Origin: Microbotryum silenes-acaulis
Lineage: Eukaryota > Basidiomycota > Microbotryomycetes > Microbotryales > Microbotryaceae
Assembly (NCBI GenBank): GCA_003665825.1
Contig: QPFY01000001.1
Location: 1,791,001 to 1,855,000 of the forward strand
Direction of reading: 5' to 3'
Length of the DNA: 64,000 bases
In this document: piece by piece, positions 1 to 64,000 of the stretch
How positions within the stretch are numbered: the stretch's first letter is position 1
Layout of the letters: every line of letters starts with the position of its first letter
The notes under the pieces: generated by a model
Seen by the model: only the letters and a program-made list of their open reading frames with translations
What the model was told of the DNA's origin: nothing
The model's database searches: none
Program-made: the position numbers and the translations under genes

Positions 1-1081
1 GACGATCGAGGTGCGCTGGTGAAGCGAAATCGTAAGAGGGTAAGCTCAAGCGATGAATGGCCACAATGCACGATATGGGTGCTTACCTCACTGAAGACAG
101 CAGCTGGGAGGGGCCGCGTCAGTCGGGTCGAAGGGATCGCCGTCGTCAAAACCGACCTGAGCGTATGCCGTTGCATCGCCATCGCGATCGAGGTCGACAT
201 GGTGGCGCACAAGGGTAGAGTCCACGCAAAAAGACGCCGACGCCGACGCCGACGACCACACCTGATCCCGGAGAGGAAAAGAGGGAGACGCGGGACGGAG
301 CGCAAGACGACGATCAGACAGTCGCGGGCTCGCGGGGCATATTAGCAAGCTTTAGCCAGCATTAGCCTCGATCAATTGTGCCCCAGCAAACGCTAACCTC
401 GCGGGTCGACCCATTCAGTGACTTTGGGCCCCCGACGGCTTGCCGTGGACTTTGGCCCGACCACCTACCGTCTCTACCCTGTCACGGCGCCGCACACCCT
501 CGACACCGACCTCGCCCGTCAAGTCGACTGCTAAATACGACAGCCTGGACGACGACCCGCAAGGATCATATACCACCGTCGGCTCGTCAAGACTCGCGGC
601 TGAGGCGTCCATCGTGTGACGGGGTGTGCGACACTCGAGAGACAGCGGTCTGCGCATCGCATACACGGGGTGAGGCACACACATACTCTGTCTGTCGTGC
701 GTTGGAGATGGATGGTGGCGACAGCAGGAGGGGGGGAAAAGATGTCCGGGTGGAGTCCAGGAAGACGGAGCACGAAGCGGAGCACGCACACGAACCGGAA
801 ACAGCACCTGTACACTGTACCCCAAAGTCGAACGATCGCAGTTCGCTGAACATGTTCTTCTCCTTTTTGCGTCACCGGGTCCTTCTTGTGCGCTCCAGGT
901 CTCGCGTCGCATCGGTCGGTTTGGATTGCTGCCCCCTTCAACAACCTAGCAGGTCGTAGCTAGTACGGCTGATTGGGCACAGCGATCCAGTACAGTAGTC
1001 GTTGTTGTCGGGTGTGTGCGCCTTCTTTCCTCCCCCTTCTTCCTTGTCCGTCTTGTTCGTCGTCGTGGGACCGCGGTGGGA
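1..1081. other. 5' flank of RPB7, no gene recognised
   Basis: Several open frames exist here on both strands, but they overlap each other, have no recognisable family signature and are rich in Arg, Ser and Pro, as expected from GC-rich noncoding DNA. The last part is presumably the RPB7 promoter and 5' leader; the stretch just before the ATG is pyrimidine-rich on the plus strand. I see nothing else that I can support. Confidence 0.4.
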
Positions 1082-1957
1082 ATGTTCTTCCTCGTAAGTA
1101 GCCTCCTGCTCTTACTTTTAACTTCTTGCCGCCTATCCCTCACTCCCACCTCCCATTCTCACCCCTTCGCCCTTTACAGAAGGAACTAGTCCAGGTCGTC
1201 ACCCTCCACCCCTCCTACTTCACCCCCGCTCTAAAAGACTACCTCCACACCCGGCTGCGCGACACCGTCGAAGGCTCATGTTCAGGTAAACTCGGCTACA
1301 TCATATCCGTGCTTTCGATCGACGATATCGGGAGAGGCAAGGTCATCGAAGGTGGCGCAGAGTTCAGGATATCCTACAAGGCGATCGTGTATAGACCGTT
1401 CAGGGGGGAGGTCGTCGATGGGGTCGTCGCGAGTGTCAACAAGGTCGGTCTCTTCTCGGTCCAATCGGTTCGTAGGGGGTGGGGCTGATTCGATGCGATT
1501 ATTGCATATATAGATGGGCGTCTTTGCGGATGTTGGACCGTTACAATGCTTCATTTCGACACATGCAAGTCACACTCGTACTGCATCAGGAAACAGGCAC
1601 CCCGAGCTGATTCTTACCCTTCCTTGACCTTCTCACAGTTGATTCCGTCCGATTTCGCATTCGACCCCAACGCGAACCCACCATGTCTGACAAGTGCAGA
1701 AGAGAATGTGTGTTTGTTCGGCTCGTTCGATCACAAAATCTTCCTGATACTGACGCCGGGAGATGCCCACAGTTGACGATTGAAAAAGGAGCGCATATCC
1801 GGTTAAAGATTGTCGGGACACGGGTCGACGCGACCGAAATTGTAGGTCCTAGCCTCGACGACGGCCATGACATGATCTTGTCGCTAAAAAATCGCGCCTA
1901 TCGACTCTGCAGTTCGCGATCGGGACCATCAAGGAAGATTATCTGGGCGTCGTATGA
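1082..1957 (+). CDS. RPB7: RNA polymerase II subunit Rpb7
   Basis: Subunit of the Rpb4/Rpb7 stalk of RNA polymerase II, which binds emerging RNA and acts in initiation and mRNA fate in the nucleus. Six exons: 1082-1093, 1180-1443, 1514-1564, 1639-1707, 1773-1841 and 1913-1957, summing to 170 codons (169 residues, against 171 in yeast). The start MFFLKELVQVVTLHPSYF and the blocks VEGSCSGKLGYII, GEVVDGVVASVNK, RLKIVGTRVDATEI and the C-terminal IGTIKEDYLGVV are diagnostic: an N-terminal RNP-like domain followed by an S1/OB domain. The first exon holds only four codons. The third intron (1565-1638) starts with GCAAGT, not GT; the GC-AG splice is needed to keep the conserved reading FISTH-LIPSDFAF. 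The gene lies alone, 489 bp before MCMBP on the same strand. Confidence 0.96.
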
Positions 1958-2446
1958 AGCGGATCAAGATTACCAAGAGAAAAAAACACCTCTGCATTAA
2001 AAGAGCTGATGTATGGTTTTGCGCGGTTCGGAGAAATTAAAATTAAAATTCTGACTACGCTTTTGACGTGGTTGAGTCTTTGTATCATACACTCTTTTTC
2101 CTAACGAGCCCCCCCCCCCCCCCCCCCCCTAGCACAATGAAATACTCGATGGAAGGGAGCTATTCCTGTCTCGACACCACGTAGAAGACAGACGCGACCT
2201 GCTTCGCTAGAGAGCGTGTACTGGCCGAGAGATATAAGTACTCCATGCCCCGGCGTGACAGCCGGAAAGGACGTGTCTCATGCTGCACTTTCCCCTGCCT
2301 GAGCGTGGCCGACGTCGCGTAAATGGATCCGAGACTTTTCCTCTCCCGACGCGCTTGACAAATTTCAACGCGTCTCGATCGGACGCGTCTCTTCTTCCAC
2401 CTACTACCTACCACATCGCCGCACAAACCACCCCTCCAATCCCACC
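1958..2446. other. RPB7-MCMBP intergenic region with C21 homopolymer
   Basis: It holds the RPB7 3' end and the promoter and leader of the next gene. An uninterrupted run of 21 cytosines lies at 2109-2129. No gene or RNA is recognised. Confidence 0.6.
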
Positions 2447-4784
2447 ATGTTAGCCGACCTGCACACAGCCCTCACGGCCCCCTTTGAGCTTATCGACACA
2501 TTGTACCAAAGACGTCAAGATGAACTCCGCTCAAGCTCGACCACGAGCCAGCGAGATTCAGCTTCGACGTCGCGCTTGCCCAGTTCGACTTTGGCTTTGA
2601 GTGCGTTCGACAAGCTCGTACAGGAGCGTTTCGCCAAGGTGTTTGAAGAAGAAAAGAATCTTGATCAGGTGGGTTGACTTGAGTGGTTCGAGTAGGGAGG
2701 GTAGAGTGGTGTACACGGTCCGGGCTACGAAAAACTCGTCGGTGACGGCATCATCGCCCTCCACTCCACCTCGAATCCCCATACCTTAATCACCATACTG
2801 ACTCCTCAAAACTCGGAAATGACCCCAGCTCCCGCTCATCACCTCCGCCACAACTCCATCGACCCTGCCCGCGCTCGGTTCACTCGTCCGTTTCCGCGCC
2901 ATGGTCCAAGACACAGGGTACGGGTCCGAGCTGTACCGTGCTACACGATCAACGTCGAATGGTCAAGAAAGGGTCGTCATGTTTGGTAGGGACGAGGTTC
3001 AGGTGAACACGCACGAATCCGGAGGCGTGAGTTGATCCCGTATCGAAGGCGGGGGAAATTCACACCTGACTATGGATTGCATCGCGAACAGGTCGTTCAT
3101 GAGGAGGAGGATTATACGAATCTACAAGAGCGTCAGAGCTTCTACATCGTCTCTGTTCCGGGAGAGAACGAATGGGTCAAACTTGTCAGTCCTAGCCTTT
3201 CCACTTGCGCTGGCCGAGAAGTGGACGGAAAACCCTGACCGCGTGACGATTTTTTGGTTGTTTCTGCACCACCAGGCATCGGATAAGCAACGTGAGTTTA
3301 GAAGAAACCAACATGTCGGAAGGGACGGGAACTGATTGGACCGGACTATCTCTTGCTCTACCAGCGCTCCAAAGCAGCGTCGCCTCGCTTTCGCTCCAAG
3401 AGGGCTCTGCTGAGACACGTTCGGGCCTGCCCAACAAGTATCCGATCCCTTCGGAATGTCATTTCGGATGTATTGCAAAGGTGCGTTGAAATTGCTGTGG
3501 TTAAAGGTGGGTCGGTGCGGTCACTTAGATTGTCATCTCATCGGACAGATCTACGGCGAGGCAGCAGACAAGATCAAGACGACCGATGTCTATGACTTTG
3601 TTGGCATCCTTGGCGAGACACAGTGAGTGGGGAACATCTCAGCACTCAACTGTCAACGGCTGACGAGGAACTCTACCACGCCCAGACTCACGGACTCGTT
3701 CGACCAGCTCGCTGCGCAATCAAGCGCCACCGTAGCACCCTCGGCTCCGATCCCCTCGCTTCACGTCATTCTCAACCTCCCCGTCACTTACCCGATCGCC
3801 CCCGTCGACAAAGCTACGGATTACCTCGCGCTGAGGAAGGAACTGGTCGACCATCTTACCACGCTCTTACAGGGTGATTCGGATGCGGCCGAGTGGCTCT
3901 TGCTCGCTTTTTTGGCTCGGATGTGAGTCGCACGCAAGGAATGACGTTCTGGCCTTTCCGCGGTCGACTGAAGTCTTCCTCCGTTGAACAGTCATCTGCG
4001 ACACCCGACCGGCCTCGCCCTCGGATCTCTCTCGCTGAACCTCGCCTACCCTTTGGGCACGATCGCTCCCGACACGAGCGAACACCTGATTCAGTTCATC
4101 TCGTCCCTGGTTCCACGCTCCACCCACCTCTCCATCACAATCCCGATCCTCAACTCCCCCTCCTCAACTCCTCTAGCCCCCCGAACAATAGAAGAATCCC
4201 TACACGCCGGCGCCCTCCAACTCGCCTCCAACACCCTGGTCCTCGTCGACACCCTTTCAATCGGTCAAGGTCAACTCGTCGATACAGGCGTCAAGAATCT
4301 CCGCCATTTGGCCACGACGATCGCGCAACAAAAATTGTCGTATGAGTTCCCTTACGCGAGTTTCGACCTCGAGACGGATTTGGGCTTCGTCGTACTTTCA
4401 CAAGGGAAGGCGATCATCCCTACGGATTGTGTCGTCTACGTACAACCCCAAACGACGACCTCGACGCTCAAAGTTCCCCAAGTTTCCCAAGTCAAGTTAT
4501 CCGAATGGCGTTCCTTCCTCCATATCTTCAAACATGGCCCTTTCAGCGTCCCCGAAAGTATGTCCGAAACGATTCAAGCCGACTTTGTCGACCGAAGATC
4601 CAAATCCGTTGGAGGGCAGGGTATGATGCAGGATGATTTGGTGTTTAGGATGACGGCAAGTCGGTTGATGGCGTTGAGTTTCGGGAGGGAGGAATTGGGG
4701 GTGGAGAGTTGGGTTAGGACGGGGGAATTGGACGATCGGAGGAAGGAAAGGGGGCCGCAGACTGTTCAGGGAGGCACTGCGTAG
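2447..4784 (+). CDS. MCMBP: MCM complex-binding protein (MCMBP/ETG1 family)
   Basis: Nuclear protein that binds MCM subunits and helps load, unload or chaperone the replicative helicase. Eight exons: 2447-2668, 2829-3026, 3092-3184, 3276-3291 (16 nt), 3365-3480, 3549-3622, 3686-3922 and 3992-4784; the sum is 583 codons (582 residues), in the family's usual range. Visible family blocks: an N-terminal LGSLVRFRAMVQDTGYGSEL with the following VPGENEWVK, a central NKYPIPSECHFGCIAK, and the C-terminal AAA-like part with LNLAYPLGTI, ESLHAGALQLASNTLVLVDT and a beta-rich tail ending near DCVVYVQP. The start is the first ATG after a pyrimidine-rich leader. It converges on the Doa1-like gene, with 100 bp between stop codons. 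Confidence 0.9.
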
Positions 4785-4884
4785 GGGTTGTTCTGCTTGC
4801 GCGTGGGAGGGTAGATCATTTTTGGGTTGTATTACTTTTCGGGTGGATTGCAATCTGTGTAGCGTTATGTTATTCAGGGATCTA

Positions 4885-6867
4885 CTATGAAGAGGACGCC
4901 TTGATGAAGTCGACGATTTGAGACGTATATGACTCTGGTAAAGAATGCTGCTTGACGAAAGCCACGGCTGTCTCGTGCATGTCATCTGGTGAAGGAAAGT
5001 ACAGGTTTGCTAGCCGAGCAACTCAATGAGATGTTCACCGCTTAGGAGATTGGAGAACAAGCTTACCTCCGATATTGTAAGGCAACTTGAGGGGAGGCTC
5101 ATCGTCTTTGGTGTCGATTGAGAAGACGTAGTCATAGTCGACACCTTCGTGTTGCATCCTTTCAGTCGGTTTCGAGGCTGGTAACCTTGAGGGTTCCGAG
5201 ACGACTTGTCCGACATCTTCCCATGTTGTTCCGTCCCACTGTTTCGGTGTGATCAGAGGGATCAGCACTCCAGGTGAAACCGTCAGCAAAACAGAAGGAG
5301 CATTCGTACCATGAAAGCATGCACTCCATCCTTCTCCGTCTCGACCAACTTGACCTCGCCCTGTTTCGTGCCCGCATTCTCCAACTCGTCGACCTTTCCT
5401 ATCTTTGGCATCTCATTCTTCCCACCGTCCATCCCCGCCTTGAGCTTCTGCATCCTCTCCCTCTCCTTCAAACCACTCTCATACGCTACCCTCGTCCCTT
5501 CATCCGCTCCCCTCCTCACATTATCCCTCGTGAAAACCCAAATACAATCGTCCGAACACCCACAAGCCAAATCGCCATCCGCAAGCGTCGTCAACGCCCA
5601 CACCGAGAGCGGCGGCACCAACACCTCCTGATCCAATCCCCCGTCCTCCTCGTTCCAAATCCTTATGATCCCATCCTCGCCAGAGGAAGCCAACCCTCCG
5701 TTCGAGGAAGAAGGTATACTGACGAGCGAATAGATAAACGAGTCATGGCCATCCAAGACGTTCAGTTCGGTGCCGTCGAGGTGCCAGATCCGGATCGTAC
5801 TGTGCGCGTCGAGACTCCACAACCACTCAACATCCTTTCGAAAGACTAAAACTGAGCGAGCCTGATTCTCTCGCTTACCCATCGTTGCTCGCGGAAGCAA
5901 ACATCAACCCATCGTTGACTTCGGGGGTGATCTTGGCCAAAGCTCGAACGGGCCCTTCGTGTCCTTTAAAAAGCTGTTTTCCTTGACCGTCCCGAAACGA
6001 TCGGATTAAGCCATCGGCACAAGCTGGCAACAACCACCTAAGTCGGATCAGCACCCTTCCCTCGTGAAATTTCCACGAGATATTGCTCACCTGTAACCAC
6101 GGTCCCTTCGTACCCCTTGACGTCGATGCAGAGCACATCCCAAACGGCTGCGGTATGGTCGGTCAAGACTTGAAGGCATTCCCCGGATTCGACGTCCCAA
6201 ATCCGCGCGGTACAATCCCAGCTCCCTCTGGACAAGAGGAATAGGAGGCTTTCAGCCTTGAGTGTCGCACCAAATTTGCGAGACGTGTTGGTCACCTACG
6301 AAGCGAGTCGCTTCCCGTCTGCCGAAGCGTGGAGGCAGCATACATTGTGGCCATGGCCGAGCAAGGTACGAGGTGGTGCATCGGGGGCGGTCAATGATAC
6401 GACTTGAATTAAAGAATCTTGACCACCGGTGCAGAGAAGGCCTGGGCAGCATCATCCGAAAGGTAAAGACTGAATCAGCTCGACAATCGGGGCTCCACTT
6501 GATCACGGGCCTGTCCACGCCGAGCCCTCACGACGTGTCTACACACGGGCTCACCAGTATCGAAGCTCTCCTTCCTGATCCAGCAAACGGAATTGATAAA
6601 TCCCGTATGCAATCCCTCCCAAGTCCTCTGCAACTCCCATCTCCCCTCCTGTCCATTCGGTTCCTTCGCCGTCCTTCGCCAGCTCTTGACGGTCCCGTCC
6701 CTCGACGCCGAATAAAGCGTCCCATCGGGAGCACTCGTTAAAGCTCGTACGTCATCGGTGTGTCCTCGGAGCAGCGCCGAGATGCGATATTGCATTGTGG
6801 AAGATGGGTCATTCGTTGAGGCCTCGAGGGATGAGAAGTCGATCCGCTTGCGATCACGTCGAGACAT
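4885..6867 (-). CDS. DOA1: Doa1/Ufd3/PLAA-like WD40-PFU protein lacking PUL domain
   Basis: Doa1/PLAA binds ubiquitin and the AAA-ATPase Cdc48/p97 and steers ubiquitylated cargo. Seven exons on the minus strand: 6867-6555, 6441-6300, 6227-6091, 6023-5879, 5799-5310, 5238-5067 and 4985-4885, exactly 500 codons (499 residues). WD40 repeats fill roughly residues 15-330 (for example LRGHTDDVRALTSAPDGTLYSAS, GSWDCTARIWDVESGE, NDGTIRIWHLDGTE and GGLASSGEDGIIRIW). A PFU ubiquitin-binding domain follows, from DYDYVFSIDTKDDEPPLKLP to SQIVDFI. The protein then stops after IVDFIKASSS; known Doa1/PLAA proteins continue with a PUL (Cdc48-binding ARM repeat) domain of about 250 residues. Only 100 bp separate this stop from the convergent MCMBP stop, so no PUL exon can be hidden there. 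Confidence 0.88.
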
Positions 6868-8617
6868 GATAAGCAGGGCGGAGCAGTGCTCGGCAACTTG
6901 ATCTGAGCCTCAACACAGTCCTGAACTCCGCTCTCTGTAAGAGTGTGGTGGAGCGCGAATGGCGACTGGGTGGGGGCTGGAGCCAAGAGAAAGTGGCTGA
7001 AGGTTCAAGCTCAAGTGGAGCGGCGCTTCGGTGATACCGCGCACGGACCATCCAATCGGCTGTCTGCGGAAAAGCAGACTTTGGATGGGGCGTCCATAAT
7101 TAATTGACGGTGGGGATCCCTGGCCCTGATACCTCGGTTCCTGAACCACAGTTCCGGGCCTTTTTGAAACCTGTCAGTAGTCTTTTCACGGTCAGAATTC
7201 GCTTCATTCTCCTCAGGTCATCAGGAAGGTGTGTGAGTTTCGAGACTCGGTGAGACGCCCTGATGTCTTCTCGAGTTTCTCATCGATTCGACAGCCGGTC
7301 GGCGGTCCGTCCGGAGCTTCCGAGCGCGAGCTTTGCAACGGTCAAAGCACCGTGGGATCGTCCGAGTTGGTGCCTGCAAACCTTGGGATAGATCACGTGG
7401 CTTAAGGAAATGTTGGCTGGAAACAAGTATACAAGGACGCGTCTGGGCCCCAGTGCCTTTACCGAGAGGAAGTAAATAGCGCAACAGGAGTCGTTTCTGC
7501 AACAGCTGTGGCTCGCGTCTCGTGAGAGAACCGCGTATCGATGTTTATTCCTGGTCTCCGTTCATACACCCACAGTAGGTGTCGTAAACCATCTCACGGG
7601 TCTTGCTTCCCCATTCCTGGCGCTTCGACATCCGCGGAAAGCTTTAAGTTGAAACGATCGATCGAAAACCTCTTCAGCGGTGCCTTGCATCCCCGCCTAA
7701 CCTGAGGCTCTGAAGCACTAATAAACCCCTATGCGTCCACTTTGCTCAAAAACTAGCAAGTATGATCATAAGTCCTCCTGTTTCCCCATCTCGTGCCATT
7801 TCCCATGAATGCTGGTCGCGTCATCAGAGCCGCACGCACGCCGGAGTCCCATCGGCGTCCGCGTTCCGAAAGGCCGAGAGTCCGAAAGCCAGTCACTGTT
7901 GCATAATGTCAACGGTGTGGGACCAGACTGCTTTGGACTCCTCTATGCTTGAGATTCTGCTCGCACACCCGGAAGTGGAGTACTGCGGTAGTCTCACATA
8001 CCGTGTTTGAAAAAGGTGGGGCGCTGATCCCATGTTCATGATGAAGAAGAGAGCATGCTTCTACGACCTATAGCCGGATCACGCCGACGAGCGAGTTGGT
8101 TCGACCGTGGCCTTGGTATCAGATTCGGTGAATCCGCGGGTCACAGGATCCCGGGCCTTGGCATGGGCTGACGGTCTTTGGCGCGATTGCAAATTCGAAT
8201 GGCATCCTTCCTCATGGCACGTCCACAAGTGGGTAATGTATTTTAAGAGAAAGGGTAAAGCAAGATGAAGGCATGATAGGACTTCGTTTCAGTAATTCCT
8301 TGCCGTTCATTTTCCAACTTTCTCGGATCATCAGACGATGGTGCGATCCGCCGACTGACTCACCAGAAGGCGAGGGGGCCAGCACACACTGACCCCCCAC
8401 ACACTGGCCCCCTCGCCTTCTGGTGCGCCGGCGCAACACTCCGACGCCCGGCTCGGTGTTTCGCGAGAGATACTAGTGCGGCTCGTGGTTAAGAAAGGGA
8501 AGCTGTCCGACGGGCGACACATACGCAGGCTATCGTCCTTTCGTGTACACCCTCTCTCACACAGTCCTCTCTTTTCGTTCACCCTTCGTGGTCATACCTC
8601 TTACCCGGAGTCTTCAC
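6868..8617. other. Large intergenic region
   Basis: About 1.75 kb between two divergent genes. Open frames here are short and match no family. I saw no tRNA-like B box or snRNA signature. The one clear structure is the perfect hairpin at 8361-8425, listed separately. An upstream in-frame ATG at 8543 could lengthen the CCCH protein by 25 residues, but it encodes an unremarkable sequence. Confidence 0.5.
8361..8425. repeat. Perfect 22-bp inverted repeat (hairpin)
   Basis: Arms 8361-8382 and 8404-8425 are exact reverse complements (22 of 22, beginning CACCAGAAGGCGAGGGGGCC), separated by a 21-nt C/A-rich loop. It sits about 190 bp before the start codon of the CCCH zinc-finger gene, in what is probably its promoter or 5' leader. 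The stem is GC-rich and would fold strongly in RNA or as a cruciform. Function unknown. Confidence 0.9.
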
Positions 8618-9976
8618 ATGTCTGCTTACTCGTCGAGTTACTCGAGTTCAAGTGGCAGCACCGCGTCGACGTCGGCTTCCTCGCTGTGCTGCGACTCGCC
8701 CGGTTTTGCCGGCCCAATGAGCCCGCTTCAACGGCTCGACTCACTCGGGCAGTCCTTTTCGGGGTTATCTTTGACGAGCTTACCCGGCACGTCGAGCGCG
8801 TCGGCAGCCGAACGACAACAATGGTGGAACCAGCACACTCAAACGAACGAGTTGATGCACAAGCTCGCGCAGGCCAGACGTGAGAACGAGACGATGCAAC
8901 GCGCCTGGAGCGCTCGATGCCAGACTCTCGAAGAGGAGGTCGCGCGTCTGGCTAGGATCAACCTAGAGATGGAGGAAGAGCGGCGCGACTTGATGCGCCA
9001 GATTGCGTTCGCTCGGTCACCAGGATCCATAGTGCGTTCTCTTCTGCAATTGCTTGGGATTGAATCAACTGAAACCTGACGTCTGACCATTGGACTCACC
9101 GCCACCGCCGCAGATCTCGTCGTCATTCAACCCGTTCGACGAACCACCCGAGTCGTCGAGCTCGAGCTCCCGACGAGCATGGAGTACGACGACCGTCGAG
9201 CGACGGTCAGAGAGCCCAGCACGACCCAAAACACCCGAGATCGACCCCAAAAAATCTATGTCCAAGCAGTCACCCCCGCCGTGCAATAGCCACTACTTGA
9301 ATGGGAGTTGCAGTGTACCGCGATGCAAGGTCAGTTGGTTGTCTGCGACAGTTGGTAATCGCCCGGGTCGGCTATCTCGCCGCCGCGTGTGGAAACCCCG
9401 AATGCTGATCGACCTGACTATCCCTTGCGTTCATCTCTTGCCACAGTTTTCACACCTGTACAAGCTTACACCGGCTCAAGTCGAAGAGATGCGACGGGGT
9501 GCCAAGGTGAGAAATGAAAAGGGATCGGCCTCGCACGATGCGCCTCGTGGCCTTGTCGGCCTTGTCGGGTGACACCTGATGAGCTCGCACGTCCACGATC
9601 GATCGACTGACCCGCTGCAACGCTCACTCTCGCTCGACATAGTTCCACCTCTGCAACGCACTCAAGAACGGTGTCACCTGCGAGGATCCTACATGCTGCT
9701 ATGGTCACTGCTGCCCTCGTGGCTCGGTACGTCATTTATCGATTTTCGAGGTTCCTCGTTTTGGCCATGTGGGGCCCGGCCTCAAGCCCGGTCCAAGGTT
9801 CAAGGTTTAGCCAACGAGGGCACGCTTCCTGGGGACTGACGAACTTCGACCTACCTCTTCGCAACCTGCAGGCATGCGGAAGGACGAACTGCGCCTTCAA
9901 CGACGAACAACATCGCCTTCCACCAACGGTCGCATCGACATCACCGGCAAGATCGGTCGGCGGGCGACGCCATTAA
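8618..9976 (+). CDS. Coiled-coil protein with tandem CCCH-type zinc fingers
   Basis: Probably an RNA-binding regulator, judged only from the fingers. Five exons: 8618-9031, 9114-9329, 9447-9506, 9643-9726 and 9872-9976; 293 codons (292 residues). A Ser-rich N-terminus leads into a charged coiled coil (about residues 65-125, with TNELMHKLAQARRENETMQ). A Ser/Pro linker follows, then finger 1 CNSHYLNGSCSVPRCKFSH (C-x8-C-x4-C-x3-H, about 194-212), the helix LTPAQVEEMRRGAK, and a second Cys-rich module CNALKNGVTCEDPTCCYGHC with further Cys in ACGRTNCAF. I chose ATG 8618 because the coding-like Ser-rich sequence starts there. The finger-helix-finger pattern resembles the gene at the right edge of the window; this one lacks that gene's DUF7923-like region. 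Confidence 0.8.
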
Positions 9977-10373
9977 GTAGGAAGAGATGATCGCGGCTAG
10001 CACCGGCGCGTGGTTCCCGCATGTCTCGCATTTTACCTACACTCTTTTTGGACCATCTTTTTTTCATTCTATATCCGTCTCGGCACTCCTGAACTTAGTA
10101 ATCGCACACATGTATCTTCTTAGTGTGGTATATGATTATATCGATCGTGACATCTTAAAAAGAGACGGGACCACCCTTCACAGGAGCAACAGAGAGAGGG
10201 GGTGGGGGAGGGGGGGGGGGGGGCGCTGGAATCAAGCAAAGACAACATGTAGGCCATTACGGGCACCTAAAAAAAAACTCCAACATGAAATATACTGCTA
10301 CAACTTCGATGGATCTTCTATGCAAGCTCGAGACACGCTTCATGCTCGCTTGACTTCGTCCTCATTACCTGCG
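9977..10373. other. 3' intergenic region of CCCH and sirtuin genes
   Basis: Short region between convergent genes. It contains an AT-rich stretch typical of 3' ends and a run of 14 guanines at 10210-10223. No gene is seen. Confidence 0.5.
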
Positions 10374-12806
10374 TCAGAATCGAGTGTTGGTCCGTGTCGA
10401 CTTGGACGAGGGCCCCGAGGTGACCTGGGTGTACGACAGCTTGGTGACCGCGAATGGTAGCTTGTTGATCGGCGCCGTGTTACGGACGGTCCCCGATCGC
10501 GTCTTGAGCGGGGAGAGCATGCTCTCGACCGGAATGTTTTGCTTGGCGACACGAGCAGTCTGCCGTGTCGGCGCCGGTGCGGCTTGCGATGAGGGTGGGG
10601 TCGGGAGAGGCGTCATGGGTTTGTTGGCTTTTGTCGTTCGCGGCTTCGCGGTCGAACCAGTTGTCCGCGTCTTCTTTGAGGGTACGACGACGGGCACCGC
10701 CGTAGGCTCAGGGCTGGACTTGGCTTTGGTCGCCTTGAGGCCAGCTTCGGCTCTGGGCTTTGGTTTTCGCTCCGTCTTGCTCGCCTGTGAAGGTGCGGCC
10801 TTGGCCTTGTCCGATATCTTCTTTTTCTTGATCTCGGCAGCCTCTACGTTCGCGAGCGCAACCTCCTGCTCGACTCGAGCGCGGGCCCTTTCCAGCGCCT
10901 TCAACTCGCGAAGTTCCTTCTCCTTCTGTCGCACCATCTCGCGGCGGATCCCCTCGTCCTTCTCATCGTGAACGGCTTGTACGAACGCCTGAATATCTCC
11001 GCGAAGCCAAACATCAAATACGTCTTTCCACTCCGTACTCGGCTTGGGGAATTCGTAGTTTAGGTAGACGACGTGAACGGGCGCGGGTTTCGGTCGCTTC
11101 GTCTTGGACGAGGTCGTGCCACTCGAGTTGGACGACGTCGAGCTACCGCTTGCAACGGGCATCTCCATCTCTTCATCGTCCTCGGCGTCGTACACGGGCG
11201 GCTTGGTGACTTTGGACAACTCGCGCACGAGGCGCTTCGTGCCGGGCACTTTGAGCGTCGTGCCCACGACTAGGAGGAGATCGGGTCGTGCGCCCATCAG
11301 ATCACGGTGGGTGATCTCTCCAACACGCTCGCCATCGCGGTGCTCCTCGCCGTAAAGGACGACGTCGGGGCGCAAACGGCCCACGCCTCGCGACCGATCG
11401 CCAGCGACCGTCCGCGCAAGATCGATCGACTCGCACGAGGGGCAGGTCGGCGCAGTTCCTTGCGCAAGTGCTGGCATGAATGGGTTGATGGGAACCGTTG
11501 TTGAACAATGAGCACACGACATGGTTCCGAGATGGCCGTGCAACGGGATGCAGCGAGGGATTTCGGAGTGCGTCGGCGGCGGGGGCACCTCATCGGCGGG
11601 CGGCGAAGCAGCCGGCGAAGGATAGGCTGCTGACGGGTTGGACTGCTTGGACGGATGTGGGTTTGAAGACGATGAGAAGGAGAGGCTTGACGACGTCTTG
11701 CCGAGCGAGCGAGCAGTCGCTCGTCGAGGCGGGAGAGGCAAGGATTTGTCGCCAAGACCGTACGAGAGGCCAGCTTTTTCCTCGAGCCCATCGATATTTC
11801 TGTGAGTGAGAGCAGGAAGAGCTCAAGCACTGCGGAGCTCGTCAAAATTCGAGCGATGAAGTCTTACTGTGTGTACACTCGCATGAGCTTTCCCTCGTCG
11901 TCAAGCGCTTTGAGGAACGAGTGGAAAGCAGTGGGTTGAGCGACATCGGCCATCGATTTGAGCTCGGCAATCATGGTATAGAAGATGGAGGCGTTCTGCT
12001 CGGACTGTTCAATGTACAATAAACGGATGCATAAGAAGAACGCCAGGGCTTCATTCCGACGACTTTCACAGAGCCGTACTGATCGAGACGTACCGAGAAG
12101 AGGGAGGCATCGAACAAATCCTTCCCCGTGTTGAGTCTCGCCTCAGGGTACTGCCGCTTGAGCGAATCGAAGAGACCCTCAGAGCTTCGGAAATCTGGGA
12201 TACCAGATGCACACGAGATGCCAGCGCCTATTGCGGTCATTAATCCGGGAATTGAGCGGCGTAGCGAAGGCAGCGGGGAGAGGCAACAATTCGGGTTAGG
12301 TCAGCCAGGTTGAACGAAGCACTCCGCTTCTTTCTTGGTTTGGCCGTTGCAAGGGCGCCAGGCGGGACTCCGGGTTACGCAGAGTGAATTAAATGGGCTG
12401 CAACCGAGAACAGTGTGCATTCACTTCGCTTGCTTGGCCGGCCTCAGTTGGCATAGGGCTCGACGACACTTAGGGCCAAGGCCGAGGGGATATCCTTGCC
12501 GAGCCCGGCCCGTTGGCAGATTGCAATTGACGTCGTCGACCGCCCTGGTCCCAGTGCTCGCATGAAACTGCTATGACGCCCAAGGAAAGGCGCAACAGAA
12601 GCGGGAGACTCACCACATACGACAACTACCCTTTTCGCTTTGAGTACTGTGCGTGCGATGTGCTGCATCGACAGGCTAGCCGGATCGTCGTTAACGGGTT
12701 CAACGATCCTTGAAGCGAAAGGCGGCAAGGCGAGGCCCTGGCTTGTCGGGTCGGCACCGGCCGAGGCACCGAACGACATGATTGACAAGGGGGTGATACT
12801 TGACAT
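10374..12806 (-). CDS. NAD-dependent deacetylase, sirtuin of Hst3/Hst4 type
   Basis: Class III deacetylase; Hst3/Hst4 enzymes remove acetyl from histone H3 K56 after S phase in yeasts. Four exons: 12806-12614, 12227-12094, 12004-11868 and 11799-10374; 630 codons (629 residues). Motifs: Rossmann GAGISCASGIPDFRS (about 65-79), the NAD motif TQNIDGLE (about 154-161), catalytic His in IPLHGHLG (about 242), and zinc ligands CAHC and CPSC. Late sirtuin motifs PDVVLYGE and LLLVVGTTLKVPGTKRLV are present. A Ser/Pro-rich insert of about 60 residues splits NID from the catalytic His, and a long Lys/Arg/Ala-rich tail follows the core, as in Hst3/4. A second in-frame ATG at 12779 is an alternative start. 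The deacetylation target is inferred from the family. Confidence 0.85.
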
Positions 12807-14198
12807 ACTGGGTTATGACCGATTGGTAGCAATGTTGCAGAGTTCGTGACTGGAGGTCGAAGGCAGTACAGGTAGACAGGGGGTGAGGGAACCCGTGCGT
12901 GGACGACGAACGGGCTGGGTTCAAGCTCCGGTGAAGGCGGTTCACAAGAGAGAAGCGGTGAAACGGAGTCGGAGTCGGAGTCGAGTGAGGTGATTACACA
13001 GAGACCGCAGTCCTTGACTAGACCGGCCGGTGGGGCGATGTTGATGGACACAGCGCAGATCCGGAGGAGGAGCGGCAAGAATATGCGGCGCTACAAAGTG
13101 AGCCGATTCGAGCCGTCGAGGCGGCTCTGGCCAGCAGTGGCGGCCAGCTGAGCTAGCTGAGGACACGCCCTTCATTCAACCTGTGAGACATCGACCTCAC
13201 TGGCAGGGTCAGATCTTTATAAAAATTTGGTCTTACTCGAAGTAGTATCATGATTCACCTTGCAAAGGCAATGCGAAGACTTACACTCGCACAACGGCTG
13301 ATGATTGCTGTTCGCTGGTACCACCGTACCTCTCACACTGGTTTTGGGGCTCGGCGGCCAGGCGAAGTCCGACCCATTGGCAGCAGAGCGACTCGGAGCC
13401 GTGCTTGCGCTTGGACCTTTCGGGTGGCGTGAGCTCCACCGGCTGCACCACCTTCCTCCAGAGCTGTCAACATCCCAACTAAGTCTGATTACTTACCTCA
13501 GGCAGTTATTTATTTTCTGGTCGTGTGTAATGCCCACCGAATTCTTTTGTGACCAGCCTACAACTCGGCACTCTCTTAATTCTTCGTTGCGCCTAGCGTG
13601 AAAATCCCTCTGCCGGATTCGCTATCACCGTCTGATGTGCTCCCGGACCATGACCAATAGTCTCTGCTCCCTAGTTGAGCAAGGCTAATGAGACTGACAC
13701 AAACTCTGACATGAAGTCCCGGTGGAACGCGAGATCGCTGCTCCTGAGACACGCCAAAGTTCGAAAGGAGTCGAATGTCGAGACTCCAAAAAGCTTCGGC
13801 GATCCGCCACAGCCTGGATTGTTGGTCACGTCGATTTGAGATGTGCATCGAATGTAGCCCCTGATTGTTGTCGTGCGTCACTGCCGGTGCTGCAGCTGCA
13901 GCTGAAACTTGTGACGCTGTCCATCGCCATCATGTCCGACGCGGCCGGCGGCTGATCGGGCTCGCTCCGTCCCAACAAAAGGCGTGGCTCCATCCGCTCT
14001 GCCCGCAGCTGCCCCCCCCCCCCCACCCCCCCGCTCCCCTCCCCCCGCGGCCGCTCTGCGGCTCCTCGCAGGGCAGTCGCTGGCAGTCGCAGGGCTCGCG
14101 CCGCCGTGCTCCGGTCCTGCCAGGCCTACCCCCGAGCTCGCTCTCCCCTTCCCCATCCGCGTCGAAGCGTGTATCAAAACCCCCAGGACCACGACATC
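12807..14198. other. Intergenic region between sirtuin and next gene
   Basis: About 1.4 kb between divergent genes. No frame shows family similarity. A C-rich tract lies just upstream of the next gene (C13 at 14012-14024, then more C runs to about 14046) and makes long Pro/Gly frames that I regard as noise. The region from about 13180 to 13620 is more AT-rich. Promoters of both neighbours must lie here. Confidence 0.4.
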
Positions 14199-15530
14199 AT
14201 GTTTGCCCCGGCATGGTCAACGACGACGACGAACTCACGCAATAGCTCGCAGTCTAGGATCAGCTCTATGAATGCTGCTACTACACCGCGCCGCACCGGC
14301 ACCCCTACCGCGGCGCCCCCGACGGCCGCGAACGATCCGACCCCGCCTTCCTCGGCCAGTTCCTCGGTCGAGCATCTTCCCTTGCACGATCCCGAGGCTC
14401 AACCCTCACCCTCGATCCTGTTAAACCCTCTCCCCGTCAAGCCCGCTGATTCGTCTAGATCGCCCCCGTCTCGAACGACGGCGTTGCTCAGCAAGCTCGG
14501 CGTTGCGGGCAGCAGCGCCGACGATCCCCCGATGTCGGATTCGCCCGATTCGGTGCCCCGCATTGTTGATTCTCGTGGTCGGCGACCGTCCATCGTCGCC
14601 CGGATCGCGTCGATCGAGACCGAAGCTCCGCCTCAGCACTTCCTCGACGACAACCCCGATTTTGAGACCTCGTCACACCCTCCACACGCGCAGCCTGAGT
14701 CGAGGTCAAGCAGCGCGACCGGTCTCAGGACCGCGGGCGATTCGTTCGAAGGCGCTGACGTCGAGGACATTGGCGGTGCCGCTTTCGGTCGAAGAACGAC
14801 CTCGTGCAGTCGCGAAGCGAGATTGCGGTTCGCCGAGCTACCACCGGGGCGGCGCATGTATCGATCCAACTCGCTTTCTATTGGTGTGGCGTCGAGGGCG
14901 AGGATGTTGTCGAATCAAGGTGCCGGAGGGGGTGGCGCTCGCCCCAATATGCAGCAAGCTCGCTACGCCGGTCCGTTCTGCCCTGCCCTATCATCCGAGG
15001 AGGCACGAGAGAGGTTACTTACCTTGCTTGAAATCGTGTGATTGTCCTTTTTAGGTCCACAACAATGGTATCAACAGGGCGGGCAGACGCCCGAGGACAT
15101 CTACACCTACAAGGATGTACAAAAGGGCTTGACGAAATTGTGGGGCAAGGTCCGCAAGCGCTCCGGCTCGAGTGTCTCGACAACTTCGTCCTCTTCAGCG
15201 GCCGAGGCTTCGAGGATGGAGGCCGATGCCAAGGGTAAATCGAAGGAGATTGAACACATCGAGGAAGCCGACGAGGACGAGGAGGCGGTCGCTTCCGAGG
15301 AAGAGGAGGACGGCAAAACCAGCGCGCAGGCCCTTGGACTCGACTTGGGACCTCGAGAAGGTTCGATCGGTTCGGACTCGACGCTCGGAACCGAAGACGT
15401 TCCTCAGACACCCGAAGATGGTGATCACCTCGATCTGGCGGGCTTGACAATAGAGCCACAGCCGTGGACGAGCGCGCAAAAGGGCAAGGGCGTGGCACGG
15501 AGGCAGACCGACGCAGTCGTCGTAGTCTGA
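14199..15530 (+). CDS. Disordered hypothetical protein
   Basis: Not recognised. Two exons, 14199-14970 and 15055-15530, give 416 codons (415 residues); the intron donor GTCCGT is weak but phase fits. The first 190 residues are Ser/Thr/Pro-rich and probably disordered. Two blocks look conserved: RLRFAELPPGRRMYRSNSLSIGVASRARML (about 212-241; a stretch of basic and Ser residues that may be phosphorylated), and QQWYQQGGQTPEDIYTYKDV plus a short basic helix after the intron. The C-terminus is acidic and ends in VVV. The R/H-FA-x-LP...R-x-NS pattern recurs in the gene at 19759, so both may belong to one basidiomycete family. No function is claimed. Confidence 0.7.
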
Positions 15531-15705
15531 GACGACGGGGAAGGATTAGAATGTCGTGTACGAGCTCGCATATTGTATCGCTCTTCTAGTTGCTATCGTA
15601 GAAGGTTTATCTGTGTTATTTCTGGTTTGGTTGGATTCGAGTCTTTATTATTTGTTGCTTATCTAATTTCATGCGAACACGGCTTCACTGAGGGCCGTAG
15701 AGAGC

Positions 15706-16048
15706 GGGGAATTCCACCCTCGGAGGGGAATACCCGAGGTCTCGTCTGGTATTTACAAAAGCGCGCTTGGGTAATACCCGACAGCCTGGTCTTTCCAGGG
15801 CGCCTGGTTTTACCACGCGCCTGGGTATTTCCAGGGCGCAGGGTGTTATTTTCACGCGCGCGCTGATTTTACCCAAGCGCGTGGTAATTCCAGCCGTCAC
15901 TTGGAAATACCAGGCCGTCGGGTATTACCCAGACGCCTGGGTATTTCCAGGTCGCGAGGTGATATCGCCCAGGCCGAAGGAGATTCTGCCCAGGCGCGTG
16001 GTAATACCAGCCGGCACCATTCTTACCATCGCCCGGTGGTTTTCCCAG
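15706..16048. repeat. Left subterminal array of ~19-bp palindromic motifs
   Basis: About 17 copies of an imperfect palindrome around GGTAATACC, GGAAATACC or GGTATTTCC, often flanked as CTGG...CCAG. Cores start near 15707, 15726, 15748, 15770, 15788, 15806, 15824, 15843, 15864, 15883, 15903, 15921, 15940, 15960, 15980, 16000 and 16038, that is every 18-22 bp (one or two slots are very degenerate). AT-rich cores alternate with GCGC-rich spacers, and the cores occur in both orientations. Such arrays in CACTA elements are binding sites for an element-encoded DNA-binding protein; here that is inference. Confidence 0.88.
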
Positions 16049-16652
16049 CCAGGTATGGATCTAGATCCTAGTCATACCGCTACTCTCAGCTGTCTCAACA
16101 TGAGCCAAATGACTTCTAGCCTAGCAGATGGAAAACAGCTGGGAATGGATTACAAGGTCAAGAAATTGGGCCGAGCTTCGTCCTCCAATCGGTCAAAGAT
16201 ATACTCGCGAGGCTCCTCTCGAGTCTCGACCCACCCTCCGATAGATGCGACCAGCTGAGCCTAAGATGCAGCGCAGATCTATAATCTCGAGCGCTCCCAG
16301 AGTTCCTTGACCTCGAGTGAAAAACAAGTTTTGGTGCCTCTGCGCACTGACAACAAATGCAGCCTTTCTTTTTTGCCGCCTTTGCGTTGGCTTGGCCACC
16401 GGAGTCCGCTCGATAGCGTCGACGGCTTCCAATCGACTTAGATTAAGAGACCTGATCTTCCCTACCAGGAAAGTCTGTGGAGTGAGAGGCACAAATTAGC
16501 GTTTGCACGTGAGTCGTCGCCGTCGTCGTCGTCGTCGAATGGGAGCGAGCTAGAGCTGGAGCGGTCCTCGTATTCCAGGTCAGGAGACACCATTCCCCAA
16601 TCAAATGCCGCGTCAAACTGTTGTGTCTCGCGAAAATCTTCTTCGTCCAATC

Positions 16653-17024
16653 CTAGCGCTTGCTCCTCCCCATTGATCCCCCGACCGAAGTAGCTCGCTC
16701 GGACTCGTGATCTCCTTGAGGAAAGTAGGGACCCTTGGGACTGGTGGGCACTCCATATTGCGCTTCATTTGTGGCTGATTGTGGAGGCGAGCGACTTGCA
16801 AACCAACCAGGAGTTGGTGAAGGGGGCTGGAACGATTGGGCCTCAGGAGCAAGCAATGTTGGAGGTTCCGATGGCTGCCGCGAGAACTCGAGGATAGCTG
16901 TTGCGTCGGCTCTGGAAGAGTCAACAGATTGTAGGCGTTTGTGGCGGTAGAACGTTGCTCTTGATACCATTGCATCGTTGCACAACGAACAATGGCATAG
17001 GCGAGAAGACTGGTTGCGTGTCAT
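16653..17024 (-). pseudogene. Zinc-finger-like fragment of a transposon protein
   Basis: The open frame begins at 17024 and reads MTRNQSSRLCHCSLCNDAM, followed by VSRATFYRHKR: a C-x-C-x2-C cluster followed by a Ser-Arg-x-Thr...His helix. I recall a similar pattern at the start of basidiomycete Tnp2/Plavaka/KDZ-type transposases, but this is memory of a pattern, not a search. After about 120 residues the frame stops; a second frame (about 16690-16462) continues with an acidic sequence (LDEEDFRETQQFDAAFDWG) but no plausible intron joins them. I therefore read it as a truncated, frameshifted N-terminus. It is divergent from the gene at 17272, with about 250 bp between them, inside the CACTA-like element. 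Confidence 0.45.
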
Positions 17025-17271
17025 GGTGGCGCAATCGAATGGTTAATTACGGTGAGACGTGAGACTTAGGAGCAACGAACGACGCTAAGTCCGGGAGGCC
17101 ATTGGGGACATTAGGGCTACAGTAATGCGCAATAGGAGCAGCGATTAGGCAGATTTGATTATGTGCGCTGAAGAATGGCGCCATGCGTCCGCGCGCTTCT
17201 TTCCTTCTTTCGCCTTCGATCCACTTGTGCCCACGTCGAAGCTCCACCCTCCCCGCCTACGTCTTCCTACC

Positions 17272-18731
17272 ATGACACGAACATCGTCGACCACGGCAAG
17301 ACGTACAACAAGGATGGACAAGGAGAACGAACCACCGCATGAAAGACGCCCACGTGTGTACAGAGAGCTGAAATCTTCGCGGTCTGCGCCTGCACCGCCA
17401 CAGTTGAGGGAATTTGCTGACGTGTTCTTTTTCGCCGTCCTTCACCATCGGCCCACTGCGGCTACCTGTCTTCTTATTTTCATCCTATTTTTTCAGCCAG
17501 AGAATACGTTGATGGTGATGGTCTTGGGTTCGCGTGAGTACCGGCGGCTCAACGATCGGGGCGCGACGCCATCTCGTCGATCTGACTCCTCAGTGCTCAC
17601 CATCTGTGTGATGTCCTTCGACCAGTCGGTTGTGCGGGATGCCCTAGTAAAGGCAGGCATCACTACCCCCGACCCGATCAACCTTTATGGTCGGCATGCC
17701 GAGGTGAACCAGACGTGGACCCCCGAATACCACACGCCTGAGGACTTCAACCTCGAGGACGCGTTCAGGCTTATTCAAGCCAAAACGCAAATCAACACTA
17801 CTGTTTGGGGACGTCTTGGACCTGCGAAACAACGAGAGATCGTCAAATATGTGAGTTGCGCGGAACCTGCCAGTTCTTGTACGGAGCGTGCGCTTGCTCG
17901 GGCACTCACTTGTCACTCTCGTTCAGATTCGTGAACGCACGGCTTTCTTAAGGGTCACATCGGGCGACTGGCTCTATGAAGAACTTGCCATTGATGTGTT
18001 GGCGAATGTCCGAGCCGCGTATCGACTGCAGTACGACCGTGAGGCCTGTCGGTTGGCGGGGATCATGGGACGGCTTTCCAGGGCGTACATCACAAGATTG
18101 CGCAACGAGCTAGGCGTTGGATCTGCTCTGAAGGTTAGTCACTACTCCCGATTGAACAAGACTGAAAGGCCCGGGGCTCTGAGAATCTTTTGTTGTGCTC
18201 CAGACAAGCGAGCTTGTCTTGTCCGAATCTGACCAGGACCCGGGCGATCTCAGTGAGGAAGACGTGCTGGAGAATAGGAATCGGGTGCTTTTGTCCATGC
18301 CCCCGAAGCGAGCGCCGCAAGCATCAACCTCGCAACAGTTCAGTGCCTCATCGCAACAGTCCCAGCAAGCCAGCGCTCGCGCAGATGGTCGACATGCAAA
18401 GACACCGAATGCAGGGGCGATTTCAAGTCCCGCAGCCCGCGGTCTAAGAGGCCCGGGTCAGTCAAAATCGACGAAGGAGGCGAACGCTAAGCAATCCTCT
18501 CGCATTCGCCAGAAGACCATCACCAGGCGGGTCCGCCGCAGAGAAGAAAGCGAGGAAAAGCAGTTTCGGGAAGAGGAAGAGGAAGAATTAGAGCCGGCTA
18601 AAGGGTATAAGAAACGGGCAAGAGGAGCGGCAGCCGGAGCTTCGGGCGGTTTAGATCTTGGTCAACCTGACAATCCAGACGAATCGGAGGAGCCTTTGAC
18701 GGAAGTGGACACTCAGTTTGCTGCTTTGTAG
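17272..18731 (+). CDS. Unknown protein of the CACTA-like element
   Basis: Not recognised. Five exons: 17272-17421, 17497-17533, 17594-17850, 17927-18133 and 18204-18731, summing to 393 codons (392 residues) with consistent phases. An N-terminal basic segment (MTRTSSTTARRTTRMDKENE) precedes a folded-looking middle region (about residues 75-220) with FDQSVVRDALVKAG, LEDAFRLIQAKTQINTTVW and EELAIDVLANVRAAYRLQYD, all helix-like. The C-terminal third is Ser/Gln-rich, then strongly basic (RIRQKTITRRVRRREE) and finally acidic. The basic part could bind DNA. Because it lies between two arrays of short palindromes inside a transposon, a TnpA-like role at the subterminal repeats is a natural guess, but nothing in the sequence proves it. 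An upstream in-frame start at 17155 is possible. Confidence 0.6.
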
Positions 18732-18780
18732 TGTACCTATATCATAATACAGTAGAAAACCCTGCATTGAAAAACTACAA

Positions 18781-18890
18781 TTCGGATATGAGCATTAGTA
18801 AATTCGAATATGAGCATTAGTAAATTCAAGTGTAAGCATTAGTAAATTCGAATATGAGCATCAGTAAATTCGAATATGAGCATTAGTACT
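18781..18890. repeat. 22-bp tandem repeat, five copies
   Basis: Five consecutive 22-bp units (consensus begins TTCGAATATGAGCATTAG and ends in TAAA) run from 18781 to about 18890. Units 2, 4 and 5 are nearly identical; units 1 and 3 carry one to four changes. It lies between the 3' end of the 392-residue gene and the right subterminal array, within the CACTA-like element. Confidence 0.92.
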
Positions 18891-18977
18891 ACAAAGGTGA
18901 CACCCATTACAAAAAACCTAATGCTAACTGCGCTCGGTCGTGCTCCGCACAAGAGCCCCTATTGAGACTTTTCGGGT

Positions 18978-19163
18978 GGAAATACCAGCTGAGAAGGTTA
19001 ATACCCAACCGACAGAAATACCAGCGGCTTGGGTAATACCCCTCGTGAAGTGGTAATACCCGCGCGGCTGGAAATACCAGTGGGTCGGGTATTACCACCT
19101 CACGAGGGTATTACCCAAGCCCCTGGCATTTCCAGCCGCGCGCCTGGAATTACCAGGCCAAAA
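18978..19163. repeat. Right subterminal array of ~19-bp palindromic motifs
   Basis: Ten cores of the same motif as the left array (GGAAATACC, GGTAATACC, GGTATTACC, GGAATTACC) start near 18978, 18996, 19014, 19031, 19052, 19070, 19087, 19106, 19125 and 19146, that is 17-21 bp apart. The last one lies 13 nt inside the right inverted repeat, mirroring the left end. Confidence 0.88.
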
Positions 19164-19175
19164 AGGCCCTCAGTG

Positions 19176-19758
19176 CTTTGGATGTAAAGGAGCGCCTGCC
19201 AGCCGAGTCCAACGCACATCATTGTTTCGGTTTTGGTCACACGAGCTGTCTTCCTACTGAGGGACGAAGATGTCTGACTAGGCGAGGTGCTCAGAGCAAC
19301 AGTCTCTGGCGTGCTGCACATGAGCTGAGGCCGGTGTGTGCAGACTCAGTACTTAGTAGGACCGAGGCGAAAGTGCAAATCTATCTACATCTACATAAAA
19401 GAATGCACGACAAAATAAGGTTCTCAGCCGCGAAAAGGCTGCAATACCAAAACTTCTCCATCAAATAAGCATTCCAGGCACAGTCTCTCAGGTACACTGG
19501 AAAATGAACTCGGCTCGGTCACCGGGTGGTTTTGAAGTCACGCCCTGACTTCTGACACGGCGTCGCCCGCTGCTCCGGTCGTCTTGCTCCAGCAAAACGC
19601 TGGCAGCACGCTGGCGGGGCCTGGCTCCCCGCCGCCGCTGACCGTTAGTTTCCCCTTCGCTTATCCTCTTCCTCCCGCCGCCGCCGCCGCCGCTGCGTCC
19701 TGTCCGTCGATATACTCGTCTGTGCTTGACTGGCCGTCCTTGCGTGGTTCCCTCAGCC
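19176..19758. other. Intergenic region downstream of the CACTA-like element
   Basis: Starts with the CTT target duplication, then about 580 bp before the next start codon. A (GCC)n-like stretch near 19677-19696 lies in the presumed 5' leader. No gene is recognised. Confidence 0.5.
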
Positions 19759-21724
19759 ATGAACCCTAGTCAACAACCAGCGTCGGCCGTGCAAGCGATG
19801 CCCCCTCCCTCGATCATTCGTCGGGCCTCTCCCGCACGCCCTCCCGTGATCTCGGCCCACTTCGCGCCCGCTGGTGGCAACCCCGCTGCCGCTACGGGGG
19901 GTGTTACGGGTGCTACGGGTGCTGCTGGTGCGCCCTCGTCGGGATCGACGACGCCTTTGATCTCCCCACCGGCATACCACTCGACGCCGTCGTCGATCCT
20001 GCTCAACAAGTCCAAGCCGCTCGAAGCGCCTACGTCCGAGCTCTCGATCGAAGCGGCGATCGCTCGAGTGAACAGTCCAGATGGCACCGCCAGCGACGTC
20101 TCGGCCGGCGCCTTCTCCGACTCGAACAACACCATCACCTCCCCTTCCTCGGCTGTTAGCTCGCCAGGTCTCAAGCCGGTCGCGAATGTCGGCGGTGCCG
20201 CTGGATCGGTGTCGCCCTTGATCAGTGACAGCCCGGGCGGCGCCGCTGGTGGGCCGAACCATGCGCTCACCGACGTGCAGCAAGAGTACAACCGACGCAG
20301 TTCGAGTCCGCATTGCCACTTTGCTCCTTTGCCCAAGGTCGGAGATCAAGATCGTCCGCTTGCACGAAGGAACTCGTCTGTGCAAGCCGCCAATCGGGTC
20401 AAGCCCTTTGTCAGCAAGGATGTGGCCACGCCTTCGTCGGGTGAGTTTTTGGATGGATATTGCGTGGACATCAGCAGTGGGGATCGCGATCATCTACGGA
20501 GTGAAACGGCCTTCATTCTGGTGACCGCCAACGAGAAGACTGGACCGTCGAGCCTGAGCGAGCTTCGCGTTGAGGGATGATGCCGTCCGTTCTTCTGGCG
20601 AAAGGGCTTGGTTCCGTCGCAGCCGAGCGCAAGTGATCGTTCGGCGCCTTCTTTGCCTCGCAGCTCCGATTCAGCCGCGAACTGCTGCCAAACGCGACTA
20701 CTGACTACGATGATTACGACATTGATCTGTTTGCAGACACGCCTGACGAGCCTTTTCACCTCGAAATGGGTGAACAACTCGGCTCGGCCCTGCGCAACCT
20801 CTCGCTGCAAGGGCGCAACTCGCCAGCACTTGGCCGCCGACGGGCGTCACGCTCTTCATCGGCACCCCGTTCCACCTCGCCCTCGCCCTCTCGTCGACCG
20901 GGTATGAGTCGCGGCAGCACTTCACCCGCCATGTCGAGACAGACGTCGAGTGACGCCATCAACGTGCACTACATCCAAGGCTCGAAATTACCCGGCAGCG
21001 CCTCCCCCGTCAGTGGCGGTCCCAGCATCTCAGCATCGCGCGATCGCAACGAAAGCGGATCGCGAGAGCGCGAACGCGAGCGCCACGAAAGCGAACGTGA
21101 ACGCGAGTTGCAGATTGAGATGGCCAGGATCAAGGAGCGAGAAGCGTGGAAGGAGGAGAGGGAAGCCGCTGCCAAAGCGACAGGTGCCGCTTCGCCCGTA
21201 AATGCGGGACCGGGGACCACGACGCCGTTGATGGAGCAGGGCGAGAGGGCTTTAGGTCTCAACCTGAATCCGAGCAAGAAGCCGATGTTTGTCGAACCCA
21301 CGGCTGCGGCACGCGTCAAGCCTATCCGAAAGAACTCGCACGAGGAGGTTGTCGAGATCGAACCGGGACAAGAGGCCAATGCCAACGATGAGCTGGAAGA
21401 GGTCGCGGAGGAAGACGAAGAGGTGGCGGAAGACGACGACGAGGAAGCGCACTCTGATGAGGACGAGGACGATGAGGATGGCGATGACGACGATGAAGAC
21501 GACGATGGTGGCGACGGCACGAAGGAGGACGAGGATGAGGACGAAGAAGATGAGGAAGAGCACGAGACCGAGGTCAGAGCAACCGCAAGAGGTGCCGCCG
21601 TGGAGGTAAGTTCTTTGCATTGGCCCCAAGCTATCTTGCCAATCATGCTGATTGTCTATTTTGCACGCCATGATAGGTCGTTCACTGGCATCGGCCTGAG
21701 TCTGCCTCCCGCAAGGACGAGTGA
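19759..21724 (+). CDS. Disordered acidic hypothetical protein
   Basis: Not recognised. Three exons: 19759-20440, 20737-21605 and 21677-21724, giving 533 codons (532 residues). The first half is Ser/Pro/Ala/Gly-rich; SPHCHFAPLPKVGDQDRPLARRNSSVQAANR (about 186-216) resembles a block in the gene at 14199. The second half has an Arg/Ser-rich patch, a charged helix (RERERERHESERERELQIEMARIKEREAW; likely coiled coil), and a very acidic run of Glu and Asp (about residues 433-500). The protein closes with VVHWHRPESASRKDE after the last intron. Intron 1 (20441-20736) is long for this genome and its 3' part is open in frame (DYDDYDIDLFADTPDEPF), so an extra exon or alternative acceptor there is possible. 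Confidence 0.68.
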
Positions 21725-22229
21725 CCCTCGCCCCGGCCCGTGTCCATTCTGCTCACTTGCAACGCCCGTCCGTACTGGCAATTACTCTGCGTCGTCTTCT
21801 TCGCCACTTCTATCTTGTTCACGATGTGTGTCTTGTCCATAGCTTCTTCGCATCTTTCCCCGTCATTGTGCTCCTTGTCCATCTTCGTTGTCCCCTGTTC
21901 AGTCCTTAGCCACGTACGCTCTCCATACCATAATAATGACGACCGTGTTTGCTGTACAACCGATAAACCGCTACCGTTCCTCGAGAGAATCGATTTCATC
22001 TGTTGAGGTCTACTGCGAACGGCGGGCATGTGGCTAGTAAAACTGGGGATTGGTGGCGCCGTGCCGCACAAGGTCGCGACCTCCGAACGACTGCGTGCGT
22101 CGTAATTCGTGACCGCAACGCCGTGCTCGAAGTTCTACCTCGCCGCACTACAGTTTGATGAGGCTGGGTACATTCCGCCTCTGGTTCACAGCGTGATCGA
22201 TAAGACCTGGGACTACTGACGACTCGTAA
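21725..22229. other. Region between hypothetical gene and Helitron
   Basis: No recognised gene. The unseen 5' end of the Helitron (expected to begin TC after an A) should lie here or a little further right; I could not place it. A short frame ending at about 22219 (FDEAGYIPPLVHSVIDKTW then stop) has no start codon and may be a remnant. Confidence 0.35.
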
Positions 22230-22273
22230 GTGGCTGAGACAGCCGACCAGTCCGAGCCTCGCCCTATAGATCG

Positions 22274-22645
22274 TTGCCGGGCCGCGTCTTTGCGCAGATT
22301 CTATTCCTGGCTCCGACGGAACGCATTGAAGCGCGACGCAGTTTCAATGGACCGTCTGAAGAAGTACGACGTCTGGACACGGCATATCAACAAATTGTTC
22401 CACTACTCGACGGTATGCTGCAACATCACAACAGGCGCGTCAAACTGTTCTTGACAGCACAGGAGTTCATGGACTGTGATGCATCACATATGTACCAGCT
22501 GCGGTTACTTGCGCCGCGCAATCGAGATCCGAGAATCTACAACTTACCAACTCAAGACGAGGTTGCCGTCATTCTACCCGGGGACGACACAGAATACCGG
22601 TCTTCGAGAAGAGAGATTGTCGTCCGATTACGTCACCCGCCAAAC
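22274..22645 (+). pseudogene. Helitron RepHel N-terminal fragment, before copia insertion
   Basis: Frame beginning about 22274 reads through LDTAYQQIVPLLDGML, ending with RDPRIYNLPTQDEVAVILPG, SSRREIVVRLRHPPN, the part of Helitron proteins that precedes the Rep nuclease (the D-x-R-x-YN-x-PT-x-DEVA pattern is typical). At 22646 the copia LTR begins and supplies a stop. The reading resumes after the right LTR at 27230: joining PPN to DNSHGIQFIYDGHPALMAL restores the family's usual sequence, which shows the insertion point directly. No start codon is certain because upstream sequence is not recognised. Confidence 0.75.
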
Positions 22646-22853
22646 TGTTGAGTTGACACGTGAGGAGTACACTCTGTAGGCTACATGAGCGCGAGCGCGC
22701 GCGGGCTTTCTCTTAGCTTTCTTCTGATTCGAGCGTTCTAACGTATTGAACCACCTCGAATCAGGTCAGTAGTATTCACGGTATCATATTGCAATAGTTA
22801 ACTGAGCGTTCTAACGTATTGAACCACCTCGAATCAGACGCCGAGATTCAAGA
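22646..22853 (+). repeat. Copia left LTR, 208 bp
   Basis: Identical to the right LTR at 206 of 208 positions (T/C and C/T differences, in the TTAGCTTTCTTCTG and CACGGTATCAT stretches). It begins TGTTGA and ends TCAAGA, so the terminal inverted repeat is TGTTGA/TCTTGA, one mismatch from the usual TG...CA. Inside are two copies of a 34-bp sequence (22731-22764 and 22804-22837); the first copy's end pairs with 22724-22733 to form a 10-bp stem. Flanked on the left by CAAAC (22641-22645), the 5-bp target duplication. Sequence after the LTR, GGTTATAAGCCC at 22854, is a candidate primer-binding site. Confidence 0.93.
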
Positions 22854-22919
22854 GGTTATAAGCCCAACGACTTCGCACAGCTGCTGCCACGTCGCAACGG
22901 TTCACCCGAACGCTCCACC

Positions 22920-25900
22920 ATGACTGGCGAACAGTCAACCATCGACAAGTCCGTCGACGCAGACCCTCCAACACACTCGCAAACTTCGCGTTTCCCGGCA
23001 TTTGCGATTTTGAAGAACAACAACATCGACGTATGGCTCGATCACGTTCGCTTCACCGTCGACAGGCGTCAGTGGCAGCTCTCCTTTCCCAAGCAGTACC
23101 CATCCGCCAAATGCAAGGACGACGATGAACTCGATCGAGCTCATGATGCGGTGCACAGGGCAATGCATCAAACCTGTTCAGAAAGTGTGGCGCATCTCCT
23201 GGTCAGCTGCTACGACCTGACGCCGGAGCAGACGGTGGAATACCTTCGAAAGCATCTGGGTCGGTCTTCCCTTCGCGGCGTTATCACGCAAATTGGAAAG
23301 TTATTCTCGGTCGGACCGCCACCAGCACAGGAAGACGATTATCTTCCTTGGGCCGGATCCATCACTCGCCTCACAACTGACCTACGGGCTCACAAGTTGA
23401 CGTTCGACCAAGTGGTTGCATGCCACCTCATTGCGATTGTGGGCGCTCGACGACCGTCGTATCTGGATCAGTTCGACTCCAAAGACGTCGATGCGATACC
23501 AACTGTCGACACAGTGATCGCAGCAGGTCGAGCTCCAGCAAACTTGAGTCAAGATACTGGGAACGCTGCGACGGCGTTGTTGGCCACGACTGGTGCCCAA
23601 CCGAAGCCACCCGGCCCCTGCTGGAACTGCGGTGAAGACACCCACTTCAACAAAAACTGTTCCAAGCCGAAGAAGAAGAAGTTTCCACGACGCAAGACGA
23701 CCAAAGGCGAGGAACCGATGGCAAATTTGGCGCTCCCTTCGGTTGAAGACATTCTGGGGACCGATTCCGTTGGCGCGTTTTTCACGCAATTACCAAAAGG
23801 ACACTCTCGAGAAATGATCCTCTACGACACGGCAGCGACTCATCACGTCATCAATAATCCTGCCGCGTTCGCCGACCTGAAGGCGACAGCTCCGTCTTCG
23901 TTAAAGGGCATCAATTGTGACGGAAAGACCATTATGGGAGTAGGCACGGCCTGCGTCGAAGACAAGCACGGCAAGAGGTACAACTTGGTCAACAGCATCT
24001 TCGTCCCTAGCGCCCCCGCCAATCTCTTCGCCGGGCATCGAGCCGATCGTGATAGTCGCAAGATCACCATTCAAAACGGGCGATTCACGGTGGCCGGAAA
24101 TGACGACATCCTACTCACGGGACAGAAGCTCAATTCGGGGTTGTACCGTCTGGACCTCAAGTTGGTTCAAGCTCGGAGTTCACCCCATGAATGTGCGTCA
24201 GCCACAGCTCTGACAGCAGTGCCTCTCCACATCTGGCACGGACGTTTCGCTCATCTACACTGCCGTTCCCTTCACCAGCTGTCCAAGTCTGACGCTGTGA
24301 TAGGTTTGAACATGAAGTCTCGCAGTGACTTGAAATGCGAATCGTGTCTGGCCGGCAAAGCTACGCACAAGCCGTTCCCAAACTCCGAATCGCTAGCCGA
24401 AAAACCCCTCGATCTCGTCCACATCGATCTCTTGTCCTTCGACGGCGAGCTGTCACTTGCAAATCATCGCTACGCGCTAGTTATCGTCGACGATTGTACG
24501 CGGTACATGTGGGTGTTGACGATGCCGCGGAAGTCGGACTCCTTTGAAAGGTTCAAAACGTGGAAACTACGGGTCGAGCTGTCGTCAGGGCACACTTTGA
24601 AAGTTGTCCGTTCGGACCGCGGTGGCGAGTTTCTTTCGACGGAGTTCAAGCGATGGTTGGACGACACGGGTTTGTCGCGACAACTCACGATCCCCAGCAC
24701 GCCCGAGCAAAACGGTGTCGCCGAAAGGGCCAACCGCTCGATTTCGGAAGCAGCTCGAACGATGCTGTATGAATCCGGTCTGCCCACGGTGTTTTGGGCC
24801 GAAGCCGTGGCTACATACGTGTATGTGAAGAATCGTTCCCCACATTCTGCTCTTGGTGGCAAGGTGCCATTTCGGGAATGGACCGGGAAACCTGCGCACG
24901 TTCATCACTTGCGGGTCTTCGGATGTCGAGCTTGGCACACGGCAAATACCGAACAACGTAAGAAACTCCAGCCACGGGGCCTTCCGATGATCTTCCTCGG
25001 ATACGACCTAGAATCCAAAGCCTACCGACTATGGGACCCGGTGAGGGGGCGGTTAACGTTATCGCGAAGCGTGACGTTCTTCGAGGACAAGTTCCCGGCC
25101 CGTGAAGGCGCGCCAGCACCGAGGATTGAGGCGATCGAAGTAGTCGTACCTCGACCAGTTGCGACGAATCGACATGAAGCTGCGCAACAGCCGATCGCTG
25201 CGAACCAGGCCCCGGAGGTCGAGGTAGAAGCCCGGGAGGAAAACCCGGTTGACGACGTTGACCCCGCCGAGCAACATGCACCAATTGTGGAAGATGTACC
25301 AAAGGAGTTGCGTTTTGACGCCCCTGGACCTGCTTGGGCAGCACCGGTCGGAAAGCGGGATCGTAGGGCACCTGAGCGTTTCGAACCGGAGGCCTTCGTA
25401 GCCGTCGCCGATTCCGACGAGGAAGACGGTCCGTTTGTTTTGCCGACTAGTGATCCCACGACTTGGAAGGCAGCCATGGCACACCACAAGTCTCACGAAT
25501 GGGCGCAAGGTGCAATCGATGAGTTCGAGTCATTGCGTGACGATTACTCAGTCTTTACGATTATGAAACGAGACGAGCTTCCCGCCGGCGCCAAGGTTCT
25601 CGGGTCCAAATTCGTTTTCCGAACGAAACGGGACAAGGATGGTCGGCCGACTTCGTACAAAGCTCGACTTGTTGCACGAGGCTTCACGCAACGGCCGGGA
25701 ATTGACTTCAAAGAGACGTTCGCACCGACAGCGAAGTTTGTCTCGATTCGTACTCTCATCGCGTTGGCGGCCGCCCGGGGTTACCATATCATCCAAGCGG
25801 ACATTGACAAAGCCTATTTGCATGGCAAACTTGAAGAGGAATTGTACATGCGCGTACCGGAGGGAGTCCGACTTCCCGACGATGTCTGTCTCAAGTTGCA

Positions 25901-27002
25901 ACGCTCGATTTACGGTCTCAAGCAGGCCGGCCGGGTATGGAACGAGACGATCCATAAGACCCTCGTCAAGCTTGGTTACAATCGTCTTCGGAGCGAAGAG
26001 TGTGTCTATCGTCGGACACTTGGCAAAGACGATTATTACATCGCGGTTTACGTCGACGACTTGCTGTTTGTCGGCCCCGACTTATCCGAAATTGATCGCG
26101 TGCTCGACAAATTGGATCGATTGTACGGAGTCAAACGTCTCGGCAATGCAGAGTACATCCTTGGCGTCCAGCTCATTCGTCAAGCGGATGGGATTGCGTT
26201 GTCGCAACGACAGTATTTGCTCGATGTACTTGCAAGGTTCGGCATGGCGGATGCTAACAAAAGTGTATTACCAATGCAACCGGGTCTTCAGCTCAAACCC
26301 TGCGACACTCCGGATCCCTCGTTACAGACACAGTACAGATCGGCCATTGGATCATTGATGTACGCCGTCGTTGCAACTCGGCCCGATCTTGCATACCCGG
26401 TGTCGTATTTGGCAAGATTCACGAACAAGGCGGGCAGTGACCATTGGGCGGCAGTTGTGAAGATTCTACGCTACATCAAGGGAACTCTCGAACTCGGCAT
26501 TGTCTACAAGACGAAACGTGATTCGTTGGTTGGATACGTGGGGTACTCGGATTCGGACTGGGGTTCCTGCATCAACACGTCCCGATCTACGATGGGGCAT
26601 GTCTTCAAGCTGGCTGACGGGCCAATTTCTTGGAGTTCTCGGATCCAGAGCCGAGTGGCGACGTCATCAACGGAAGCGGAATACATCGGCCTTACTCATG
26701 CGTCTCGAGAGTGTCAGTTCTTGCGGAATTTGCTCGCGGAATTGGGGGTCACGATTTGTGGCCCGATCGAGCTGAAAGGCGACAATCAAGGCGCGATAGC
26801 TCTCACAAAGAATCCGGTGTTCCACGATCGAACTAAGCACCTACGCCTGACCGAGCATTTCGTTCGAGAACGGGTACGAGAAGGTGACATCGTCGTTAAC
26901 TATCTTCCAACCGCCGAGATGCTCGCCGACATGTTTACGAAGGCGTTGCCGAGACCGGCACTAGAGAAGCATAGGGCGGCCATAGGGATGGGAATTATGT
27001 AG
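22920..27002 (+). CDS. Copia gag-pol polyprotein
   Basis: One uninterrupted frame of 1,360 residues encoding all functions of a Ty1/copia retrotransposon. In order: Gag-like region (about 25-210); CCHC zinc knuckle CWNCGEDTHFNKNC (about 234-247); aspartic protease with DTAATHH (about 303); pre-integrase zinc region with LHIWHGRFAHLHCRSLHQL and CESCLAG (about 436-485); integrase catalytic Asp in VHIDLLSF (about 502), Asp in VRSDRGGEF (about 564) and Glu in PEQNGVAERAN (about 597); reverse transcriptase with YVDDLLF (about 1044); RNase H with DSDWGSC, STEAEY and KGDNQGAIAL near the end. The protease-integrase-RT order defines copia. All catalytic residues appear present and there is no frameshift between gag and pol. 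The start ATG follows ACC and lies 66 bp after the left LTR. Confidence 0.96.
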   Translation: MTGEQSTIDKSVDADPPTHSQTSRFPAFAILKNNNIDVWLDHVRFTVDRRQWQLSFPKQYPSAKCKDDDELDRAHDAVHRAMHQTCSESVAHLLVSCYDLTPEQTVEYLRKHLGRSSLRGVITQIGKLFSVGPPPAQEDDYLPWAGSITRLTTDLRAHKLTFDQVVACHLIAIVGARRPSYLDQFDSKDVDAIPTVDTVIAAGRAPANLSQDTGNAATALLATTGAQPKPPGPCWNCGEDTHFNKNCSKPKKKKFPRRKTTKGEEPMANLALPSVEDILGTDSVGAFFTQLPKGHSREMILYDTAATHHVINNPAAFADLKATAPSSLKGINCDGKTIMGVGTACVEDKHGKRYNLVNSIFVPSAPANLFAGHRADRDSRKITIQNGRFTVAGNDDILLTGQKLNSGLYRLDLKLVQARSSPHECASATALTAVPLHIWHGRFAHLHCRSLHQLSKSDAVIGLNMKSRSDLKCESCLAGKATHKPFPNSESLAEKPLDLVHIDLLSFDGELSLANHRYALVIVDDCTRYMWVLTMPRKSDSFERFKTWKLRVELSSGHTLKVVRSDRGGEFLSTEFKRWLDDTGLSRQLTIPSTPEQNGVAERANRSISEAARTMLYESGLPTVFWAEAVATYVYVKNRSPHSALGGKVPFREWTGKPAHVHHLRVFGCRAWHTANTEQRKKLQPRGLPMIFLGYDLESKAYRLWDPVRGRLTLSRSVTFFEDKFPAREGAPAPRIEAIEVVVPRPVATNRHEAAQQPIAANQAPEVEVEAREENPVDDVDPAEQHAPIVEDVPKELRFDAPGPAWAAPVGKRDRRAPERFEPEAFVAVADSDEEDGPFVLPTSDPTTWKAAMAHHKSHEWAQGAIDEFESLRDDYSVFTIMKRDELPAGAKVLGSKFVFRTKRDKDGRPTSYKARLVARGFTQRPGIDFKETFAPTAKFVSIRTLIALAAARGYHIIQADIDKAYLHGKLEEELYMRVPEGVRLPDDVCLKLQRSIYGLKQAGRVWNETIHKTLVKLGYNRLRSEECVYRRTLGKDDYYIAVYVDDLLFVGPDLSEIDRVLDKLDRLYGVKRLGNAEYILGVQLIRQADGIALSQRQYLLDVLARFGMADANKSVLPMQPGLQLKPCDTPDPSLQTQYRSAIGSLMYAVVATRPDLAYPVSYLARFTNKAGSDHWAAVVKILRYIKGTLELGIVYKTKRDSLVGYVGYSDSDWGSCINTSRSTMGHVFKLADGPISWSSRIQSRVATSSTEAEYIGLTHASRECQFLRNLLAELGVTICGPIELKGDNQGAIALTKNPVFHDRTKHLRLTEHFVRERVREGDIVVNYLPTAEMLADMFTKALPRPALEKHRAAIGMGIM

Positions 27003-27021
27003 GCCTTAGAGCGAGGGGGGG

Positions 27022-27229
27022 TGTTGAGTTGACACGTGAGGAGTACACTCTGTAGGCTACATGAGCGCGAGCGCGCGCGGGCTTTCTCTTAGCTTCCTTC
27101 TGATTCGAGCGTTCTAACGTATTGAACCACCTCGAATCAGGTCAGTAGTATTCACGGTATTATATTGCAATAGTTAACTGAGCGTTCTAACGTATTGAAC
27201 CACCTCGAATCAGACGCCGAGATTCAAGA
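27022..27229 (+). repeat. Copia right LTR, 208 bp
   Basis: Near-identical partner of the left LTR (two substitutions). Preceded by the polypurine tract and followed by the target duplication CAAAC at 27230-27234, after which the Helitron reading frame resumes. Confidence 0.94.
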
Positions 27230-30200
27230 CAAACGACAACAGCCACGGGATTCAATTCATTTACGATGGGCACCCTGCGCTCATGGCCCTGACATATCCG
27301 CTACTGTTACCATACGGCGAAGACTGGTACTACGACAGAATCCCCCTCAGCCAAAATACTTCCGCAACGGAGGCAGCTCGACGGGTGCGGGACGAAGACG
27401 GCGTCTTGCAACACAATGGATAACACCAACGCCCACAATAACCCACAAACCGGGCCGAGCGGCTCGAAACGTGTAACGCAAAACCAATTCAACGCGTACT
27501 ACTTCCATATCCGTCCCAACAATATCAGCTACCCGACATTGTTCCTTGGAGGCCGGTTGTTCCAGAAATTTGTTGCCGACGCCTGGGCACTAACTGAACA
27601 GGATCGGCTTCGGTGGATGAGAACAAATCAAAAAAAGCTCAGAGCCGAAAAGTATTCGTCCCTTCAAGCAAGTCTGGCTGAAGGACTCGATCCCGCGCAG
27701 ATTGGCAAGAGAGTAATTCTACCGTCGTCACACACCGGATCGCCACGCCAAATGGTCCAACTTTACCAAAATGCTATGGCCATCGTTCGTGTTTTCGGTG
27801 CTCCGGACATATTCATCACGATGACATGCAATCCTGCCTGGTCGGAAATCGTCAACGCGTTGCTTCCCGGGCAAGCCGCATCCGACCGTCCCGACATAGT
27901 AGCACGGGTCTTTCACGGGAAATTGAAAGCCCTCCTTGCGGATGTATTAGGCCGTGGCCATGCACCAGGAGTCTTTGGGAAGGTATGTCAATCTGGGACT
28001 CAGTCGAAACAGAGCTGATAGAATGCTCACAAGCCTCAATTCTTTGCACAGGTCATCGCATATGTTTATGTCGTCGAATTTCAAAAGCGCGGGCTGCCTC
28101 ACGCCCACATCCTTTTAATCATGGACCCAGAAGACAAGCCAAAGACAATTGACGACTACGACAAGATCGTTACTGCGGAAATACCGGACCCCGAAAAGTT
28201 CCCTGCGTTGTTTGAGACTATCACAAACTGCATGCTCCACCGGCGGTGTGATCGTCCTGGCAAACATGCGTGCCGCGACGACCATGGGAAGTGTACCAAA
28301 AGGTTTCCTAAACGACTCCAACCGCGGACGACCAGCGAAGACGGTGGATATCCTCACTACCGGCGTCGCGGAATACACCAATATGTCAAATTCCCGGGCA
28401 CAGCGCAAGAAGAAGTTTATACGGATGCAAACGTTGTTCCTACAAATCCGTGGCTTGCTTCCAAGTACAATTGTCATGTCAACGTCGAAATTGCGAGCGG
28501 GGTTGCAGCAGTCAAATATCTCTACAAATATGTTTACAAGGGACACGACCAAACTTCGTTCACGATCGACGAACCCGGAGCTCGAGACGAAATCAACAAC
28601 TTCCTTGACGCTCGATATGTTTGCGCTCCGGAAGCCATTCACCGAATATTTCGATTCGAGATGCACGATCGGGATCCCGCAGTGGCCAGACTCGCGCTGC
28701 ACCTCCCAAATGAGCAGGAAGTTCGGTTCGACCCCGATAAGGGAGCTCCAGATCTATCAGCCCCACCGGAGACAACGTTAACCGCCTTCCTGAAACTGTG
28801 CGCCAAGACACCTCCTGATCTCAACGCGCAAGGATTGCTCTACGCCGACGTGCCGACCCGATTCAGGTGGAACAGCGAAGATCGAGCTTGGGTGCCACGG
28901 AAAAGGGACAACCGGACAATCGGAAGAATCTTTTTTTGTGGTCCTGAAGGCGGCGAGCGGTACTACCTGAGACTGCTTCTTCTCAAGGTTCCTTCACCGA
29001 CAACGTTTGCGCATCTGAGGACGTTCAACGGTGTTGAGTTTCGAACCTTCCGGGAAGCCTGTGTCGAACGGGGACTCCTACGCAACGACGCTGAAGCCGA
29101 CAGATGTCTGACCGAAGCGGCGATCTTCCGCACTGGGCACGAGCTGCGGCACCTGTTTGCCATGCTGTTAACGGCCGATGATGGAGTGACAAACGCGGCG
29201 CAGTTGTGGACGAAGCACTATGACAACCTCACCCAGGACGTCGAGTACCACCTCCGAAACCAAAGGCAACAGATGATGATCACGCCCGAGCATGTCGCTA
29301 ACTGGGGGCTGCTTCAGCTCAACAATATTCTCCAACGGCTCGATTCCTCATTAGCAGACCACGGTCTACCGTTGCCAACAATCCAGTTCGATGACGAAGC
29401 TGCAACAAACCGTCTTATTCTGGAGGAATCAGCGACACCAGCGGAACTTCACGAAATGGATGCGCTCTGGAGAAAGAACATTGAGTCGTGCAACACCGAA
29501 CAACGCATTGTTGTTGAAACCGTTCTTGACTCAATCCTGAACAACCGCGGAAAGGTCTTCTTCATCGATGCTCCAGGAGGGACAGGCAAAACGTTCTTGG
29601 AAAAAACGATCCTTGCTCGGATTCGGTCCGAGGGAAAATACGCTCTTGCCGTTGCATCATCGGGTATTGCTGCACTGCTACTGCCAAAAGGACGAACGGC
29701 ACATTCACGGTTCAAGATCCCGATCGACATCTTCGACGACTCTACGTGCAACGTTCCGAAACAAGGACAGCTCGCCGAGCTTTTTCAGATGTGCGACTTG
29801 ATCGTCTGGGACGAAGCACCGATGCAGCACCGTCGATGTTTCCAGCTGGTGGACAGGATGTTGCAAGATGTGCGATCCTCAACGGCTCGATTCGGTGGAG
29901 TGACCGTCGTGTTGGCAGGTGTGTTGCATTCTCTCTAAAGACAGCGCAGGGCAGAACTGACCGGCTCTGCTGTAACCTCACAGGGGATCCGAAGCAATGC
30001 CTTCCCGTTATTCCCAAGGCATCGCCTGCACAGATTGTCGACGCTTGCATCATGAATGCTGACTTCTGGGGAGAAGTCGAAGTACTGCGTCTCTCTGTAA
30101 GTGGAGACTCCTTACCTGCCTTTGAAACCCTATACTGACAGCCTGCGGTGCGAGCTCAGACAAACATGCGTCTTCTGGCCGCTGCAGATCGCATGACCGA

Positions 30201-30804
30201 AACGGAACGGACAAAGGCACAGGGCTTTGCAGATTGGCTCTTAGGGGTCGGAGACGGCTCGGCGAACAAGACAGAGGACACCATCGCGCTCCCATCCGAT
30301 CTTCTCCTACCGGCTGCCTCGAGAAACAGATCCGGGTTGATCAGACATGTTTACCCCGTTCCCGTGCTCGAGCTGGACAACATGTCAACAGACGAAAAAG
30401 TTGCCTACTTCAGCAATCGAGCAATTCTGGCGCCCAAAAACTCAGAAGTGGATCAGATCAACGATATGGTGCTCGACCTGCTACCGGGCGACGCTCAAAC
30501 GTTCTACAGCGCGGATTCGGTCGAAGACGAACGAAGACGAGTCACTGTTCTCGATCGAGTACCTTCAGAGTCTCAACAGGTAAGAGTGTGTCTGGAGACG
30601 CCCGTCTTTTCTCACGGCCAGTTGTATGTCGCGTTGTTCCGAGCAACGAATGTGGAGGGTGTCAGAGTTTTGCTTCATCAGACTGAGAACGGAGAAGCGG
30701 ATAATGTTGAAATTCAGAGTTACCTCAAAGCTCCGAGCACATCATCGGGCTCCCAGAGAACAAAAAAAGAGTTCAGTGATGAAATGAAGGCTCTGTACAT
30801 TTGA
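27230..30804 (+). pseudogene. Helitron RepHel protein, C-terminal part, degenerate
   Basis: Rep nuclease and helicase of the Helitron. After the copia insertion the frame reads DGHPALMALTYPLLLPYGED, then hits a stop near 27421; coding continues in another frame from 27416 with exons 27416-27982, 28052-29918, 29984-30096 and 30160-30804. Rep motifs: HUH in GLPHAHILLIM and the two-Tyr motif YLYKYVYKG. Pif1 helicase motifs: Walker A APGGTGKT, Walker B IVWDEAP, GDPKQCLPV, and [12 protein letters not shown]. Near 30530 the family's reading (SIEYLQSLN) lies in a different frame, and about 130 residues including motif V are missing before [16 protein letters not shown]. The introns use good GT-AG sites. 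I call it a dead copy. Confidence 0.85.
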
Positions 30805-30922
30805 TCGTCGTCGCGCGCTTCTCTCCCGACTTCAACCACTACGCTTCCGTTACTCAACAGTACCGCAGCTGTTGCAGCAAAGTACATCACATTGCAGCGG
30901 GTCAACGGTTACGGTGGGAGGT

Positions 30923-30950
30923 GGCGCGCGGAGCGCGCCGCCGCACCTAG
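30923..30950 (+). terminator. Helitron 3' terminal hairpin and CTAG end
   Basis: Stem GGCGCGC (30923-30929), loop GGA, stem GCGCGCC (30933-30939), then 7 nt and CTAG. The hairpin a few bases before a CTRR end is the rolling-circle termination signal of Helitrons. This is a replication terminator, not a transcription terminator. Confidence 0.88.
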
Positions 30951-31286
30951 TTTCAAAGAAAAAGCTACTAGTGAGGCAGTGTCGCGCGGGTAGCAAAGAC
31001 CCGTGTCTCAAGTCACACGAAACCGGGCGGCCCCTCTGCGGCGCGGGCGATGAAATAATGAGCGTCGCATCATCGTCCCTGTTTCATTATGGCGCACTCG
31101 AGTCAACAACTGCCTGGGCCGCCTTTGGTTTTTTTTTGCTGTATTTAGAAAAAAAGTCAAAACTGAACCGAGTTCAATTCCGGTTGGGTCTCGGTCAATG
31201 ATCGCCTCTTCACCTCTTCCTCGTCATCTGTGCATCGCCCGACTTTCACGAACTCCACGCTCCTCGACCCAGCCAAAAGCAAAACC
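30951..31286. other. Spacer between Helitron end and secreted-protein gene
   Basis: About 336 bp, with a T9 run near 31129 and a short A-rich stretch. It must contain the promoter of the next gene. No other gene is seen. Confidence 0.45.
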
Positions 31287-32044
31287 ATGCTTTTAAAGCT
31301 TACCATCACCCTCACCCTCGCCTTACTCGTCCTCGGTGTTTCGGCATTGCAAGAAGCGGGCGATACCAAGGCCGAGTTCAGGTTGATCAAGCGCGCGGCT
31401 GCACAAAAGTCTATCTTTAAGCAGCCGACAGAAGGCGCTTCGTTCGTGCTCCATCACCCGATACACTTCGAGTACACGTACGATACCAAGAGCGTCTACG
31501 CGATCGACGTTGAGCTGCATTCAGGACATGACAAGCCGATCACGGTAAGCTACATCGCCCGCGTGCTTTGCACACCGCCGTGTCCCAGTGGCCCGAACCC
31601 GTCTTGCCCAACGGCTCAGCCTCCCCTATTCCAACGGACGAGCTGACGCAAGGACCCCCCACCCCCTGAAACACTGGGCTCTCACGCCACAGTTGGCAAG
31701 GCAAATGGCCGGTGACCATAAAGGCGCCATCAAAGCCACCTTCACCACCCCGTACTTCGCTGAAAACATTGCCAAATACCGCGACGTTACCGTAAGTTCG
31801 CAAGGCCGTCCACGATCGAAGCGGCGGGGGGCCCTCCTCTGCCGATGAAGTACGAGCTGACTGACGTCTCCCCATGCCACAGCTCCGAGTCACCGAGTGG
31901 TCCATGCCTTCCCACAAAACGGCCCCAAAGACGTCAATTTCGATCGACAGGAAGATCGTTTGCCGCAATTTCCCCGGCAAAACCCACGCCGAGGGTACAC
32001 CCGGTGTCGTAAAGCGAGCCAGCGTTCAAGAAGCCAGCGAGTAA
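31287..32044 (+). CDS. Small secreted protein, unknown family
   Basis: Not recognised. Three exons (31287-31544, 31693-31791 and 31883-32044) give 173 codons (172 residues). The N-terminus MLLKLTITLTLALLVLGVSA is a clear signal peptide with cleavage likely after VSA or near LQEA. The mature part (about 150 residues) has alternating short hydrophobic strands (FVLHHPIHFEYTYDTKSVYAIDVEL, AIKATFTTPYF, LRVTEWSM), suggesting a beta-sandwich. It has a single obvious cysteine, so it is not a Cys-rich effector, and no membrane anchor or GPI signal is visible. It stands 336 bp beyond the Helitron end. Confidence 0.72.
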
Positions 32045-32416
32045 TATAGCCGCGGTATCGCTCCACAAGACCCCCTCTCGTGTGGGGTTGACCGGTTCGA
32101 CCTCGATACCCACATTTCCTTGTCCATTCTCTTTTCGTTCTCCCTCTACCCTTCTCCCCTGCGCTGCAAGATATTTATCGTGGCAGTCAGGTTCAGTAGA
32201 TACCGAGCTCGGCCTCATGATTCCCCTCTTGATCCCTTCGCTCTCGTTTGCAATCGGTTTCTCTTTTGGTTCAGGGCTTTGATAGTTCAAATTGCATTCG
32301 ATAGTACGAGGGATTTCTTAGATACTGTGCGCGTGATAGAAAGAGAGAACAGGTCACTCATAAGTCAGCGACAAGGGGCCCATGCATTCGACAGCGGACG
32401 GAGAGGTCTCGGAAAC
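32045..32416. other. Intergenic region between convergent genes
   Basis: 3' regions of the secreted-protein gene and the uS11m gene. No gene or repeat is recognised. Confidence 0.5.
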
Positions 32417-33278
32417 CTACACTCGTCTCTTCTTAGGCCTCGTTCCTCCGACCTTGAGCGGGGTCTGAATCGAGTGAATGCGCAATTTGTCAGCGAGTTT
32501 TGCGTGATTCAAAGACAGAACAAGCTATACCGACCGCATCGGTAACCCTGTTAACCAACTCGCGAACCTGATCCCCATTGCCAGCGATGAGCGTCCTGAA
32601 CACGGCCTCTCGTCCTTGGCCAAAGCCATTCCACACGACCTCGAGCTCGGTCGGTTGCGGCCACGCGTTCTTCTTCCTCATCCCCGCATCGACTGCATTG
32701 ACGGGGTCGACGAGTTGACGGATCTTGTTGAACATCTTGATCGAGACTTCGACCGCGGCGTCGTATGTGCCCCGTGAAGCTCCCTTGTACCCGGCTGAAC
32801 CGGCCGAAACCCAAGCGACGACCGAATCGGTCGTCAGCGCCGCGTCAGCCATCGCTTGAACCGACGACTCCTCGGAGTAGGTGGAGGGACCCGATGAAGA
32901 GGAGGAAGCATTGGTGCCAATCTTGGTGGTGAGGGTGAGGATGGTGTTGTTGCGGGTTGAGTAGACGCTGAGGCGATACTTGTGCATCGGTGCTCGCTGT
33001 CCTCGCAGCGTTGGAAGCGGCCGGTAAGAAGGGTTCGACTGCGAGGATCGGATGTTGAAGGGGGCGTTCGTGGAGGATGAAGATGGGGTCGAGTTCGAGG
33101 AGGAGGATCCTGGTGTCGGTGCGGCGGCTCGGAATGCGGCGGGCAGAGGGGACGAGTCGTTCGAGGTACCGGGCAAGGACGGCGCTGTTGCTGCTGATGT
33201 AGATGCACTCGAATGGGACGCGAACCGTGTCATGGGCAGACCAAGTCGCCCGACGATTCGAGACGATGAAGCAAGCAT
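32417..33278 (-). CDS. Mitochondrial small ribosomal subunit protein uS11m
   Basis: Component of the platform of the mitochondrial 37S small subunit, near the 3' end of the rRNA. Two exons, 33278-32535 and 32464-32417, give 264 codons (263 residues). The N-terminus (MLASSSRIVGRLGLPMTRFA) is a basic, Arg/Ser-rich mitochondrial presequence, followed by a disordered Ser-rich linker to about residue 90. The S11 core follows: HKYRLSVYSTRNNTILTLT, VVAWVSAGSAGYKGASRGTYDA, FNGFGQGRE-type motif VVWNGFGQGREAVFRTL, and after the intron the basic C-terminus TPLKVGGTRPKKRRV, equivalent to the bacterial GCRPPKKRRV end. Without the small last exon the protein would lose this tail. Confidence 0.93.
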
Positions 33279-33536
33279 GGTTGTGGCGGGATAGGGTAGC
33301 GCTTGAGCGGCAAGGTGGGAGACACAGCGAGATCAGCCGTCGCCGTACTTTCGACCCACTTCGCACCTCCGCGCCGCCGGCTTCCAGGCGGTCCCAGCGC
33401 AAGGCGGTCATGGTGCTGGCACAACTGTCCCTCATGAGCCTCATCTAGGTCCGCGGTCAACTCTCGCACTCGCAATTGCAACAACAAGATACAAGATACA
33501 CCTATATGTGCATCTACTCAAACAAAATGCACTTCC

Positions 33537-36500
33537 TCACTCGATAACTTGCCATCCATTCCCCTCTCCACTCGCCATCGTCTCGTCATCATCCAGCAAA
33601 GACTTGCTCAGCGGTGCCTGGTTAGGTCGCCTCGGGATCGGCGGAGGGACCGACGAAGAAGGGATGTCCGACGTGAGAGGATCGAACGATGTAGGCGCGA
33701 TGGTCGAATTCGTCGTGGAGGAAGGCGTCGTATTCAGAGTCGGCCGAGAACTCGGCGGCGGCGGTGGCGCTTTCCGTCGCACGGTGGGTTTTTCTGTCAT
33801 TTGAGGATTCGACTGCGAGTAGCCAGACGCGAATGGGTTCGTCCCGTTGATAATTGTGTTTGAGCCAAGTGAATCGGTATCGAGGTTCAATTTGCCATCT
33901 GCCGTATATTCGAGCGGAGAGAGATGAGCTCCGCGATGATGCACAGATTTTGACGCCGGGGTCCTCAGCACGCACCTCGATCATTCCACCAAGCCTGCTT
34001 ATCATCTGAAGGCGGTGGCAACCCCTTCGACCTCGCCGGGACCGAACCATCCGCCAACAACGGTTCCGCTGGCGTCTCCGAATCCCTTGTTGTCAACCTC
34101 CTCAACTTGTCGTCCAACGTATCCCCCTTCTCCACCGCCATAATCTCCTCCGAGAGTTGTTTCCTCAACGTCGCACGAATGAAATGATCGATCGATCGGA
34201 TCTGGGCTTGGAATATGGCGTATACGGGTCGATGGTCTGATGCCTTTAGCTCGGCGCGTTGATAGCGCGTGACATCGAGGTCTCGTCCGCGGTATAGAAT
34301 TCGATCGGTCCAGGCGGGGACGCGTTGTTTCTCCGAAGAGTCATAAGTGTCGGAATAATTGTCGTATTTCTGTGACGTTGGAGGTCGCTCAAATTTCAGT
34401 CCTAGATCCCAAGGACGAGAAGGAGAAAGCTCGTCGAGCAACTCACATAAGTAGGTCGGAACAAGATAGGAGCCTCCGAGTAGCCCTCAAAGACGTGTCG
34501 CGTGCGCATCACTTGACCCAGCTGGTCAGCCTCGAGCAACGTCGTATAGTCGTCAGCCTCGGCCAGTGATCGCACTTGGTCGTTGGGTAAGGAGATGCGG
34601 TAGTTTGTATCCGCCGCGTAGACGACGTTGCTGCACGAGTACGAGGCGTGCGAGAAAACGCAATCAGCGACAAGCTCTCATCTGGATATAGACAATCTAT
34701 ACCAAACTCACTCGTGACTCGCGATCGTCCTTCCGCGACTGAAATGCAAGCCTCGTTCGACCGTGAAAAAGTCGGCGTTGCGCTCGTCGACGTTCGAATA
34801 CCCCGCCGCGAAATGCGCCGTGAGGAAACAGAACGTCGTATCGCGGTATTGGAGGCGAATCGCCACCGCGCCTTTGTTGCCGGCCATACCCTTCAGGCCC
34901 GTCTGCTCAGAACAGAGGCAATCGAAGTAAAGTGTCAATAGAAATCAGCGGCAAGGGAGGGTGAAAATTCCACCGACCTTCTTGACCGCCGCTTCAACGC
35001 CCTTGATCTCATGCGCAATCTCCTTCTTGATCAACACGATCAACGCGGTTCCGACCAACTGCCCCGACCTCAAAAGGATGTAATCCCCCTGCGGATTCGA
35101 TCTCTGCGCTACCGAACTAAGCAGATGGGCTTCCCATTTGCGTTTCTTTTCCGGATCGGTCGCCATGATCATTTGAGGCGTCAAAGGGACGATCTCTTGG
35201 AACGAGATGACGATCATACTTGGTTCGGGGGCGTCGGGGATGGGGAATAGCCAAGGGAGTAAAGATTCATTGCCTGGGGGTTTGCCGTTGAGGTTGTAGG
35301 TCCCGACGAAGAAGGTGATGGGTTCATAAGTCGTGTATTCCGAAGAGCGCTCGCGTAGTCGGGTGCGGATGAGATCATTGACGGGGTTAAAAACGCGCAC
35401 TTGTTTCGACGAGGCCAAATTACCCTACAAGACGAAGAATCATTATCAGCACCAGCTTGCTTTCATGGTAACGCTTGAATCCGACTCACCAAGAAGGCAT
35501 CGATCGCTTTCTGTTTCCCACTATCAACGAACTGCGACTGATACATCCTCCCGACCGACTTTGTCGCATTCGACAACAGACCTGCAAATCCGCTCTTGCC
35601 ACTTCTGGTGAAGCTTGTGTTGATCGCTCCCGTCCCGACGTAGATTTTGGAAAGGGCGTCGCCATTCTCGGCAAAGAGCTGACCATGGCAGGACCAGAGC
35701 GCTGCGTCACCGCCTCGCATTGCTGGTCCACTTTTGCGTACAAAATCCTCGAGGGCGAAGCGGGAGATGAAGTCCTCGACGACATTCGTTCGATCGAGGC
35801 AGTCTGAGCAAAGCGCAAAAAAGTCAGTGATTTCGTCCCTAGACATAGGAAGTGCGCGACGGACCTTTGCAATTCGTCCTAAACACCCCCCGTTGACCCG
35901 TAATCATCTGGGGATCTCCGTCCCCTTCGAAAGTGACAATACAAGCCCCGAACTCCTCCTCCTTCTTCCCCAAAATCTGTCTCAACGAGCTCCGAATCGA
36001 CTCGATCCCACCAGCTTTGCTCCTCGAGTGGAAATCAAAAGCCGTCAAATCAACCCGGTCTCCGATGTTCTCGTCGAGGGATTGCGCCGTCGCGAGGTGC
36101 TGGGCGTAAGCGTCCGTCAGGGCCGCTTCTTGCTCACGATGCGAGAGGAGGTTGACGATGTGCACTGCGTCGTAGGTGTCGACGAGTTCTTCAAAGTGTC
36201 GGATGAAAGCTGGGAGGGAGGCTTCGGGGGGTCGGGTGATGCTGATTTTCGGGGCGAGTGGGTTGGCACCGCCTTCTTCCCAAAAGACTGGACGCGGATA
36301 TTCAACAGTAAGCGATCAGCTCACCGCTGGGGAAATGGCCCGAGAGGAAGCGACTTACGCGGCACCGAGCCTCGCGTTTGGACAAAGGAGAAGCACATCG
36401 TTGATGTTCGCAAAATAGTCTCCGTCTACGTAGATAAGATCATTGGATCAGTCTCTTTTCTTGCTCAGCCGGCTCAGGAAGGAGCACTGACCTCGACAAA

Positions 36501-37718
36501 ATTGGCGACGCTGCCTTCGTCGTCAATCCCTCGGACGTTAAACCTTGTTCCAGCCCTCTTCCATCCCAACCGCGAGATCAAGCTGACCGTCGCTGGCTGT
36601 CCGCTCAACGCGAGATCATAGGTGCCATAGTAACCCTGTATGGCAAGAATGAGGAATCCCTGCTGATCGAGCTGCTGCCGGACCTCGAACGGCCACGAGT
36701 CGCGAAACTCGAGCAATGGGGTGATGGCAAAGGTGTTCCACAGAAAGCGCTTGTCGATCGACGAGTCCAGAGACGTCGTCTCAACAACCGCTTCCTTTCC
36801 TTTTGCAAAATATATCGTGCGTGGAGTATTGACGCCGCCGGCGCTACCCCCGCCGAGCAAGGAATCGTCGTCGTCGAGATTCCCCCTGTGCTTCTCTGCT
36901 TCGGCTTTGGCCAACCTCGCTTGCAGCCGCGTCGAAAGGTCAAAGGTCTTGACGCCTCCACCGGAAAAGTAAAAGCTACCTGAGCAGAGGATCTTCTTCA
37001 TCTGCGCGCAGGGGTGCTCGAGAGGTTCCCCGACGCTCGGCGTCGAGGAAGGAGAGTGCATCGACATCCCCGACGAGCCGATTCGTCCGAGGCCGAAAGA
37101 GTTGGAATCGGCCATCGAACCGGAAGCATCTCCAGGGGCATGGTAGGCCGAGTTGGTAGGGAGATGATCACCCCGCGCATAAGCCGAGTATGCGGCACCT
37201 GCCGGGTCATGATAGTAATCGTACGCGGCCGAGTTGAGGCAGTAGAATTCGACCGAGAGAATTCGCGAGACGGGTTCGCATCCGAGCGAATTGGCAAGGG
37301 AGCGATGCGAGGTGCGGAGCGTGGTCGAGTGCGTGACAATGGGCACAAAGGTTTCTGTTTCACGCTCAAAAGGAGTTCATGTCAGTGTCCCGATCCAATC
37401 GCTGGACACACGACGGGGTGGGTGCTGGTTGACCCTAGCGACGTCGTCGGTGTGGGTGATGAGGAGGGACTGACCATTGCCTACGCTGAGCAAACCGAGA
37501 CAGCCATGAATGACGGGATTGATGAGCGTCGCTTGACTCGAGACCTGGTCCCTCGGGATCAACTCGACGACAATCGAAGCGGACGCGGTCGCAGTCTTGG
37601 TGCCCCTGTCGCCAACCGCAGCGCCGCTTCCGGACGAGACGGCACGTAACACGAGCGCATGCGACGCCGTGGCCAAGATGAGCTGCCGCGGTTCGGCTCG
37701 GGTGAGCAGCAACTCCAT
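33537..37718 (-). CDS. Synaptojanin-like phosphatase (SAC + inositol 5-phosphatase)
   Basis: Yeast Inp51/52/53 type enzyme that dephosphorylates plasma-membrane and endocytic phosphoinositides such as PI(4,5)P2. Ten exons: 37718-37475, 37354-36492, 36425-36359, 36287-35865, 35803-35490, 35424-34978, 34902-34712, 34630-34447, 34369-33976 and 33898-33537; 1,163 codons (1,162 residues). The SAC domain (about 1-560) has SVEFYCLNS, RAGTRFNVRGIDDEGSVANF and, across an intron, the C-x5-R-T catalytic site CKDCLDRTNVV (about 531-541). The 5-phosphatase domain (about 650-1000) has FFVGTYNLNGK, ISFQEIVPL, KGMAGNKGAV, AADTNYRIS, PAWTDRILYRG and SDHRPV. A Pro-rich tail (PPPPP, about 1070) may bind SH3 proteins. 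The last intron's acceptor was chosen for length and phase; a nearer one is possible. Confidence 0.94.
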
Positions 37719-38044
37719 CGAGTTGGAGTGACAAGCCCAAAGAAGGCTTGATCGGCGATGGAGTGGTGAGTGGTGCAGGAGTTCAATCTGCGGGCTCTGT
37801 TCCACTCTGTTCCTCGGACCTCCGAGGGGGAACAAGCCAAGGAGAAGAGCGGTCGCGTGAACGGTGACCAAATTGGGCCGTTCAAAGCCTTTCAAAGCAG
37901 CAACGTCTGCCGGCGTCTGCCGGCGTGAGATTGCAATCAAGGGGCCCGAGCGCGGCGACGATCGGCTTGGCTTGGGCCCTGACCGGCCTGACCGCCTACA
38001 CTCCACTTTCACGCACAAATACAAACGCACAAACGTCACAGCCC
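37719..38044. other. Divergent promoter region
   Basis: About 330 bp between the divergent phosphatase and thioredoxin genes, so it must hold both promoters. No specific motif is recognised. Confidence 0.5.
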
Positions 38045-38898
38045 ATGTCTCTCATCACCCACCTCTCGTCGCTCGCCGAACATGACGGCTTAATCGCAGC
38101 CAAGAAGGACAAGCTCGTCGTCGTAAGTGTTGGCGTTGAGCACATCCTGGCCGCCTCCCCACTTCACACTTGGCGTGCCCCAACACAGCATCGTCGCATA
38201 ATATGTGCACATCACATGAGCTAGCCGATGCCGAAAACGTCCTCTACTGTGAGACTGAAGTTCTTCAGACCCTCTCGCACAGATCGACTTCCATGCAACA
38301 TGGTGCGGCCCCTGTCATGCGATCGCACCCAAGTTCGACCAGCTCTCCAAGACTTATCGCGACGCGACCTTCTGCAAAGTCGACGTCGATGCTGCCAAGG
38401 ATATTTCTCAAAAATACTCGATCCGAGCCAGTACGTCGCTTGAGACAACATCGCTCGCCCTCTCCTGAACCCCAGGGTGCTGAGCCCGGGCCCGAAGTTG
38501 AGCCGCCACGTCCCACCGAGCTCGGCGTCGATTTTTCTTTCCGAATCGGGGCGCGACAGCGCACAGGGCAATATGCTGACATGAGAATATCTCAATCAGT
38601 GCCAACTTTCGTCCTAACCAAGAACGGATCCAAGCTGGACGAGATCAGAGGCGCCAACGCAGCCGGTCTGGAAGCCGCGATCCGAAAACACACCTCGTCT
38701 TCCGCAGGAGGTGGACCCGTATTCCCTGGGTCAGGACATACACTCTCGGGAGCACCGGCAGCAGGGGCAGGGGCAGGAGGAGAGGGTACGCCTGGGTCAG
38801 GGTTCCTCAAGGTCATTGTCGTGGTTGGGTTGATCTGGCTCTGGGTCTCGTACGCTAGGAAGGCCGATGCCGTCGATGCTCAGGTTTTGGGTCTCTGA
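38045..38898 (+). CDS. Thioredoxin with C-terminal membrane anchor
   Basis: Disulfide reductase fold. Three exons (38045-38122, 38283-38430 and 38600-38898) give 175 codons (174 residues). The thioredoxin domain spans about 1-110: [20 protein letters not shown] with the WCGPC redox centre near residue 34, FCKVDVDAAKDISQKYSI and the cis-Pro loop AMPTFVLTKNG. A Gly/Ala/Pro linker follows, then a single hydrophobic helix (FLKVIVVVGLIWLWVSYARK, about 142-161) close to the C-terminus. That makes it a likely tail-anchored protein with the thioredoxin domain in the cytosol; the membrane cannot be told from sequence. No signal peptide is visible. Confidence 0.9.
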
Positions 38899-39147
38899 GC
38901 GTTCATCATCACACATCGCGTAGTTTCCGGTAGTGTAGTTCCCCGGATTCTTTCTTTCCTTGCCATATACTTACCTCTAGTACCTACTCCCAAATACGCA
39001 GCACCTTTGAGAGGTTTTTGTTCTCGATGAGGTGCTAATCGCCGAGAGACCTAGGTAGTGCCCAAAATAGGCCGGCTCTCGGATGACCGAACGAGCTTCC
39101 TGTCATGAGTTGGCTACCGCTCCTTGTTTTACTCCCTTACCCCCATC

Positions 39148-40654
39148 ATGCCTTTTCAACTGGAGGACCTCCCCCCAGAACTACTGGCATATATCCTCTC
39201 GTTCTGCACCTTACCCAGCTCGCTCGCGCTCGCACGTACGTCATCGTGGGTTCGTCACACGCTCAAGCACTCGATGCAATGGGCTTTCCCTCTCTTGCGC
39301 TGCTCAATCGAATGCCAAGCCAACGTCGTCTACGTCGATGATCCACCCAGGGAGGTTCGACTCTCGTGTGCGGCTGAAGATTATAAGCGCGAATGGGATA
39401 TGTTGGGTGGGATCGCAGGTTACGATTGGTCGATCGGGAGGTTGGTCCCCAGGGCGGTTTGGGTCCAGGTCTTGTCCCAGTTGACGAGGGGCATGCTGCT
39501 CCAGATGGAATTGCCGAGGTTACCTTCAAACGATTGGAGCGTAATGGCGAGAGGGAGATTTGCGATAAGCCTCTTTGGCAAAGAGCTGGAACTGGCGGTG
39601 GACGAGGTCGATTTTTGGTACGCGGAGCACGTCCATATCAAGAGGGGTAGATGGAAGTCGACCTTCTTGAGTGAGTGGCGTGCCTTTCGGGGCGGAGTAG
39701 TGGAATCACCAACTCAGGGTGGTTTCATTGCTCCCCGATTTCTAAACAGGCCACCTCAATGCGTTCCAGCACTCTGCCATCACTGGATGCCACACGGAAC
39801 ACAATGTGGGGCACCATCTCTGCTGCTTCGTTCGTGCCGGCTCTCGCCCATGCTCAGCGTGCTTAGGGTGACAGCTCGCACTTTTTCATACTTACAGTGC
39901 CACTACGTCGTACAACACCGGTTGGCTGGCTTGACCGAGAACCGCACCGCGTTCAGGACCTTTGATCCGCTTACCATCTTCCGTGAACTCAAGTCAGTCC
40001 CGGTGTCATCTGACAAGATTCCAAGAAGAGCGCTCAAACGCCTGCATTCACACGATCCCATAGGCGAGAGAACAACCTTTCGCGATTCACTACGATACAA
40101 CTTGTAAGTAAACGAGAAAAGGCGAATTCTCGAGACGAGTCTAGCGAGCTAACCGTCACATCGATCTGCCCTTCGGTGGCCCGGCACAGACGATCAAGGA
40201 CGAGCTCGTCCCTCGTGACCTGCGAGTGCACGTCTACTGCTCGATCGGACGCTCGGATGCCTTCCTTAAGAACGAGATCGCGATGGAGGTGTTGACTCGA
40301 CTCGGGTGTTGGTCTGAACACCAAAGCACAACGACGGCCGAGCAAGCTATTCTCGGTCCCGTATTGTTAGTTGTGCTAGCCTCATCCTGTCCGGCGTAGC
40401 GTACGACTGACGCTCGATTCTTTCTCCGCCGCAACCGCTGTGACAGAATCACGGCGACGATTCGACCTGACCCATCCACCTCAGCATTAGCCACAACCGA
40501 ACTCGGCCTGACACAAATGGAGGATTTCGTCCCCCTCGTCGACGCGAGCTTGCGACGCAGCGACTTTCTGCAGGTTTGTGAGAAGGTCGGCATCGGGCGC
40601 GACTGGTGGGCTCAGAAGGGGGTATCTCAAAAGTCGGGACTCGGCTTCGCTTGA
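39148..40654 (+). CDS. F-box protein
   Basis: The F-box is in MPFQLEDLPPELLAYILSFC and the following TLPSSLALARTSSWVRHTLK (about residues 3-40), so the protein likely recruits a substrate to an SCF ubiquitin ligase through Skp1. Six exons fit with consistent phase: 39148-39670, 39750-39829, 39898-39992, 40064-40103, 40190-40365 and 40447-40654, giving 374 codons (373 residues). The rest has no repeats I recognise (no LRR, WD40 or Kelch); it contains WSIGRLVPRAVWVQVLSQL and a C-terminal part with DELVPRDLRVHVYCSI and MEDFVPLVDASLRRSDFLQ. The donor of the second intron (GTTCGT) and the small fourth exon are the least certain parts. The substrate is unknown. Confidence 0.75.
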
Positions 40655-41399
40655 ACAGAGCTCTCGATTTCGTCGTCTTGTTGTTGCAATTATAGTACCT
40701 TACTCTGGGCGAGTGTCCACAAATCACCTTCCGTGCCAGCTAGGTGGGTGACGTGGTCTCGGAGCATGCTTGCGAAGCGGACCCTGCATCCACGCGACGC
40801 GATCAGAGAGAGGAGGTTGCAAAGCTTGTTGGTCCGACAAGGATGGCTTGTGGCTATCAGAGTACGCCTTTGACCTCAACAGGCCAGATTGTAGGGTGTT
40901 TTGGGTGCTGTAGGGTCCGAGTCCTTATCGGTCGAGTCGGTCCAAAGCTGAAATGTCTGTCTCGAGAGTTTGGGCGTGACAGGGCCAGTGACAGGCCGGG
41001 CTCGAAATCGCGTGGCCCGCTCGCCGGTCGATCGGTTCGTCTTCTGACCTCCCACCCCCGCCCAGAGAAAAACACTCTGCATCGACTTTGGACGTCTTCG
41101 AGCCGGACCTGGCTCGTGGAAAACATCTCCCGACTCGATCGCACCCCCGTTCCGGCGTCCAAAGGTGTTGCATCGACTCGTGGCGACTCGAAGCTTTTGC
41201 GGGTTCGACGACGACGAGCAGCGAGCCTACCTCCCTTTTACGCCTTCCCACCGCCGTTCACTCGGGCAGGCCCAGCATCTCTCAAGTCTTCTCTAGCTTT
41301 GGCGAGCGACCCCACGCCCTCGCTCCCTTTTTCCGGCGACGGGCTTGTGCTTTTCACTTTCGAGTTTGGCCTTGTGGTTGATCGGAAAACAAGGTGATC
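40655..41399. other. Promoter region of the KDM5-like gene
   Basis: About 745 bp with overlapping open frames on both strands, none family-like. I regard it as the promoter and 5' leader of the demethylase gene. Confidence 0.4.
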
Positions 41400-44300
41400 A
41401 TGTCGTCGAGGTTTGGCTACGCGCGTCCGAGGGAAACGTTCGTTTCGTCGCTCGATATCAAGCTCGATGATTCGACCCGCTTTGGCCCTCAGCCTGGTAG
41501 CGCGAGCGTCGATTCGAGCGGTCTTGCATCCGGAGCAGAGGCTGCAACGAGCACAGACCACAACGCCCATGATGCTCGACAAGGCTCTTCCAAAGGTCCT
41601 ACATCGCCTTTAGCTTCCCACGACTCCGCCACGGCCTCACAATCTTTCGCGGATCCCTCGTCGAGCGCGGCGACAATGTCGACGAACGGCAGTGTAGCCG
41701 CAAGTGGCGCCGCTCCCCCTGCTGCGGCTGCCTTGGCCGCTGGGGGGCAGCAGGAGGCCGTGCCAGTAAGAACCATGCCTTGGCCGCGCTCGCAATGGCG
41801 AAAGAACAAGCCCAAGCCCTTTCAGTCATCGTTTCACCCGTCAAAGCTTCCGGCTCGAACGCTTCGGCTCCGACAGGGGCTGCGATCGGCTCGACTTCCT
41901 TCTACGGCGGCGGGACCAGCAGCAATGGCGCCGGCCCTAGTGGTGGTGGTGGCGCGAGCGCGGCTCGCTCAGGAAGTCACCCGGCACCCGCTCAGTCGGA
42001 GAACGGCGCCGGTTCGGACAATGACGACGCCGCTTCGAACTCGACCTCACACGACGCCCATCACAGCAGTGGACCATCGAGGTCCAAGAACCCCGTTCGC
42101 AAGTATACCGCCGAGTTGCCCCGCGCCCCACCTCTGGATTTTTCGACGATCCGGACCCATGCGCCGAGGTTGCCAAATCCACCGGCTCGACCTCGTTCGC
42201 GCCCCGCTCGCATGTTTGGTCTCCAACATGCTCCCGTATTCCATCCCACGATCGAGGAGTTTGCCAAACCGATGGAGTACATTGAGAAGATTGCGCTCGA
42301 GGCGAGAGAGTGGGGCATTTGCAAAGTCGTCCCACCGGAAGGGTGGAGACCCCCTTTTGCACTCAATACCGAGGTCAGTTTGGGACGTACGTATTACAGA
42401 TCGACGGAGTATAGTACTAATATGTCGTCGCGTTTTGTGACACACTCCCCGCAACTGCAGACCTTCCGTTTCAAGACACGGCTGCAGCAGCTCAACTCGA
42501 TGGAAGCGACCGCACGAGCGAGTCTTAATTTCCTTGAACAACTGTACCTCTTCCATCGTCAACAAGGCTCGGTTGGCATCCATATTCCGACGATTGCAGG
42601 CAAGCCAATCGACATGTTCAAACTCAAGCGAGAGGTGACAATGCTCGGGGGCTACCACGCCGTGTCTTCCCAACGCAAGTGGAGCTATGTCGGCAAATCC
42701 ATGGGTTACAACACCTCGCTGAACAATACGATCTGCACGCAAATCAAGACGAGCTACTCCAAGATCATTTTACCCTTCGAAGACTACGTCAACCGCGTCA
42801 AGCAGAGTGGTGGGACCCCACCACCAGATCCGAGCGCGGTGAACGTGGATGCCGCGACGAACCCTTTTGAGGCGGCCGCCAGGGCTACGTCGACGATCCC
42901 CGTGAATGGTGTTGCTGCTGAAGAGGTACCGGCTACGAATGGTGCCAACCCCGCCGAAGGGAGTGTTGCCGACTCCGTCATCGCCTCGGCTTCGGAGATG
43001 TTCAATGCAGTGATGCAGGAGACGACGGCGGCTGCTCAGGCGCAGGGGAAAGCGAGCGCGGAGAATGGGAGCGACGTGAAAATGGGCGGCCCATCTTCAA
43101 GCGAATCGCCCAAGAAGAAGGCGTCGGAGAATGAGACGCCGGGTGAAGCATGCGAGATCTGCTCTAAAGACAAGGAGCCGGATCGTATCGTTTTGTGCGA
43201 CGGCTGCGACCACGGCTTCCACCTCGACTGCCTTTCGCCTCCGCTCGCCGAGGTGCCGAAATCGCAGTTCTTCTGCGAGGCGTGCCTGCTGCAGAACGGA
43301 GCCGACTATGGATTCGATGAAGGGGAAGAGCACAGCCTGTACTCGTTCCAGAAGCGCGCGGATGCCTTTAAGCGCAAGTGGTTGCTCGAACATCCGATGC
43401 CGAAGGAGAAGGCTAAGGCTAAGGACTTTGTACCGGCCAAAGGGTACGCGTACGTCAATGCGCAGGGCGAGGCGGTCGAACCGCCACCGGTGGACGAGTT
43501 CACCGAACAGATCGCAGTCGAGGACCATTTTGAACGCGAATTTTGGCGCCTCGTCGAATCACCCCACGAAACGGTCGAGATAGAGTACGGCGCGGATGTC
43601 AACCACACGAACGATGGGGGTGGATTGCCGAATCTCGAGATCCATCCAAGTGATCCTTACTCGCGTGATGGATGGAACCTCAACAACTTGCCTATCCTTG
43701 CCGGGTCGCTCTTGAGGTACATCAAGTCGGACATTTCGGGCATGACAATTCCTTGGATCTATGTCGGGATGGTCTTTTCGACGTTCGCCTGGCACAAGGA
43801 GGATCATTACACCTACTCGTGAGTTTAATTAACTGTCTGTCGTAGCTGAGATATCACTTCGTCTGACACCAGTGTGCTCGCTTTCATCAGCATCAACTAC
43901 CACCACTTTGGCGACACCAAGACGTGGTACGGCATCCCCGGTGACGACGATGAGAAGCTGGAGGCCGCGATGAAGCTCGCAGCCCCGGAGCTGTTCGACC
44001 AGCACCCCGATCTGATGTGGCAGCTCGTCACGCTCATGTCACCCGGTCGCCTGAAGAAGCACGGTGTGCGAGTTTGCGCTTGCGATCAGCGGCCGAACGA
44101 GTTCGTCATCACCTTCCCGCGCGCCTATCATTCAGGCTTCAACCACGGCTTCAACTTCAATGAGGCCGTTAATTTCGCTCTGCCCGACTGGCTCCCGACG
44201 GGCATCGCTTGCGTCGAGAGGTATCGTTTGATCGGAAAGAATCCAGTTTTTTCACACGACGAATTGCTGGTCACGATCTCGCAACATGAGAAGGGGCCCC

Positions 44301-44878
44301 GAGCGTCGCGTTGGCTGCTGCCTTCATATCGCGAGATGGTGGAACGTGAACTCGCGGGTCGTGAAAAGTTACGTCGATTGCTCCCCGGTCTTATCCAAGG
44401 TGTCGATCCGACCGAGTTGGACGAAGAGGAGTACCAATGCGCGCAATGCAAGGTATTGTGCTACCTCTCGCAAGTGCTTTCACACGACATGGAGCAAGTT
44501 GCTTGCCTCGACCATTACCAGTCCATCACCAACGTCGACGCTGAGCATCCTTTGCAGCTTCGCCTCAAGTTCTCAGACGAGAAGCTGTCAAGCATGTTGG
44601 TTCGCGTCAAGCAACGCTCCGACAAGGCCGGCAAGTTGCCGATGGACGTTCTAATTGGCCCCATCGAGACGGCGACACCGGTCGCTTCTACGGACCTTCG
44701 AACGACGGGGAGGAAACGCAAGCCTTCTGCGCTAGCGCTCGAAGCCGCTGAAAGTGAGGATGTCATGTCCCTGTCTGGGGAGATCTCGACGCCTCCGAAT
44801 GGTCGTGCGGCGCAAAGGGCTAGAATGGAGACGTTCCAGCCTGTTCTTGAAGTCCCGCAGCCCATGGCCACGGTCTAA
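41400..44878 (+). CDS. KDM5/JARID1-type histone H3K4 demethylase
   Basis: Fe(II)/2-oxoglutarate oxygenase acting on methylated H3K4. Best model: exons 41400-41691, 41751-42373, 42461-43818 and 43891-44878, 1,087 codons (1,086 residues). Domains: disordered N-terminus; JmjN with VFHPTIEEFAKPMEYIEKI (about 258-300); ARID with FLEQLYLFHRQQGSV and MLGGYHAVSSQRKW (about 318-425); one PHD finger CEICSKDKEPDRIVLCDGC (about 533-583); JmjC with iron ligands in WHKEDHYTYSINYHHFGD and AYHSGFNHG (about 700-880); then a C5HC2-like region QCAQCKVLCYLSQV that has lost some Cys. There is no PLU-1 region or second PHD. The first intron is uncertain: a strong donor GTAAGA at 41766 does not give a usable phase with nearby acceptors. 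The intron 42374-42460 is 87 nt, in frame and stop-free. Confidence 0.9.
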
Positions 44879-45174
44879 GTCGGGTTTTTTCCTGGGTTCG
44901 GCTCAACGCAACCCGCAGCTTGCAGCATGTGTACCCCTTGCTACCGGGGCAACATCCTCATTTCATAACCTAATCCTGTGCTCATCGTTTTGTAAACCTT
45001 GTTCCGTTCCAGCTTTGTTTGTTTTGACCTCTGTTGCTATCGTAAAACCTGTCGTCACATGATGCTCACCGATGGACACTCTTTCAAACTGTTATCGCCA
45101 CAGGCATTGACAATCTACTCCCACTCAAACTGGGATGTGCATTCAGGTTGCACACGATAAGATAGCATCAAGAT

Positions 45175-46596
45175 CTATGACGTCGTCTCTTCCTTCTTGA
45201 CCTCGCTTGTCGCCTTGGACTCGACCTCACTTTGACTTGGAGCATTCGATGCCACCGCAACGCATTGTTTCTTGTGCGCCGCCCAATCCATTTTCTGACA
45301 CGCCGCACCGCAGTAATTCCTCGCTCGACATCTCCCACACCTCAAATTCGCCTTGAGCGGAACGTCCTCCTCCTTCCCTCCCTGCGTGCGTTCCTTCAAG
45401 TTGGCCTCCCCCGACGCCGAATTCGCATCCTTGGCTTTCCCCTTGCCCACAAACCCACCCCTCCTACAAAATCCGCACGCCTCAGTCTTGATCTGTACCT
45501 GATCAAACTCCTGAATAATCTGCTTGAACTGCGGGACTCTGCCCCCCGTCGACCGAGGGGAACAATGATCTCCATCCAGAACATCGGCATTCGCGCCGTG
45601 TTCCAAAAGCCATCGAAGGACTTTGGCCCTAATTTCAGTTTCGCCTGGTCGCATGAGGGTCATGGAGGCTTCGTGCATCGAGGTTGTGCCGTAGCGGTTG
45701 CGGTGATTGATGGCGGTGATGGGGTCGGGACAGGCTTGGAGGAGGAGGGAGGACCATTTGAAGTCGTGTAAAAGGGGCGTGCACGTGAGCGAGTGTTGTA
45801 AGGCGGTGTAGCTATGGGAGGTCAAAGGCCGAAGAAAAGGTTAACCAGATCATTGCTCTCGACTTCGGAGACACAGTTTTGTCTCTTGACAACGCACCCG
45901 GCTACATCCGTTCCTTCGACCGACATGCCGACTTTTTCAATCAAGAGCTCAAGGCACTCGTAATATCGTTCCGGGATCGACTTGACATTGCTCAACTGGG
46001 TCCAAGCTCCGATTTGAAGGATATCAACGATAGGGAGTTGATTGGGCGAGTCTCGGACTGGTAGAGGGATACTTTGGTTTCGCGGTCAGTAACACGGGAG
46101 AAGCCTTCGGCGTGTTCGCCTTTTTTTCCCCAGGTGGACGAACAATTTTCCCATTTGACGCGAGCTTCTTCGACCGAGCCTTTGGCTTCTTTGATATCGT
46201 CTTCCCATCGTTGCTGCAAGGCCTTGAGTCGACCCGTCATGAGATCGGCGACGAAGATGGGGTCTTGACAGCTGCAGTGTGTAAAGGACGGGGATTACTC
46301 AGTTCAACCGGACCTGAAGTGGGGGAAGAGGGAAGCTCTCACTCTGCAGGGTGGAGACAGTAAGACGAGAAGTGACCACGTAGTCGTTGTGCCTCGGCAC
46401 CTTTGAGCTTGTCCTTGGATTTGAGCAGTTCTTCGAGTGTGCGACCTCCCGATGGATTGACGTAGGCTTCAAAGAGCGCCTGGAGGAGGTGGGTACGCGT
46501 GTATCAGCGCTCAGCAGCAGGCTGCGGAACTAAGCCTGTAAAAAGGATAACTACCTTGAGCCGTTCCTCATCCATCGAGGGTGGTAATCCTGACAT
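45175..46596 (-). CDS. Ankyrin-repeat and MYND zinc-finger protein
   Basis: Five exons: 46596-46555, 46479-46343, 46271-46073, 45995-45898 and 45811-45175; 371 codons (370 residues). The N-terminal half is helical and novel to me (MDEERLKALFEAYVNPSGG, HFSSYCLHPAEDCQDPIFVADLM, and a charged helix GRLKALQQRWEDDIKEAKGS). Ankyrin-like sequence follows (GYTALQHSLTCTPL, GTTSMHEASM, LRWLLEHGANADVLD), then a Cys pair CGFC and the MYND finger CGRCRARNYCGAACQKMDWAAHKKQC (C-x2-C...C-x3-C...H-x3-C, about 323-348). MYND fingers bind Pro-rich partners. The tail is Ser/Glu/Lys-rich. No SET domain is present, so it is not an SMYD methyltransferase. Its start lies 202 bp from the divergent Apc15-like gene. 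Confidence 0.82.
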
Positions 46597-46797
46597 ATCG
46601 TAGACGAGTGTGCTCTTGAAAGCTTGGGTGAGAGTGGTCAGAAGGGTTCGAAAGGCCCACGCTGAACGTTGCGAACGGTGGAGGAGCGCGCCGCGACGCG
46701 CCTCGGCTCGCCTCAGATTGATCGGCATCCAGCTCGGACCAGCCCGCCCTTTCCACGTCTTCCTTCTTCCTCCCAATCCCCCGAGTATCGCGTCAGA

Positions 46798-47656
46798 ATG
46801 AGCTACATGCTCCCACCCTCTGCCTACCCGAGGCTAGACCCGCCCCTGTTGACCCGCCTACCTCGTCCACCTCGCGTCGCCAACCCGTCCGCACAGCCGG
46901 CCTCAAAACGGTTCGCAGATACGCTGTATCCGACATTACAGGTGCGTTGATGAAGACCTAGGAATAAGGTTTGACCAAATCGAGCTCATCAACACTTCGA
47001 GGCCCAAAGGATGAACTGGACCAACTCGACTACCTCGAGGAACAGCACCTCTCCTCCGTGCGTCCGAACCCCCATGCGTTGACGCTCAACTCGTTGGCGC
47101 TCATTCGGTCGGCTGTTCTCCTCCACACGCAGATGCACGAGATCAGAGGCTTTGGTTTCAGTTGGCTCGTACCATTGGGACGTCAAAACACACAGGAAGA
47201 AGATCTCGAGGTATGTCGTCCCCCTCTGAGACACTCCTCGGCATCAAGGTCAAAAACTTCACCATCCTCAAAAAACGAGGCTAACCCCTTCCTCGCATCA
47301 TTCAGTCAACCTATTCCAACTCCCCACCCCCAGGCTCACCCCCTCTCATCTCGGACACCGACGGCGCCCTCGCGACGGGTGCCCAGATCGACGAAGCCAT
47401 GGCCGAAGTCGCCGAAGTCGACCTCGACGCCGAAATCGAGGATGCCGACCAAGCCGCTTCTTCAGCATCCGAAGATGATGTCGAGGATGAAGAAGCTGGC
47501 GCGAATGCGGATCTTGAACCGAGGAGGCAAGGTGGAGAAAATCAGGGTGCGAGTCCTGCCCGTTCGGGCTCGCCGGGGCTGGATAGTCCTTTCGCTTCGG
47601 GTCCGGAAGTCAGTACCGATGCGGGGGATTTGAGTGAGGTCAGCATGGATATCTAA
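46798..47656 (+). CDS. Probable anaphase-promoting complex subunit Apc15
   Basis: Apc15 is a small APC/C subunit that promotes turnover of Cdc20 in the mitotic checkpoint complex. Three exons (46798-46941, 47010-47210 and 47306-47656) give 232 codons (231 residues). Support: an N-terminal MLPPSAYPRLDPPLL like the LFPRV...L start of animal Apc15, an acidic-Gln helix DELDQLDYLEEQHLSSV, a fungal-type block IRGFGFSWLVPLGRQ (I-x-x-FG-x-SWL-x-P-x-G), and a long acidic tail rich in Glu, Asp and Ser as in Apc15. The family is short and weakly conserved, so this is a pattern-based call. The first intron's acceptor (after CCCAAAG) was chosen by phase. Confidence 0.55.
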
Positions 47657-48680
47657 ACCGTGGGGTTTGGTGCTTTGAATGTATGTTGTATGAAATAGAA
47701 CTTGAAGTGCAAGTTATACACGATCGCGAAACATGGCGTCACACTTAGGAAGGACAGGCTTGGTGACATCGTTGACAACCCAGAGGTATTTGTGAGATTG
47801 TCGACAGTTTGTCGACACTTCGGAGGGAATTGTTGAAATTGTTGACGCCGAAGCTGCGTTGTTAACGTTACTGATACATTATTGACGCAGTTTTTACAGG
47901 TTTTATACATTGGTTTTGATGCATTGTTGACATAGCGTTGAGATGGTTGACCTTGGTGACGTTATTGACACAGTATAGTTGACCCATGCGAGTGGAAAAC
48001 TTGTTGACAAGTTTTTTACCAATTCCTGACATGGGCACCCCTTGGGGACTGAATGTGAACCGCAAGTTAGAGACAATTTATTGACAGTCCGATAAATAGG
48101 TGCTCGAATAGATGACGGATCATACCGAACTTCTTCATGACATTACTGACCCAAGTGGCAGCTTCGGCGCCCGGCGGCACGATGGCTCGTGACATTAATG
48201 CCATGTTTTTGTGGCATCAGTGACACCAGCGACCTAAGTAACAAGACTTATTGACATAAGTACAAAAATAGGGGATAATGGTTACATCGGGATTATGTTG
48301 GGTAGTGACGAGGATTGGTCACAAGGATGTTGGTGACAGGAGTTGCCAACGAGTGACAGAAGTGACGAGCGCCGGTGACTTGGGTGACAATAGTGACAAG
48401 AATAAGTGACAGAGGTGACAACAGGGACAAAAAGTGACAGAGGTGACGAAAGTAACAAGACTTGGGCCTTGCTCACATTTTGACAAGATTCGTTATTGAC
48501 ATTGTTAACATCGTTCGGGGCATCATCAGCATTGATTCGGACCTTGTTGACGGCGTCGGACACAAAGTGACATTTTGACAGTGACGAGAGTTATTGACCA
48601 CCGGACCTCCCTTCCGGCCGTCATCGTGTCCTCAGCCCAGATACATGAACAGGTAGAGTTCCATTTCATTACTTATCATT
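47657..48680. repeat. TGAC-rich tract between convergent genes
   Basis: About 850 bp (roughly 47,750-48,600) in which TGAC, mostly as TTGACA or GTGACA, occurs dozens of times on the plus strand, far above chance. In 48,300-48,470 the words become GTGACAGAGGTGAC-like and nearly tandem; elsewhere spacing is irregular. The tract is AT-richer than its neighbours, has no long open frame and lies between the 3' ends of the Apc15 and Rap1 genes. It may be a degenerate satellite or a cluster of binding sites; I see no transposon ends. Confidence 0.7.
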
Positions 48681-51600
48681 TTAAAGGAACGGCCATCGCT
48701 TCTCAAGGTCCCTAACGGAAAAGACGCCATATTCGTTTAAGAACTGCCTCCTGTACCTCGCCGCACGCTTCCCCCTCCGCTGATCAATCTGCGCATGCGC
48801 CTCGGGTGTCCCATCCAAAACAATGACATCATCATCATAGCTCCACGCATTCTTCTCGATCCATCTCTTGAGCCGGTCATAATCCTCCGTCCCGGGTCCA
48901 GGTCGAAAAGGGTACGTCCCGTCCTTCCTCCGGGTGAACCATTGGCACGCGAGATCGAGGCCTTCATAGTTAGGAGGGGCCGAGATGGCGAAATACAAAT
49001 CGCAGGCGCGGCGTTGCTTGAGGCCGTAGCGCTTGGCGAAAATCCTCATGCTGTCCTTCAATTCTAGCCCGGTGTCGGCTCCGGATGTTTCTGCGACCGG
49101 GTCGGATTCCACCTTGACTTTGGGTGACAGCGCTGTAGCGGCGAAAGGGGTGGGGCCGCTGTGGGAGGGGCGGGGGGTCGATGAAAGTCGTTGACGCTTT
49201 GCGCCGTTCGATGGTTCTTCCGGTAGGAGATGTGAGGATGGGTGCTGTTGCGGTGTACCATTTTGAGACGACGGCTGAAGTTGTGGGGTAACATTTCGTG
49301 ATGAAGTCTGCTCCAGACTTGCCCTCGGTCTCTTGCGATTCGACATCGGCTCGCCGCTAAATCTCGAGATGGAAGGAGATCGCATCGCATCTGGGCTGTG
49401 GTGCTGAGGCATCGGACTCGCCCTCGCCAGAGGCATCGGAGAAGACCTTTTCGCGTCAGCCGCTTCCTCGGCCGCTTTCCTCCTCTCCATATCTGCGACC
49501 CTGGAGGCCATTTCCTGAGCCGCTTCCGCCGCGATCCGTGCCTCGTATTCCCGATTCGTCTTCACAACCAGTCGGTTATTTTCCGCCGCCTTCTGGGCTT
49601 TCAGCCGTTCGTCGCGTCGTTGCTTCTCCTGAGCCGTTCGAACCATCTGCTCAGCAGCGAGCCGGACCCTCTCCCTCTCCCTTTCCTCGACCGCAGCCTT
49701 GGCTTTCTCCCTCTCCTCCAACTTTTGCTCGGCGTCGTCGAACCAATTGACCTGTCGCCAGTCGAGATACGTCTCGAGAAAGTCGTATTCGGCTTGATGT
49801 GACTCGAACGGCTTCGTACTCGAGTTGGGACCGGTGGTGGAAGTCCAGTTGACCCCGGCTACGGGTTGTGGCGTCCCCAGCAGCACGGGCGGTCGATGAA
49901 CGCCGTTGAGAGCAGCAGCTTGCAACTGTGCGTCCATCCTTCGATCATCCTCGTCCTGCAGCTGTGACAAGACTTCCATAGGGACCGCAGTACTAGAAGC
50001 ATTCGTCACTGTCGTCTGGGTCAAGTTCGTCTTTGTCAATTCAAATTCAACAACTTGAACGGTCGTCGTCGAGGCAGCAGGTGCAGGGCCAAGCTGAGCG
50101 GAAAGAGTAGGCACCGAATCTTGGCTTTCGCCGAGGAAAGGGGACGGCCGTCTTGGGGAGCCCTCCGACGCTACCATCAGCGCATCACCAGATACGTCTC
50201 TACTGGAATCGGCATGCGGCACACAAGGAGGAGGAGTGGCACTCGGGGTCGGAGGCGAGGGCTGGGGATCATCCATCCTGGCTTGAGTCGACGGACCCGC
50301 TTGTGTCGGGCCAGGTGCAGGTCCCGTATCCGAGCCTCCGAGTTCAGGCGATGCTTCAGTCGTCGCATTCGTCGGTTGTGTTACCGGCGCTGTGAGTACC
50401 GCGACCTGCTTCGTGGGGGACATTGCCGGTGTCGTTGTTTTGGGCCGTCCGGTCGAATCTTCTGCTTGAGGCACAGGGGTTTCGAGCGAGGGCATTGAAG
50501 CAGTCTTAGGAGAAGTGGATTTCGTGGTATCTTTGGGTTGCGAAAGTATCATCGGGGAGGCGGTCGAGGTAGCGACGACAGCATCGACCTCGGGTGTCTG
50601 GGCGCGTTGTTTCGGTGCCGATGCGGGAAGGCTCTGAGCACTCGCATTTTTCGTTGTGGCTGCGGGTGGTATGTCGGGACTTTGCAACTGCTCCACTGTT
50701 GGAGCAGCTGTTGCTGGTGCTAATGATGGTGCTGATGTTGATACTGATACTACCGCCGGTAGAGTTGGTGTTGCTGATTCCGCTGCTGGTAGGTGTAGAG
50801 ACGACAAAGGCACGAGCGGTTTGCCGGGGGGCTTGGTCGCTGGCAGGGCGCTCTTCTGCGGTTCACTCTTGCCGAGTTCCGAATCTGGTAGTGCTACTAT
50901 CGGCTCTGGTGCTAGTGCCGGTAAGGATGCTGCTGCTGCCTTGCTTGAAGTGGGTATTGGCTCCGGTCCAGCTTCCTTCTCGACCGTCGGTTTTCGGCCA
51001 AGCATAAGATCACGCGCCGTATTCGTTACTCGGGGAAGCAATCGGATCTTGTTGGTGGTGAAGTACTCTTTCCATCGTTGTGCAGTATGTCGAGAAGTCT
51101 AAATATCGTAAAAGTAGATGAGCATCGGTCTCTGTGCAGGAATAGGGACGAGATGAGACTCACCTTCTTTGCCAGTGCGGGCCACGCTTCGGATCGCTCT
51201 CGGTCCTCATTCTCAATGACAGCCAGCTCCAGCACCAACATTCGCTCGTCGGCGTCTGTGAACACCGCAGTGTTTGCCGTGTTCGATGTCGAAGCTGCAG
51301 TTGATGCCAGCGGTGTCGCTGTCTCTTCGGTCGATTTCCTCCGAGCTGGATCGCTCTTTCGACGCGCCCTCTTGGCGTCGCCGTCATCGTCAGAGTCGGT
51401 TTCGAGACCCTGCGTCGCCTGCCGCTTTTTGCCCTTCCTATCGACGTTGGCAAACGGCTTTGTCTCTTCCTGTTGCGTCAAAGACGAGTTGCTCGTACGT
51501 GGTCGTGCTGCAGATGGTGGTGGTGGTGATGCTCGTTGCGTCCCTTGCGACATTGGGTTCCTGTGCTTGTCGGCCTCGATTTGTTTATTCAACCAATGGA

Positions 51601-52645
51601 GCAAGTCTCTCCTCGTCTTCTTGCCGCTGATTAGATTGTTGGCCCACTTATCGACCTCGGCACGGTTGTCTCGGTGGTAGGTTCGCCATGAAGTCGCCGA
51701 GTGTACGGGGTACTACTCAATCGAACGAAGGCGGGTGACGCGGGACAAGGATGGTTAGCTTGCGAAGGAAGGCAGCGACGTGACCCACCAGGGCGCATCG
51801 AAACTTGCCTTGGTCGCGAGGTTGACGTAAATGTCCCTTTTCAGACCTCCGGACTTGGTTATCGTGTGGATCTCACGAATGAGGTTGTACAGGTCTTGTC
51901 GGGTGTACTTGGTCTTGCGAGCGGCTTGCATGTTGCTCTTATCGTCGTCGGAACCATCAGAGTCGTCTGAATCGTCTGAATCGTCCGAGTCGTCCGAATC
52001 CGAGGGGCTCGGATCGCCCTTCAGCCCCGATCCGGTCGTTTTCGATGTCGATGCGACAGACGGTGTCTTTGCATCACCCGAGGTGCTTTTCTTTCTAGCC
52101 TGCCGCTCGGCTTCGCGTAGTTTCTTTATGCGCTGGGATAATTCGGCCGCGCCTACACCGTTCGAAGCTCGCCAATGGGAATGCCACGATTGCTGGGTAT
52201 GCTGCGATGGCTCGCAGTCGTGGGAAAAGGTTCAATTTTTCGCTTCGTCAACAAGTAGACCCAACTATGCGAAATAACACTGCTCACCTCGGGATGCTAA
52301 GGGGTGAACGCGCAAGGGTGAAGAGCGGAGAGGGAGAGAGCGAGAAGCCCCCCCCCAGTCAGCTTCGGTTCGGGGGCGAGCCAAGCCAAGCCAGCTAAGA
52401 TGCAGCTCATGATGGAAATATCAAGCGTGGCGAGCCATTTCGACTCACGGCTATTGACAAGGCTTTCTGAACGCTCCATACATGCCATTTCTGCTGCGGA
52501 TAGTCCTTGAGAAACGCGGCGGCGTTGTCGTAATCCTGCGCGGTGAAGCCCGCTCGCGTCGCGCTGTATTAAACCACACGACTGACAACTGATCAGTGGG
52601 ATGCAGGTGAAGGAGGGGAACTCCATTCGCTCGTACTTGCCTCAT
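48681..52645 (-). CDS. RAP1: Rap1-like telomere protein with three Myb-like units
   Basis: Rap1 is a telomeric (shelterin) protein. Exons 52645-52637, 52535-52449, 52201-51809, 51712-51164 and 51098-48681 give 1,152 codons (1,151 residues). Three Rap1-type Myb units are each split by an intron before the HT/HS-x-x-SW helix: DYDNAAAFLKDYPQQKW with HTQQSWHSHW (about 5-45); YTRQDLYNLIREI with HSATSWRTYHRDN (about 131-180); FTDADERMLVLELAVI with SRHTAQRWKEYF (about 314-360). A long Ser/Thr/Pro/Ala-rich middle and a charged coiled coil (about 730-830) follow. The C-terminal QWFTRRKDGTYPF and WSYDDDVIVLDGTPEAH resemble the Rap1 C-terminal (RCT) domain. The third intron starts GCAAGT (GC-AG). I found no BRCT domain. 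The first exon (nine coding bases) is the weakest part; more 5' exons are possible. Confidence 0.75.
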
Positions 52646-53109
52646 GATGATGAGTGTTGACGAGTTGTCTGGGCGGGCAAGTGCTGTGGGGCGGGATGAG
52701 CATTAGCGCAAAGGCCAATACAAGCCCTCGGTCGCGTCCGATCACGATGATATTGGCGCGACGTCAATTCCGCGCTCGGACCAGCCTGAGCTCGGACCTG
52801 CTCGGACCAGCATTGTCGGCCTGCCCATGCTCGACGACCCGAGCTTTAGTCCGAATTGTATCCTATCCATTCAATGACTGAGGATTAATCTTGCAAATCC
52901 TGGTGTACCTTGGCTGGCAATGTGCCTCCCAAACAGCAAGCTGACGTTGGCAATTTTTGACTTGTGAAATCAGTCGTCGCCCTTCGTCTCCCTGGCTCGC
53001 CGCTCCCGCTGGCTTGCGGCTTGCCCCACGGCTAATACCTTCGCGAAATCCGCCACCCAACCCGGGATCGACAGACCGACAACGGACAACGGACAACGGA
53101 CCACGGACC
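52646..53109. other. Divergent promoter between Rap1-like and shugoshin genes
   Basis: 464 bp between two divergent start codons. Near 53,088-53,110 there are repeated GGACAAC/GGACCAC words just before the shugoshin ATG. No coding frame is recognised, including no BRCT-like segment for Rap1. Confidence 0.5.
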
Positions 53110-55847
53110 ATGACGACCCGTCGCCTCTCGGGTGCCTCGTCAGCGGGAAACAATGGCATGGGTCCCATGATTGAAGCCTACGATGCCTGTCAGTACCGGT
53201 ACTGTCGCCCGCGACTCATGTGATCAGCGCCTTGTCGGTGCTGTCCGGTTGAACGATCGTCGAAACTGACGCGCCTACCTGCATACATCTTGGCGTCGTC
53301 GCGCACAGTCAAGAAGAAGCATATGCAGCAGAACAAGGAAATCATACACAAGAACTCGATACTATCAAAGTCAGTACTCTGCCGCTTTTCTTTGCGCATC
53401 AGCAGCGCGCGCACCGACGCTGTCTGGCATGTTGACCCAACTCGTCGGACCACCGCGTTGACCTTGGACGGTGTGCTACCACAGATCCAACTCGGAGCTC
53501 GAACGTACCGTCACCAGTCTCCGTGCTGAACGACTCGCACTGAAAGGAAGCCTCTTTCACTTGGAGTGCGAGAACTCGAATCTCCGCATGAGGTTGCAAC
53601 AGACCGAGAGGCAGCTCAACGAAGCGAGGGAAGCCGTCAGCGCAGGGATATCCCCCTGGGATCACGAACAGCTCCAGGTCGGTCTACCTCATCAGTTATG
53701 CGCGTTATCGAGTCCGAGGATCCTATCGCTGATCATCAGATGGTGCCGACAGATGACACAACGGCTCTACGTCAACGCCTTGGCCGCGCTTCAAGCTCTC
53801 GGCAACGGACTTCCATCCTGCTCCAGCCCCATGTCGGACGGGGCCACCTCGGATGTACCCTGTTCACCACCACCCATCCCATCCTCGACAATCCTTCACC
53901 CTCGGCTTTCAACTGTCACAGGTAGGTCGATGCAGTCACCGTCGTCTTTCTCGCAGCAGCCTGACAGACCCATCCTCTGAAACTGTGCAAATAGAATCCC
54001 CTCCGACCCCTTCCGCTTCCTCATCGTCCTCCTCTTCGGGCGACGCCAACCGCAACGTCACCGTCTCGAGAAGAGGCTCCACCGCCGGAAGAGCACCACG
54101 ACCCTCCTCGATTATTCTCCAACGCAACCCTGACCTCTCGCACATCAGCGAAGGAGGCGAACAGAGCCATTTCAACGATGACGAAGAGGATGATTCAGGC
54201 GATGAAGAACCAATGAAATCGGCTTGGAAAGGGACCCTCCTCGATGGGTGAGTTGAGGAACATGTAGCAATATATAATCGGCTAGATTTGCTCACCAGTT
54301 GAACCTCTCCACAGACTACGAGAAGAACCTCGAGCTCCGGCATCGCCTTCGGTTTCTCGACCACCCACACCCATTTTCGTCCCCCCACCTATTTCCTCAC
54401 CTCTTTCCGCACCTCTGTCCCCTCATTCCGAGACCTCAACTACAACTTACTCGTCCCAGCTATCTGTCTCTACTTCCGCCCCTACTGCTCGACCACTCCC
54501 CAGCAAAGCCCGAGCAACGCATTCGGCTCCTCCCGCCGCTCGCTCTGCCCACGCCAACACCTCTTCCTTCTCGCAACAGAAACCAGCTCGAAGAGTCTCG
54601 GGGATCGTCAAAGCTCCGACGCCGGAACCTCAACCTGGGCAACTTGGGGCCGTACGAAGTGACGCGCCAGCCGCAACGACTTCAGCCAGCACTACCACTG
54701 GAGTCACGGGCAAGAGGACGAGCATTGTTGGACAGTTGGGGAGAAAATCGGTCTCGACTTCGTCGTTGGCTGCTACGACGTCTTCGACTTCGTCGAGCGG
54801 GGCTAAGAAGGCTACGGAGGAGGAGGATTATTGGAACGAACGCAAGACGTTGCTCAAGCTTGAGTCGCTTGGTCCGAAGGAGATGCTGGCTATCGTTGGG
54901 TCGAGGAGGAGAACGTCGACACTCGCTGCTGTGGAAGCGAAGACCTCTTCATCGAATAAGGACACCTCAACGACGTCGAGTACGTCGGAAGACGATGAAC
55001 GGGTCGGCGAATCCATCTCCACACAACTGGTGACGCAGCAGAAACGATATGAGGACGAGGAGAACTCGTACGAGGTTGATGAGCAAAGTAGTGATGAGGA
55101 GTTTGTGCCGTCCAAGAAATTGGTGGAGGCGGCGTTGGGCAAGGCGAGAGGGAAACGGAGGGCGACGAGAGCGGGGTCGCAGGAGGTAGCTCAGGAAGTG
55201 GAGCAGGAACAGGATTATGACTACGAACAGGACAGCAACTGTGAGTTGTCTTGTGGCCTCGGTATTTATCCGATCAGCGCTCACCTCTTCATTCTCCGTT
55301 TTGCGGTACCAGTTGGTTCGGCACCCGTCTCGAGCGCATCTCAACCTCGTGCCATGCCCTCTTCTTCGGCACCTCCGGTCCTTCAATCCAACACCATGCT
55401 CGCCAACGGAGGAAACGAAGAGGGTGACGCGGGTGGTCGTCGCGCTCGCAAGTCCGTCAACTACGCCCTTCCCAAACTCAACACGTAAGTCACCTGCCCA
55501 TCTCCCGCCACGAGCTTCGAGCTGATCCCTCTCGATGCCTTCCCAATTATAGCAAAATGCGTCGACCGGAAGACTACGTGCCCGTGACCAATGCCCACCC
55601 TCGAAAGTCCTCTCGCCCCTCCGTCGCCACAGTATCAGGAGCGACGTCCCATATCCTTCGGACGAAATCGTCCTTGACGAGCTTGAGAGGTCGAGCTTCG
55701 ATGGCCAACTCGGAGAATGAAGCCATGTCGGATTTGGACGAGGAGGATTCGTCATTGACGGGTCGGAATGAGAAGGAGGGGGGTTTGAAGGGGGGTAATG
55801 GGAGTGGAGGTGGTGTGACGGCGAGAAGGCACACGCTCATGGCTTAG
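53110..55847 (+). CDS. SGO1: Shugoshin
   Basis: Protects centromeric cohesin by recruiting PP2A. Firm exons: 53110-53188, 53309-53369, 53485-53677, 54315-55240, 55313-55484 and 55553-55847; one or two exons lie between 53,740 and 54,247. The N-terminal coiled coil FKKKHMQQNKEIIHKNSILSK, SNSELERTVTSLRAERLALK, ECENSNLRMRLQQTERQL (about 27-90) is the shugoshin dimer and PP2A-binding region. The disordered middle has many Ser/Pro and acidic stretches. The C-terminal basic SGO motif RRARKSVNYALPKLN followed by TKMRRPEDYVP, split by the last intron, is diagnostic. For the 53,740-53,921 exon two acceptors give different frames; the one before ATGGTGCC fits the downstream phase, the one 12 nt later gives a more protein-like sequence, so this join is unresolved. 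Confidence 0.9.
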
Positions 55848-56908
55848 TGGAGATGTGGTAACTCGGAGTGGATCAAAAGTGGGTCTGTCCAAAAGATTGT
55901 TGGCCTCCCATGATTTTCCATTTTTGCACCTCTACACCTGTTTGCTCTGGGTATTCCTGAAGTGATGAAATAGCAGCTCATCTTGAGCGCTCATTCAGCT
56001 TTCCAAAACTCAGAGTCGGAAACACCGAGTGGAACCGAACGGACTGCCAAACGGATGGACGAAGGATGCGGTGATGTTTAGGAAGGATGCGAGCGGAAGT
56101 TTGTGTTCGAAACAAAGAATGGAGAAACGCGAGCTGAAAAGGGAATGGACCACTACAGAACCTGGACTTGAGCTAGGCGCCATCGCCATGATGATCGCCT
56201 TGTTGTCCGTAGATCCGGGCGACAATTCCTTTGAGATGATGTCGAGTTTCTGCAGTGATCGGTACTGAGGAAGATCCCAACGTTCGGAGCAATCAGACTC
56301 TCAATGTACGAAGTGGGTTGCGCGGTGCCCCGCTCCCAACCTCATTGCTCATCGTCCTCGGATGTTGGCTGTACTTCAACATACAGTCTCCGGTGGTTGC
56401 GTGAACTCAGAATGGGGCTCGAGACTCGTCCATGGAGGTCCTAGGAGGTCCTAGGAGGTCCACACCCCAGATCTCCCCAGATCGCGCCCGGAAGTAGGTG
56501 CGCGGCAGTGCTCTGCCCCGCTCTAGCCCGCTCTTGAGCACTCTCTGAGCCCGGCCACGCGGCTTCGAACTGCAAAGACGTCAAGTTCAGACAGACTTTC
56601 ATACATTCCTACCCTTCGAGTCATTGACCCAGCCTTGAACATCCCGCCCCTTCTTCCATCAGTAGAGCACTGGAGCTCCTCACACACTCAAGGACGCCCG
56701 GCGCCATTGCTTGCCTTGGTTTACTTTCCACTGCTTCAAGCCGTACCGGCGACAGCCAGCCTGCCGCGATTGCCATGCCAACTTGAAGGCCCGACCACTG
56801 CATAACTCAGGGTTGGCTGGGCTGACAACTTGCAGCACATCGTCGCATCCAGTACCATTACCACACAAAAAGGACACGAAGCTTACGCAGCACTTTCGAT
56901 CGACGCCG
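55848..56908. other. Intergenic region
   Basis: About 1 kb without a recognised gene. Three tandem copies of a 10-bp unit around the palindrome CCTAGG occupy 56434-56461. The 5' part of the next gene may begin in the last 200 bp. Confidence 0.4.
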
Positions 56909-59132
56909 ATGCATCTGCGAACTGCCGTCCCGTCGGTGCTCAGTGACTTGCTAGCGTTCAAGTTCCCGCCAAATGCCTACCGCTTTGTGCCACGCGATCG
57001 CTTTACCGTCTGTCCCCCACCACTCATAAGCCTTCTGCCCTTTTGGGACACATCAAGTTCCGAAGATCGCCAGGCGAAACGCTACCTCGTCACGCCCTCA
57101 CGTCTGCCTCGCCCGATCCTTCGCTCGTCCGTCGCGTTGTTCAGGGTCTGAAGGGAGGGCTCGAGAAAACCGGGACGGGCGATGCGCCTCTTCCGAGGTC
57201 TGTCAAGTTCTGCTTCGACAACTTTCTGCACAGATGGCCAGTCACCTTAAACGAATGGGACGACTCGAAAGTAATGGTCTATCTACTGGATCTCATGGAC
57301 ATCACCCAGCACACTGTCTCTCGCCTAGCAGATCGCCCGGTCGCAATACATTACATGCCTTCATTTCACAAATACTTCGGTCAAGACGGGCTGCCTACTC
57401 TACATACTTCGGTGCTAAATGGAGACGACTTTGCAAACACAGTAGTCCTCGAGACTAACAACGTCGGCAATCTCGAAAGCGCTCATCAGTCTTATCCTGG
57501 ATCACAGATGCCGAATCTCTGGTCTGATTATGGATCAGGGACCCCGCTCGATTTGCGCGTCTTCGACAGCAATGGTCGATCGGTGATGCATTCAAAGAGC
57601 AAGGGAATCAGGCTAGCCAAGGTACATCCCGTACCATCGATGTAACTTTGGATAGATTGAACACCTCTCACCGCCGTAACCGCTGACCGCCGTCTGCCCG
57701 GCCAGATGGCTCTGCAGCTACATCAACACAAAGCTCGATTCGGCATATACTTCGCACCTCCGTACTTCGTCCTTTGCGAACTCGGTGAGTAGGCGTTGGT
57801 CCATTTACGCTGACTGCGGCTCCCATATCTTGACAAAGAATCATCACTGACTGGCGTTGTTCGTTCGCATTGCCCTCGTTGTCAGTCGTTGAGAATGGTC
57901 GAACTCACTTGTTAACCAGTGAAGTTTGCTCATCGGTTCTCTGGGCTCAGGATGACCTTGCCCCTGCCGTGGCACCAAGACCCGAAAGCCTCTTCACCAT
58001 CCTCGTCTCCCTGTTTTCGAGTGTTCATGCAGACTACTCGATTGAAGGTCCTCCCGAGAAGATGAGAATCGCTCTCAGGCGAACTACAGATGAGCTCGAA
58101 AGCACCCGGTTGGCACCCTTGCTGTCTCCTCCAGCCGAGACTCTCGATAGCGTGGTGGGCCCTTTCCTCGTGCACGCAAATGCTCTTGAGGTAACGCTGC
58201 GTCACCTTCCGGGTACCGCGGTAAGTGTCTAAGCCCAAAGCTCACTCATGACCGACACATGCACTCATGAGATTCCCCTCACCTGACAATGAGCAGCTCA
58301 TCTGTGACTCGGAGGCGAACAAGGACACGGGTATGGTGGCAATTGGTGTCGAGCTTGATTGCGAGCGCGATGTGAATTACCTCTCGCTTCAATCGTGTAT
58401 TCAAGATCGTTTCGCTGATCGCGAGTCCCTTTGTTACTTACTGCAGTTCTTCTCCGTCAGCTTCGATGAAGAAGGAGAAGCAAATGTCTTGCCCTGGGTC
58501 ACGGCGCCCGTCGGGGATCTCGCTCGTCTCGATTGACTCGATCTCCTCACAGAGATTGGCAGGGGGCGAACTGCCACGACATGGACGGCTCGATGGTCTG
58601 GCCGCCCGGACACCGAAGTTCCCAGAGCATCCGCCGCCAGTGATCCTCCCGCTCGACTTCAAGGTGATCTCGTCGCCAAGGTCGTCTCGGCAGACTACTA
58701 TGCGCCTTCGATCGCGCGAGAGTACTTCATCTTTACGCAAGTTGTGCCGTCGCTCTCGACTGCCGCGCAAGCCTACTTCCCCAAGTTCCATGGCCTCTAT
58801 CGAAGCGGTTCAGATGGCCGTGCCTACGTCCTGTTACTAGAAGACGTGGGGAGCACGGTCACCCAGGAGCAGTGGGTGGGGGACGCCGAATTGAGGCGCA
58901 AGATTGAGTGAGTGTGACAGGAGGCCTGGCTCCATCTGGTGCCTCGACATGTCATAGTCGCTGACTTGACGCCATGCTGGATAATCCCCATCTTTCTAGT
59001 GAGGCGTACAAAGCACTCAGAAAGGAAGGCGTCTACCATGGAGACGAGAGGGCTCAAAATGTGGCTATCCGTCCAGACGGCCGCATTTGCATCATTGACT
59101 GGGGAGAAGCTCTCTTTGCTCGTCAATTGTGA
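56909..59132 (+). CDS. Protein kinase-like protein, 5' part uncertain
   Basis: The C-terminal third is kinase-like: GDLVAKVVSADYYAP with a candidate ATP-binding Lys, YVLLLEDVG as hinge, VYHGDERAQNVAI as an H-G-D-x4-N catalytic loop, and ICIIDWGEA in place of DFG. The protein ends at EALFARQL (stop 59130-59132). Supported exons: to 57621, 57706-57784, 57886-58220, from 58297, then about 58555 to 58910 and a last exon after the CTTTCTAG acceptor near 59000. The middle part (for example WPVTLNEWDDSKVMVYLLDL, YSIEGPPEKMRIALRRTTDE) has no domain I know. ATG 56909 (MHLRTAVPSVLSDLLAFKFP) is a plausible start, but the frame it opens must shift before 57,150 and I could not find a convincing intron. 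HGD with DWG resembles small-molecule or fungal atypical kinases; the substrate is unknown. Confidence 0.6.
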
Positions 59133-59665
59133 CCTTTACGCCACTCGATGAACCCGCCTATCCCTCAATTGCATTCGACCCATGTAATAGCCGCCTCGTC
59201 GAGCTCGAGCGCTTGGACCCCCCTCTTTACCTCGTTTGTGATTCTGTGAAGGTGAGGGTCGCATCGACCGAACCGAATGGTTTTGCCCTTTTTGTAAAAT
59301 ATGAGTGTTTGTCCGTGACTTGATCAGGCTTGATGCAGAGTGACATGGCTGTGCTTTCCGGGTATTTCTGATTCTCGATGTCGGTCTTATACCGACTTGA
59401 AGAACTTGCTGATATACCGTGTCGCAAACAGTAATTTGCTCAAGCTTTCAAAACTGAACGGCAAAGCATTAAATGACCGTACATTATTCGTCCGATGTGG
59501 CCACAATTAGAATGAGGAACGCCGGGTGAGGAGGAATTTGCTGGAACAAAGCCAGCTGCAGCGAAGGGCAGCGACAGGCAGCGACTTGGTACTTGGTCCT
59601 TCGGCCGGCGCTCAGCGCTCAGCTCCACATCATTATCGTGGTCATCGCCGCGGCCACTCGACACG
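59133..59665. other. Intergenic region upstream of CAP
   Basis: About 530 bp with an AT-rich centre (59,330-59,500). It contains the 3' end of the kinase-like gene and the CAP promoter. No gene is recognised. Confidence 0.5.
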
Positions 59666-61852
59666 ATGAATACCGCCTCAGCCCAAGGCACACCCGCCGG
59701 TATCCCTGCCACCGGTTAGTTGACGATCACACAGAGCTATCTTCTGCGCCTAACCGCTCGCTCATCCCCGCGAACCCACGTGGACGTACACTGCCTGTAG
59801 GTGTCGGTTCGCTCAACACGTTGCTCCGACGACTTGAAGCCGCGACCGCCCGACTGGAGGACATCGCCGTCACCTCGGCAGCGAGTGGCGGACCCCATTT
59901 CAACGTCGCAAGTGGTGCATCCGCCGTCGTACCTTCCACGCTTGCTGGTGCGGGAGCCGGCGCGATCGCAGGTGGAGTGGCCGGGGCGGCTTCGGCACCG
60001 GGCGGCTCGTCTCTTGCCGCTGCTGCAGGTCCAGCGGTCGAGGTTCCTCGCTCGGTTGCGGCTTTTGACGAAGAAGTCCTCCGGGGCGCGCTGGCCAAGT
60101 ACCTCGAGTTGAGTAAGGAGCTGGGCGGCTTGATCGCCGATCAGGTGAGTCACGTCCGGCCACCGACCCGAGCTGAGCTGAGCCCCCAAGGGCCCGCTTC
60201 AACGGCACGGGTCAGCATCTGCCGGCTGTACCGTTCTGACCCCAGTGTGTCGTCTTTGTCTCTTTCCACATCAGTCTAAACACGTTCAAGCCGCGTTCAA
60301 CGCTCAACGCGCCTTCATCCTCATGGCGAGCGCCTGCACAAAGATCCAGGCCTCAGACCCTTCCTACATGACCTTGCTCAAACCGACTCAACAGGCGCTC
60401 ATGTCGACGATCGAGATCAAGGACAAGAATCGAGCGAGCCCCGATGCGAACCAATTGACCGTCGTCGCCGAGGGTATCCCGGCTCTGGGCTGGGTCACCC
60501 TCGTGAGTCGTTTCCTCGCCTTCTCGGGAGCACACCTGCCCGGATGAGAGGATTCGAGGCTCGCGCAGATGCTGACGAGCATCAGATTATTGGACATCCC
60601 ATAGGATAGCAAACCTGGCCCCCACGTCGGCGAATACAAGGACTCGGCCGATTTTTGGGTCAACCGAATCGTCAAGGCGTTCAAGGACACGTGAGCCCGA
60701 GCAGTCTTCTCCAGTTCTGACAAAGGCGCTACACTGACCATGTGCACATTCCTCACTCGTCACAGTAACCCGAAGCAAGTCGAGTGGGCTCGCAGCTTCA
60801 GCGCGACACTGGATGCCTTGCGCAAGTACGTCATGGCCAACCACGCAACCGGTCTGACGTGGAACCCCAAGGTGAGCAGGTCTCTGGTGATTAGTACAAG
60901 ACGTGCTCCATCTGGCGGATCGCTGAACGAAGCAAACGGATGATGTCACAGGGTATCGACCCTGCCAAATATTCGGCATCCCCTGCCGCCTCCGCCGCGG
61001 TGGGTGGCGCTCCCCCTCTACCCCCACCCCCACCAGCGCCGCCCGCAGCACCTCCCGCTCCCACGGCACCCGCACAGGCAGCTACCGCCGCATCGGGTGA
61101 CATGAGCGGTGTGTTTGCGGCTCTCAACAAGGGCGAGGACATCACGTCGGGTCTGAAGAAGGTCGACAAGAGCGAGATGACGCACAAGAACCCCGAACTC
61201 AGGGCGGGAGGTGTCGTCTCTGCCGTCGGAGCTGGTAAGCGCTTCCCCCACAGAAGCGAATTTGAGGAGTCCGAGTCCGATGGCTGACCACAGCTTCCAC
61301 TTATATTGTCACTCAGCTGGCAAAGGTCCCACAAAGCCTCCCAAGCCATCGGCGATCGCTCAAAAGAAGCCACCCATCCTCGCGCTTGAGGGCAACAAAT
61401 GGCTCGTCGAGAACTACGACTCGGACCCTCAAATCTCCGTCACCGACACGTCGATCCAACAGACCGTCAACGTCTTCAACTGCAAAGCCTCGGTACTGCA
61501 AGTCAAGGGCAAGGTCAATGCCATATCGATCGTCAACTCGCCCAAGTTGTCTGTTCTCTTGGAGTCGACCGTTTCGGCTTTGAGCATCAGCTCCAGCCCT
61601 GGGTTCACCGTCCAGATCTTGGGCAAGGTCCCTACTATCTTGGTCGACGGCACGGACGGGGGTATGATCTACCTCTCGAAGGAGAGCTTGGGCACCGAGA
61701 TTATAACGGCCAAGACGTCGGCGTTGAACATCAGTCTTCCCGTCGAGGGCGAGGACGATGGTGTGTTTGAAGAGCGAGCCGTGCCCGAGCAGCTCAAGAC
61801 GGTCGTGGTTGGTGGCAAGCTGGTGACGACGGTGGTCGAGCACTCCAGTTAA
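59666..61852 (+). CDS. SRV2: Adenylyl cyclase-associated protein (CAP/Srv2)
   Basis: Actin-recycling protein; in yeasts it also binds adenylyl cyclase and couples it to Ras. Seven exons: 59666-59714, 59801-60144, 60275-60502, 60605-60690, 60766-60871, 60952-61234 and 61317-61852; 544 codons (543 residues). The N-terminus LNTLLRRLEAATARLEDIAV is the cyclase-binding coiled coil. The helical folded domain (about 110-270) has FDEEVLRGALAKYLELSKEL, DSADFWVNRIVKAFKDT and NPKQVEWARSFSATLDALRKY. A Pro-rich run near 292-312 (SH3/profilin binding) is followed by a WH2-like stretch (ITSGLKKVDKSEMTHKNPEL) and the C-terminal beta-helix CARP domain (WLVENYD, VNVFNCKASVLQVKGKVN, LVDGTDGGMIYLSKESL, TTVVEHSS). 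Confidence 0.97.
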
Positions 61853-62260
61853 GCTTGGGGCGGTTGAGCCGAATCCAGCATTCTTTCTTGTTTCTTTGTC
61901 ACCAATACTATTTGAACCCCTTTGCAATGTTTCATCAAAGCTGTGGCCCAGGCGGAACACTCTACTGCGCCCACAAAACCTTCGGCGGCAGCGGCACAAG
62001 CATGGAGAGGAGAAGAGAAGGTTGAAAGCTGCTATTGGGACTGGGAGTGCTGCGCAGTTCCGTTTTTGAAAGCCAACTTGAGATCATCGCTTCCACTTGG
62101 CCCGATCCTACCGGTCGATCACATGAGTACATCCTACCTACGGAACGCCATGGTTTCTAGAAGATGCACGTACATGTGAATACATGCACTTGGTGCCGCT
62201 GCTGGTTTCCGCCCAGGTGCAGCGACCGGTGTTGCGCAGCTCCTGCAGAACGTGCGGAAC
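61853..62260. other. Intergenic region between convergent genes
   Basis: 3' flanks of CAP and of the CCCH/DUF7923-like gene. An alternative last exon of the latter could reach into 62,170-62,280 (acceptor TTTCAG near 62,299), because the Cys-rich end of the family is not fully seen in the long frame. Confidence 0.4.
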
Positions 62261-64000
62261 TCAGGCATTGTCAGCTCGGGCGACATCCGAACACCTGAAA
62301 TCATAAGAAACAACTGTCACTTTGCAAGGGTGCCTTGCGACATCTTCTCTTAGATGCCTGATCTGCCTCGAGTTGAGGTCGTAGTCGTGTGCACGACCAC
62401 AAGTGCCACGCGCAGTGCAGCCGTTACCGCTGAGATAGTGGAACACGCAGATCTGGGGATTCTGTTGCAGGAAGCCACGGTTGGTGTCAAGAGGACGCAT
62501 GCCGGGGTTAAGACCGGCTTTTTTTTCGTCGCGAAACCTCGTTCCAGGCACAGCTGGATTGATCCTCCTCCACTTCGCCGCCGCCGAGGGGGCTTTGGGA
62601 GAGTGCGCTTTTGACGAGATGCGCGAAGAGACGGGGGACCATTCGCCTTGGCTAGAGTCGGCATCATCCTGATGGCTATTATCATAGTCGTACGAATCCT
62701 GCTCTTCTTCTTCGTACGGAGTAGAAGCCCATTGCTTCCAGCACGATGTGTCGACGGTACGGTGGGAAAACAGTCGTTGAAAGGTGATCGTGCGCCAGCC
62801 GACGAACTCCAAAGCGGATGTATGTTCCTCATCCTCGAGGAAGTTCACGCTTTGAAGAAGCAAAATCGATTTGTTCAGTCCCATTGCTCGTCCGAGCCAG
62901 CGAGCCCGCAAAAATGTGACGTACGCTACAAGCTTGGAGGTGATAACCTCATTTCGCGGACGGTCCCCGCCAGGGCAAAGCGAAGGACAAGTCGAAACTG
63001 TGCACCTGACCGGAGGTAAGAAGATACTCCAAATGTGCTTGGAGAAGATGTACTGACCAAGGGCGTCAGGGTGGACTCCGATCATGTATATCCTCTTGAG
63101 CGGTTTTAGAGGGCCGAGTAGCATGAGCATGGCGCCAGTCTTGCTTTCGACGGGAGCGCGGCCGATGTCGACCAGCGAAGTCAGTTCAGCCGAGTTGAAA
63201 GCCATGCAAAACTCGTCAAAGGTGGCTCCAGAAGTAATGACACGGCACTGAGGATCGACGGATAAGAATTGTCAGCCACTGCGCTCCACTTATGCCGCTC
63301 TTAATGGGCGAGAGGTCACCTTGAGGAGCATCGAAGCCAGCGACGTCTTGTCGTAGTAGGCAAAGATGATGATTTGGGGTTCTTCCCCTTCTTTATCGCA
63401 TATTGCACTTTGATCGACGCCGATGGCTGTCCGAAAACTGATACGTCAGTCGCCTGCCCGACGTCTTCATTTCGTCGCGCATCCACTAACCTCGAACATC
63501 CTTTTCGATCTCCCAGCTGACCCATTGCAGCTCTCGATTAGCCTATTGAACCACTCTCGTTGTTCTACGGATATGGCACTCACCGAAGCTGGGTGGCCGC
63601 TTGTAGACCGCCGGTCTTGCCTTGGCTCATCAGCGCGTCGGAGAAAGGCGCCGATGTTCTGAATCGATTGCCCAGGGGTAAGCACTAGAATGTGACAGGC
63701 AAGCCAGCGCGCCTCAACTCACAGATCGAGGAACACAATTACGAACGAAAGGCGAGTTGACTCCGAAATGAGCGCTGTGGTATCACGAGCACGCTCTCCA
63801 TTGCCGTTGTCAATGCAGCTGGCCGGCGGGACGAGAATAGGAGAGTGCGCCTGGGCTCGTTCTTTCACACTTAGTCGCAGCTGAGCGATCGTATCTTCTT
63901 GTTCAGCGACGATCTTCAAAGCTTTTTTGCGCTCTTCGTCGATGACCTGCAGCAGGAATGATTAGCGGATAGCAGAAGCAAGTTGCCGGTTGCCAGCTGA
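62261..64000 (-). CDS. CCCH zinc-finger protein with DUF7923-like region, partial
   Basis: Runs off the right edge; the start is outside the window. At 63948 there is an acceptor (CTGCAG) followed by a helix EERKKALKIVAEQEDTIAQLRL, then by STRLSFVIVFLDL (about 63760-63720), a hydrophobic strand like that opening the DUF7923 (NYN-like) domain. Further exons give MAFNSAELTSLVDIGRAPVESKTGAML, LKRIYMIGVHPDALG and NKSILLLQSVNFLEDEEHTS, all DUF7923-like in pattern. After a disordered acidic linker comes a zinc finger CVFHYLSGNGCTARGTCGRAHDYDL (C-x9-C-x5-C-x3-H) and the helix NSRQIRHLREDVARHPC, arranged as in the CCCH gene at 8618. Internal introns between 63,000 and 63,700 were not all resolved. 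Domain names are from memory of fungal families; RNA binding is inferred. Confidence 0.65.

Follow-up and report, generated by a model that had tools for sequence, protein, structure and literature searches.

The window, a 64,000-nucleotide stretch of a Microbotryum silenes-acaulis contig, contains at positions 15686-19175 a CACTA-type element of 3490 bp that is almost certainly a non-autonomous, internal-deletion derivative of the CACTA (En/Spm, EnSpm) family (Table 1). The host genome carries a small transposon family with two subfamilies, and the window copy is co-linear with one 6.9-kb sister, L009, save for about 3.2 kb that are missing here. We regard the window copy as non-autonomous because the missing segment includes the three presumed catalytic residues of the CACTA transposase which L009 encodes, a PF02992 (tnp2) protein with D/D/E, C(2)C, and H(3)H motifs. 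The original prediction, made from the window alone, had named a CACTA-superfamily element, either non-autonomous or with an unfamiliar gene set. Superfamily membership is borne out by same-ended copies with different 3-bp duplications and by sisters that combine PF02992 with these motifs, and non-autonomous status by a transposase core that is deleted here and carried by the sisters. The further claim of no known transposase is right for the window copy but wrong for the family, and even the window copy keeps pieces of both ends of tnp2. An unfamiliar gene set lacking a known transposase is rejected, because the sisters place the tnp2 core in the missing 3.2 kb.

Table 1. Features of the element and their positions in the window
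Feature	Positions	Strand	Remarks
Left target-site duplication, CTT (3 bp)	15683..15685	.	
Left terminal inverted repeat, CACTGAGGGCC (11 bp)	15686..15696	+	
Left subterminal array, 17 sites	15707..16046	.	7 exact GGWAWTWCC; first core at element nt 22
tnp2 3′-end remnant	16193..16492	-	matches P0005 residues 1114-1200; last residues in a different frame from L009
L011-like tract, element 513-1038	16198..16723	.	L011-like at 13/17 informative sites
Acidic tnp2 segment, second frame	16462..16650	-	extends into deletion
Deletion junction, at GTC run	16511..16515	.	segment present in L009, L020, L022, L023
tnp2 first exon, Cys/His-rich segment (CHCSLC...H)	16653..17024	-	matches P0005 residues 2-85 at 50%
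Second gene, first mapped exon	17623..17850	+	approximate start
Second gene, second mapped exon	17927..18133	+	
Second gene, last exon	18204..18731	+	includes stop codon
22-bp unit, 5 tandem copies	18779..18888	.	
Right subterminal array, 10 cores	18978..19154	.	7 exact; outermost starts at nt 22 from right terminus
Right terminal inverted repeat	19165..19175	-	reverse complement of CACTGAGGGCC, perfect
Right target-site duplication, CTT (3 bp)	19176..19178	.	

Termini and family copies

The predicted 11-bp perfect inverted termini and CTT duplication are both present, and the AATTCC core, read directly, starts 13 nt inside each terminus as had been stated. The prediction leaned on there being a second copy with the same termini; the genome search that it called for found sister copies in which these termini recur with different 3-bp duplications. 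Specifically, i) a perfect 3-bp duplication flanks 7 of the 8 copies with both ends located (CTT, TGC, AAA, GAA, TCG, CTG, and ATG); ii) CACTG stands at both ends of all seven; iii) a core starts at nt 22 in each of their 14 ends; and iv) the exception to the duplication, the 14.2-kb pair L015/L057, has unequal flanks (AAC and AGA) and ends that are likewise CACTG. The left 6 bp have been lost in L020, L022, and L023.

Subterminal arrays

Counting as a site any sequence that agrees with GGWAWTWCC at 7 or more of the 9 positions, we find 17 sites on the left and 10 on the right, in agreement with the roughly 17 and 10 repeat copies first reported; an 18th left site, at element position 385, is kept out of this count, its flank lying beyond the end of the array segment used. 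The spacing between cores is mostly 17-22 bp. The 7 exact cores at each end compare with shuffle means of 0.014 (left) and 0.02 (right), with a maximum of 1 in 500 shuffles each; the interior of the element has none, and the other 59.5 kb of the window have 1. With one mismatch allowed, the counts are 12 left, 10 right, 1 interior, and 24 in other window sequence. The pattern was picked after the array was seen, but it recurs at both ends of the second, diverged subfamily.

The repeat had been described as a degenerate palindrome of about 19 bp. A dyad does exist, but its strong symmetry spans only about 9-11 bp: across the 27 sites, complementary pairs number 21, 12, 22, 25, 18, and 6 at offsets 1 to 6. 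Offsets 5-9, when pooled, hold 62 pairs where shuffled sequence averages 48.3, a total reached in 6 of 2000 shuffles, and thus retain weak further symmetry; near-perfect palindromes of 14-15 bp are in no clear excess (2 versus 1.2 left, 2 versus 0.8 right). What measures about 19 bp is more plausibly the period of the repeat, not the length of the palindrome itself. Perfect 19-bp palindromes were also considered and rejected, the symmetry not being upheld past the 9-11-bp core.

The tnp2 transposase and its deletion

The PF02992 match in L009 (E = 2e-14; 53.8 bits, with the cut-off at 28.6) is one of six in the genome, four of them above the cut-off; L009 and other sisters carry the PF02992 core. 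The L009 transposase can be read as 1020 aa with eight GT-AG introns, and is 73% identical over 1035 aligned columns to P0005, a hypothetical protein of Microbotryum silenes-dioicae; related proteins are annotated in both M. silenes-dioicae and M. lychnidis-dioicae. In an alignment of 13 of the 26 related proteins with three L009 exons, the presumed catalytic columns are invariant among rows that have a letter there (D 14/14, D 14/14, E 9/9), and the other motif columns are kept in most such rows (C(2)C 12/14, first H 7/9, second H 10/11). A splice scan found no in-frame join between the tnp2 first exon and the catalytic part; L009 is therefore only a putative intact autonomous copy. The first exon is retained in the window copy, and open matches to P0005 are found in L014, L015, and L016 as well; a Myc_target_1 match to this exon fell below the Pfam cut-off and was not used.

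We propose that full-length sisters, L009 among them, would provide the tnp2 transposase in trans for cut-and-paste transposition, with the 11-bp termini as its substrate and the 3-bp duplications as its trace (both ends and duplications are observed). The deletion took out the catalytic core and left both ends, both arrays, and the second gene in place; it probably passed from an older derivative to the window copy, by gene conversion or gap repair.

Spread of the deletion

Five copies (the window copy, L011, L014, L015, and L016) have an identical deletion junction. The account that one derivative transposed and so gave rise to all five, with the mosaic described here a product of chance or unequal rates, agrees with the differing flanks of the five loci, but we consider it improbable: informative sites are strongly clustered around the junction, and the rest of the window element is nearly identical to L009. 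L011-like sites make up 13/17 in the tract versus 0/11 before and 3/74 after it, a clustering reached in 0 of 5000 permutations; outside the tract the element is L009/L020-like, and its second gene differs from that of L009 by 0 non-synonymous and 1 synonymous change in 435 nt. A derivative-like tract in an L009-like element fits gene conversion, which these alignments support but do not prove. Transposition and gene conversion may both have occurred. A comparison by 150-bp blocks had hinted at a broader L011-like region.

The second gene

A second gene lies head to head with tnp2, in the same orientation in both subfamilies. Its dN/dS is 0.11-0.25 in 12 of 12 between-clade comparisons (435 nt), with within-clade ratios of 0 to 2.2 from few changes over the same length; these ratios indicate that purifying selection has acted on it between clades of the element. 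Four relatives of its protein were detected, all in Microbotryum and one of them fused to a copia-type sequence; P0001, a hypothetical protein of M. silenes-dioicae, is 52% identical over 83% of the query. The protein has no known domain or family match in Pfam and NCBIfam and no relative among PDB sequences, a PriX match to P0001 fell below the Pfam cut-off and was not used, Rfam gave no matches, and a structure model was uninformative (mean pLDDT 38).

By analogy with Spm, we give slightly less than an even chance to the second protein being a TnpA-like factor that binds the dyad cores and helps to pair the ends as TnpA does. It is conceivable, if somewhat doubtful, that the transposase itself reads the arrays through its Cys/His-rich N-terminal exon and that the second protein acts otherwise, for example by countering silencing: that exon is kept in the window copy, L014, L015, and L016, and nothing in the second protein is recognisable as a DNA-binding domain, but both subfamilies keep the second gene in one orientation, and Spm and related plant elements, in the portions of PMC2613891 and PMC8195511 used here, employ a separate, fast-diverging repeat binder. 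We think it unlikely that the gene was captured from the host and plays no role in transposition; its protein does lack any transposon-related domain, but the head-to-head gene in both subfamilies, the purifying selection between clades, and the copia fusion in one of the four relatives all speak against this.

Relation to other CACTA elements

Membership in the CACTA superfamily is well supported by CACT (CAC..GTG) ends, a 3-bp duplication, tnp2 in the family, and subterminal repeats. Pfam includes a Plavaka model, and a scan of P0005 at E up to 1 gave no match to a Plavaka-type transposase model; Transposase_21 (tnp2) alone matched. Placement in a sister group such as Plavaka instead of EnSpm is thus very improbable, even though C(2)C and H(3-4)H are common to EnSpm, Plavaka, Transib, and others (PMC12730594); the same source assigns EnSpm by CAC..GTG ends and 3-bp duplications.

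As described in the available parts of PMC2613891 and PMC8195511, maize En/Spm and plant CACTA elements resemble the present family in their CACT ends, 3-bp duplications, tnp2 in full-length copies, subterminal arrays, and end-retaining deletion derivatives. According to the former source, again in part, Spm TNPA binds the subterminal repeats, Spm deletion derivatives are mobilised in trans, and both repeats and TnpA-like proteins diverge among plant CACTA elements. Three differences stand out: i) in Spm a single, alternatively spliced transcript yields both TnpA and TnpD, whereas here the second gene is head to head on the opposite strand; ii) relatives of the second protein detected by family and database searches are confined to Microbotryum; and iii) the repeats are built on a dyad core, GGWAWTWCC. 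Among fungi, and compared by description only, the active CACTA element CNIRT6 of the basidiomycete Cryptococcus neoformans (about 7.5 kb) shares CACTG ends and a DDE transposase but has 24-bp terminal repeats, and the part of the account at hand mentions one gene and no subterminal array (PMC12810828). EnSpm elements of rust fungi (Puccinia and relatives), likewise compared by description only, share the subphylum, 5′-CAC..GTG-3′ ends, 3-bp duplications, and C(2)C and H(3-4)H motifs; three rust families have a TET/JBP dioxygenase (PMC12730594), of which Pfam found none in the pieces scanned here.

The second gene and the repeat motif look new within CACTA. We suggest, tentatively and with more doubt than confidence, a CACTA lineage in fungi that uses an unrelated end-binder of its own, encoded by a head-to-head gene known so far from Microbotryum alone and reading dyad cores that begin 22 nt from the termini and recur every 17-22 bp, in which the deletion spreads by gene conversion. 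Since core-less derivatives retain the gene together with a shortened N-terminal part of the transposase, they could, if this is true, regulate or compete with autonomous copies. A CACTA family with transposase, 3-bp duplications, and deletion derivatives in a Microbotryum genome offers a compact, testable case of co-evolution between CACTA transposases and end-binding partners outside plants.

Mutational pattern and the L009 insertion site

In a check for RIP limited to the ten commonest change classes per copy, and using a MAFFT alignment of a type prone to misalign across the 3.2-kb gap, C-to-T in TCG made up 0/20, 1/21, and 1/22 of the few singleton changes in the window copy, L010, and L020. 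No empty site for L009 was found elsewhere in this one genome, the only matches being its own two flanks. Joined minus one duplication, these flanks can be read in a single open frame that spans a Ty3-type reverse transcriptase.

Termini, subterminal arrays and element family

CTT adjoins the window copy, the CACTA-type element under study, on both sides as a 3-bp duplication, and its left and right ends carry 17 and 10 GGWAWTWCC-type cores (at least 7 of 9 matches); exact cores number 7 on the left and 7 on the right versus shuffle means of 0.014 and 0.02, respectively, with none in the element interior and one in the other 59.5 kb of the window. Adjacent cores are mostly spaced 17-22 bp apart, and the dyad symmetry of the core is strong inside about 9-11 bp and weak outside.

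Features of the window copy and its surroundings (positions in the window)
Feature	Position	Strand	Description
Element	15686-19175		3490 bp; perfect 11-bp inverted termini CACTGAGGGCC
Transposase last exon, retained part	16193-16492	minus
Transposase first exon plus acidic segment, retained	16462-17024	minus
Second gene		plus	Head to head with transposase gene; three mapped exons, possibly more upstream
Tandem 22-bp unit	18779-18888		5 copies of AATTCGAATATGAGCATTAGTA, directly inside right array
Open frame	22920-27002	plus	1360 aa; ~3.7 kb from element
Open frame	28121-29938	plus	605 aa
Gene	48681-51041	minus	94% identity to a Microbotryum lychnidis-dioicae protein

A count across the 29.85-Mb genome gives 20 exact matches to the 11-bp terminus versus 6 to the reversed pattern; some of the 20 are lone sites without an array. 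The element is one of a family: i) searches with the left-end and right-end sequence recovered copies on several contigs; ii) perfect duplications recur in 4 window-subfamily copies with both ends (window copy CTT, L009 TGC, L010 AAA, L011 GAA); iii) a second, diverged subfamily contributes 3 copies with both ends and perfect duplications (L054 TCG, L055 CTG, L056 ATG); and iv) a core, with at most 1 mismatch, starts at nt 22 in 14/14 ends of these 7 copies, and second-subfamily left ends have an additional core starting at nt 13. The flanks of an eighth end pair, L015/L057, 14.2 kb apart, are unequal (AAC versus AGA). Three further copies, L020, L022 and L023 (contigs C21, C35 and C46), look like copies of one locus because they are >99.9% identical at aligned columns, have a common right flank, and all lack the left terminal 6 bp, in place of which the flank ends in the palindrome CTCGCCTTAAGGCGAG; they provide no duplication test, and could reflect either segmental duplication or duplicate contigs. 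A short fragment at L013 (501-700), in which the left array runs straight into a portion of the right array and no right terminus follows in the sequence inspected, is a broken mini-copy.

Transposase of the full-length sisters

L009 (6869 bp) matches PF02992 (Transposase_21) over the curated cut-off (E 2e-14); genome-wide, 6 places match this model, 4 of them over the cut-off. Read from an internal ATG, with 8 GT-AG introns, L009 gives a 1020-aa product 73% identical to residues 200-1220 of P0005, a 1221-aa Microbotryum silenes-dioicae protein. In an alignment of three L009 exons with 13 of 26 homologous proteins, counting rows with a letter, two columns are D in 14/14 and 14/14 and a third is E in 9/9; C(2)C is kept in 12/14, and the two H columns in 7/9 and 10/11. 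This matches the D/D/E, C(2)C and two-H pattern described for the EnSpm group in PMC12730594, from which the conserved D, D and E are probably the catalytic residues. A splice scan found no in-frame join of the Cys/His-rich first exon to the rest of the L009 transposase, and we therefore make no claim of full integrity for L009.

A shared internal deletion in a probable mosaic element

The window copy is co-linear with L009 apart from ~3.2 kb missing between element positions 826 and 830, which includes all three presumed catalytic positions; by this comparison it is an internal deletion derivative. L011, L014, L015 and L016 have this junction too, which lies at a GTC run whose length varies. 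At 102 sites with one state common to L009 and L020 and another in L011, the window copy is L009-like up to element position 343 (11/11 informative sites), L011-like around the junction from 513 to 1038 (13/17), and L009-like again from 1081 on (71/74), a clustering reached by 0/5000 permutations. Most simply, this pattern would mean that an element resembling L009 acquired the deletion from an older derivative, probably by gene conversion or gap repair.

A second gene under selection

A homology search with the second protein returned 4 proteins from 6941 scored candidates, all from Microbotryum; no Pfam or NCBIfam family scored above cut-off, and no PDB sequence matched. A structure model (mean pLDDT 38) was left out of the analysis. 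Over the first two mapped exons, dN/dS between one clade (window copy, L009, L010, L020) and another (L011, L016, L057), with L012, L014, L022 and L023 left out, was 0.11-0.25 in 12/12 comparisons; we conclude that the second gene is under selection. Comparisons inside a clade, where changes are few (window copy versus L009: 0 non-synonymous, 1 synonymous), give ratios of 0 to 2.2, and those across subfamilies, which cover part of the exons, give 0.51-0.65; some second-subfamily pieces contain in-frame stops. Copia-type retrotransposon sequence adjoins parts of the second protein in P0003 and parts of the transposase in P0006, two annotated Microbotryum silenes-dioicae proteins that reflect either nested insertions or gene-model fusions.

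Proposed mobilization

Ends, duplications, arrays, the common deletion and selection on the second gene are observed; in the proposed model, the transposase would act in trans on the deletion derivative and the second protein would be the array-binding partner. As described for Spm in PMC2613891, TNPA recognizes the subterminal repeats, TNPA and TNPD are both needed, and deletion derivatives are mobile if cis sequences are kept; by analogy, the derivative would retain what mobilization needs, and could still produce that partner.

Fungal CACTA elements are already known (PMC1636069, PMC12810828, PMC12730594), and among the Pucciniomycotina compared in PMC12210899 they were confined to Pucciniales. 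Among the papers listed by our literature search, judged by titles and abstract starts, none was on a CACTA element in Microbotryum; two papers report TIR elements there (PMC10502011, PMC4469406), and the words CACTA and EnSpm are absent from their main texts, their supplements possibly holding an annotation.

Insertion sites and surroundings

L009 is inserted within a Ty3-type reverse-transcriptase frame, and joining its flanks minus one TGC gives a single open frame through the join; no unoccupied L009 site was found elsewhere in the same genome. The 94% match of the gene at 48681-51041 to a Microbotryum lychnidis-dioicae protein makes a Microbotryum species the most likely host. Of the open frames in the window, the 1360-aa one resembles a copia-type retrotransposon polyprotein in its integrase- and reverse-transcriptase-like text, and the 605-aa one resembles part of a Helitron-type helicase.
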